IMG/VR virus record: IMGVR_UViG_3300028283_000019
Coordinates: 1-36,554 of that record
Direction: 5' to 3' (one strand)
Length of the DNA: 36,554 nt
Source of the DNA: a virus
Shown here: piece by piece, positions 1 to 36,554 of the stretch
Position numbering within the stretch: position 1 is the stretch's first letter
Layout of the letters: each line of letters begins with the position of its first letter
Notes under the pieces: model-generated
What the model saw: only the letters and a program-made list of their open reading frames with translations
Databases searched by the model: none
What the model was told of the DNA's origin: nothing
Program-made: the position numbers and the translations under genes

Positions 1-206
<206 letters not shown>

Positions 207-208
207 AT

Positions 209-574
209 CTAGGCTTTCCATATAGGACAGTTGGTGATAGATTCTTGAGCAACCTTTGAGACATCAAGAATTTCAATAGCTTCAGTTACAGTTATTTCAT
301 CTACTTCGCAAGGGAATTTACAATTAGTGTATGATTTTAAACCATCTACCGCTAATTGGGAAAGTGAGGCTGCTCCATCCCAATACCATAATCTGCGAGC
401 TTTTAGAATTATCGCTTCTTTACCATCTCTTTTTTTAAGATAACCTGCAAATACTCCTGCGGAATAAGTGCGGATTATTTTATAAGGTAAACCTTTTAAA
501 CTTTTAGCTGGTGTATTTTTACTAATTTCTGATTCTGCGACATATTTTACTCCGTCTATTATAATTTGTTTCAT
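209..574 (-). CDS. DUF6948-like conserved phage protein
   Basis: A 121-aa protein with the conserved core RTYSAGVFAGYL, then an ARRLWYWDGAASLSQLA block, then a C-terminal TEAIEI segment. This matches my memory of the phage family annotated as DUF6948, whose function is unknown. It is the last complete gene before the Gly-X repeat gene, which starts two bases after its stop, and the pair is probably cotranscribed. The start at 574 has an A-rich upstream stretch and no Shine-Dalgarno sequence, as is usual here. Family assignment is fairly confident; no biochemical role can be given. Confidence 0.8.
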   Translation of the reverse strand: MKQIIIDGVKYVAESEISKNTPAKSLKGLPYKIIRTYSAGVFAGYLKKRDGKEAIILKARRLWYWDGAASLSQLAVDGLKSYTNCKFPCEVDEITVTEAIEILDVSKVAQESITNCPIWKA

Positions 575-662
575 TTGTTTTATTATTATTTTTATAATCT
601 ACTACCCTAATCAAGACTCAACGGGACACTATGGTGTTAAATACCTCTAAATAATTCTACTG

Positions 663-746
663 TTAAGTAGTGTTATTATCATAAAATATTGTTACAATTA
701 AACTTCCTAATAAAAGACCTATAATTATTCCTGTGTAGATGTTCAT
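663..746 (-). CDS. 27-aa single-pass membrane protein
   Basis: A short frame of 27 residues beginning MNIYTGIIIGLLLGSLIV has one hydrophobic helix at about residues 5-21 and a polar tail. Its ATG at 746 overlaps the TGA of the upstream gene as ATGA, the same coupling used throughout this genome, which is the main reason to accept it. Function is unknown; small one-helix phage proteins can be holin-like or regulate membrane enzymes, but nothing here decides that. Confidence 0.5.
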   Translation of the reverse strand: MNIYTGIIIGLLLGSLIVTIFYDNNTT

Positions 747-943
747 ATATTTTTCTTTAGTTTACGAGCTAATACTCCTTTCCTACTTAACTCTGCCCAA
801 TACTTTTTACCTTTCTTTAGATTAGTTTTTGCTCCCTTCTTGCCCATTTTTGAGAAATAAGCAGAGAGTAAGTCTTTATCTAACACGGGCAAACCCAGTG
901 ATAGCGGTGTTTTTTTGAATCCTTTGTATTCTGAGTTTGTCAT
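743..943 (-). CDS. Small basic protein, unknown function
   Basis: A 66-aa protein. Its C-terminal half is very rich in lysine (KKGAKTNLKKGKKYWAELSR), which suggests contact with nucleic acid. The start at 943 has no Shine-Dalgarno site. It is followed by an ATGA overlap with a 27-aa membrane protein and lies about 15 bp after the SSB-like gene, so it belongs to the same early transcript. I do not recognise the family. Confidence 0.6.
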   Translation of the reverse strand: MTNSEYKGFKKTPLSLGLPVLDKDLLSAYFSKMGKKGAKTNLKKGKKYWAELSRKGVLARKLKKNI

Positions 944-957
944 TGTTAGTTATTTGA

Positions 958-1554
958 TTAGAAACCTACATCGTCAGGTGAGTTCAAGCCTTTTAGAGCT
1001 TTATATTCATCTGATGAAGCGATTTTTTCTTTTAAGAAGTCTGGTAATTTCTGATAAAATTCCTCATTCCAATTTGTATAGTTAAGGATTTGAGGCTCGT
1101 TGATAGCTTTAGGACAAGTCATTCCTTTTGGAAGACGGGTAGTAGATTCAACATAAGCATAATTTCCTCCGTCCTTTGGTTTAGGTTTTTGAGCAATAGT
1201 GACTAAGCAGTCTTTACCTACTAAGGTTTCAACATCAAAGATTTCCATTAAGCCGTCTTCTCCTACTTCAAGAGCTTTAGGGTCGCAAGCGTTTATAACT
1301 TTCGTTAGAGTCGCTTTTTCGTTGAATGATAAGGTATAGTCTTTACTTATAACTCTTGGTTGCTCTCCTTTTTCTTTGTCAAAAGTATGGAGTTCCGTTG
1401 GAAGTTCAAAACCGATTCTAACTTTGTTTTGTAGTTTTCCTTCAAAACCTGCGACAGTTCCGATATGTAAGATTTGATAAACTCTAGCTGGATATGAACC
1501 AGCTTCTATTGGCTCTACACTTTCTCCTTTTTTATTAGTTGCTATAATTGGCAT
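958..1554 (-). CDS. Conserved early phage protein, candidate ssDNA-binding protein
   Basis: A 198-aa protein beginning with an AGSYPARVYQILHIGT segment, followed by repeated beta-rich blocks (KVRIGFELPTELHTF, DYTLSFNEKATL, LVGKDCLVTI) and the LPKGM/INEPQ motif. This architecture matches a widespread phage early protein often found with replication and recombination genes and resembling DUF669/SSB-like OB-fold proteins; a single-stranded DNA-binding role is inference. It has its own promoter (-10 at 1619-1624), giving a leader of about 58 nt. The start codon follows an A-rich stretch without Shine-Dalgarno. Confidence 0.75.
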   Translation of the reverse strand: MPIIATNKKGESVEPIEAGSYPARVYQILHIGTVAGFEGKLQNKVRIGFELPTELHTFDKEKGEQPRVISKDYTLSFNEKATLTKVINACDPKALEVGEDGLMEIFDVETLVGKDCLVTIAQKPKPKDGGNYAYVESTTRLPKGMTCPKAINEPQILNYTNWNEEFYQKLPDFLKEKIASSDEYKALKGLNSPDDVGF

Positions 1555-1618
1555 TTTTAATTTTTGGATTAATTGTTTTTTAATAATAGTCTATCAGACC
1601 GACCACACTGATACTGAT

Positions 1619-1646
1619 ATTATACTATACCTGTTTTTAATATCAA
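1619..1646 (-). promoter_or_regulatory. Early promoter P1
   Basis: On the minus strand TTGATA (1646-1641) is followed after 16 bp by TATAAT (1624-1619). A GTTATCCAC box (1663-1655) lies 8 bp upstream of the -35, and the intervening bases GGAACGGC are nearly the same as at the plus-strand promoter near 4.38 kb. It reads into the SSB-like gene and overlaps the end of the preceding gene. Confidence 0.7.
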
Positions 1647-1846
1647 GCCGTTCCGTGGATAACTTTTACTCGTTTGAAGTGTTTTTTTAACTCTTGAATA
1701 ACTAACTTCTGGTCTCGGTTCATATCCTCATAATCTTCGCTTGAAAGGGTTTGGTTTTCCATATATGAGTCTAAAACTTTGTTCCAATAAAGATGACTAA
1801 GACCTTGTTTAAACTCTTCTATTTCGTCTGGTGTGGCGTTTATCAT
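1643..1846 (-). CDS. Small acidic helical protein, unknown
   Basis: A 67-aa protein starting MINATPDEIEEFKQGLSHLYW. It is predicted mostly helical and acidic, with a basic end. The ATG at 1846 overlaps the TGA of a 43-aa gene (ATGA). Promoter P1 for the next gene lies across its last codons. I do not recognise the family. Confidence 0.65.
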   Translation of the reverse strand: MINATPDEIEEFKQGLSHLYWNKVLDSYMENQTLSSEDYEDMNRDQKLVIQELKKHFKRVKVIHGTA

Positions 1847-1974
1847 ATTAGTTTTAATTGTGTCTTATCTACGACTTTTGGCTTGGAGTAGTTTCTCTGG
1901 ATACTTTGGAAGAAAGGTCTTTGGTCTACACCTTTTCTAGTTTTATTTCGCTTTATGTTTTTTCTCTCGGACAT
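1843..1974 (-). CDS. 43-aa basic protein, unknown
   Basis: A 43-residue frame starting MSERKNIKRNKTRKGVDQ and strongly basic at the N terminus. It fills an otherwise empty stretch, ends in an ATGA overlap with the next gene and starts inside the 3' end of the zinc-ribbon gene in another frame. The tight stop/start coupling supports it; there is no homology evidence. Confidence 0.5.
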   Translation of the reverse strand: MSERKNIKRNKTRKGVDQRPFFQSIQRNYSKPKVVDKTQLKLI

Positions 1975-2110
1975 TTTTTTTGGAGTATTTAAGTGTATAA
2001 AGTCTAACCTTTTGAATTCTACAAGGGGTGCAACAATTTCCTGCTTTGACTGGTCGTTTATCTAAAGACACACCGCAGTATTTGCACCAAGATTGATAGA
2101 TTTTGTTCAT
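1943..2110 (-). CDS. Small zinc-ribbon protein
   Basis: A 55-aa protein with CKYCG near residue 9 and GNCCTPC near residue 30, a four-cysteine zinc-ribbon pattern, followed by a lysine-rich tail that suggests DNA or RNA binding. I chose the ATG at 2110, directly after the TAA of the upstream gene (2112). A longer frame from 2188 would overlap the transglycosylase-like gene by 77 bp and add a non-conserved-looking leader. Similar small zinc ribbons are frequent in phage early regions. Confidence 0.6.
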   Translation of the reverse strand: MNKIYQSWCKYCGVSLDKRPVKAGNCCTPCRIQKVRLYTLKYSKKNVREKKHKAK

Positions 2111-2111
2111 A

Positions 2112-2612
2112 TTATTTAGACCAGCATTTAGCGGAAAATTTCCAATCTTCTGTCCCCCTGGTGGTATAAAGATATTTAGCAAATTCACGATTATCTGCTT
2201 CCTTTGTTAAATCAAGTCCAAGTTCGGTAGCTTTTGCAAACCACAAACTATTAATTTGGAAAACACCTACATCCACAGTCTTATTAGTATTACCTCGTAA
2301 CATTACTTGTCCGTTCTTATCAAAGTGCTTATTACCTGATTCACATTGTGCGATTCTATCTAATACTGGGTATTTAATATCCTGATTAACTATAACTTCT
2401 TTGACTACTTCCTTTGTGATAGTAGTTGGATAAGCCCAGCGAACATACTGTCCGATACCGACTGCGATTAAGATGACGATTAACCAGAATAGTAGTTTTT
2501 TAAAGAAACTTTTTATTTTAATTTTCATAATTTGATATTTAGTGTATTTTTTACCTGTGCAATTAAACGAATCTATATGCTGATTCCCAAAAAAGATGTG
2601 TGTTTTTTTCAT
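2112..2612 (-). CDS. Membrane-anchored lytic-transglycosylase-like protein
   Basis: In the 166-aa form, a basic stretch and one membrane helix (about residues 40-56) are followed by a lysozyme-like domain: VLDRIAQCESGNKHF with candidate catalytic Glu at 91, VGVFQINS, and a terminal W..S.KCW. These are the hallmarks of the soluble-lytic-transglycosylase fold that cleaves peptidoglycan. An internal ATG at 2528 would give a 138-aa type II membrane protein and is at least as likely, because the first 28 residues look unlike a domain. Its place among early genes argues against a simple endolysin role; entry or wall remodelling is possible. Fold confident, role inferred. Confidence 0.75.
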   Translation of the reverse strand: MKKTHIFFGNQHIDSFNCTGKKYTKYQIMKIKIKSFFKKLLFWLIVILIAVGIGQYVRWAYPTTITKEVVKEVIVNQDIKYPVLDRIAQCESGNKHFDKNGQVMLRGNTNKTVDVGVFQINSLWFAKATELGLDLTKEADNREFAKYLYTTRGTEDWKFSAKCWSK

Positions 2613-2613
2613 A

Positions 2614-2850
2614 TTATTCTTGATTAATATTATCTTCCGTCTGTTCTTCTAAAGCACAAATACATTTCTTAGTTCCAGTTCCTTGTGTAATGTGTCCTTC
2701 ACCGTCATTTTCATCAACTGATACTTCTTTAGTTCCGTTACAAAACTCACAAACACCCTCTAAGTCTGCTTCAACAGGTTCAGGCATAGCTTCTATCTCC
2801 TTTCGGCTAAATTCTTGCTCTTCTAAAATATTATCTTTTATTGCTGACAT
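2614..2850 (-). CDS. Small acidic protein with DnaJ-like zinc motif
   Basis: A 78-aa acidic protein. It contains CEFCNGTKEV (near residue 34) and, after a Gly/Thr-rich loop, KKCIC (near residue 63), resembling half of a DnaJ-type CxxCxG zinc centre. Such single motifs are common in uncharacterised phage proteins. It sits one base before the start of the transglycosylase-like gene, consistent with one transcript. Confidence 0.65.
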   Translation of the reverse strand: MSAIKDNILEEQEFSRKEIEAMPEPVEADLEGVCEFCNGTKEVSVDENDGEGHITQGTGTKKCICALEEQTEDNINQE

Positions 2851-2855
2851 TTTAT

Positions 2856-3044
2856 TTAAAAGTTATCTAATTCTGCTAATAAATCTTTAATTTCTTTGAC
2901 CTTTTCAATAATGTCATTTGCATAACCTGCCATATCTTCTTGATAACCACTTTCTTTACCGTTCCAATTACCTGATGTCTCTTCAGCATCTTCAAGAATT
3001 TGCTTTAGAGTTAAATCTTCGTATAAATCTACTGGTTTGTTCAT
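2856..3044 (-). CDS. Small acidic helical protein, unknown
   Basis: A 62-aa acidic, predicted helical protein (MNKPVDLYEDLTLKQILEDA at the start, IKDLLAELDNF at the end). It is the first gene after promoter P4, with a leader of roughly 100 nt. There is no recognisable motif and no Shine-Dalgarno site before the ATG at 3044. Confidence 0.6.
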   Translation of the reverse strand: MNKPVDLYEDLTLKQILEDAEETSGNWNGKESGYQEDMAGYANDIIEKVKEIKDLLAELDNF

Positions 3045-3111
3045 ATTGTTTATTATTATCTATTAAAAGTTAGTGAGCTTGGTGATTTCGGGATAAGGGT
3101 CGCTTGCACCA

Positions 3112-3187
3112 CCCTGTCCTTACTCTCACCTTGCTTCCTAGCTATATAGATATACTATCAGAACGGCTCGGTAATGCAAGGACAGGG
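3112..3187. promoter_or_regulatory. 10-bp inverted repeat flanking promoter P4
   Basis: CCCTGTCCTT at 3112-3121 and its exact reverse complement AAGGACAGGG at 3178-3187 bracket promoter P4. One arm overlaps the -35 and lies upstream of the predicted start site; the other is in the leader. They therefore look like paired operators on DNA rather than an RNA hairpin. Confidence 0.45.
3152..3179 (-). promoter_or_regulatory. Early promoter P4
   Basis: On the minus strand TTGCAT (3179-3174), 16 bp, TAGTAT (3157-3152). A perfect TTATCCACA box (3197-3189) lies just upstream of the -35. It would drive the genes from 3044 downward. Confidence 0.55.
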
Positions 3188-3243
3188 CTGTGGATAACGC
3201 AATTATCTTTTTTGAGTAGGCTTTTTAGCCTTTAATAGAGCCG

Positions 3244-3519
3244 TTATTTAGGAGTTGGTTTTAATTGACCCCAGTTAAAATCTGCCTTTTCTTTAGGAGA
3301 TTCTATCTGTTTTTCATTATAACCACGATATTTTTCTTCATCATAATCTCGTTTAGTTGCGATAATTTCAGTTTTATTTATAGTCTTACCTGTCCAAGTG
3401 TTATTTTCATCACGCAACATAATTAGCTGTTGGTTTGATTCAAGTATTTTTTCAGCTACTTCAAAAGGAATAGTTATATCGTGTTCTTTGTTACGCATAC
3501 ATATTTTAATATATTTCAT
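3244..3519 (-). CDS. Hypothetical protein
   Basis: A 91-aa protein. An N-terminal part (KYIKICMRNKEHDITIPFEVAEKIL) looks like a small alpha/beta domain and the tail is charged. It follows the initiator-like gene through an ATGA overlap at 3516-3519 and is the last gene before the P4 region. I do not recognise the family. Confidence 0.65.
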   Translation of the reverse strand: MKYIKICMRNKEHDITIPFEVAEKILESNQQLIMLRDENNTWTGKTINKTEIIATKRDYDEEKYRGYNEKQIESPKEKADFNWGQLKPTPK

Positions 3520-4202
3520 TTTGTGTTTATGTTTATTGAGCCAGCCTGATACTTATTAGGTTTATTTTGTTTTTGTTGATAATCGTTTATCTTTCTTTTA
3601 CCCCAGTTGAGTAAGGTGGCGTAGTGAGAGGAGTAGCGTTTACCAGTAGAAGCTAGGTAAGTCCCTAACTCTTCAATTAAAACGGAAGTATTCTTTTCTC
3701 CAAACCTTTCTATAAGTTTAGATTTCTCTTCTTCGGTGATAGAAACATTATTAAATTCTGAAAGTTTTAAACAAAGACTTTTCTCTTCTTTCTGTATTAC
3801 TATATCTTTACTTATTACTTTCTCTTGTATATTACTTATAGGTAGGGATTCCCCACGTAGGCTTTTTGCCACGTAGGCAATTTCCGACTTAGGCTTTTCA
3901 ACCCCAAGTGGCATTTCCCTACTTAGGCTATTATGTGAAAAGATAAGGGTATATTCCACTTTTCCTGTTGATAAACGCTTTCTCATAAGGTAACCAGCTT
4001 CTTCTAACTCCCTTAACATAACCATAATAGAATCTCTGCTATCTTTTGTTTCTAATACCATACGAGAACTTGAAAAATCCCAAGTGTCTGGTTTTGAAAA
4101 TAGATAAGCATAAAGTCCTTTAGTTTTAAAAGAGAGATTCTTATTATAAAGGACTTCATTTGCTACCATTGTAAATGGTATATTTTCCTTGATTAACTTC
4201 AT
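3516..4202 (-). CDS. Replication-initiator-like protein (winged helix)
   Basis: A 228-aa protein from the ATG at 4202. Residues about 5-90 form the winged-helix block common to phage replication initiators (FTMVANEVLYNKNLSFKTKG, then LYAYLFSKPDTW and a LRELEEAGYLMR wing). The C terminus contains SSHYATLLNWGKRK, the motif that ends many phage replication proteins and helicase-loader-like partners. An upstream extension to 4253 is open but runs through an inverted repeat in the leader, so I prefer 4202. It has its own promoter (P2), and GTGGATAAC boxes lie on both sides of the gene. It probably binds the origin and recruits the host replisome (inference). Confidence 0.75.
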   Translation of the reverse strand: MKLIKENIPFTMVANEVLYNKNLSFKTKGLYAYLFSKPDTWDFSSSRMVLETKDSRDSIMVMLRELEEAGYLMRKRLSTGKVEYTLIFSHNSLSREMPLGVEKPKSEIAYVAKSLRGESLPISNIQEKVISKDIVIQKEEKSLCLKLSEFNNVSITEEEKSKLIERFGEKNTSVLIEELGTYLASTGKRYSSHYATLLNWGKRKINDYQQKQNKPNKYQAGSININTK

Positions 4203-4233
4203 AAGTTTATATTCTAAAATCAACAGATGAGAG

Positions 4234-4295
4234 CCGCGCAAACAACGTCTCACCTGCTGGTTTTAGGTTACAAAAATTATTAAAGTTTTGCGCGG
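4234..4295 (-). promoter_or_regulatory. 9-bp inverted repeat in the initiator-gene leader
   Basis: CCGCGCAAA (4234-4242) and TTTGCGCGG (4287-4295) are perfect reverse complements 44 bp apart, both downstream of the predicted P2 start site. In the mRNA they could form a GC-rich hairpin near the 5' end; on DNA they could be operators. Either fits autoregulation of the initiator gene. Confidence 0.45.
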
Positions 4296-4312
4296 TCTTA
4301 CTCATACACATA

Positions 4313-4340
4313 ATTATATACCTATAAAGAACACACGCAA
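4313..4340 (-). promoter_or_regulatory. Early promoter P2
   Basis: On the minus strand TTGCGT (4340-4335), 16 bp, TATAAT (4318-4313). It shares the ATAGGT segment just before the -10 with the divergent promoter P3. It reads into the initiator-like gene with a leader of about 100 nt. Confidence 0.7.
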
Positions 4341-4359
4341 GACATAAAAGTGGAGAGGC

Positions 4360-4369
4360 TGTGGATAAC
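4360..4369. promoter_or_regulatory. DnaA-box-like site between divergent early promoters
   Basis: The plus strand reads TGTGGATAAC, whose complement contains TTATCCACA, the consensus DnaA box. The 13-mer GGCTGTGGATAAC recurs exactly at 3186-3198, and GTGGATAAC recurs at 1655-1663. All lie 8-10 bp upstream of the -35 of an early promoter, so this could be an origin element, a regulator site, or both. Confidence 0.5.
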
Positions 4370-4377
4370 TGAACGGC

Positions 4378-4405
4378 TTGTTATTTATTTTATAGGTGAT
4401 ATAAT
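4378..4405 (+). promoter_or_regulatory. Early promoter P3
   Basis: TTGTTA (4378-4383), 16 bp, TATAAT (4400-4405). The predicted start site near 4412 is only about four bases before the ATG at 4416, so the transcript is nearly leaderless. Confidence 0.75.
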
Positions 4406-4415
4406 TTATCTAGTT

Positions 4416-4799
4416 ATGGAGAACAACGAAACATTCTATTTGAAAATCGCTGGGAAAGTAAATATTCCCGAAAGACTTTCTATTGGTCACAACTATAAAT
4501 TAGTTGCAGATTGTTCTATTACTTCCGAGACTAGAATTGATAATGATAACGGAGAATTTGATGTTGTGTTTAAAGTAGAACCTATTACTTGTGAAATCTC
4601 AAAAGACAACGGGGCGGTAATTAAAGCTAAAGACCCACGTAAGAACTCTCAAAAGTTTCGCAACTATTTATATAAACTTTGGATGGAAGACGGGTGTATT
4701 TATCCTTTTGATGAAGTGTATGAAGCAGTGGTTTATGACGCTATGGCTATTACTCCTAATTTATTAAGAACTATAATTAAACGAATGGATGAAAAGTAA
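4416..4799 (+). CDS. Conserved phage early protein, unknown
   Basis: A 127-aa protein. The N-terminal half is beta-rich with the pattern LKIAGKVNIPERLSIGHNYK...FDVVFKVEPIT, and the C-terminal half is helical with SQKFRNYLYKLW. This layout recalls a small early protein found beside NinG-like nucleases in other phages; no activity is known to me. I chose the ATG at 4416 because promoter P3 lies immediately upstream; a frame extending back to 4350 would begin upstream of the promoter. It overlaps the next gene by 11 bp. Confidence 0.65.
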   Translation: MENNETFYLKIAGKVNIPERLSIGHNYKLVADCSITSETRIDNDNGEFDVVFKVEPITCEISKDNGAVIKAKDPRKNSQKFRNYLYKLWMEDGCIYPFDEVYEAVVYDAMAITPNLLRTIIKRMDEK

Positions 4800-5181
4800 A
4801 AAGAAAAAACAACCTACTCCTAAGCAACTCAAAACCAAACTCTGGGAACTTTGTAAACAGGCGTGTAGAGAGCAATATGGTAATATTTGTTATACCTGTG
4901 GCAAAACTGGACTTGAAGGTTCAGGTTGGCATACTGCTCACTTTATTCCTAGTGGTTCTTGTGGAGCTTTACTTCGTTATAATTTAAGAAATTTGCGACC
5001 CTGTTGTTACCATTGTAATATAAATCTAGGTGGAAACGGGGCTGTTTATTATAGAAAAATGGTAGAACGAGAAGGACAGAAATATGTAGATGATTTGTTT
5101 GCTTTAAAGAACCAAAGTGTCAAAGCCGATATTCTCTTTTATTTGAAGTTAATTGCTGAATACGAGGATTTACTACGATAA
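4789..5181 (+). CDS. NinG/Rap-like HNH-type recombination nuclease
   Basis: A 130-aa protein with CYTCGKTG, GWHTAHFIPSG, LRYNLRNLRPCCYHCN and a GNGAVYYRKMVEREG tail in that order. Paired CxxC centres enclosing a WHxxH core are typical of the NinG (Rap) family, structure-specific nucleases acting on recombination intermediates. The basic N terminus (KSKKKKQ) fits DNA binding. It is cotranscribed with the preceding gene and ends opposite the minus-strand lysis operon. The family call is good; its role in this phage is inferred. Confidence 0.8.
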   Translation: MKSKKKKQPTPKQLKTKLWELCKQACREQYGNICYTCGKTGLEGSGWHTAHFIPSGSCGALLRYNLRNLRPCCYHCNINLGGNGAVYYRKMVEREGQKYVDDLFALKNQSVKADILFYLKLIAEYEDLLR

Positions 5182-5230
5182 GGTGTTTTCGTGCGAATTA
5201 GGTGGTGTTTTGGGCTTCACAGGGCAAGAT

Positions 5231-5260
5231 AAAAGCCCCCGTCACTACGCAGAGGCTCTT
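5231..5260 (-). terminator. Rho-independent terminator after the lysis operon
   Basis: On the minus strand AAGAGCCTCTG pairs with CGGGGGCTTTT over 11 positions (three G-U pairs) with an 8-nt loop, and the U-run is part of and follows the stem. It is placed to stop minus-strand late transcription before it meets the plus-strand early genes. The plus-strand version has A-C mismatches and is weaker. Confidence 0.7.
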
Positions 5261-5365
5261 AGAAGTGATATATTTCTTTTATGACCGTAAAAGCTACTAG
5301 TGAAACGGGTGGTTTTACGCCACATAAAGATATTAACATAATATCCACATAATAGCAAGTTTAAA

Positions 5366-5408
5366 CGGCAAAAGCCGATAAGCGACAAATTAATGTTCTT
5401 TCGGCTTT
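5366..5408 (-). terminator. Two mutually exclusive hairpins
   Basis: In minus-strand RNA, AAAGCCGA (5408-5401) can pair with TCGGCTTT (5378-5371), or the CGGC of the latter can pair with the following GCCG (5369-5366) across UUUU, followed by UUU. The segment is shared, so the two folds exclude each other, as in an attenuator. Function not shown. Confidence 0.4.
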
Positions 5409-5538
5409 GTTCGGTGCTTGCTTAGTCGGCACGCACAAGTTTGAAATTCCTAACTGGTTGGGTGACTCTGCTTTCACTTTACCATTGACCTGATAGCCAA
5501 TGATTATGAACCGCTACCAACACCAACGAGTTAAGATA

Positions 5539-5751
5539 TTATTTTGAATTCAATAACTTACTAATTTCTCCTAAAATCAAACCTAGTAAAACAATCGTAA
5601 AGTTGCTTAACTGTAAATCTGCGGCTGATTCTAAAATTACACTAATAAAACCTGAAACTAACATCATTCCGCTTCTCCAGTAAAAACTTTTGAATCTATT
5701 GCTTAAAAGAATATTTTTAACCACCTCCCACTTTGTTGTTATATGTAACAT
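5539..5751 (-). CDS. Holin-like small membrane protein
   Basis: A 70-aa protein. A basic N terminus with FKSFYWRSGMML leads into one hydrophobic segment (about residues 28-45) and a second one (about 51-64), ending LGEISKLLNSK. The size, two helices and charged ends fit a class II holin, and the gene follows the peptidase gene by one base, so lysis is the likely setting. The holin assignment is inference from form and place. Confidence 0.6.
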   Translation of the reverse strand: MLHITTKWEVVKNILLSNRFKSFYWRSGMMLVSGFISVILESAADLQLSNFTIVLLGLILGEISKLLNSK

Positions 5752-5752
5752 A

Positions 5753-6511
5753 TTATAAATTAATCTTTAACCAACTAATAAAATTTTGTAACCAAGTATA
5801 TTCAGGGACGACCGTTGCACCTGTATAATACAAAGCTCCCGTATTTCGTTTATTTAAAAAGTCTTGAGTGATATAACGGATAGAACTTGAGCCAGCGGAA
5901 TCACGACAGACTATTGTTTTGACACCTTTAACTAATCCATATCTCAAGCCACAAATACAATGAGCAAAGGTTGTCTTCTGTCCGTAGTAAGTAGGGGTGA
6001 TAGTCCATTCAGCTGAGTTAGAATTAAAAGTTAAAAGACAGTTACCATAGGCTTGGATAGCTTGAGCGATTACTTCAATATCAGGATTTCTAAAAGTAAC
6101 ATAACCAGTGGCTTTTATTTTATATCTCTTAGGTTGAATGATACTATTCATCTGGGGTTCGTTTAGACCTTGTGAATAACAGTCTACTTCAAGGACGACA
6201 CCAGTATTCTTAGACAAATCACCAGCATTTTGTAACCACATTCCAGGTTCAGGATAATTAGCTCGTAAGTTATAAGTCCCTGCGGACATTACATTCCCCG
6301 CTAAAACTTCAAGTGCCGAAGCAGTAGATTGCATTACACAAGAACTAGAAGTTGCTTGATAACGTGGCGAGACCAAAACAATATTCTTTAAATCAAGTTC
6401 CGTCCATACAACAGGTAGACCGCAGTATCTTTCCTCGTGTAAATAGTCCAGTTTCTTTTTAACTTCTGGTCTTGGGTCTATCGCTACACCTAAAGGAATT
6501 AAATCGTCCAT
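5753..6511 (-). CDS. Papain-like cysteine peptidase, candidate endolysin
   Basis: A 252-aa protein. YQATSSSCVMQSTASALEV holds the oxyanion Gln52 and nucleophile Cys58. FAHCICGLRYGLVKG holds His184. VCRDSAG at about 202-207 supplies the third polar residue, followed by the RYITQDFL strand-helix. This order is the papain (C1-like) fold. No signal peptide is visible, so export would need the neighbouring holin-like protein. With a holin-like gene downstream and an XhlA-like gene upstream, cutting of the peptidoglycan stem peptide is likely, though a proteolytic role in virion maturation is not excluded. Confidence 0.7.
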   Translation of the reverse strand: MDDLIPLGVAIDPRPEVKKKLDYLHEERYCGLPVVWTELDLKNIVLVSPRYQATSSSCVMQSTASALEVLAGNVMSAGTYNLRANYPEPGMWLQNAGDLSKNTGVVLEVDCYSQGLNEPQMNSIIQPKRYKIKATGYVTFRNPDIEVIAQAIQAYGNCLLTFNSNSAEWTITPTYYGQKTTFAHCICGLRYGLVKGVKTIVCRDSAGSSSIRYITQDFLNKRNTGALYYTGATVVPEYTWLQNFISWLKINL

Positions 6512-6512
6512 A

Positions 6513-6896
6513 TTATTTTATAATTATTAAACCAGCTATAGCCGTAATAACAATACCTATAATTGACCGAACTACCCATCTCTGATTATCTCTTAAATCA
6601 TCTACTAAATATTTGTCAGCTTTAGTTTCAAGAACTTTTTCGTGTGCCTTTTTGTTTTCGTTTTCTTCTATCATATGAGCTTTAAGCATCTCAGTTAAAG
6701 AGTCTATTTTAGTCTCTATCTTTCCCTGTCCTACTTTAAGATTTGTTATATCTTCACTCATTTGAGTTATTTTTTTTATGGTTTCAGGCGAAGAACGTGA
6801 GTGTTCAGTTCCTGCACTAAAACCTTTTTGATAAATAATACTATCCCTATCCTCGGGGCTTTGCATATTATGTTTTTTTTCAGTGTGTTCATTCAT
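6513..6896 (-). CDS. Coiled-coil protein with C-terminal membrane helix (XhlA-like)
   Basis: A 127-aa protein. A polar N terminus and a long coiled coil (about residues 40-95, EDITNLKVGQGKIETKIDSL) end in one membrane helix (about 108-126). Coil plus C-terminal anchor is the layout of XhlA-type lysis accessory proteins, and it lies one base before the cysteine peptidase gene. A spanin-like role is another option. Several TATAAT-like sequences precede the start. Confidence 0.6.
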   Translation of the reverse strand: MNEHTEKKHNMQSPEDRDSIIYQKGFSAGTEHSRSSPETIKKITQMSEDITNLKVGQGKIETKIDSLTEMLKAHMIEENENKKAHEKVLETKADKYLVDDLRDNQRWVVRSIIGIVITAIAGLIIIK

Positions 6897-6900
6897 TATA

Positions 6901-7065
6901 TTATATCATAATTATATCTTTATTCAAAATTACTTTAATATTCTCCCAAGAGTATTTATCAGTTACTAAAGTAAAACTATATCCGCACTCACATACTTGA
7001 ATAACCCTCAATGTATCGGGGTTTATTGCTTCTTCTATTATTTTATAAGTATGCTTGTGTTCCAT
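6901..7065 (-). CDS. 54-aa protein with CxC motif
   Basis: A 54-residue frame starting MEHKHTYKIIEEAINPDT, with VCECGYSF in the middle and a hydrophobic/basic end. It exactly fills the space between the lysis genes and the terminator of the Shine-Dalgarno cassette. The composition is protein-like, with no stop and few rare residues. It has an A-rich region rather than Shine-Dalgarno near the start. Unknown function. Confidence 0.55.
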   Translation of the reverse strand: MEHKHTYKIIEEAINPDTLRVIQVCECGYSFTLVTDKYSWENIKVILNKDIIMI

Positions 7066-7074
7066 TTGTTAAGA

Positions 7075-7094
7075 ACCCGTTTTAAGCCACGGGT
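7075..7094 (-). terminator. Terminator-like hairpin of the Cys-rich cassette
   Basis: In minus-strand RNA ACCCGU (7094-7089) pairs with ACGGGU (7080-7075) around an 8-nt loop, followed by UCUUAAC. The stem is short and the U-run poor, but it lies 14 bp after the last cassette gene. Confidence 0.45.
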
Positions 7095-7107
7095 GGGGCG
7101 TTAGAGA

Positions 7108-7260
7108 TTACTTTTGAATTGGTTTATCAGCTCGTTTCTTCTTATGCTCTTCAAGCAATCGGTTGAAACAAGTATCACAGATGCCGTGAGTTTTACGGGT
7201 GTCTTCAAGTGGCGATTTCTCACCAACCTTCCTATTACAGTAAGAACAAATCAATTGCAT
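7108..7260 (-). CDS. Small zinc-ribbon protein with strong Shine-Dalgarno site
   Basis: A 50-aa protein starting MQLICSYCNRKVG, with CDTC near residue 30, giving a CxxC...CxxC zinc ribbon, then a basic tail. I chose the ATG at 7260 because AAAAGGAG lies 8 bp before it; an in-frame ATG at 7311 also has an AAGGA 5-6 bp upstream and cannot be excluded. It overlaps the preceding gene by 26 bp. Strong Shine-Dalgarno sites are exceptional in this genome, which suggests the pair was acquired from elsewhere. Confidence 0.65.
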   Translation of the reverse strand: MQLICSYCNRKVGEKSPLEDTRKTHGICDTCFNRLLEEHKKKRADKPIQK

Positions 7261-7444
7261 CTTTCGGTCTCCTTTTGATACTTTCCATTCTGAGTGTGAC
7301 CATACAGTCATTTTCTTCCTTGTAGCACTTTGTTGGTCTTGAGACAGACTTTTTCAAACACCCGTTTGAACAGTCAGGACATTCAGCACAGACCCATAAG
7401 AATGGGTTGTTTTTTGATAAGTGTTCCCAGTGTGGTGTTGCCAT
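7235..7444 (-). CDS. Cys-rich small protein with strong Shine-Dalgarno site
   Basis: A 69-aa protein with six cysteines, including VCAECPDCSNGC near residues 18-29 and two further single Cys, consistent with metal binding. AAAGGAGG lies 6 bp before the ATG at 7444, the best ribosome-binding site in the window. It is the first gene of a two-gene cassette with its own promoter-like and terminator-like sequences. No family recognised. Confidence 0.6.
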   Translation of the reverse strand: MATPHWEHLSKNNPFLWVCAECPDCSNGCLKKSVSRPTKCYKEENDCMVTLRMESIKRRPKDAIDLFLL

Positions 7445-7477
7445 TTGTAACCTCCTTTTTAAAGAACTAAGATATTA

Positions 7478-7507
7478 TTTATAGACGTATCAGTATCGTC
7501 TAGGCAA
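7478..7507 (-). promoter_or_regulatory. Promoter with palindromic spacer for the Cys-rich cassette
   Basis: Minus strand TTGCCT (7507-7502), 18 bp, TATAAA (7483-7478). The spacer is covered by a dyad, TAGACG...CGTCTA at 7482-7502 with a 9-bp centre, the usual place for a repressor site. The dyad could instead be a weak hairpin after the LamG gene stop. Confidence 0.5.
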
Positions 7508-8258
7508 GACCGTTAACACTTTTAACACTTGCTATTGCTAGACCATTTATGCTTTTTATAGAGGCTTTAGCTAGACCGTTAAAGGATTTTATTGAAGTGG
7601 TTGTAAAAGGATATTGCAAACCATTACCTGAATTATAAAGTGCTGTTACTTCTGTGGAAGATAAGGCACGAGACCAGATACCGACTTCGTCTATGATTCC
7701 GTTATACCACTCAACAGTTCCACCTGGATAAATACCCATAACACAACTAGCAGAAGTTCCACTTTGAACTGCAGTGTTTGATGTAACCTTTAAATCACCG
7801 TTGATATATATTATAGTATTTGTGCCATCGTAAGTAACAACTAAATGATACCAAGTTGAAACAGTAGGAGTAAAACCTGAATCTGCTACGACTGCACCTC
7901 CCCATTTTGTTACTTTTATTTTTGAACCACCAGTGGCGTTGTCCATAACAATCTGATAAGAATTAGAAGGAGACGAAGCATTATCAAATAAACCAAAAAT
8001 GCTATCTTGCTGAGTTGTGGTAATTGAAGAACTATTAAACCACAAAGAAACAGTTTTATTGCCTTGTATAGTTGGAAATCCCGTGACGCCAGTTATTAGT
8101 TTAGCATTTGTTCCATTAAATACTGCTCCATTATTTATCTTTCCAGCGGCATAAGTAACATTTGTATTCGTTCCAGTATTACTTCCAACAGAGTCAGCGG
8201 CATTACCACTGCTTTCATCTAGTTTATAGTAACTTATGAGGTTGTCTGTTAATGCCAT
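7500..8258 (-). CDS. LamG/concanavalin-like domain structural protein
   Basis: A 252-aa protein. Residues about 5-215 show a LamG-like jelly-roll: ISYYKLDESSGNAADSVG at the start, GKINNGAVFNG, KTVSLWFN, TWYHLVVTYDGTNTIIYING, and the closing DEVGIWSRALSSTEVTALYN. The C terminus carries three repeats of about 11 residues around IKSFNGLA / IKSINGLA / VKSVNGLA. Such domains bind glycans and decorate phage tails or capsids. It lies just after the fibre gene, so a virion surface adhesin is the likely role. Confidence 0.85.
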   Translation of the reverse strand: MALTDNLISYYKLDESSGNAADSVGSNTGTNTNVTYAAGKINNGAVFNGTNAKLITGVTGFPTIQGNKTVSLWFNSSSITTTQQDSIFGLFDNASSPSNSYQIVMDNATGGSKIKVTKWGGAVVADSGFTPTVSTWYHLVVTYDGTNTIIYINGDLKVTSNTAVQSGTSASCVMGIYPGGTVEWYNGIIDEVGIWSRALSSTEVTALYNSGNGLQYPFTTTSIKSFNGLAKASIKSINGLAIASVKSVNGLA

Positions 8259-8261
8259 TGT

Positions 8262-8579
8262 TTATTCAATTATTTTATCAGTCGTAGAGGCAGTTTCGTC
8301 TACAGGTATATCTAATATAATCTTTTCTTTAACGGGATTTGCTAAATCATAAGCGATTTTTTCATTGATTTGGATTTGTTTGATTTCTTCTTTTTTAGCT
8401 ACGATAATAGGTTCATAAGTAGGTATATCACTTGTTACAGTTCTGATTAAATGCAATTGTTTCTGTCCAGCGAGATAAGCCTCAATGTTAGAAACTACAC
8501 ACTGTTCTACTGTTAGATTTTGCTCTGTAGCTAGTCTCTCTAAGGTTGATATTAAGTTTGGGTTTATTTCTATTATCAT
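8262..8579 (-). CDS. Small structural-region protein, unknown
   Basis: A 105-aa protein. The N terminus (LISTLERLATEQNLTVEQCV) resembles a short helix-turn segment, the rest is charged with an acidic Thr/Ser-rich end. It lies between the fibre and LamG genes, so tail-fibre assembly or a small tail component is possible. No motif settles it. Confidence 0.6.
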   Translation of the reverse strand: MIIEINPNLISTLERLATEQNLTVEQCVVSNIEAYLAGQKQLHLIRTVTSDIPTYEPIIVAKKEEIKQIQINEKIAYDLANPVKEKIILDIPVDETASTTDKIIE

Positions 8580-8605
8580 ATATTTTAAATTAACTATTAA
8601 AAGTT

Positions 8606-11600
8606 TTATATATGCACAATGTAATCTTGGGAAGGACTAAAGTGCAATACAGTTTGAGAAACTGCAGTCCCGACTACTCTAATTGCAAAATTAACAGTGG
8701 AGGGTTGAGCTACGATTAAATCTCCTGCTGTGTCATCAAGATAAACAGGAGCACCTACTGTAAAGTTTGGGAAAGCAGCCGAGGCAATTAAACCGTCTAG
8801 TAGCATTTTAGTAGCACCATTATCGTTTGCCGCCAGGACACAAATACCTAGTTTTAGTTTGAATCCAGTATCTGTTCCGTCTAAGATACCGTCATTAAGA
8901 TACCATTGTCCGTCAGCAGTTTTTAGATAACAAGCGTCTCCTACTGCTATTGTGGCTCCTGCTACTGCCTCAATAATTGTTCCTGACCAGTGTTCATCCG
9001 CCAAAGCAGAACTGTTAAGAGTTATATCTGCCACATCTCCAGTTCCTACTCCAAGATTTATACTGGTGGTATCTCCTAAAGTAATATCACCTGTCATAGT
9101 TCCACCCGCTAGTGGTAGTTTCAAATCTCCCATTGCTTTTGTGGCTTTCGCAGAAGGCACAGTATCATCACTTGCAGAAACAGAAGATAGGTCTGAATCT
9201 ATTGCGAGTGTAGTAATAGCACCTGCAACTCTACCAACCACAGTATTAGTTCCGACAGTTAAAGCTACTGGTGTATCATCAGTTGTAGCGTATAGAATTG
9301 AGTTAGCATCATAAGTTGCTTTAGTAACAAGACCACTTAGGTCAGGAGTAGCTGGCATAGCGTGTTTATGGTCACGTCTAGCGGCAACGGCAGCACTACC
9401 AGTAGCAGCGGCATCTCCAAATGCTTGGGTTGAAGGAACTGTCGCATCAAATAATGCTTTGTTTGTATAAGCAGTTTCTCCGTTAGTTATTCCGACATAG
9501 TTATAGAGTCCAGCAGCTGGAGCGGTGGCTTTTAATAACAATCCGTGATTAGTTGTGTTAGCATCTAGGTCAGTATTATTATCTGGGGTGGCGAAGTCAT
9601 CTAACTTTGTTGCAGTAATTGAAGTATTAGCAGCATTGTCTCCAGTGTTAGTTCCTGAAGTATTACCCACAACTGTAGCTTGGGCTGAAGTTAAGTGATA
9701 CATCTCATTTGCAGTTCCACCTTGTAGTCCAGCTAGGTTATTGTGAAGTGTAATTAAGGGAGTTGAGAAGTGGGAATATCTAGTAGTTCCGTTATGAGCA
9801 AAATAAACATCTCTAGTTCCGTTTGATACTCCAAAGAAAATAGTCGCTAGTTTATCAGTAGCAAGTAAAGTATAAGCTGGTTGAACTGTTGTAATTGAGT
9901 ATAACTGTAGTCCAGCAAATAAGGGTGAAGTGGCTGTGTTATTTATTTCTCCAGTTGTTACTCCAAATAGTTTTTTGTGAACTGAGAAAGCTACTGTTGA
10001 TTCGTTTGTATAAGTTGATGGAACTGCGACTGTGATTACAGTATCTGAAACTATTGTTAGTATTCTATAAAGTCCTTTTGGTGTTTGTAGGAATGAATCT
10101 GTGTCTATTGTTCCACCGACATCTATTGCAACTAAAGCAAAAGGTGTTCCTGTTGAAGCTGTTACTGTCTTTGAAGTCGCTGTCAGGTTTGTAAATGAAA
10201 CTGTCCCTGCCTCTGGTCTAACTCTATTTACATTTTGAGTAATTGAAGTTGTGTTTGTAGCACTTGAAACACCAGCATAAATATCAAAGGTATAAACTCC
10301 AGCGTCTAAGGAAGTTCTACCAAGTCCTGTATTATACAAATATGTTCCATAAAGAACAGTATTGTTCGTCATTGAAATAGTATCTACATCTTCAGCAGAA
10401 GTTATTGGAGTCTTTGAAAGTGTTTTAATTGGATAAGTTGATTGAGTTCCTGAAGCTACAATAGTAGTATCATCTGGAAAGAATTCTATACCAGCACTAG
10501 CTGATGAAGTTACGGCATTACCGTTTACCCACTCTGTTCCATTGAATCTTAAAACTTGGTCTGTAGTTGGAGTTGCAATAGTAACATCTGATAAGTCAGT
10601 TAGTTTTCTTAATCCTGTTGAGTTTACATATACTGAACCAACAGTAGCACTCTTTACTACTACTCTACCAATACGAACTTCATTCAAAGGTGCTACTGGC
10701 ACAACATTAGTTAAAGCACCAGCGGTATCTCCACTAAGATAAAGGTTATCTCCAGCTGTCCAAGCGTTTGTATTTATATCACTTACCATACCTCTAACAT
10801 TTACAAAACCTTCAGCACCGATATTTATATTCTGTGTAGCAAGTCCGACAACGAAAGAGGTTGAGTCCGCGTCTGCTTTAGCTAAGGCAACTGTTGGGAA
10901 TATTCCTGAAGCACCTGTAAGATAAACTGCTTGTCCATTTAAGATGTTTGAAGCCGAATTGTTTATTACACGAACTAACATTTCCTGTCCGACTTGTAAG
11001 TTTACATCTGTATCTATGTTTACTGACGGACATTTATATACAGCGTCATAATACATTTTACCTTCAGCAAAAGCACCGACTGTTGGAGTTGTGCCTAGTT
11101 TAAGTCCTTGTTCAAAAGTTGTTCTACCATTTATAATACTTTGTGGAGTGGTTTGGTCTAGCTTTAAGAAAGGCAAACTTAACTCTGTTTCGTCTACTGA
11201 TATAGCTCCTGTTGAATCGTCATAATCAAGTCCATTACCTACCGCATTTCCAACAGCATCTTGTGCCATCTCATCTGTGTATTGAGTAACAGAACCAGCA
11301 GCCATAAAATCAGCCGCTTTTTTACCTGAATCTTTAATTAGTTTACCTGTTGTTGTATCAAAGGAAGCAAAGTTATCAGCAACAGCAGAAGATGGTCCTG
11401 TTACATCACCTCCACCAGTCCCACCAGTTGAGGTAACGGTAAAGTTAGGATATGTTCCCGTGACTGTAGAAGTTCCAGCACCAGTAATTGAAACTATTTG
11501 GTCTGGGGCTGAGTTTGTAACAACTGGATTTACTGGGTCAGTAGAGTTTACAGAGATACCAGTTCCAGCGACTACTGTATTTACTTGTCCACCAGAACCA

Positions 11601-12223
11601 CTACCACTTGAATTAATTGTATAAATACCACCTGTTTTATTTACAGTGACATTAGTTCCAGCCTTAATATCTAAAACTTGTCCACCACCACCCATCATTA
11701 AAGGACGAGAAAGAGCAAAGTCGGCTTTCCTTTCTAGCTCCTCTAAACCTTCTACTTTTTCCTTCTTAATTAGTTCAGATTCGTCTTCGTTTATTTTGTT
11801 GATTATAGCCTCTCCAGTATCAGGAGTAGGAATAGTTGGTATAAGCATTTTACACTCCGCTACAGCCCGTTTTGACGCTTCTAGGGCTAGTTCTTCGGTG
11901 TCTACTTCATCTGCATCCTTGCCGTCTTCACCGTCTTTACCGTGTTGGAGTTTAAGATTAGAAAGAGCCTTTTTAAGAGAGGATATTTCATTCTTAAAAT
12001 ACACTTCCGAATAATTAGCGTCATTATAAAGTCTCTTATGGTCTTTGACTAGATTTTCTACTTGAGAAATAAATTCAGAATAGCGAGAATTGTTTTCTTG
12101 TTTTAAATCTTTGACGAATTTGACTAATTCAGTAAACATTTTAGCCCCTTCCTCAACAGAGAAATAAGGCTTGTTTGCGAGTGCTAGTAATTCTTTTAAG
12201 TTTTGTAGTTTATCGTTTTTCAT
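8606..12223 (-). CDS. Large tail fibre / receptor-binding protein
   Basis: A 1205-aa protein. The first ~90 residues are a coiled coil that could attach the fibre. A short collagen-like run (HGKDGEDGKDADE, about 94-106) and a Gly-rich hinge (about 175-215) follow. The rest is Thr/Ser/Gly/Asn-rich beta repeats typical of trimeric fibres, including NFASFDTTTGKLIKDSG and QVLRFNGTEWVNG, both common fibre motifs. The C terminus (LHFSPSQDYIVHI) is probably the receptor-facing tip. It is the largest gene in the window and probably decides host range. A promoter-like TGCTATAAT lies about 80 bp upstream. Confidence 0.9.
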   Translation of the reverse strand: MKNDKLQNLKELLALANKPYFSVEEGAKMFTELVKFVKDLKQENNSRYSEFISQVENLVKDHKRLYNDANYSEVYFKNEISSLKKALSNLKLQHGKDGEDGKDADEVDTEELALEASKRAVAECKMLIPTIPTPDTGEAIINKINEDESELIKKEKVEGLEELERKADFALSRPLMMGGGGQVLDIKAGTNVTVNKTGGIYTINSSGSGSGGQVNTVVAGTGISVNSTDPVNPVVTNSAPDQIVSITGAGTSTVTGTYPNFTVTSTGGTGGGDVTGPSSAVADNFASFDTTTGKLIKDSGKKAADFMAAGSVTQYTDEMAQDAVGNAVGNGLDYDDSTGAISVDETELSLPFLKLDQTTPQSIINGRTTFEQGLKLGTTPTVGAFAEGKMYYDAVYKCPSVNIDTDVNLQVGQEMLVRVINNSASNILNGQAVYLTGASGIFPTVALAKADADSTSFVVGLATQNINIGAEGFVNVRGMVSDINTNAWTAGDNLYLSGDTAGALTNVVPVAPLNEVRIGRVVVKSATVGSVYVNSTGLRKLTDLSDVTIATPTTDQVLRFNGTEWVNGNAVTSSASAGIEFFPDDTTIVASGTQSTYPIKTLSKTPITSAEDVDTISMTNNTVLYGTYLYNTGLGRTSLDAGVYTFDIYAGVSSATNTTSITQNVNRVRPEAGTVSFTNLTATSKTVTASTGTPFALVAIDVGGTIDTDSFLQTPKGLYRILTIVSDTVITVAVPSTYTNESTVAFSVHKKLFGVTTGEINNTATSPLFAGLQLYSITTVQPAYTLLATDKLATIFFGVSNGTRDVYFAHNGTTRYSHFSTPLITLHNNLAGLQGGTANEMYHLTSAQATVVGNTSGTNTGDNAANTSITATKLDDFATPDNNTDLDANTTNHGLLLKATAPAAGLYNYVGITNGETAYTNKALFDATVPSTQAFGDAAATGSAAVAARRDHKHAMPATPDLSGLVTKATYDANSILYATTDDTPVALTVGTNTVVGRVAGAITTLAIDSDLSSVSASDDTVPSAKATKAMGDLKLPLAGGTMTGDITLGDTTSINLGVGTGDVADITLNSSALADEHWSGTIIEAVAGATIAVGDACYLKTADGQWYLNDGILDGTDTGFKLKLGICVLAANDNGATKMLLDGLIASAAFPNFTVGAPVYLDDTAGDLIVAQPSTVNFAIRVVGTAVSQTVLHFSPSQDYIVHI

Positions 12224-12302
12224 TTGTTTTTTTCAATTAGTGGTGGCGTGGACTGTGGACGGGATTGAATAAAATATGTGGTTGTGGTATTCTTTTGTTA
12301 TG

Positions 12303-12311
12303 ATTATAGCA
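12303..12311 (-). promoter_or_regulatory. Extended -10 promoter before the fibre gene
   Basis: The minus strand carries TGCTATAAT (12311-12303), an extended -10, in the 141-bp gap upstream of the fibre gene. There is no clear -35 at the right distance. It would give a leader of about 75 nt. Confidence 0.4.
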
Positions 12312-12364
12312 ATTATTTGTTTGGTCGTCTTTATGTTTTTTTCTTTAATGTTTTTTAGTCAAGT

Positions 12365-13861
12365 TTAAAACTGACTTCCAATAATTCCCTTTGTGGCTAT
12401 TCCTGCTTTTGTGGTTACGCCAGATTTTTGTATTGCTTGTGCCGCACGGGTAGTTAAGCCAGCCTGTTGTGTTAGCCTTCTCAAACCAGCTACCGCTAAT
12501 CCTGTTGTCGGTTCACCCATTGCAATACCAGAACCTAAGAATAGAGAATCAATCATCCCGAGAACTTGTCTATTGTTTATTTTTGCCGCCTCTTTTCCAA
12601 GTGCCATAAGTGCTTCAATATTAAAAGAGTAGTTTTTCATTGTTTCAGCTACACCTGGAATTTTAGCTAATTGACCTCTTACAATATCTGCCCAATATTT
12701 AAAGTTGGCTTGTGACTGTGAAAGTTTTACATTAGCATTAAAAGATGATTTTACTCTCATTCCATCCAAGAACCTTCTAAGATTAAGAGCATCAGCCCCG
12801 TCTATTTTACCTTTTTGTAATAATTTTACATACTTAATTGCTTCCTCAGCGGTTGCACCATTCTCAACATTCTTCCAGTCTTTTGCTACTTCTTTTAGTG
12901 TATTCACTAATTTACCACTAGCAGAAACTTTTATGGGTTGTCCTTTAACCAAATTCCTTGCGGTATTTTCTAAATCCCAAGTATTGGTTACGGTCTGCTT
13001 AGTCATATTGGTGATAGAACCTTTTAACCCCCTATCAAGAGCTTGTTTCGCTAGGGTAGTGTTTATTCTCTCCGTCACGGGGTCAATTATTCCTTTTGAA
13101 ACATAGTCAGTATATTTTGCTGGGTCTTTTAGTTTCAAACCAGCTCTCATTTCATTATCAATTTGGGCAATGACATCATCAGAAGTGTCTTTAAAAATAC
13201 GAGCGTAAAGTTTTTCAGGAAACTTCATTGTTTTGAGTAATTCACCACCAGTTCCTGTTACAGTTTTTAAACCACCAGCAAATAAAGCGGTCTTACCAGC
13301 TTCTTTTATATCACCACCAGTCTGTGCAAAAGTAACCGCCCCAGTTCCTAATCCTTCTACTACAGCCTTACCTAAAACACGAGTAGTTGCTTTTACAATG
13401 CCAGGAGTTTTTAATCCCTTTGTCATAATATCAATTCCAACCTGTGCCTTTTGGATTTTTGAAGCTGGAACAAAAAATTCAGCAATTTGTTCTGTTGTTT
13501 TGCCAACTTTTTCAGAAGTTGTTGACGGTGCTAATAATCCCTCTTGTAGGTCTTTACCATATTCTGCACCACCTTTAAAAAATTCTCCAGCTTTTCCTGG
13601 CAAATAAGATAGCCCTTTTGAAGTAATCTGCCCTAAACCAGTCACTGTTCCTAGTATTCCCTTTGTAAATCCAGTGGCAAAACCTTTTAAACCAGTTTCA
13701 TTTGTTTTTGTTTTAACTAATTTATCAGCAAAAGATGTTGGTTGTTCTGGCATAACCTTTTTACCAATTCCAAGTTTTTTAGACACTTCTTCAATGTCCG
13801 TTTTGGTTGGAGCATTTTGGAAACTAACTATTTGTCCTGTATCAAATTTTACTTTATACAT
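12365..13861 (-). CDS. Internal virion / DNA-ejection type protein
   Basis: A 498-aa protein from the ATG at 13861, four bases after the stop of the upstream gene; a GTG/ATG extension to 13900 would overlap that gene. A short N-terminal beta segment (YKVKFDTGQIVSFQNAP) precedes long amphipathic and Gly/Ala-rich helices (LKGFATGFTKGILGTVTGLG) able to insert into membranes, then an alpha-helical body. In podoviruses, proteins of this type next to the adaptor and tail hub form the ejection channel. There is no enzyme motif. The assignment rests on composition and position. Confidence 0.65.
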   Translation of the reverse strand: MYKVKFDTGQIVSFQNAPTKTDIEEVSKKLGIGKKVMPEQPTSFADKLVKTKTNETGLKGFATGFTKGILGTVTGLGQITSKGLSYLPGKAGEFFKGGAEYGKDLQEGLLAPSTTSEKVGKTTEQIAEFFVPASKIQKAQVGIDIMTKGLKTPGIVKATTRVLGKAVVEGLGTGAVTFAQTGGDIKEAGKTALFAGGLKTVTGTGGELLKTMKFPEKLYARIFKDTSDDVIAQIDNEMRAGLKLKDPAKYTDYVSKGIIDPVTERINTTLAKQALDRGLKGSITNMTKQTVTNTWDLENTARNLVKGQPIKVSASGKLVNTLKEVAKDWKNVENGATAEEAIKYVKLLQKGKIDGADALNLRRFLDGMRVKSSFNANVKLSQSQANFKYWADIVRGQLAKIPGVAETMKNYSFNIEALMALGKEAAKINNRQVLGMIDSLFLGSGIAMGEPTTGLAVAGLRRLTQQAGLTTRAAQAIQKSGVTTKAGIATKGIIGSQF

Positions 13862-13865
13862 ATTA

Positions 13866-15554
13866 TTATTCTTGATAGACAGTGTAAGTATTTCCACCAT
13901 CAGTTAAACCTTGACCAGAAGTCATCGGTGTATTATCAACCTCATATTTATTTCCGCCAGATGTTTTATTATCATCTATTGCATAATCCCGCAAGAAACC
14001 TGTTCCATTTTTACGTCCAGTTAGACTGTTAATACCCTTTGCATATTGATTATACAAATTATCATAACTTGTTTTTGAAGACGTGTATTTTGTTTCAATG
14101 GTTTTCTTTATATTTTTTCTAGCTTCTTCAGACAAGAAACCTGTTCCTGCTATTGCTTGAGTTACACCCTTGCCATAAGCCTTTACCCAAGACTGGGCAT
14201 ATTTTTGTGCCGTTGCATATTCACCTTCACGGACTACGGAGTTAGGGTCAAGTGCTTTAGCTAGAGCATAGATAAGAGCTTGGTCATCTGCTGGATTCGT
14301 TGTATCGTCAGCAATTGATTTGGCAAAGTTTCTGCCCTCTTGAACTACCACAAAGTTTTGCACAGCTGGTTCTGTTTTAAACGCACTTACTTGACCACGA
14401 ACAGCGGTGGCGGTTTGGGCGGTTAGACCAACATATAATGGGGCGTATGCACCGCTTCTTTCTTCACTCGTTCCACCATAATTCTTAAAGGCACTAGCCA
14501 CATCAGTATCAAAAGTAGTGGAGTTTTCATCAACACGACTAAGGGCAGAAGCTAGACCAGAGTTGCCTTCTTTGTAAGCTGTGATTACTGATTCTCTTAG
14601 ATAATTTATGTTATCTCTCTTTAAAGTAAAATCTTGGTCGTTTTTCTCCTTAATCGCATCAGCTTGAGTTTTCTGTTGGGTGGTCATAAAGTCATAAGTA
14701 GCACCTAACACTTTAGTTTTGTATTCATACTGTGATTGAGCGTCTTTCATTTTCAAATCAAACAAAGTATTTACTCTGTCTTGTGCCATTTTTAGATTAC
14801 CTTGAGCCGTAGCGATTTCTGCCTGTAAAGGAAGAACTTTAATAGCCACACTTCTGTTGATAGCGTCTTCACGAGCCGAGAGAATACCAGCCGTTCCGCC
14901 TTCGTTTGAGCTTTGGTTTCTTATGGCTTGAATATCTGACTGTCCTTGAGCTAGAAAAGTATTCTGTTGAGAAGTTAAATCGTTTAGTAGTTGTTCTTTT
15001 TCTTTAATCTTAGCCGCTTTTTCTAGGGCAAGATAAGAAGCCTCGCCAGAAGGTTGGTTTTCATTCAAAGTTGACAACTCTTCCATATATGATTTAAAAG
15101 TTTCTGAAGCTGTGTCGGTTTTTGCGTCAGGAACTGCACCAGGGGCTACATAGGGAACTAATGGGTTATAAACTGGGTCTGGTTTTGGTGGCACTACTAC
15201 AGGGGGTTGATTAGTTATAGCAGTAATTGGAGTTGTGGCTAGTTGCGAGTATGTCTTACCACCACCAGCGTCTAGTGGTTGAACCACACCACCTGGGAAA
15301 TAACCTGACACTAATTGATTATACTCAGCAGTCTTTCCAGCGGCAGCGGCTTCAGCCACGGTCATATCTTTGACAGCCTTACCTGAACTACCCCCGCCAC
15401 CTGACGAACCTCCTCCCGAAGGTTTATTTGTTTGACTTCCTGAACCACTACTAGAAGAGCTACCAGAAGAACTGGTTGACCCATCAGAATATACAGTCAC
15501 CTTAGTTGGAAGTGCTGTCGTTCCTCCGTATGAACCTACTACTGTTTTTGCCAT
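13866..15554 (-). CDS. Internal virion-type structural protein
   Basis: A 562-aa protein. A Ser/Gly-rich disordered N terminus (about 25-60) and a Pro-rich segment (about 115-140) lead into a long helical, Gln/Ala/Lys-rich region (about 160-320, e.g. LNDLTSQQNTFLAQGQSDI), then a mixed C-terminal domain. The length, coiled coil and position between the tail hub and the membrane-active protein fit a podovirus core/ejection protein. A late-type promoter lies so close that the start codon would be at or near the first base of the mRNA. Confidence 0.6.
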   Translation of the reverse strand: MAKTVVGSYGGTTALPTKVTVYSDGSTSSSGSSSSSGSGSQTNKPSGGGSSGGGGSSGKAVKDMTVAEAAAAGKTAEYNQLVSGYFPGGVVQPLDAGGGKTYSQLATTPITAITNQPPVVVPPKPDPVYNPLVPYVAPGAVPDAKTDTASETFKSYMEELSTLNENQPSGEASYLALEKAAKIKEKEQLLNDLTSQQNTFLAQGQSDIQAIRNQSSNEGGTAGILSAREDAINRSVAIKVLPLQAEIATAQGNLKMAQDRVNTLFDLKMKDAQSQYEYKTKVLGATYDFMTTQQKTQADAIKEKNDQDFTLKRDNINYLRESVITAYKEGNSGLASALSRVDENSTTFDTDVASAFKNYGGTSEERSGAYAPLYVGLTAQTATAVRGQVSAFKTEPAVQNFVVVQEGRNFAKSIADDTTNPADDQALIYALAKALDPNSVVREGEYATAQKYAQSWVKAYGKGVTQAIAGTGFLSEEARKNIKKTIETKYTSSKTSYDNLYNQYAKGINSLTGRKNGTGFLRDYAIDDNKTSGGNKYEVDNTPMTSGQGLTDGGNTYTVYQE

Positions 15555-15560
15555 TTGATT

Positions 15561-15589
15561 ATTATATTATATTTTATTAAAAATTGCAG
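15561..15589 (-). promoter_or_regulatory. Late-type promoter, probably leaderless
   Basis: Minus strand CTGCAA (15589-15584), 17 bp, TATAAT (15566-15561). Six bases separate the -10 from the ATG at 15554, so transcription would begin at about the start codon. The -35 context ATAATTCTGCA is the same as at 29.58 kb. Confidence 0.65.
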
Positions 15590-15591
15590 AA

Positions 15592-15840
15592 TTATGTCTG
15601 GGCTGTCCAGTTATTTGCCGTTGAACAGTGCCATAACTTGCCACCATTAGAGCAAATTTCTCCTACATCACACTTAACTGGCTTGGTGGTATAAACAGGC
15701 ACTCTCAGCCTAGTGGTAAAATTTGAATACTTTGGAAAGTCTTGTTGTGCGGAAAAGTTAGTCTTAAAGAATTCGTTATTTAATTCAGTTAAATTACGCT
15801 GGAGTTGCTCTATTTGTTGTTGTAATTCTTGTGGTGTCAT
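15592..15840 (-). CDS. Small conserved structural protein
   Basis: An 82-aa protein. An N-terminal coiled coil (TPQELQQQIEQLQRNLTELN) leads to the segment FPKYSNFTTRLRVPVY, and two cysteines flank a Gly-rich turn (CDVGEICSNGGKLWHC). I remember similar short proteins lying between tail and internal virion genes in other metagenomic phages, probably as small trimeric virion parts. The exact role is unknown. It starts one base after the tail-hub gene stop. Confidence 0.65.
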   Translation of the reverse strand: MTPQELQQQIEQLQRNLTELNNEFFKTNFSAQQDFPKYSNFTTRLRVPVYTTKPVKCDVGEICSNGGKLWHCSTANNWTAQT

Positions 15841-15841
15841 T

Positions 15842-17347
15842 TTATGGATTACTTAAAATATCAGCAGTTAGTTTCATTCCTGTAATTTCCAAACCTCCCG
15901 TGCTTTTTAGGCGGAACTTATACTCTCGTCCGCTTGGGAAAGCTAAACCTGTGGATTCTATATTTATGAAAGTCCTTGAAGTTTCACCCACGGTTGTAAA
16001 CGTCCCGATGGTCGTCCAAGCTGAATCTTCGTCAGTTTTTAATTGAGCAGTTAAAGAGTGCCCTGAAATGATAGGAGCAAAAGATACCTTAACTGATTTT
16101 AGTCTTTTATCATTATCTGCATCACCGAAGTTCGTGATTTGTGAGTCGTAAACACTTTCGTCAGTGAAGACAGCTGAATCATTGGTTTTCAAAACTGTCC
16201 CATCATTATTACAAGCTATAAAAAAGAAATTTCCTGCGGTGCCGAAACTTTCAATCCCGTTAGTGTCTACTAGGCTAGAAATAATATCCAAGTTCAATGC
16301 CCACGGATAGTTTACGTTTTTACGCCCGAAGCTCCAAAGTCCCTCAGAGTATTCAGTGCCAGCCGAATTTTCCATAATTTTAGCAGACCAGAATACACGG
16401 TTATTACGGAGAGCTTTTGAAAGTGGGATTGATTTACCATTTAACTTCTGGGTAAAGACTTCCTTGACCACTTGTGGCACACCACCAGACCAAGTTTGGA
16501 TAATCATTGAACCCTTACCTGCTCCATTAGCAGAATTAAGATAACGGTCAATGATAGCCACAAGGTAGCCGTCAACGACTTCCTGAACTCTTAGTTCTCC
16601 TTCACCCCAGTCAATAATTTCTTGGAACTTTTCCGTAGCCGAGTAATCCCATAGGAAAGTTTTAGACACTCCGTTGTAATTTGAGACGGGAGAGCAACCG
16701 ATAGCCAGATAGTTTCCCATATTTGTCAGTTGTGTAATTTTGTAGTTTGCGGGAACGGTTTTAGCTGAGTCGGTAATGGTTGTGCCGTCTGGGGCAATTC
16801 TTACAATTATATTATTATAAGCAATGTATAAATCACCTAAAGAGTTAATTACTCCATCTGCTACACTGGTAATAGTGGTCGCAACAGTCGCTACTGAGTT
16901 TGTAATTGCAGGTGTGCCTGAAAGTAATCCCCATTTAAATATTTGATTAGTTCCTTGGAAGCCCCACATATAGTCTTTAAACTCTACAAAACAACCATTT
17001 TTTACAGCTCCATTACCTTCAGAAGAAGCTGGTTTAGTCCAGTCACCTGAAATAGATACAGCTTTATAAACTATTTTAGTTAGTCCAGCACCAGTTTGTC
17101 CTAGCCCATAAAGTTTGTCAGAAGCGGAAGCGTATTTAAAATCTCTAACAAAGTATTGTTTTAAATCAGTAGCAGATACAGAAGTTGAAGTGTCAGCTTC
17201 TAAAGAGCGATAAGGAATTAGACGAGCAGGGTCAGTAAAACAATCAAAGTGTTTAGCAATTTGGAACTGTGAGGCACTCTCAACTCTCGGTGAATCCGAT
17301 ATACCACCACTAAAATTTTTAAATTGTATTGATACTGTTTTAGACAT
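15842..17347 (-). CDS. Tail hub / nozzle-like beta-propeller protein
   Basis: A 501-aa, beta-rich protein. The N terminus (IQFKNFSGGISDSPRVESA) is typical of podovirus tail proteins. Repeated strand blocks with aromatic ends (LYGLGQTGAGLTKIVYK, VEFKDYMWGFQGTNQIFKWG, DLYIAYNNIIVRIAPDGTT) suggest a propeller, as in P22 gp10-type hubs. A C-terminal jelly-roll-like part follows. It sits between the fibre-like gene and the internal virion genes. Structural role is likely; the exact ring is uncertain. Confidence 0.7.
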   Translation of the reverse strand: MSKTVSIQFKNFSGGISDSPRVESASQFQIAKHFDCFTDPARLIPYRSLEADTSTSVSATDLKQYFVRDFKYASASDKLYGLGQTGAGLTKIVYKAVSISGDWTKPASSEGNGAVKNGCFVEFKDYMWGFQGTNQIFKWGLLSGTPAITNSVATVATTITSVADGVINSLGDLYIAYNNIIVRIAPDGTTITDSAKTVPANYKITQLTNMGNYLAIGCSPVSNYNGVSKTFLWDYSATEKFQEIIDWGEGELRVQEVVDGYLVAIIDRYLNSANGAGKGSMIIQTWSGGVPQVVKEVFTQKLNGKSIPLSKALRNNRVFWSAKIMENSAGTEYSEGLWSFGRKNVNYPWALNLDIISSLVDTNGIESFGTAGNFFFIACNNDGTVLKTNDSAVFTDESVYDSQITNFGDADNDKRLKSVKVSFAPIISGHSLTAQLKTDEDSAWTTIGTFTTVGETSRTFINIESTGLAFPSGREYKFRLKSTGGLEITGMKLTADILSNP

Positions 17348-17373
17348 TTTGTGTTATTTCTGGTTTAAACATA

Positions 17374-18105
17374 TTATGCTTCTGCTTCCCATAAAATATT
17401 CATAGTTCTATTATCTCCGCCACTACTAATCGCAGTATAAGTAATAATTAAATTTGTTGCGTCTACCGTTAAAGAAAGTCCGATACCACGGGTGGAAAAA
17501 TCTACCATTTCAAGAGCATAAGTTGTTGAAGTGCCAGATGTTCCGTTTGTTGAACCAGCAAAAGAAGAATAAATACAATTATGACTAGTCCCATTATAAG
17601 TTCCTTTTGAAAACGTAATACTTGTTCCGCTATTATTTCCAGTTGCAGTAAAACGCACAATTTTAGGAGCCACACCTAAACCGTGAGCAATATTAACAGA
17701 ACCAGCAGAGTTCATTCCCCTAGTTGTGACTCCTTGATTTCTAACATTAACTAATTGATAGGGTGCTAAAACAGTGGTTGTTATTGTCGCCAACTTCGCA
17801 GGTGTAACAAATAATTTAGCACCTGTTGAACCAGTAGCTGTTCCAGCGGTTACTTGTGCGTCAGTGGCTTCTTGAACAATACCACGAGTAGTTTCAGAGG
17901 CGTTTTGATTACCACCTGAATCAATATATGCCTTGACCGCTTTTTGAGTAGCTATTTTAGAATCAGAGTTAGCCGCCAAAGTTGTGTCGGTATCTAGTGT
18001 GCTGGTTTCTATCTTGTCGGTATTTAAATTACTAAAATTCGTGTTGATGTCAGCACGACTGTTTTTTATTAGGTCTCCACCATTTATAGTTGTAATACTG
18101 CTCAT
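17374..18105 (-). CDS. Short tail fibre-like protein
   Basis: A 243-aa protein. The N terminus (INGGDLIKNSRADINTNFSN) followed by LNTDKIETS and DSKIATQKAVKAYID is a common fibre/baseplate attachment region. The middle is RGIVQEATDAQV, and the C-terminal domain is a compact Ser/Thr/Gly beta domain (NIAHGLGVAPKIVRFTATG). It probably trimerises and either binds the hub or acts as a second receptor-binding protein. Confidence 0.75.
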   Translation of the reverse strand: MSSITTINGGDLIKNSRADINTNFSNLNTDKIETSTLDTDTTLAANSDSKIATQKAVKAYIDSGGNQNASETTRGIVQEATDAQVTAGTATGSTGAKLFVTPAKLATITTTVLAPYQLVNVRNQGVTTRGMNSAGSVNIAHGLGVAPKIVRFTATGNNSGTSITFSKGTYNGTSHNCIYSSFAGSTNGTSGTSTTYALEMVDFSTRGIGLSLTVDATNLIITYTAISSGGDNRTMNILWEAEA

Positions 18106-18107
18106 AT

Positions 18108-18290
18108 TTATGGTTTATTAGTGTTAGTAATTGTTGATGATGGTCTAGTTCCGTTAGTCCAAAGTGTTCCGCTTTCATCCCAAGTCCTAGTTTCTGCCGT
18201 CCAAGTATTTGGATTTGAGTCCCAAGTTTCACCACCAAGAACTTTTGTGGCATTACTTAATGAAGTTGTTGGTTTTGATTCGTTTATCAT
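18108..18290 (-). CDS. Small Trp-repeat structural protein
   Basis: A 60-aa protein. After NATKVLGGETW it has three short repeats around W-D/T-x-x-x-x-T-W (NTWTAETRTWDESGTLWTNG). I recall such MINESKPTTSL-type proteins in the tail region of other phages. The gene lies between the adaptor and the fibre-like gene with gaps of one and two bases. Function unknown; it is probably a minor virion part. Confidence 0.65.
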   Translation of the reverse strand: MINESKPTTSLSNATKVLGGETWDSNPNTWTAETRTWDESGTLWTNGTRPSSTITNTNKP

Positions 18291-18291
18291 T

Positions 18292-19017
18292 TTACATATA
18301 GTTACTTACGTCTATTGTTGCGGAAATGTTTGGTCGGTTGTCGTTGTTCCTATTCGCTATACCTTGATTCACAGCTTGTTTTTCTTGCTCTACCGCTCTG
18401 AATAAAGATTCCCTATTCTCAAGTCCTAAAGTATCAGCACAGTCATAAGCCGCCCAGTTTACAAAGATAGAGTGAGGAATTGAGTTAAAACCAGGCTCTT
18501 TTGTGGTGTCGGTAGCAGTTACATAACTTGGTGTCCTTTGGAAGTAAAACTTTAGACCGCTAGTAACAGAGGTATCAGAAGCAGGATACAACTTAATAAC
18601 ATTATCATTAGTTTTATCATAATACATAGGGTTACCAGATGTTTTTTCAAATTCATCTAAGGCTTGGGGAGAAATGGTGGCTTGGTCAATTTCCTTTAAT
18701 TGCGTCCATTTTCCATTAGCGTCTTTCCAATCAATTCTAGTAAGGGTTAAAATCCTATTACCCTGTTCGTCAGTTAAAAATGAATATTCTCTCTGGTCTT
18801 TGACTAGATTGGTTGTGCCGATAGGCATTTTGGTATGATTTGTGTCGTCCCACTGAAATCTCTTGTCTTTACCAATAAAAATACCTGCAAGCCAGTCCAT
18901 ACAGTCATTTACAGAGCCGACAACACGAGCTAGAGGCCACTGCACACTATCCACACGGCATTTTGCCCTTACTCTTTCTAAAATACCTAGTTGTGTGGAT
19001 GAATTACTGAACTGCAT
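18292..19017 (-). CDS. Head-tail adaptor / tail tubular protein A-like
   Basis: A 241-aa, mainly helical protein with a small beta domain. An N-terminal helix pair (LGILERVRAKCRVDS...VNDCMDWLAGIFIGKD) and the segment GNPMYYDKTNDNVIKLYPAS, then GLKFYFQRTPSYV and a helical end, match the pattern of podovirus adaptors (T7 gp11 / P22 gp4 type). These rings bind the portal and receive the tail hub. A late-type promoter lies just upstream, so it heads the tail transcript. Confidence 0.75.
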   Translation of the reverse strand: MQFSNSSTQLGILERVRAKCRVDSVQWPLARVVGSVNDCMDWLAGIFIGKDKRFQWDDTNHTKMPIGTTNLVKDQREYSFLTDEQGNRILTLTRIDWKDANGKWTQLKEIDQATISPQALDEFEKTSGNPMYYDKTNDNVIKLYPASDTSVTSGLKFYFQRTPSYVTATDTTKEPGFNSIPHSIFVNWAAYDCADTLGLENRESLFRAVEQEKQAVNQGIANRNNDNRPNISATIDVSNYM

Positions 19018-19047
19018 TTTGTTTTAAGTTATTACTGTTATAGAGAA

Positions 19048-19076
19048 ATAATAACACAAAGACATTTTTGGTGCAG
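19048..19076 (-). promoter_or_regulatory. Late promoter before the adaptor gene
   Basis: Minus strand CTGCAC (19076-19071), 17 bp, TATTAT (19053-19048) with TTGTGT before the -10. Its sequence TTCTGCACC...TTGTGTTAnTAT is nearly repeated at 29.58 kb. The -35 overlaps that of the divergent plus-strand promoter. Confidence 0.65.
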
Positions 19077-19080
19077 AAAT

Positions 19081-19108
19081 TTGCAAGATTTTGTGGATGT
19101 GCTATATT
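19081..19108 (+). promoter_or_regulatory. Divergent promoter for RNA A
   Basis: TTGCAA (19081-19086), 16 bp, TATATT (19103-19108) with TGC just before it (extended -10). Six bases later the conserved ATGGTAGTAG begins. The 14-bp near-palindrome TGCAGAAATTTGCA (19072-19085) is shared with the minus-strand promoter. Confidence 0.65.
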
Positions 19109-19114
19109 TAATCT

Positions 19115-19220
19115 ATGGTAGTAGGGCTACCCAGATGCCAATCGGTCATTATATAAGTGTAAGAACCTTTATAGATGGCCTCCCGAGTGAAAGCTCGGGG
19201 ACATCTGTAAGGGTTTTTTC
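19115..19220 (+). ncRNA. Structured RNA A (paralogue of RNA B)
   Basis: Predicted transcript of about 105 nt. A 5' hairpin GGUAG/CUACC (19117-19121 with 19127-19131) is followed by CAG and a spacer. A 14-bp stem then pairs 19164-19177 with 19202-19215 (two G-U pairs), capped by an inner stem CCCGAG/CUCGGG, and T6 follows (19214-19219). The order, the 5' hairpin sequence and the stem shape recur in RNA B at 31.94 kb with compensating base changes. No coding frame fits it. It could instead be a bidirectional terminator element between the sugar module and the tail genes. Confidence 0.6.
19164..19219 (+). terminator. Terminator of RNA A
   Basis: A long hairpin (stem 19164-19177/19202-19215 with an inner GC stem) running into TTTTTT. 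It is strong on the plus strand; on the minus strand the following sequence GGTTCTTAC has a poorer U-run. Confidence 0.75.
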
Positions 19221-19353
19221 ATTTAGTCCTGGGGGGTTTAACAAGGGGACTTTAATAAACTTGTAACCGTTGTGCTGTGTCGGCTAAAATAGACACCGAA
19301 GGGGGAAATTCTCGCACAATTCTCTTTCCGTCCAGTTTACATTAAGAGTAAAT

Positions 19354-19371
19354 GGGGGGGGGGAAGGGGGG
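19354..19371. repeat. Poly-G tract G10-AA-G6
   Basis: Ten G, two A and six G directly after an ATG (19352-19354) that is in frame with the small basic gene starting at 19406. A tract like this is prone to slippage in replication and to error in sequencing. Confidence 0.9.
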
Positions 19372-19405
19372 CTGTAACAACTCGAAAGAAATTCTCATTA
19401 AGAAT

Positions 19406-19558
19406 ATGAAGAAATATACAAGAAGACAACAAATAAGATACTTTAAGAAGATGAGAATAGAACACCCTTTAAATAAGGAGTTAAGTGCTATAAGAATCAC
19501 AGAAAGAAAAGCGAGCCGAAAAAAAGTCACCTTTAAAAAAATTACTGTAATTTTATAA
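19406..19558 (+). CDS. Small basic protein, plus strand, uncertain
   Basis: A 50-aa frame starting MKKYTRRQQIRYFKKMRIEH, very rich in Lys and Arg, so a nucleic-acid-binding or ribosome-associated peptide is conceivable. It is preceded by an A-rich stretch like other starts here. The frame is open back to an ATG at 19352 through the poly-G tract, giving 68 aa. A weak TTGTAA-18-TAAAAT lies near 19.26-19.29 kb. It could be chance coding in a gap, and the opposite-strand hydrophobic frame is its mirror. Confidence 0.35.
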   Translation: MKKYTRRQQIRYFKKMRIEHPLNKELSAIRITERKASRKKVTFKKITVIL

Positions 19559-19625
19559 ATAGCTCTAGTATTTTAGGTTTTAATTCTTTCCAAGATATAG
19601 ATTCCGCCCATTTATCACTTAATCT
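19542..19625 (-). pseudogene. Possible remnant of a glycosyltransferase C terminus
   Basis: Just after the aminotransferase stop, another frame reads SDKWAESISWKELKPKILEL and then ends with TAA at 19542. It resembles the WAEENSWEKLK tail of the GT4 enzyme encoded at 22379-23305. It has no start codon. It may be the end of a deleted glycosyltransferase, or a frameshifted tail of the aminotransferase. Confidence 0.35.
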
Positions 19626-20460
19626 TTACTACCAATCCCCTTTTAGAGTAATAATCAGCCTTTTTACCTACTTTTTGCTTATACATCGGCAAGGAAGAAA
19701 GAGGTTTAAAGAAGGGGCGGGAGTTTTTAATCACTTTCAACATTTCATCTCGCTCCTTTTCAGTCTTATAAACACAGTCATTTACCCAAACCACATCACG
19801 ATAAGGACGACCGTTATCATATTCCTTCTTTCTTCTTAATTTTAGATTCTTTTTGAGTAGTGAAAAACTATATAAAGCGAGTTTGGCTTGGGCGTCTGGC
19901 ATTCGGTAGTTAAAACCAATAAAAGGATGAAAATAATCTCCACGATTGGCTAGTGTTTTTCTTAGGTTAATCTCTTCTGCCCATTTATCGTTATCTGTAA
20001 CAAGCATACCGCCTTCTTCAGCGTTGATTATTTTAGTTGCCTGAAATGACCAGATAGCAATATCCCCAGTAGGTTGTATGCCGTGTCCCTCAGATAAATC
20101 TTCCAGGACTAATAAGTTATGTTTCTTAGCAATCTTTTTTATCTCTTCCATATTACACCTCCTTCCGTAAACGTGAACTGGCATTATTACCTTTGTATTT
20201 TTAGTTATCTTTTTCTCAATTAGTTTTACATTAATGTTTAGTGTATCATCGCAGTCTACAAAGATAGGGGTAGCATTACAGTAAGATACAGCAAAAGCAC
20301 ACGAGGCAAAAGTAAAATCAGGAACGATTACTTCGTCACCTTTTCCAACACCCATAGCTAAGAGAGCTAGGTGCAGAGCAGAAGTCCCGCTATTTAAAGC
20401 AATGGCGTGCTTATAGCCAGTCCATTTTATGAACTCATTTTGTAGTGTTTGGTAGGTCAT
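19615..20460 (-). CDS. DegT/DnrJ/EryC1 aminotransferase, perosamine-synthase-like
   Basis: A 281-aa PLP-dependent enzyme. ALNSGTSALHLALLAMGVG binds the cofactor phosphate, DEVIVPDFTFASCA follows, and D121 in LEDLSEGHG contacts the pyridine. WSFQATK places the Schiff-base lysine at 143, next to the INAEEGGML loop. The family transfers an amino group to keto-sugars. Beside a GDP-mannose dehydratase the expected product is GDP-perosamine. It is about 80-100 residues shorter than usual: about 35 are missing at the N terminus, with a compact C-terminal domain. It overlaps the dehydratase gene by 26 bp. Substrate is inferred from the neighbour. Confidence 0.8.
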   Translation of the reverse strand: MTYQTLQNEFIKWTGYKHAIALNSGTSALHLALLAMGVGKGDEVIVPDFTFASCAFAVSYCNATPIFVDCDDTLNINVKLIEKKITKNTKVIMPVHVYGRRCNMEEIKKIAKKHNLLVLEDLSEGHGIQPTGDIAIWSFQATKIINAEEGGMLVTDNDKWAEEINLRKTLANRGDYFHPFIGFNYRMPDAQAKLALYSFSLLKKNLKLRRKKEYDNGRPYRDVVWVNDCVYKTEKERDEMLKVIKNSRPFFKPLSSLPMYKQKVGKKADYYSKRGLVVKIK

Positions 20461-21853
20461 TGTTTAACATAATTTTTGCAAGTTCTTCAGCCCTTACAAT
20501 AGGACTCCAGCCAAGTATCCGTTTTGCTTTTGAAGCATCACCGCATAAAACAGGAACGTCAGTTGGTCTGTCGTATTCTTTTCCGTGCAAAACTTTAATC
20601 TTAACCCCACTAGCTTTTTCTACATAACCAACAAAGTCTTTAATCGTATGAGTTTCACCAGTAGCGATAACAAAGTCATCGGGCTTATCTTGTTGTAATA
20701 TAAGCCACATTGCTTCGCAATATTCAGGACTGTAGCCCCAATCTCTTGACGCTGTCATATTACCCAATGTCACTTCACCACTAGCAACAGAATTAACTAT
20801 TTTCTTGGTTACGAAATTGTCTCCCCTTCTCGGTGATTCGTGGTTAAAAAGCAAACCCGAAGCAATAAACATATCAAAGGCGTCACGATAATTTTTACAA
20901 ATATTAAGTGCATACAGTTTAGCAGAACCATACGGTGAAACTGGATTTTTCGGTGTATCTTCATTTTGCATATGACCTTCAAGACCAGAAAAGGTTTCAG
21001 ATGTTGATGCGTTATAAATCTTAACCTTTTTGTCCATATCCAGAACCCTTACGGCTTCAAGAACATTAAGCATCCCAACACCCGTTATCTGGGCAGTAAG
21101 CCAAGGATTTTCCCAAGAAACCTGGACGTGACTTTGTGCCGATAGCTGATAAATTTCGTCTGGCTGGAACTTTTTGATTATGTTGATAACTGAAAATGCG
21201 TCAGTAATATCTCCATAAAATAATTCTAAATCATTTCTTATGTGGTCAATTCTCCCAGTATTAAAAGATGAAGAACGCCTCATCATTCCACCTACTTTGT
21301 AACCCCTATCAATCAAAAATTCAGCTAGGTATGAACCATCCTGACCAGAAATTCCAAAAATCAAAGCACGTTTACCTAAATATGGATTTTTTCTATAGCC
21401 GTAAGTGTCGGTTTTCCTATGGCATTTTTCACATAATGTCCTACCATTCGCTATAATATATCTAAGATGGCGATAAAAGGCAAAGGGTTTAATATGGTCA
21501 GCATTTAGTTTTCCGCCCTTCTGTCCACATAAAACACAAGTGAAGTTATCTCTTTTAAAAACAGAACGTCTCCAGTTAACCGCCTCTAATGATTCTCTAT
21601 TTTTTTGATTTGTTGAAGTAACCCCACCTTTCCATAGGGGATGATTTTTACCACGTCTTTTAAGGTTTGGTTTACCGATTTTTGCTAAACTTAAGTTCTT
21701 TCTATGTTCTTCTGTAAACTTTTTTCCTTTATGGCCTAAGCTAATTTTTAATCTTACCTCTTCACTTCTTTTAACACCCTTGAACGGATTAGGCTTGCCA
21801 AACATAGGATTTCCACTTCCCATCATCCTTTTTGATTGATTAGGTCTTTTCAT
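20435..21853 (-). CDS. HNH nuclease fused to GDP-mannose 4,6-dehydratase
   Basis: A 472-aa fusion. Residues ~10-65 contain NUMOD3-like repeats (GSGNPMFGKPNPFKG, TEEHRKNLSLAKIGK). An HNH domain follows: C106xxC109, ADH with H120, C141xxC144H. From ~160 a complete SDR enzyme follows without a new Met: GISGQDG at 167-173, RRSSSFNTGRIDH, AQSHVQVSW, STSE at 283-286, Y308xxxK312 and FNHESPRRG. These are the signatures of Gmd, which converts GDP-mannose to GDP-4-keto-6-deoxymannose. No ATG, GTG or TTG lies at the domain junction, so Gmd is expressed only as the fusion unless translation restarts. ATGA overlap with the upstream methyltransferase gene. Confidence 0.85.
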   Translation of the reverse strand: MKRPNQSKRMMGSGNPMFGKPNPFKGVKRSEEVRLKISLGHKGKKFTEEHRKNLSLAKIGKPNLKRRGKNHPLWKGGVTSTNQKNRESLEAVNWRRSVFKRDNFTCVLCGQKGGKLNADHIKPFAFYRHLRYIIANGRTLCEKCHRKTDTYGYRKNPYLGKRALIFGISGQDGSYLAEFLIDRGYKVGGMMRRSSSFNTGRIDHIRNDLELFYGDITDAFSVINIIKKFQPDEIYQLSAQSHVQVSWENPWLTAQITGVGMLNVLEAVRVLDMDKKVKIYNASTSETFSGLEGHMQNEDTPKNPVSPYGSAKLYALNICKNYRDAFDMFIASGLLFNHESPRRGDNFVTKKIVNSVASGEVTLGNMTASRDWGYSPEYCEAMWLILQQDKPDDFVIATGETHTIKDFVGYVEKASGVKIKVLHGKEYDRPTDVPVLCGDASKAKRILGWSPIVRAEELAKIMLNNDLPNTTK

Positions 21854-22392
21854 TTGTGTTTTATCGCAAAAATATATGAACGACCGATAAACCGTTCAGA
21901 CTTAATAATTTCTACTTTATATCCTCTACTAATAAAATAATCCTCGTCAAACTCCCAGAGATGTTCTGGGTCTTCAAACTCTAATATTGGTGTGGATAAA
22001 ATTACTTTCGTCACGGCTAATCGTTCTAATTCTTTTAAAAAGTTATCTGGGTCTTCAAGGTGTTCAATAACTTCTCCCGCTACAACAACATTAGCAAACT
22101 TATCAGGAATATCTTTTAGATTATTAACGTCAACTAATTGATAGTGAATCTTCGGATATAACTCCCTTGCTTTTTTTAATGTTTCAGGTGAAAAGTCAAA
22201 GCCAATAACAATACTAAAGTTACGCCTAGAATATTCTAAGAACGGAGATAGACCACAACCAACTTCTAAAATAGTATTCCCCACACCAGCCATCTCAGCA
22301 TACTTTTGCTGGCGTAAACCAAAGTCAGTAGCCGTCTGGTGCGTATTCCAATACTGTGGATTATTTATATCTGGTATGTTAAATTTTTTCAT
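21850..22392 (-). CDS. Class I SAM-dependent methyltransferase
   Basis: A 180-aa protein. ILEVGCGLSPFL (about 41-52) is motif I, IGFDFSPETL motif II, YQLVDVNNL motif III, and VVAGEVIEHLEDPDNFLKEL motif IV, the UbiE/Methyltransf_11 pattern. Setting between a glycosyltransferase and Gmd suggests O- or N-methylation of a sugar or polysaccharide. It overlaps the upstream glycosyltransferase gene by 14 bp. The acceptor is unknown. Confidence 0.8.
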   Translation of the reverse strand: MKKFNIPDINNPQYWNTHQTATDFGLRQQKYAEMAGVGNTILEVGCGLSPFLEYSRRNFSIVIGFDFSPETLKKARELYPKIHYQLVDVNNLKDIPDKFANVVVAGEVIEHLEDPDNFLKELERLAVTKVILSTPILEFEDPEHLWEFDEDYFISRGYKVEIIKSERFIGRSYIFAIKHK

Positions 22393-23305
22393 AAATTGAT
22401 TTTAATTTTTCCCAGCTGTTTTCTTCTGCCCATTTCTTACCAGCTAATGAATATTTAGTAATATCTTTCCCGAACCAAGAGTCTATTGTGTTAGCAATGT
22501 CTTGTGGGTCAACGATTGCCGAGTCAAATTCTTTTTCTGCTATCCTTTCTTTTTTGTAACCTTTAATCGGAATCATTGGTTCATTTGGCAACCATTCTGT
22601 GTGTGGTAGTCGTTTAGATACCATACACATCATACCAGCCGAATGGGCTTCTTGAACAGGTAAACAAGACCCACCAAACTTGTCGGGATAAATAAACACA
22701 TCTCCTTCGTCAAACATTGTGGCATACTCAAAATCCCCTATTCTCAAGTCAACACGGGGGTCATTACACGCCAAAGGTATCTGTGAGCGTATAATCAGTT
22801 TAAATGGCGTGGTGGTCAATTTTAGGGCTTCAATTAGCTGTTTAGTGCCATTTCTACCCCCTAAACCACCGTGTCCAGCGTTATGAACGAACACTTGGGC
22901 TTTCTCTCGTAGTTTCCATTTAATTTCTTTTGGAGCAGGAACGGGAATTACTTTAACACTTACACCAAAGTGTATTCTTTCCATAATAGACCCACCAACT
23001 AACTGGTCAGGAATATAAGGCATTCTGCTACACTCATACATTAAGAATAAAACTGTGCGGACTTTTTTCTCTCTGGCTTGTAAAATGTAATTCCAATTAA
23101 AAGGTGTTTCCAAAAACCAAATCTCATCACATTTTTCTAAAAGCTCGTCATAATTATTTACAGCATTAGGATACCATTCTGTGTGATTGACATAACTAGA
23201 ATGTTTCTGAATTAAGACTTCGGTAAACAAACCATTATCAAAAAAAGACTTAGCTTGACGACCCAATCCCTGCTCCGTTGCATAAACCACAGCTCCTTTA
23301 GTCAT
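22379..23305 (-). CDS. Glycosyltransferase (GT4/GT-B-like)
   Basis: A 308-aa protein. A reduced N-terminal Rossmann part (IWFLETPFNWNYILQAREKK) precedes a GT-B donor domain: QVFVHNAGHGGLGGRNGTKQ, FKLIIRSQIPL, then DEGDVFIYPDKFGGSCLPVQEAHSAG with the conserved acidic residue of the EX7E-type loop. The C terminus (WAEENSWEKLKSIYEKI) is typical for GT4. It should transfer a sugar from a nucleotide donor; donor and acceptor are unknown. Confidence 0.8.
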   Translation of the reverse strand: MTKGAVVYATEQGLGRQAKSFFDNGLFTEVLIQKHSSYVNHTEWYPNAVNNYDELLEKCDEIWFLETPFNWNYILQAREKKVRTVLFLMYECSRMPYIPDQLVGGSIMERIHFGVSVKVIPVPAPKEIKWKLREKAQVFVHNAGHGGLGGRNGTKQLIEALKLTTTPFKLIIRSQIPLACNDPRVDLRIGDFEYATMFDEGDVFIYPDKFGGSCLPVQEAHSAGMMCMVSKRLPHTEWLPNEPMIPIKGYKKERIAEKEFDSAIVDPQDIANTIDSWFGKDITKYSLAGKKWAEENSWEKLKSIYEKI

Positions 23306-23747
23306 TTGATTCTAATATTAAGAGTTTTTTGGCAACACGGGTTAGTTCTTTTTCTACTTCGTTCCAGTAGTCAATTCCTAAGTCTCCTACTATCATCTGT
23401 TTCACAACACAACACATCGCAACATCAAACTCTTTGTCTTTAAAAGGTAATGTTTTTAAATCTCCAACAATAAATTCTTTATTGGGGTAAAGTTCTTTTG
23501 CTTTCTCAGTAAAAGCGGGGGCAATATCTACCCCTACATAGTTATCAAAGTAGACAGACATTCTTCCGTAACTGCAACCAGCGTCTAAAACCCTTAATTT
23601 TCTATAAGGTTCGATTGTCTTTTCGTGTGATTTTGTCATCTTGTCTAGGAATACATCTGATACACTAAAAACTGAGTGGTGGGGATTGTTGGTTGGGGCG
23701 TTTTCCAATCTCTCTTTCCAATATTCTGGTTTATTTACTGGTCTCAT
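23298..23747 (-). CDS. Short class I SAM-dependent methyltransferase
   Basis: A 149-aa protein with motif I VLDAGCSYGRMSVYF, motif II YVGVDIAPAFTEKAKELYP and FIVGDLKTLPFKDKEFDVAM (motifs III-IV). It is at the short end for the family, lacking the last strands, but the cofactor site is complete. Starts 17 bp inside the CgeB-like gene. Probably modifies a sugar made by the same module. Confidence 0.75.
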   Translation of the reverse strand: MRPVNKPEYWKERLENAPTNNPHHSVFSVSDVFLDKMTKSHEKTIEPYRKLRVLDAGCSYGRMSVYFDNYVGVDIAPAFTEKAKELYPNKEFIVGDLKTLPFKDKEFDVAMCCVVKQMIVGDLGIDYWNEVEKELTRVAKKLLILESND

Positions 23748-24654
23748 AGTTTTTCATTAACTCAACACAACGGTGTTTATAAGTATAATTGTTTTTAACG
23801 TATTCAAAGCCCGCCCGCCTAATCTTCTCTCGTTCCTTATCGTGCTTTAAATAAAAATCAATCTTGCGACATAAATCTTCAAAGTTTCCTCGCTCATACA
23901 AAACCAGGTGTTCGCCATCTTTAAATTCTTCTTCCAGTCCTTCTACCTTTGGGTGTAAAAGAAAGCCACCACGTCCCAGAGTTTCATAAATACGATTAGA
24001 CCAGTAACGAGGAGAAGGAAATGAATCACCCACGACTATTTTAGTAGAAGCATATAACTCATTGAGTTCTAGCCCACGATATTGCTTTTTACAAGGTTTA
24101 CCTAACCATTCAAAATCAGGATATTTATTCTTCAAGTTTTCTAGTAGATTAGCCCGATTCCCAAAAGCGTCACCACCAACAAATATTAGTTTGTGAGTTT
24201 TAGGTAAATCAAACATAATTGCTTCTTCTCCATATACCCCCTGCCTTAAAAGTTTATGCTTTATCCCTGCCTGTTTAAATTGTTCTTCGTGTCCACCGTC
24301 AGTTGAAAAGACAGTTTCAACATTATACGGAGGTAATTTATTTTTAAGTTTTAATATTCGGTTAGACGGTAAATCAAAATACAAATCAAATAACCAACAA
24401 GCCGTGTTTATTCCTCTCTTTTTAAGTTCTTCAATGAACTCACCTCCCTTACCTGGAGGACAACCTTTAGAAAATAGAACCAGAATAGGTTTTAATAGCT
24501 GAACTTCATCTACGGTGGTAATAACATTCTGAATTAACAGTCTATCTTCTTGATAGTAAACTACATTATATCCAAGTTCTTTTAAGGCTCTTTTGATATA
24601 GAGTTCTGAACTATAACTTTCTTTGAAGTCGCCTATGTAAAGAATTGTAGGCAT
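23731..24654 (-). CDS. CgeB-like glycosyltransferase
   Basis: A 307-aa GT-B enzyme. The N-terminal part (ILYIGDFKESYSSELYIKRA, YQEDR) and the C-terminal SPRYWSNRIYETLGRGGFLL followed by VEGLEEEFKDGEHLVLYE are hallmarks of the spore-maturation CgeB / DUF3880-type glycosyltransferases common in metagenomic phages and bacteria. It ends one base from the next ATG. Donor unknown. Confidence 0.8.
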   Translation of the reverse strand: MPTILYIGDFKESYSSELYIKRALKELGYNVVYYQEDRLLIQNVITTVDEVQLLKPILVLFSKGCPPGKGGEFIEELKKRGINTACWLFDLYFDLPSNRILKLKNKLPPYNVETVFSTDGGHEEQFKQAGIKHKLLRQGVYGEEAIMFDLPKTHKLIFVGGDAFGNRANLLENLKNKYPDFEWLGKPCKKQYRGLELNELYASTKIVVGDSFPSPRYWSNRIYETLGRGGFLLHPKVEGLEEEFKDGEHLVLYERGNFEDLCRKIDFYLKHDKEREKIRRAGFEYVKNNYTYKHRCVELMKNYETSK

Positions 24655-25604
24655 TATTTATGTTTCTTCGAGTGAATCTTTAGTCCTTTTTCTGATTTAG
24701 ATATAAAGTCGCAGGATAAACACTTAAAACCTTCGTAAACTGCCTCTGCTTGGGCTAAAACTGGCTCAGGTGGTGTTTTAACTGGTTCAACAATAGATTC
24801 TTCTACTCTAGTAAATCCACCTCTTTTAAGGGTCTCAGCTACTTGGTTTTCGGGAATATCTACCAAAGCTCCGTGCTTGTTTCTTAAATATACGTATTTC
24901 ATTGGTTTTATAATATTAAATTTCTTACCTTTGCAGTTATCAACCTCTTTATGCAAAGCCTGATAAATATGTTCGTAATTTATGTGGTCAAAATCATCAT
25001 CTTTAAGTCCATTATAATAATCTCTACTTCGGTATTGGGCGTTGGGGTCATATTTCAAATATCTATCTATTTTTTTTTGCCTATCTTCTCTTAACATTAG
25101 ACCATAGTGTTCAAGGATAACAGGAATATATTGTCCTATTTCATAACACCACCTGGGAGCTAAACCACAGTGTAAGGGTCTTCTCTCAAATGCTAAGACC
25201 CCATTCCATCGCCAGATTCTAATGTTGAAAAAAGACCATTTCCTTTTCCACCCATCACCCCATAAGTTCATAATGTATACATACCAAGCATCACCTTTTA
25301 ATTCTTGAATCTCTTTCTTAGTTATTAACAGAACCTCATCGGAGTCCAAGCAAACCATTAAGTCACGAGGTTTGTGAGACAACCATTTCATTAAGCGTTC
25401 CTTAATTTCGTGTTGGTGTAATCCCCATTCAGCATTATCGGCATAGGAATCAAAACCAAACTCTTCCACCATTGCTATTTCTTCTGCTCCTGACTTGTTG
25501 TGAACGATAACTACTTCATCACAAAGTTTCTTTAGACAGTTTAAAGTGTCTCTTAGATAACGTCTAGCTTCGCCTTTGGTTGTGATGCAGTAGCCTGTAA
25601 TCAT
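24654..25604 (-). CDS. GT2-like glycosyltransferase with C-terminal C2H2 zinc finger
   Basis: A 316-aa protein. GYCITTKGEARRYLRDTLNC, VVIVHNKSG and LMVCLDSDEVL (DxD, about residue 87) form a GT-A core. The next 130 residues carry Trp- and His-rich acceptor motifs. About 240-268 is a small domain (YVYLRNKHGALVDIPENQV), and the last 23 residues are a classical C2H2 finger: C-x2-C-x12-H-x3-H (CLSC...HSKKH). A zinc finger on a sugar transferase is unusual and might tether it to a partner. One-base overlap with the next gene. Confidence 0.75.
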   Translation of the reverse strand: MITGYCITTKGEARRYLRDTLNCLKKLCDEVVIVHNKSGAEEIAMVEEFGFDSYADNAEWGLHQHEIKERLMKWLSHKPRDLMVCLDSDEVLLITKKEIQELKGDAWYVYIMNLWGDGWKRKWSFFNIRIWRWNGVLAFERRPLHCGLAPRWCYEIGQYIPVILEHYGLMLREDRQKKIDRYLKYDPNAQYRSRDYYNGLKDDDFDHINYEHIYQALHKEVDNCKGKKFNIIKPMKYVYLRNKHGALVDIPENQVAETLKRGGFTRVEESIVEPVKTPPEPVLAQAEAVYEGFKCLSCDFISKSEKGLKIHSKKHK

Positions 25605-25846
25605 ATAAAAGTACTCTTGACTCCTCCTTGTTCTGCTAGGAACTCTCCTACCATCTTCTTGTAAGCCTCATTTTTCTTGATACTGTCTTTTAAAGTTTCA
25701 ACTTTCAAAAGTATCTCGGCTTTCTTTTTCTTATCACTCTCTTTATCTGCTACCCATTTGAATAAATCAATATGGAAGTTAGCTTTCTCAATTTCTCTAT
25801 TAACAATGAGAATATCACACTCAATTAATTCTTTATAGTTTGGCAT
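25601..25846 (-). CDS. Small coiled-coil protein, unknown
   Basis: An 81-aa protein, charged and helical (MPNYKELIECDILIVNREIE; KKAEILLKVETLKDSIKKN). It overlaps both neighbours (14 bp upstream, 4 bp downstream) and so belongs to the sugar-module transcript. No motif; probably a structural or adaptor peptide. Confidence 0.6.
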   Translation of the reverse strand: MPNYKELIECDILIVNREIEKANFHIDLFKWVADKESDKKKKAEILLKVETLKDSIKKNEAYKKMVGEFLAEQGGVKSTFI

Positions 25847-26195
25847 TTTTTATTGTTTTTTTAAGATTTCTAAACTTTTTACTCTTTGGTAAAGTACCAC
25901 GTTTTACACTCAACTTAATCTCGTTACTTATAAACTCATCAATTTGTTTCTCTACTTTTTTATCTACTCCATCAACTTCCTTGCTAAAGGTTTCAGCATC
26001 AATCATTAACTGGGCTTTATACTTTTGTTCTTGAGTAGCGTCTTTATCTAAAACAATCTTCTTTAAGGCGTTTAACATCTCAATACTAGGATTAACTTTA
26101 ATCATTAATTTATTAGTAAGTTTAACGGGGATAGATTTCTGTATTCTCGCTAATTCTTTAATAATCTCTGGACTTAATTTATCTAATTTTATCAT
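25833..26195 (-). CDS. Lysine-rich helical protein, unknown
   Basis: A 120-aa, helix-rich basic protein beginning MIKLDKLSPEIIKELARIQK and ending with a KSKKFRNLKKTIKN tail. It overlaps the upstream gene by 4 bp. It could be a small DNA-binding or virion protein; nothing recognised. Confidence 0.6.
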   Translation of the reverse strand: MIKLDKLSPEIIKELARIQKSIPVKLTNKLMIKVNPSIEMLNALKKIVLDKDATQEQKYKAQLMIDAETFSKEVDGVDKKVEKQIDEFISNEIKLSVKRGTLPKSKKFRNLKKTIKNAKL

Positions 26196-26740
26196 TGATT
26201 TAATGCTCTTAAAACTTTATCTTTATTACCGCCTGGACAATAAACATTATTCTTTCTTGGCTGTTCTATGTTACCTTTGGCAATTTCTAATTCTGCTTTG
26301 AAAGCCCTATCAACCACGGACTTTTGAATATTAGCTAAACTAGAATTTGTAGAATCAATCTCTTTCTCTAAATCACTAATTATACCTTTGACCTTGATTA
26401 CCTTATCACTGGTATCATCGAGCAACTCTTCAAACTTAAAACTATCAAGGGATTTGAGGTAACGTGTCATATTCATTGATAATGTCTTTACCTTTTCCTC
26501 CAGTTTTATTTTCTCTTGGGCGGAGTTTTTAATTATATCAACATAAGTTCTACCATCAGACACACCAACTATCTTATAGTGTTTAGCGTTGAATTGAGTA
26601 GGGTGTAACATTGAATAGGCATCATTTTCTGATGTAGCAATAATCGCACCATTTTCTCTTTGCATAAACCAAGTCTTTTCCACCTTAGTCGGTGGTTGCT
26701 GTTGAACTTCGTTATTCAAAATAGTTTGTCCTAGTTCCAT
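26192..26740 (-). CDS. Coiled-coil protein, unknown
   Basis: A 182-aa protein. A short beta region (TWFMQRENGAIIATSENDAY) is followed by a long coiled coil (about 75-155) and a PGGNKDKVLRAL end. The beta-plus-coil layout recalls virion fibres or whisker-like attachments, which would suit a position between capsid and sugar genes, but there is no decisive motif. Confidence 0.6.
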   Translation of the reverse strand: MELGQTILNNEVQQQPPTKVEKTWFMQRENGAIIATSENDAYSMLHPTQFNAKHYKIVGVSDGRTYVDIIKNSAQEKIKLEEKVKTLSMNMTRYLKSLDSFKFEELLDDTSDKVIKVKGIISDLEKEIDSTNSSLANIQKSVVDRAFKAELEIAKGNIEQPRKNNVYCPGGNKDKVLRALNQ

Positions 26741-26754
26741 TTATTTATATAATA

Positions 26755-27411
26755 CTACTCTAACAATAATTTAGCAAACTTTGAATCTATTAACGCTGCA
26801 TTCTGAACTACACAGTGTCCTTTAATCTTTCCTTTGATAGGGACTAGGTTTGGTTTCTTATATTCAGGATAACCGAGACGTTCATAACCTAGATTATAGT
26901 TATTAACCCATATACTCCACATTTCAAACGGCACATTGTGTTGGTCACAGAGTCTTTTAATCTCTTTTGCAAACTCAATTTCAATCCCATAGTTAGTAGT
27001 ATCTAGTATCTTCATTAGTTCGGTAGTCTCACTCTTGTCAGTTAGATAGACTTTAATACCACAACGTCTAAAGAAGTCCGCAACATAACTAGCATCTTTA
27101 CCTCCTAGGAATTTAGTAAAGGTTTTAAAACTCTCGGCTAGGTGTGGATGTATTCCAAGACAAGGAGAGTGAACAGCATTAAGAGTACTACAAGTACCAA
27201 CAGGGACAGTTGAATGTATGACGGTGTAAGATGGCTCATGTATTTCTTGATATTTCTTAACTTCTTTTTTAAAGTTTTCATTGTATGGGAAACAAATATG
27301 TATGATTTCATATTTATCAAAATTATTATTAAAATTATCAGTTATATCACCTCCAATAACTTTAAATAAAGAACTACCAATTTCTCCGTTTCCTATGATG
27401 AGACTTTTCAT
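26755..27411 (-). CDS. Reduced nucleotide-sugar-dehydrogenase-like Rossmann protein
   Basis: A 218-aa protein. SLIIGNGEIGSSLFKVI is an NAD(P)-binding GxGxxG motif. YTVIHSTVPVGTCS matches the STVPxGT strand of UDP-glucose/UDP-ManNAc dehydrogenases, a helical dimer region follows (TTELMKILDTTNYGIEIEFA), and KGHCVVQNAAL keeps a Cys like that of the catalytic GGxCxxKD loop. It is half the usual length, so full oxidation activity is doubtful. It probably acts on an activated sugar. A promoter lies across the end of the upstream gene and would make this mRNA leaderless. Confidence 0.65.
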   Translation of the reverse strand: MKSLIIGNGEIGSSLFKVIGGDITDNFNNNFDKYEIIHICFPYNENFKKEVKKYQEIHEPSYTVIHSTVPVGTCSTLNAVHSPCLGIHPHLAESFKTFTKFLGGKDASYVADFFRRCGIKVYLTDKSETTELMKILDTTNYGIEIEFAKEIKRLCDQHNVPFEMWSIWVNNYNLGYERLGYPEYKKPNLVPIKGKIKGHCVVQNAALIDSKFAKLLLE

Positions 27412-27417
27412 ATTTAT

Positions 27418-27446
27418 ATTATACAGTAGTTTTATTTTTGTGTAAA
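27418..27446 (-). promoter_or_regulatory. Promoter at the head of the sugar module
   Basis: Minus strand TTTACA (27446-27441), 17 bp, TATAAT (27423-27418). Six bases separate it from the ATG at 27411, so the message would start at or near its AUG. Confidence 0.55.
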
Positions 27447-27916
27447 GCTATCTTGTCAAGGTCATATCTTTTATGACAAGGAACGCATAAACGCATATAG
27501 TCCGTTAAGTCTCTTTTATATTCACCAGATATATTAGCCCAGTGATACATTCTCTTTTCAGTTGTTCCACAATGTTCACACTTTGAAGGTCTGCCGAGAC
27601 GTCTCCTTATCCATTCGTGTTTAGCTTCAGGAGAAGCGTCAAGACCTTTCCATAGGTAGTTCTTTTCATTTGAAACCTGTTCATAATGTATTCCTTTATT
27701 CCAAGCAACTTGAACACCCTTTAAACCCTTATTCCAGCAAGTTCCAGTGGGTATTCCTTTTTTCTTAGATACAACACCAACCTTCGCATTATTCGTGCAA
27801 TTTCTAGAACAGTATTTTCTAAAATGCCAAGAGAGTTTAGATTCGTTATCTTTTTTATAAAATAAAATATTACACAGAGAACAATTTTTACTTAGCTTTT
27901 CAGATGGACAAGTCAT
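27419..27916 (-). CDS. HNH homing-type endonuclease
   Basis: A 165-aa protein from the ATG at 27916. An N-terminal zinc site (CSLC...HFRKYCSRNC), two NUMOD3-like WNKG repeats (TCWNKGLKG, VAWNKGIHY), then the HNH core: CEHCG...YHWANISGEYKRDLTDYMRLCVPCHKR. This is the free-standing HNH endonuclease type that invades phage genomes. An in-frame GTG at 27940 lies upstream of the -10 of the promoter, so the ATG at 27916 is the better start. It sits directly after the coat gene, a usual homing site, and may have carried the sugar module's regulatory setting with it. Confidence 0.85.
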   Translation of the reverse strand: MTCPSEKLSKNCSLCNILFYKKDNESKLSWHFRKYCSRNCTNNAKVGVVSKKKGIPTGTCWNKGLKGVQVAWNKGIHYEQVSNEKNYLWKGLDASPEAKHEWIRRRLGRPSKCEHCGTTEKRMYHWANISGEYKRDLTDYMRLCVPCHKRYDLDKIALHKNKTTV

Positions 27917-27923
27917 ATAGTCA

Positions 27924-27951
27924 ATTATATGCTTATCCACCTAGAAGTCAA
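27924..27951 (-). promoter_or_regulatory. Early-type promoter between coat and HNH genes
   Basis: Minus strand TTGACT (27951-27946), 16 bp, TATAAT (27929-27924). The spacer contains GTGGATAAG, close to the GTGGATAAC box of the early promoters. Seven bases lead to the ATG at 27916, so the mRNA is probably leaderless. It can drive the HNH gene and read on into the sugar module. Confidence 0.7.
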
Positions 27952-27991
27952 GTAATAGCAGTTATAATACCTACTACTTCACCTATTACCT

Positions 27992-28918
27992 CTAACTCGT
28001 AACTGCGGAATCGTTGGCATTTATCAAAACTGCAGCTGCATCTCTAAGTTCGCAAACTCCGTATATCATGTCAACTACCCCCAAAGTACCAAGATTCTGT
28101 AGTTGATAAGCAACTTGAGTACGAACCTTACCACCATCTCTTGTCTGCATTGCAAAAGCAAAAGCCTCTGGCATAGCAAGTAAGTTACGGTAAGTTGATA
28201 GACCTTTTACAACATTAGTGGATGTGTAAATTGGAATACCATAAACCTGTCCTCTTAGACCTCTTGAACTATCAGCTTTTCCGAAGTTACCATCTCGGAT
28301 AATTGAAAGTTGGGAAGTGTTAAAGGTATAGTACTTAGCGATTGTCGCTACTTGTCTCCAATAAACAAAAGGATGGAAGAAGAAGGCTGCCTTATTCATT
28401 ACATCGTAGTTTAGAGTATCAAGTTTCTCAATAGCTTCTACTATTTCTGCATCAGACAAAACGGTTGCGGTATCACCAACTACGTTAGTTGATAGACCTG
28501 ACCATAAGCCGAAGATTGAAGCCTCAAGAGCATCAATTAAGACGGAAGATGCTACCTGAATATACTTCTCATTGATAGCATATTTCTTGAACATCTGTAC
28601 CATTTCTAGGTCACCAATAATCCAAGCTACATAGATGTGAGTGTTAATGGTTAGAGTAACATCAATCTGAGTTGGAGACTGGTCGACAACACCGTTACCT
28701 TGTGTAGACTGAGTTGAAGCAGTAAACACGTTAGTATAGATGTTTGGAACGTGAATAATATCTCCACCTTCTGTAGCATAAGAGCTAAGGTCGGTAAAGA
28801 AGTTTGAAGCAACAGCATTAGCAAAATTTGGTTTCAACACTAAGTCTGACCATACTTCACCGATGACTGCTACCATATCTGCAGCGGTAAAAGCTGCGGT
28901 TGGGTTTGGAAAAGCCAT
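27992..28918 (-). CDS. Major coat protein (HK97 fold likely)
   Basis: A 308-aa protein with the features of podovirus coat proteins: Ala-rich N terminus, GGDIIHVPNIYTNVF, a long spine helix region (VASSVLIDALEASIFGLWSGL), and the C-terminal GQVYGIPIYTSTNVVKG followed by AMPEAFAFAMQTRDGGKV. It directly follows the scaffold gene, as expected. A 5-bp hairpin TGGGT/ACCCA lies about 8 bp before the ATG and may affect translation of this abundant protein. Confidence 0.85.
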   Translation of the reverse strand: MAFPNPTAAFTAADMVAVIGEVWSDLVLKPNFANAVASNFFTDLSSYATEGGDIIHVPNIYTNVFTASTQSTQGNGVVDQSPTQIDVTLTINTHIYVAWIIGDLEMVQMFKKYAINEKYIQVASSVLIDALEASIFGLWSGLSTNVVGDTATVLSDAEIVEAIEKLDTLNYDVMNKAAFFFHPFVYWRQVATIAKYYTFNTSQLSIIRDGNFGKADSSRGLRGQVYGIPIYTSTNVVKGLSTYRNLLAMPEAFAFAMQTRDGGKVRTQVAYQLQNLGTLGVVDMIYGVCELRDAAAVLINANDSAVTS

Positions 28919-28944
28919 TTTATTGGGTGATTAACCCATAAGGA

Positions 28945-29475
28945 CTATCCTAACTTTTCCTTCTTATATTTCTCGTATGCCTCTTCCTTTTCATCGGCAG
29001 AGAGCGGAGCTTTTTTAGTTGGAAGTTGGAATCCTGATGAGCGTGAGGCACGTGGGGTATTGTCGGCTACTTTCTTCTGACCTCGGATTGCTTGCAATGC
29101 ACCTTTAATGGCGACATCATCTAAAGCGTCCTTAGTTGGTTTGGAATTTATCTTAAAGACAAAATCTGTTTCCTCTGGAGAAAGCCCGTTCTCGTATCCA
29201 AACTGCCTTTTCGTTTCAGCTAGTTTGAGTTCTGCAACGGTAGACCGTATATCATCGTGCTTCGTTTCTAAAGGCTTCTCTGCCTTTGCTTTGAGTGCTT
29301 CTTCAGCTTTCTTCATTCTAGCAAAGACTTGTGAATACTGGCTTTTAGGCACAGTTTCCACTTGAGGTTCGGCTATTTCCTCATCCAGGTTAATTTCAAG
29401 CTCTGGTGCTATAGTAGTTTCCTCTACTGGGGTCTCATTTGTGGCTGAGTCCTGACCTGTAATGGTTTCAACCAT
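28945..29475 (-). CDS. Scaffolding protein
   Basis: A 176-aa, acidic, mostly helical protein with a disordered N terminus (about 1-45), a coiled coil (FARMKKAEEALKAKAEKPLE), a small helical domain and a basic C terminus (KKAPLSADEKEEAYEKYKK) that would bind the coat protein. Its place between portal and coat is the standard one. Driven by a late-type promoter with a 70-nt leader holding a 6-bp hairpin. Confidence 0.8.
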   Translation of the reverse strand: MVETITGQDSATNETPVEETTIAPELEINLDEEIAEPQVETVPKSQYSQVFARMKKAEEALKAKAEKPLETKHDDIRSTVAELKLAETKRQFGYENGLSPEETDFVFKINSKPTKDALDDVAIKGALQAIRGQKKVADNTPRASRSSGFQLPTKKAPLSADEKEEAYEKYKKEKLG

Positions 29476-29513
29476 TGTTTTTAGAAGTTTATGCAGAGCT
29501 TCTATGCTGTTAT

Positions 29514-29535
29514 GCTAGGAATATGCTTACCTAGC
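29514..29535 (-). promoter_or_regulatory. Hairpin in the scaffold/coat mRNA leader
   Basis: GCTAGG (29535-29530 read on the minus strand) pairs with CCTAGC (29519-29514) around a 10-nt loop, about 40 nt before the scaffold ATG. It may stabilise the late message. Confidence 0.4.
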
Positions 29536-29551
29536 GAGCTGTTATGTATTT

Positions 29552-29580
29552 ATATTAACACAAGTATTAAAAGGGTGCAG
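29552..29580 (-). promoter_or_regulatory. Late promoter before the scaffold gene
   Basis: Minus strand CTGCAC (29580-29575), 17 bp, TAATAT (29557-29552) with TTGTGT before the -10. The stretch TTCTGCACC...TTGTGTTAATAT nearly repeats the promoter at 19.06 kb. Confidence 0.65.
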
Positions 29581-29582
29581 AA

Positions 29583-29852
29583 TTATCGCCAACCAGTTCC
29601 TAGTTGTCTTTTCTTACCTGCAATATTAGTTTGTTTCATACCAGCACGGGTAGCTGGTGATACATAGCCAATCTTATCAGCGATAGTATCTACAACTTTC
29701 TTACCCATAGGATTCATATCACGATAAATCTTTTGTCCCATAGTCATACCAGCAGAACTAGGAGCTTTCTTAGGAGCAATAGTAGCTTGAGCCATTAGTT
29801 GTGCTTTTGCTGCTTTGAATTGTGGTGATAAACGATATGATGCCCTAGACAT
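29583..29852 (-). CDS. Small basic structural-region protein
   Basis: An 89-aa protein rich in Lys, Ala and Met (MSRASYRLSPQFKAAKAQLM), ending GKKRQLGTGWR. I chose the ATG at 29852, immediately after the upstream stop; ATGs at 29864 and 29894 would overlap that gene. A basic protein between portal and scaffold could contact DNA or the scaffold. No family recognised. Confidence 0.6.
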   Translation of the reverse strand: MSRASYRLSPQFKAAKAQLMAQATIAPKKAPSSAGMTMGQKIYRDMNPMGKKVVDTIADKIGYVSPATRAGMKQTNIAGKKRQLGTGWR

Positions 29853-29853
29853 T

Positions 29854-30069
29854 TTATTCTTCATCCCCTCCATTATTTTTTCGGGAGAGAACACTTAACT
29901 TCTTAATAAATAAATCTTCAATAACTTGAATTGCTAACAGACGGGTTTCACTTGTGTAATCGTAATTGCGGACATCTGCTATCTCACCTTGTAGTTCCCT
30001 TAAATAAGTAACCACATTTTTACGGGTGACTTCGTTCTCGGCTATAAATCTGATTAGTTCTGTATTCAT
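29854..30069 (-). CDS. Small helical protein, unknown
   Basis: A 71-aa helical protein (NTELIRFIAENEVTRKNVVT) with an acidic end. It overlaps the portal stop by one base (TAATG type). Small helical genes at this site in podoviruses are often virion-assembly factors; nothing more can be said. Confidence 0.6.
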   Translation of the reverse strand: MNTELIRFIAENEVTRKNVVTYLRELQGEIADVRNYDYTSETRLLAIQVIEDLFIKKLSVLSRKNNGGDEE

Positions 30070-31844
30070 TATGCGTTTAGACCTGCCATTTGTTCGGCAT
30101 TATTCATTGAAGTAGGAATAGCAGTTGCCCCCTGTTGCCCTTGAGCCATAGCATTAGGCATTTGACCCATTGGGGACTGAATACCAGCTTGTAGGGGCAT
30201 TTTCTCGCCTGTCAGGGCTAGGATACGCTTGAGGACACTCTCTGCGTTTGGATTACCTGTCTGAATCATTGATTGATACAGGGTAGTAAGGGTTTCCATT
30301 TTCTTGACGACATCAGTGGATTCACCTGTTACTTCTATAGCTACTTGGTATTTAAGATTCTTCCAGTAGTTTTCTTCAAAAGAATAGAAGTCAGATGTTT
30401 TTAGGGATAGCAGTAAATCTACTTGTTCATTTAGGGTGTCTAGTCCTTCAAAATCACCTTTCAAAACCTTTTCTACAAGCATCTGTCCTTTCATATATTC
30501 TTTCTTAGCCATTCGGAGTGTATCAAAGCCGTCTTCACCATCAAAGAAACCTACTTTACCAGCTTCCTTGTTATCTCGTTCAAAGATAGGGATTAAATCT
30601 TCTGAACATAGGCGAGTAAAGAATAAGCCAAGTTTCTGTCTCTTTAATTTATAGTAAGATTGAACGGTATTAGTCATCATTGCACCAAGGCGGAATGACG
30701 TGCCAGAAGGTAGGGCTTCACCTGTTGCACTTTCAAAAGTAAATGAGCGTTGATTAGCGTTCTCTTCTACAGCCGTATCAATAGCCCCAGCGTCAGCGTT
30801 AGAGCGATTCACTGTATCAACACGGGTCAAAGCACCATTAGCTTCAATCTTTAATACATCACCGTCCTTTACTTCACGGACCAGGTTGTTAGCTACTTCA
30901 TCAGACATAGACTGGAAGATATTTTTAGATGACCAAGCTAAAGCGCGTTTCCTTAAATTGAAAATCATATTCCTTGCTACTTGGTTGCCAAAGTTCTTTT
31001 CAACTTCACCTTCACCAAGCCAGCGACCAGCTAACTTCTTGTAATGCACTTCTTGGTAAGGGAGTTCTTTAACTTCTTCACAGAACAATAAAGCACCGTC
31101 AGGGTCTTTAGTATCAGCTTCAGGGGCTAGGATTGAGATTACTTTGATAGATTTCTTGTCATCACCTTCTTCAACCGCCTGTCCTTTGTAACTCTTATAC
31201 CAATCAAACGGAACATAGCCATAGCGTTCATACACAGTAGTTTTAGTATCCCATTCACCTTTTAAATCAGTTAAATCCCAGTCCTTGTAGGCTTCCATAT
31301 CACTGCGTAGCATATCTTTATGCTCTTCAATGACATAACGAGCTACGTTAAGGGATTCAGCGTCCTGTTGGTTGCGTAGGGTGCATAAATCAACTCGTTG
31401 TAAGTCTCTTCCAGCTCTTTTAACCACAATAGTTCCATACTTAGGGAAGTCATCTACCATATCGTTTATCATTTCACCGAAGTATTTCTCTTTAGCCCAG
31501 CGTCTAAATAACTTTCGTAAAAGCAATGCCCCGTAAATAGAATCATCTGATTCAGGGATAAAAGTAAAGTCCTTTACATCAAGGTCAATATTCTTGGAAG
31601 CAGTTTCAGCACGGAAAGACACTAGGTTTAGGAAGATTTTTGGTGTGCCGTCAGTGTCCTTTTCACCTCGTTCAAACTTTGAGCCACAGTAATAGTCAAT
31701 AGTTTCTAAGGTATCAAACTGGGAGAACTCATAAGGTGAGCGTTTGCTTTGCTTAGAGCCTTGACCGATTTTTACTTTGTTTTGAAAATAGTCATCAAGT
31801 TCCTCTTGCAAACGAGCAAATATATTAAAATCTTTGTTAGTCAT
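30069..31844 (-). CDS. Portal protein
   Basis: A 591-aa protein, within the podovirus portal range. An N-terminal helical part with IDYYCGSKFERG and PKIFLNLVSFRAETASKNIDL leads to the wing (MINDMVDDFPKYGTIVVKRAG), the helical stem/crown region (LGAMMTNTVQSYYKLKRQKLG) and a Gln/Met/Pro-rich C terminus (SPMGQMPNAMAQGQQG). The dodecamer would sit at one vertex and thread DNA during packaging. A late-type promoter gives a leader of about 22 nt. Confidence 0.8.
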   Translation of the reverse strand: MTNKDFNIFARLQEELDDYFQNKVKIGQGSKQSKRSPYEFSQFDTLETIDYYCGSKFERGEKDTDGTPKIFLNLVSFRAETASKNIDLDVKDFTFIPESDDSIYGALLLRKLFRRWAKEKYFGEMINDMVDDFPKYGTIVVKRAGRDLQRVDLCTLRNQQDAESLNVARYVIEEHKDMLRSDMEAYKDWDLTDLKGEWDTKTTVYERYGYVPFDWYKSYKGQAVEEGDDKKSIKVISILAPEADTKDPDGALLFCEEVKELPYQEVHYKKLAGRWLGEGEVEKNFGNQVARNMIFNLRKRALAWSSKNIFQSMSDEVANNLVREVKDGDVLKIEANGALTRVDTVNRSNADAGAIDTAVEENANQRSFTFESATGEALPSGTSFRLGAMMTNTVQSYYKLKRQKLGLFFTRLCSEDLIPIFERDNKEAGKVGFFDGEDGFDTLRMAKKEYMKGQMLVEKVLKGDFEGLDTLNEQVDLLLSLKTSDFYSFEENYWKNLKYQVAIEVTGESTDVVKKMETLTTLYQSMIQTGNPNAESVLKRILALTGEKMPLQAGIQSPMGQMPNAMAQGQQGATAIPTSMNNAEQMAGLNA

Positions 31845-31873
31845 TTATTTAAATGGTTGGCTGATATGAGATA

Positions 31874-31902
31874 AGTCTAGCATAGAGTTTCTATTCTTGC
31901 AG
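31874..31902 (-). promoter_or_regulatory. Late promoter before the portal gene
   Basis: Minus strand CTGCAA (31902-31897), 17 bp, TAGACT (31879-31874) preceded by TGC (extended -10). It is one half of an exact 56-bp dyad, 31877-31932, whose other half is the plus-strand promoter of RNA B. Confidence 0.65.
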
Positions 31903-31906
31903 AATT

Positions 31907-31935
31907 CTGCACAAATTGTTAGACTATGCTAGTAT
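31907..31935 (+). promoter_or_regulatory. Divergent promoter for RNA B
   Basis: CTGCAC (31907-31912), 17 bp, TAGTAT (31930-31935) preceded by TGC. Six bases later ATGGTAGTAG begins, as at RNA A. The -35 overlaps the portal promoter -35 inside the perfect palindrome TGCAGAATTCTGCA (31898-31911). Confidence 0.65.
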
Positions 31936-31941
31936 ATTTCT

Positions 31942-32037
31942 ATGGTAGTAGTTCTACCCAGTAAATATACATACAAGTAAAAACCTTTACAGTATGTCCC
32001 CAGCAAAGTGTTGGGGGTTTACTGCAAGGGTTTTTAT
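31942..32037 (+). ncRNA. Structured RNA B (paralogue of RNA A)
   Basis: Predicted transcript of about 95 nt. A 5' hairpin GGUAG/CUACC with loop UAGUU is followed by CAG. A 16-position stem pairs 31979-31994 with 32020-32035 (one A-C mismatch), with an inner stem CCCCAGC/GUUGGGG, then a T5 run. Relative to RNA A the upper stem differs by paired changes (AU to UA, GC-rich cap rewritten) while the lower stem and 5' hairpin are conserved. No coding frame. On the minus strand the same hairpin also ends in U5 and would stop transcription from the terminase genes before the portal promoter. Confidence 0.6.
31979..32035. terminator. Bidirectional terminator of RNA B / terminase operon
   Basis: The long hairpin has A5 on one side and T5 on the other, so both strands end in a U-run. 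It separates convergent RNA B and the minus-strand terminase operon. Confidence 0.7.
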
Positions 32038-32065
32038 ATTGTCGGGCAACGGATGGTAGGAGTTC

Positions 32066-32293
32066 CTATAACGTTTTTTTCTTTTCTCTCTTTTCTTTTT
32101 CTTCTCTTTGTCCACTTTCTCTTCTATTTTCTTTAAAATCACACCATAACTTATCTGAAACTAAAGGACTACAACTACAACACCAAAATACTTTATCACT
32201 AAAAAGTGTAATCTTACACATCCTATGCTTAGATAAATAATTAGGATTAAAAGATAAGCAGTGCCACCAAGTTTTAAAGAAAGAATTTATCAT
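32066..32293 (-). CDS. Small WWHCL-type Cys/Trp protein
   Basis: A 75-aa protein. TWWHCLSFNP, HRMCKITLFSD and FWCCSCS form a pattern shared with the 51-aa protein at 36091-36246 (WWHCL...HRM...SD...WCCSEC), so the two are paralogues. The conserved His and Cys suggest a zinc site. The last 25 residues are a highly charged tail (KENRRESGQREEKEKREKKK). It starts 5 bp after the upstream stop. Function unknown. Confidence 0.6.
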   Translation of the reverse strand: MINSFFKTWWHCLSFNPNYLSKHRMCKITLFSDKVFWCCSCSPLVSDKLWCDFKENRRESGQREEKEKREKKKTL

Positions 32294-32298
32294 AACAA

Positions 32299-32706
32299 TT
32301 AGCCACGTTTAAATACCCAGGCTTCAAAAGGTTCAAAGACGTGGTCGGTGTGTTCAGTCTCCTGCCATATCCCAAAGTGTGCCATATTTTTAATCGTAGT
32401 CTTGCGAAAGGCGTCCTTTATTCTATAACCAGTATCGTGTTTAAAGGTTGTGCCAAAGTATCTTTTCCACCATTTGCCAACCTGTCTTTCACTGGTATAT
32501 AAACAGACTGGAATTATAATGTTAGTTTCATTTACAAAATATTCGTTATTAAATCCAATTTCACCACAAATCTTACAGGTTAATTTCGCCTGTTTTAACG
32601 AGTCTAATCTTTTTTCTTCTTTTTTTAATTCTTCGTAGTTTTCCATTACTTTTTGGTGACATATAAAACAATGACCGTCTCCTATTTGCATATAATTTAT
32701 ATCCAT
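32299..32706 (-). CDS. Zinc-binding protein, unknown
   Basis: A 135-aa protein from the ATG at 32706, just after the terminase stop (32708). CFICH near residue 14 and CKICG near residue 45, joined by a coiled coil (NYEELKKEEKRLDSLKQ), look like one zinc ribbon. The C-terminal part is rich in Trp, Phe and His (VGKWWKRYFGTTFKHDTG). A longer start at 32730 would overlap the terminase gene. No family recognised. Confidence 0.6.
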   Translation of the reverse strand: MDINYMQIGDGHCFICHQKVMENYEELKKEEKRLDSLKQAKLTCKICGEIGFNNEYFVNETNIIIPVCLYTSERQVGKWWKRYFGTTFKHDTGYRIKDAFRKTTIKNMAHFGIWQETEHTDHVFEPFEAWVFKRG

Positions 32707-32707
32707 C

Positions 32708-34018
32708 TTACGAAAAGTCCATTTCTTCAATACCCTTAGTTTTAGGGGCTTTGATGGCGAGCATTATATCTAGTGGGGACATCTGGCGAACCTTTAAGGA
32801 AGTTCTAAGAGCAGGAGCATAACCAAAAATTGCATACCTAATTGCGTCCATAATATGGTTATTCACTGGTTCAGGTAAATCCTTTACTATCTTGCCGTCT
32901 TCTACTTCAGGATAGTGATAGGTTTCAAACTCTGATAGAGTATTCTTTAAAGTATTAAACACCATAAATCTACCTTCACGGATTAGAGCGTAGATATAAC
33001 CAATACCAGCACTGATAGCGTCTTTCCCTTTATCAAACGGCACAACATTCAAACCTGTTTTAGTCTGGCTCTCTAATATCTTTTCAGGGTTAGCGGAGTC
33101 AGCATACCACCTTCTTACTTTGTATTTATCAGTAAAGGCAATCATCTTATCTATGATTTCTTGGGTTGTCTTGCCAGTTTCATACCACTCATCTACAACA
33201 TAAAATACACCATCCACATATTTCACAACTGTTAAAGCGGCAGGATTTGTAAAACCCCAGTCCACTCCACCAAGGATTAGGTCAGGGTTCTTTAATTCTA
33301 AAGGTTCAATGATGTTTCGTTTTGACAGTTCATAAACTAAACCAGACATCCTAGAGAACTCTCCTAAATATCTACGGCTATACTCTTCAGGTTTTAATCT
33401 AGCTCGTTCCTTTTCCGCAAACTCCGCAGGAAAGAATGGGTTATCAACGGAAGCCCACGTTACCACAGTTAAATCCTTATCAGTTCCTTTCACAAAAGGC
33501 TCATAGAAGTCTTGGTATAACCAACCCATATTGTAAGGTGTGGTGGTAAAGAGTATCTTACCCCTTGCCATTGAGGTTCTTGACCTTAAAACAGTCCACG
33601 CTAGTAAGGGGAATTGACCAGCTTCATCACCCCACGCCCACGTAGCTGTTATACCTTCCACTGTTAAGGGATTATCCATTGAGCGGATGTAGATGTTCTT
33701 GGCTTTCTTTACCGTTCCGTCCGCTAGTTTAATATCAGGTATCTCCATAATACCTTTCTGTTCTTTGTAGTATTTTCTAAGTTGTGGAAATTGAGCAAAG
33801 AACGTTGGTAGGGTTGCTTGTTGTAAAATCTTATAAGTAGGAGCACAGATTATTCCATCACCGTCTGTATTTAAAATCTGATTACCAGCCCATAAAGCAC
33901 CCACGAATGTTTTACCTCCTCGGACTCCTGCGATAGCGGCACAGTATTGAGTCTTAAAGTCATACGCTTCAAACTGTTTGGCGTGCAGGGTTATTTCTTT
34001 ATCATTTGTCTCCGCCAT
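32708..34018 (-). CDS. Terminase large subunit
   Basis: A 436-aa packaging motor. Walker A GVRGGKT at 31-37; Walker B WAWGDE ending at D131-E132; coupling motif LFTTTP near 157. The nuclease domain begins GGVDWGF (D253), continues with WYADSAN (D307), and a third acidic residue lies in the NHIMDAIRY segment near the end. Length and motifs are normal. It overlaps the small subunit by 17 bp. It cuts concatemeric DNA and drives it through the portal. Confidence 0.92.
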   Translation of the reverse strand: MAETNDKEITLHAKQFEAYDFKTQYCAAIAGVRGGKTFVGALWAGNQILNTDGDGIICAPTYKILQQATLPTFFAQFPQLRKYYKEQKGIMEIPDIKLADGTVKKAKNIYIRSMDNPLTVEGITATWAWGDEAGQFPLLAWTVLRSRTSMARGKILFTTTPYNMGWLYQDFYEPFVKGTDKDLTVVTWASVDNPFFPAEFAEKERARLKPEEYSRRYLGEFSRMSGLVYELSKRNIIEPLELKNPDLILGGVDWGFTNPAALTVVKYVDGVFYVVDEWYETGKTTQEIIDKMIAFTDKYKVRRWYADSANPEKILESQTKTGLNVVPFDKGKDAISAGIGYIYALIREGRFMVFNTLKNTLSEFETYHYPEVEDGKIVKDLPEPVNNHIMDAIRYAIFGYAPALRTSLKVRQMSPLDIMLAIKAPKTKGIEEMDFS

Positions 34019-34295
34019 TTTTTATAATTATATTAAAAGGAGCATCTATTTCTACTTCTTGACGTAGGGTTGCTTGTCCGTATAACCTATCGTGAATATC
34101 CTTGTGATATTGGAAGACCCCTTCCTTGGCATTCTTGTAGGCTACCTTGATTAAAATCTTTCTAGCGTCCGTCAGTGTTATGCCATTCTCTTTAGCTATT
34201 TCACTTACAGCCTCATCAAAATCAGTTTCAAAGTTACGTGAACCTTTTGGTCTACCTTCTCTATTTATGTTTGGGTCGTCTTTTGTAAATGGCAT
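34002..34295 (-). CDS. Terminase small subunit-like
   Basis: A 97-aa protein. The N terminus NINREGRPKGSRNFETDFDE is the usual beginning of small terminase-like and DUF5681-type phage proteins, followed by helices (GITLTDARKILIKVAYKNAK). Position immediately before the large subunit, with overlap, supports recognition of the packaging site. It is short for a full oligomeric small subunit. Confidence 0.7.
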   Translation of the reverse strand: MPFTKDDPNINREGRPKGSRNFETDFDEAVSEIAKENGITLTDARKILIKVAYKNAKEGVFQYHKDIHDRLYGQATLRQEVEIDAPFNIIIKNGGDK

Positions 34296-34297
34296 AG

Positions 34298-35638
34298 TTA
34301 CTTAATTGTTTTTACAATACTTTTAGCCCAGTGTATAGTCTCTCCATTAAGTTTAACTTCTTCTATACCTGTGTAGTCAACATATCTTTGAACGATTACA
34401 TCTACATATTTAGGGTCAAGCTCTTGTGTATAACATATTCGTCCAGTCTTTTCGCAGGCTATAAGTGTACTGCCCCCCCCTCCGAATGTGTCTAATACTA
34501 TATCCCCAGCACTACTTGAGTTTGTTATAGCTTCTACTACAAGAGAGACAGGTTTCATTGTAGGGTGAAGTTTTGAAGCAATTGGTTTATCGTGTCGCCA
34601 AATATCAGTGTGCTGTTTTTTTCTGATTACTTCTCCTTTCTCTACCTTACCTTGTATTTTAACTTTGAAGCCCTGAAAAGTGATAGTGGTATCTTTACCA
34701 TCATACTCAGTCTTTACCTTGCTTAAATCCTCCCAGACATTTGCTATATCTCTTCGTTGTGTGAAGTAGTGGTTGACTATTCCATCTCTCCAGCCATAAA
34801 GTATGGGTTCGTAAGTATTCTGATAGTCAGCACGACTCATTGTAAAATTACTTTTTACCCAAATTATAAATGATTGCCAATGTCCGCCTGCCTTTTCAAA
34901 TCCTTCTCGGAGGGAGTCTAACTCAGATGAAGACATACACACATAAATGCCCCCATCAGTATTTTCAACCACACATTTCATTGCCTTCAACAAAAACTCT
35001 TTGAAAGCCTCCTTGCTCATACTGTCATTGTCTATTTTTCTTTCTTTATCAGTCCCCCGTACATTCGTTCCACCAGCATAATCCACATTATAAGGGGGGT
35101 CACAGAAACACATCTGAGCTCTATTACCCCCACAAAGGGCTGAAACTGCCCCAGAATCGCACGAATCCGCACATTGTAGTCTATGTTGCCCTAACTCATA
35201 CAAATCCCCTAATTTAGAGCGACTAGGCACATTTTCAGGCACCACATCGTCTTTCTCGTCAGGTTCTATCAATAAGTCTTTATCAAAGCCAGTTAAATCT
35301 AGGAGGTCTAGGTCTAAACCTTTTAAGTCATCTATGACTAGGTTCATATCCCAGTTGCTTTCGTTTAGTTTGTTGTCAGCTAATCTAAGGGCGGAAATTT
35401 CTTTGTCTGATAGATTTTCTACTTTTAAACAAGGCACTTCTTTTAAGTCTAAAGTCTTAGAGGCTTCAAAACGACAGTGTCCGATGACTATTTCGTTATT
35501 TTTATCTACGACAATAGGCTGGACAAAGCCAAATCGTTTAATAGAATTAGCCACCTGCTGTATTTGCTTCTTGCTGTGAACTTTTGCGTTCTTAGCATAA
35601 GCCCCTATTTTACCTATTTCAATATTTTCTATTTTCAT
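34298..35638 (-). CDS. ParB-like/DNA N-methyltransferase fusion
   Basis: A 446-aa protein. Residues 1-110 are a ParB/sulfiredoxin-type domain (VANSIKRFGFVQPIVVD, VIGHCRFEA with GHxR at 53-56, LRLADNKLNE). From about 140 comes a beta-class N4-cytosine/N6-adenine methyltransferase: catalytic DPPY at 180-183, a target-recognition region, HPTMKPVSLV, and the SAM-binding DTFGGGGSTLIACE near 390. Such fusions are widespread in phages and mobile elements and may protect phage DNA from restriction. No restriction enzyme partner is visible. Target sequence unknown. Confidence 0.88.
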   Translation of the reverse strand: MKIENIEIGKIGAYAKNAKVHSKKQIQQVANSIKRFGFVQPIVVDKNNEIVIGHCRFEASKTLDLKEVPCLKVENLSDKEISALRLADNKLNESNWDMNLVIDDLKGLDLDLLDLTGFDKDLLIEPDEKDDVVPENVPSRSKLGDLYELGQHRLQCADSCDSGAVSALCGGNRAQMCFCDPPYNVDYAGGTNVRGTDKERKIDNDSMSKEAFKEFLLKAMKCVVENTDGGIYVCMSSSELDSLREGFEKAGGHWQSFIIWVKSNFTMSRADYQNTYEPILYGWRDGIVNHYFTQRRDIANVWEDLSKVKTEYDGKDTTITFQGFKVKIQGKVEKGEVIRKKQHTDIWRHDKPIASKLHPTMKPVSLVVEAITNSSSAGDIVLDTFGGGGSTLIACEKTGRICYTQELDPKYVDVIVQRYVDYTGIEEVKLNGETIHWAKSIVKTIK

Positions 35639-35807
35639 TTTCTAGTTCTTCTTCTTTTAATCTCTGTAGTCTGTCTTTGTATACTTTACAGTTAAGAGAT
35701 ATAGGATATGGTCTGCGGTTTTTCTTGGCAACGTGTATTCTATGTTTTCGTATAGTTTCTTTGCCGTCTACGTTTTGTTTATATTTAAAGCTCTTTACTA
35801 TTGTCAT
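35619..35807 (-). CDS. Small basic protein, unknown
   Basis: A 62-aa, Lys/Arg-rich protein (IRKHRIHVAKKNRRPYPISL) ending in a charged helix (LKEEELENENRKY). It overlaps the methyltransferase start by 20 bp and has an ATGA overlap with the upstream gene. Nucleic-acid binding is possible. Confidence 0.6.
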   Translation of the reverse strand: MTIVKSFKYKQNVDGKETIRKHRIHVAKKNRRPYPISLNCKVYKDRLQRLKEEELENENRKY

Positions 35808-35971
35808 TTTACTATTAATTTAAGTGGTTTGCAAGTCTTTTTTCTCATTAACTTTATCTTTTGGTCATTCCTAAAACAGATTAGGCAGATATTACCATTC
35901 TTTCGTATTATCTTTTGCTTTTCTGTAGGACATTCGCAAATCCTACAAATTGATGTTACTACTTCTTTCAT
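35804..35971 (-). CDS. 55-aa zinc-ribbon protein
   Basis: A 55-residue frame starting MKEVVTSICRICECP, with CLICF about 20 residues later: a CxxC...CxxC ribbon plus a basic tail. ATGA overlaps on both sides (35804-35807 and 35968-35971) strongly suggest it is translated. Probably binds nucleic acid. Confidence 0.6.
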   Translation of the reverse strand: MKEVVTSICRICECPTEKQKIIRKNGNICLICFRNDQKIKLMRKKTCKPLKLIVK

Positions 35972-36084
35972 TGCATTCCACTAATTAACCCAGCTAATAA
36001 AAAGGCGACCAGTATCCATATTAACGCTTTGAACCATTTAAGGTAAGTCAGTATGAAGATAAGGAGCATTACTACGATGAGCAT
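35968..36084 (-). CDS. 38-aa hydrophobic membrane peptide
   Basis: A 38-residue frame, MLIVVMLLIFILTYLKWFKA followed by a second hydrophobic stretch, predicted to form two short membrane helices around a KWFK turn. It ends in an ATGA overlap with the zinc-ribbon gene. Function unknown. Confidence 0.55.
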   Translation of the reverse strand: MLIVVMLLIFILTYLKWFKALIWILVAFLLAGLISGMQ

Positions 36085-36090
36085 CTTTAT

Positions 36091-36246
36091 TTAATTAACG
36101 CTTCTGTTTCTTAATAAATCTCTTACTCTCTTATCACATTCACTACAGCACCATTCTTTACTTCCATCAGACCAGGTTAGGGTAGTCATTCGGTGTCCCT
36201 TAAATATATTCCATAAACAATGCCACCAAAGTTTTATTATTTTCAT
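36091..36246 (-). CDS. 51-aa WWHCL-type protein
   Basis: A 51-aa protein (MKIIKLWWHCLWNIF, HRMTTLTWSDGS, EWCCSECDKRV). It shares WWHCL...HRM...SD...WCCS.C with the 75-aa protein at 32066-32293 but lacks the charged tail. ATGA overlap with the partial upstream gene. Possibly a small zinc protein. Confidence 0.6.
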   Translation of the reverse strand: MKIIKLWWHCLWNIFKGHRMTTLTWSDGSKEWCCSECDKRVRDLLRNRSVN

Positions 36247-36554
36247 ATCATTTTCTCTGTTTCTTTAATCTCATTATTTATCTTATCTATCTCTTCTTGT
36301 TTGGCGAGGTTGTAACCGACATTTCTATAGTGTTGTGCCATTATTCCAATATCACCTTTTCTAACTAAAAACTCTATTTCTTCGTTTGTTCCATCTGAAA
36401 AGGCAGAATTTGTAGGTCTCATCTCCCCCTCCAGTTCCTTTCTCTTCCCTTGTAAATATTTTAGATGGCTATCGCGGAGAAAGGATTTGATTTGATTACT
36501 ATGTGTTAGCGGATTATCAAAAGGGTATTCAATACCAAACCGTTCCTCAAACTC
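36243..36554 (-). CDS. Hypothetical protein (5' end outside window)
   Basis: The frame enters from the right edge (EFEERFGIEYPFDNPLTHSN) and ends at 36243, giving 103 visible residues that are helical and charged (RKELEGEMRPTNSAF; LAKQEEIDKINNEIKETEK). The first visible Met is about 47 residues in. Not recognised. It heads the chain of ATGA-coupled small genes. Confidence 0.55.
   Translation of the reverse strand, partial: EFEERFGIEYPFDNPLTHSNQIKSFLRDSHLKYLQGKRKELEGEMRPTNSAFSDGTNEEIEFLVRKGDIGIMAQHYRNVGYNLAKQEEIDKINNEIKETEKMI

Follow-up and report, generated by a model that had tools for sequence, protein, structure and literature searches.

The window analysed here, a complete virus record of 36,554 bases, carries its late genes on the minus strand and, on the plus strand, two related units at 19115-19219 (sRNA-1) and 31942-32035 (sRNA-2). 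Both units consist of an extended -10 promoter, six bases, a 5' hairpin of the form AUGGUAGUAG-NN-CUACCCAG, a variable linker, an ACCUUU...AAGGGU stem and a U5-U6 run. sRNA-1 lies in the gap that separates the adaptor gene from the upstream operon, and sRNA-2 in that which separates the portal-position gene from the TerL region; both are intergenic, with no overlap with coding sequence. An earlier sequence-only reading of this DNA was confirmed for the coordinates and strand of the two copies, for their hairpins and ACCUUU...AAGGGUUUUU stem, and for the extended -10s (TGC-TATATT in sRNA-1, TGC-TAGTAT in sRNA-2), which six bases separate from AUGG. From these features, the units appear to be two paralogous ncRNA genes (~94-105 nt) of an uncultivated tailed phage. 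Elsewhere in the window, the left edge (1-216) is formed by a 12-base tandem repeat (CCATAGCCAGAG-like), and a single ORF on the minus strand (20435-21853) encodes a GDP-mannose 4,6-dehydratase fused to an N-terminal part that resembles HNH/NUMOD3 endonucleases.

The sRNA-1 promoter (19079-19108, plus strand) is composed of the box ATTTGCA (19079-19085), 14 spacer bases and the extended -10 TGC-TATATT (19100-19108), and differs from the late class defined below by one box mismatch and by the spacer of 14 instead of 15. The predicted transcript of ~105 nt (19115-19219, plus strand) contains the 5' hairpin GGUAG-UAGGG-CUACC at 19117-19131 and an intrinsic terminator, with the ACCUUU...AAGGGU stem followed by U6, at 19165-19219. 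Back to back with this promoter stands the late promoter of the adaptor operon (19048-19078, minus strand; TTCTGCA-N15-TGTTATTAT), with a predicted start near 19041. The first gene of this divergent operon (18292-19017, minus strand) codes for the adaptor (PF24175 SU10_adaptor, E 1.7e-9). A small plus-strand ORF without significant family match is found beyond the sRNA-1 terminator at 19407-19558.

The sRNA-2 promoter (31905-31935, plus strand), with TTCTGCA at 31905-31911, 15 spacer bases and TGC-TAGTAT at 31927-31935, is a perfect match to the late class. Its predicted transcript of ~94 nt (31942-32035, plus strand) carries the 5' hairpin GGUAG-UAGUU-CUACC at 31944-31958 and an intrinsic terminator at 31983-32035, the complement of which also has a U5 tail, so that this terminator may work in both directions and also end the upstream operon. 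The late promoter of the portal-position gene (31874-31904, minus strand) has its box at 31898-31904, which adjoins the sRNA-2 box and forms with it the palindrome TGCAGAATTCTGCA (31898-31911). The first gene divergent from sRNA-2 codes for a protein of 591 aa (30069-31844, minus strand), for which no match was found in Pfam, PHROG or PDB. The sequence-only reading had placed the two units opposite the starts of an adaptor and a portal transcript; the adaptor was thus confirmed by its family match, and the portal is assigned by its position after TerL only.

The late promoter class was derived by aligning the coding-strand starts in the window phage and in its nearest relative found, contig IMGVR_UViG_3300025087_000184 (G1), with which it shares 95% protein identity for the portal-position protein and 84% for the adaptor. 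This class reads TTCTGCA-N15-TG(T/C)TANTAT-N6-A (also TTCTGCA-N15-TGNTANTAT). Zero-mismatch members are located at -29582, -19078 and +31905 in the window and at +21970, +30771 and -30760 in G1. Upstream of the adaptor gene of both phages, and of the 28945-29475 gene and the corresponding G1 gene, the matches are exact; those upstream of the portal-position gene are near matches in both phages, and weaker ones are located upstream of the 13866-15554 gene and its equivalent in G1. With up to two mismatches, the window contained 8 matches for a Markov mean of 4.1 and a maximum of 8, which is close to chance, so that only the zero-mismatch promoters and those placed at gene starts carry weight. 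The sRNA-2 and G1 sRNA promoters are exact class members on the strand opposite to the late operons, and an own late-class promoter is kept in all three sRNA copies, with the box mismatch and N14 spacer in sRNA-1. This arrangement supports the earlier proposal that the two structured RNA genes are paralogous, have promoters of their own and are divergent from late transcripts.

The arrangement, in which two transcripts leave a short region in opposite directions, recalls the bidirectional promoters with a shared -10 of Warman, Grainger and colleagues; whereas the starts of these E. coli promoters are 10-23 bp apart (PMC12825309), the divergent predicted starts in the three units are ~74, 75 and 85 bp apart with separate -10s, the boxes abutting in the window and being 10 bp further apart in G1. 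The two promoters of each pair are therefore separate, and each must have been maintained on its own. This bears on the explanation that the units are insulated by-products, in which a second core promoter next to the shared box fires away from the late genes, the terminator only blocks antisense transcription into the upstream operon and the RNA is functionless. The abutting boxes of the 31898-31911 palindrome are what such an origin would give, but the distance between the starts and the separate -10s are not those of a shared -10 promoter, and further members of the late class, such as the perfect match at 29552-29582 (minus strand), stand without a divergent sRNA.

An orthologous unit was found in G1 at the corresponding place, before the adaptor gene. 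At the portal position of G1 the unit is absent and a different gene abuts, so that at least one relative does without sRNA-2. The -10 region, GTAGTANNNCTAC and ACCTTT do not change among the three copies; the linker varies in length and in sequence. The loop is the sole difference between the 20-nt 5' hairpin segments of the two window copies. The 20-mer ATGGTAGTAGNNCTACCCAG was found exactly twice in the window, compared to 0.05 occurrences expected by chance (with up to 3 mismatches), and none of 100 shuffles had two copies. The two window copies show no covariation in the 5' hairpin; one compensatory pair comes from G1, in which the outer pair is A-U instead of G-C, changed on both sides. 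Covariation is limited to this single pair because only three copies are known, and the same count was reached by 168 of 500 shuffles; the G1 change supports the 5' hairpin without proving it. A homologue keeping the 5' hairpin, on which the sequence-only reading had made its proposal depend, thus exists, with a compensatory change, but in one example only. The paired changes that this reading had noticed in the upper stems of the terminators are expected of any intrinsic terminator and so bring little weight to selection on RNA structure.

With this comparison, the by-product explanation gains from the absence of the unit at the G1 portal and from the free divergence of the terminator upper stems and linkers. 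It is opposed by the 5' hairpin, which would be useless to an insulating terminator and is yet the most conserved part of the unit, with a compensatory change; we regard this explanation as unlikely, while giving it serious consideration. Alternatively, the inverted repeat GGTAG-N5-CTACC (about +3 to +17) could serve as a DNA operator, a protein-binding site controlling the plus-strand promoter, the RNA hairpin being incidental. A symmetric site just 3' of the start would be in a classic operator position, and a symmetric half-site change from GGTAG to AGTAG would look compensatory too. However, the site is missing from the coding-strand late promoters and is found in the window in the two sRNA units only, conservation of the loop is asymmetric, being seen on its 5' side (UA), and an operator would explain neither why the terminator is directional nor why a transcript is made; we consider this explanation improbable. 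We give almost no credence to a leaderless micropeptide starting from an ATG at +1 (MVVGLPRCQSVII and MVVVLPSKYTYK). In both window copies this ATG coincides with the predicted start and opens the reading MVVxLP, in a phage that shows no Shine-Dalgarno usage, but the G1 orthologue has ATA for ATG, through the same change that keeps the hairpin paired, and the remainder of the peptide is unrelated in G1. Regarding translation starts in the window phage, Shine-Dalgarno complementarity below -4 kcal/mol was observed at 10% of the starts vs 22% of random sites, the starts being A/T-rich.

Folding of the predicted sRNA-1 and sRNA-2 gave -44.1 kcal/mol (z ~-5.8) and -38.1 kcal/mol (z ~-5.7), with no shuffle equal. 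The plus RNAs were more stable than their complements by 6-14 kcal/mol in the three copies (-44.1 vs -31.9 kcal/mol for sRNA-1, -38.1 vs -31.8 for sRNA-2 and -43.4 vs -29.8 for the G1 RNA) and contained more G-U pairs (7 vs 2, 4 vs 1 and 7 vs 4, respectively). The minus-strand tails are weak in sRNA-1 and in the G1 unit and reach U5 in sRNA-2. Because of the better plus folds, the G-U pairs and the stronger plus U-tracts, the plus strand is taken as the RNA-gene strand, and the units look like directional RNA genes. A discrete short transcript ended by a strong intrinsic terminator is what the sequence predicts for both. The sequence-only reading had also suggested duplicated bidirectional terminators; the complement is weaker by the 6-14 kcal/mol given above, U5 is present on both sides in copy 2 only, and the 5' hairpin is conserved as well, all of which speaks against this suggestion. 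The antitermination-type RNAs that it had put forward fit poorly too, since the unit closes with its own terminator and copy 2 has no plus-strand gene after it.

The unit could also be an attenuated 5' leader of a plus-strand mRNA, with regulated readthrough expressing a small plus-strand gene. Same-strand small ORFs do follow copy 1 (19407-19558) and the G1 copy (30217-29937), in equivalent positions, and some TerL relatives have a coding-strand promoter, leader and terminator directly before the portal-position gene. The genes after copy 2, however, are on the opposite strand only, and the two ORFs, ~190-400 nt past the terminator and without significant family match, are not recognisably homologous; we therefore find a leader very improbable as a general explanation, a leader or attenuator role being possible for copy 1 alone. 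The G1 ORF (minus strand, which is the sRNA strand there) has zinc-ribbon-like CPKC and CKPCGH motifs. In the same contig, the major capsid homologue is split (22635-24271) into two ORFs, 22635-23324 and 23987-24271, the first of which matches the N-terminal part of the protein encoded in the window and the second its C-terminal part. An insertion, an intron or an assembly problem are candidate explanations for this split, and no Rfam intron match at gathering score was found in the region.

The distribution of the units was then considered beyond the two phages. The exact hairpin pattern gave no match in viral contigs or genome contigs. The promoter-plus-hairpin pattern gave 12 matches in viral contigs, the whole unit being kept in G1 alone, and the hairpin-linker-terminator pattern gave 31 viral and 7 genome matches which, G1 aside, were coding or chance-looking. 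Covariance model R1 was scanned over 26 records (57 loci); it retrieved the three known copies at 75.7-83.1 bits and no others, the next best hit being at 22.1 bits (E 2.7). That the earlier reading recognised no known family agrees with the Rfam comparison, in which the units had no gathering-level match and weak matches in permissive scans only. Distant blastn against annotated phages returned short chance matches only. No unit was present directly before the adaptor gene in more distant adaptor relatives (43-59% identity) or before the portal-position gene in TerL relatives. With no further copy in IMG/VR, GTDB species genomes, Rfam or annotated phages, the sRNA family is at present narrow as judged by these searches, with three copies in total; the third copy, in a relative, gives it the appearance of a small, narrowly distributed phage RNA family.

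Immediately upstream of the portal-position gene, and on its coding strand, four TerL relatives have a short leader between a sigma70-like promoter and an intrinsic terminator (L109, 11389-11474; L110, 2709-2796; L112, 7616-7762; L116, 1300-1447). For L109, L110 and L112, the U-run extends up to the ATG of this gene. The L112 and L116 leaders are 82% identical, with a 5' hairpin, and had no gathering-level match in Rfam and no match in annotated phages. These portal-position leaders are candidate late-leader attenuators.

Lambda OOP RNA is antisense to the cII coding region. This pO transcript of lambdoid phages is short and terminated, has its own promoter and is read against neighbouring genes (PMC12197685). 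The units described here are likewise short, terminated, read from their own promoter and against their neighbours; unlike OOP, they overlap no coding sequence, exist as two paralogous copies, belong to a late promoter class and have a conserved 5' hairpin at their start. The lambdoid 6S RNA of pR'-tR' is the same-strand leader of the late operon, the terminator of which is overcome by Q. StxS, a derivative of the lambdoid late-leader RNA, was reported to be trans-acting (PMC12197685). With the 6S RNA and StxS the phage units share a short RNA, a late promoter and an intrinsic terminator, but they run away from the late operon. HK022-type put RNAs, which have hairpins near the 5' end, act in cis on terminators of the downstream operon. 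The units resemble them as short phage RNAs with a hairpin near the 5' end, and differ by having their own terminator and no operon after copy 2. By these comparisons, the unit is predicted to work like short terminated phage RNAs generally, outside the OOP, put and bidirectional-terminator types.

The best reading of these data is a narrow family of putative late-expressed phage sRNAs in which the 5' hairpin is the constrained module, and we consider it somewhat probable that the unit encodes a discrete functional late sRNA. Each sRNA would be driven by the phage late promoter class, and, as its promoter and that of a late operon stand back to back, the two would be switched on jointly; transcription would start at the A just 5' of the hairpin and stop at the dedicated terminator before any gene. 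While the promoter class, the hairpin, the terminator, the polarity of the strands and the orthologue with its compensatory change are read directly from the sequences, the production of the sRNAs, their late timing and their action in trans are what we infer. As the hairpin is conserved and the linker varies, the most likely role of the hairpin would be to protect the 5' end and/or to bind a partner, protein or RNA, while virions are being produced, and pairing of the linker with one conserved target is less likely; duplex scans of the sRNAs against the phage gene starts gave nothing above shuffled controls. If the sRNA is functional, a trans-acting, hairpin-based mode would be an evenly balanced expectation. 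A more speculative and rather doubtful proposal is that, in a host without Shine-Dalgarno initiation, the 5' hairpin of the duplicated late RNA titrates or recruits an RNA-binding protein and tunes the virion genes from the mirror side of their promoter.

The late promoter class offers a handle for annotating this phage group, and the paired divergent design predicts co-expression of each sRNA with its late operon. To our knowledge, few RNAs have been described from phages with genes devoid of Shine-Dalgarno sites. Should the RNAs of the present uncultivated phage, which has such genes, be produced, they would represent a lineage-specific sRNA family wired into its late regulon.
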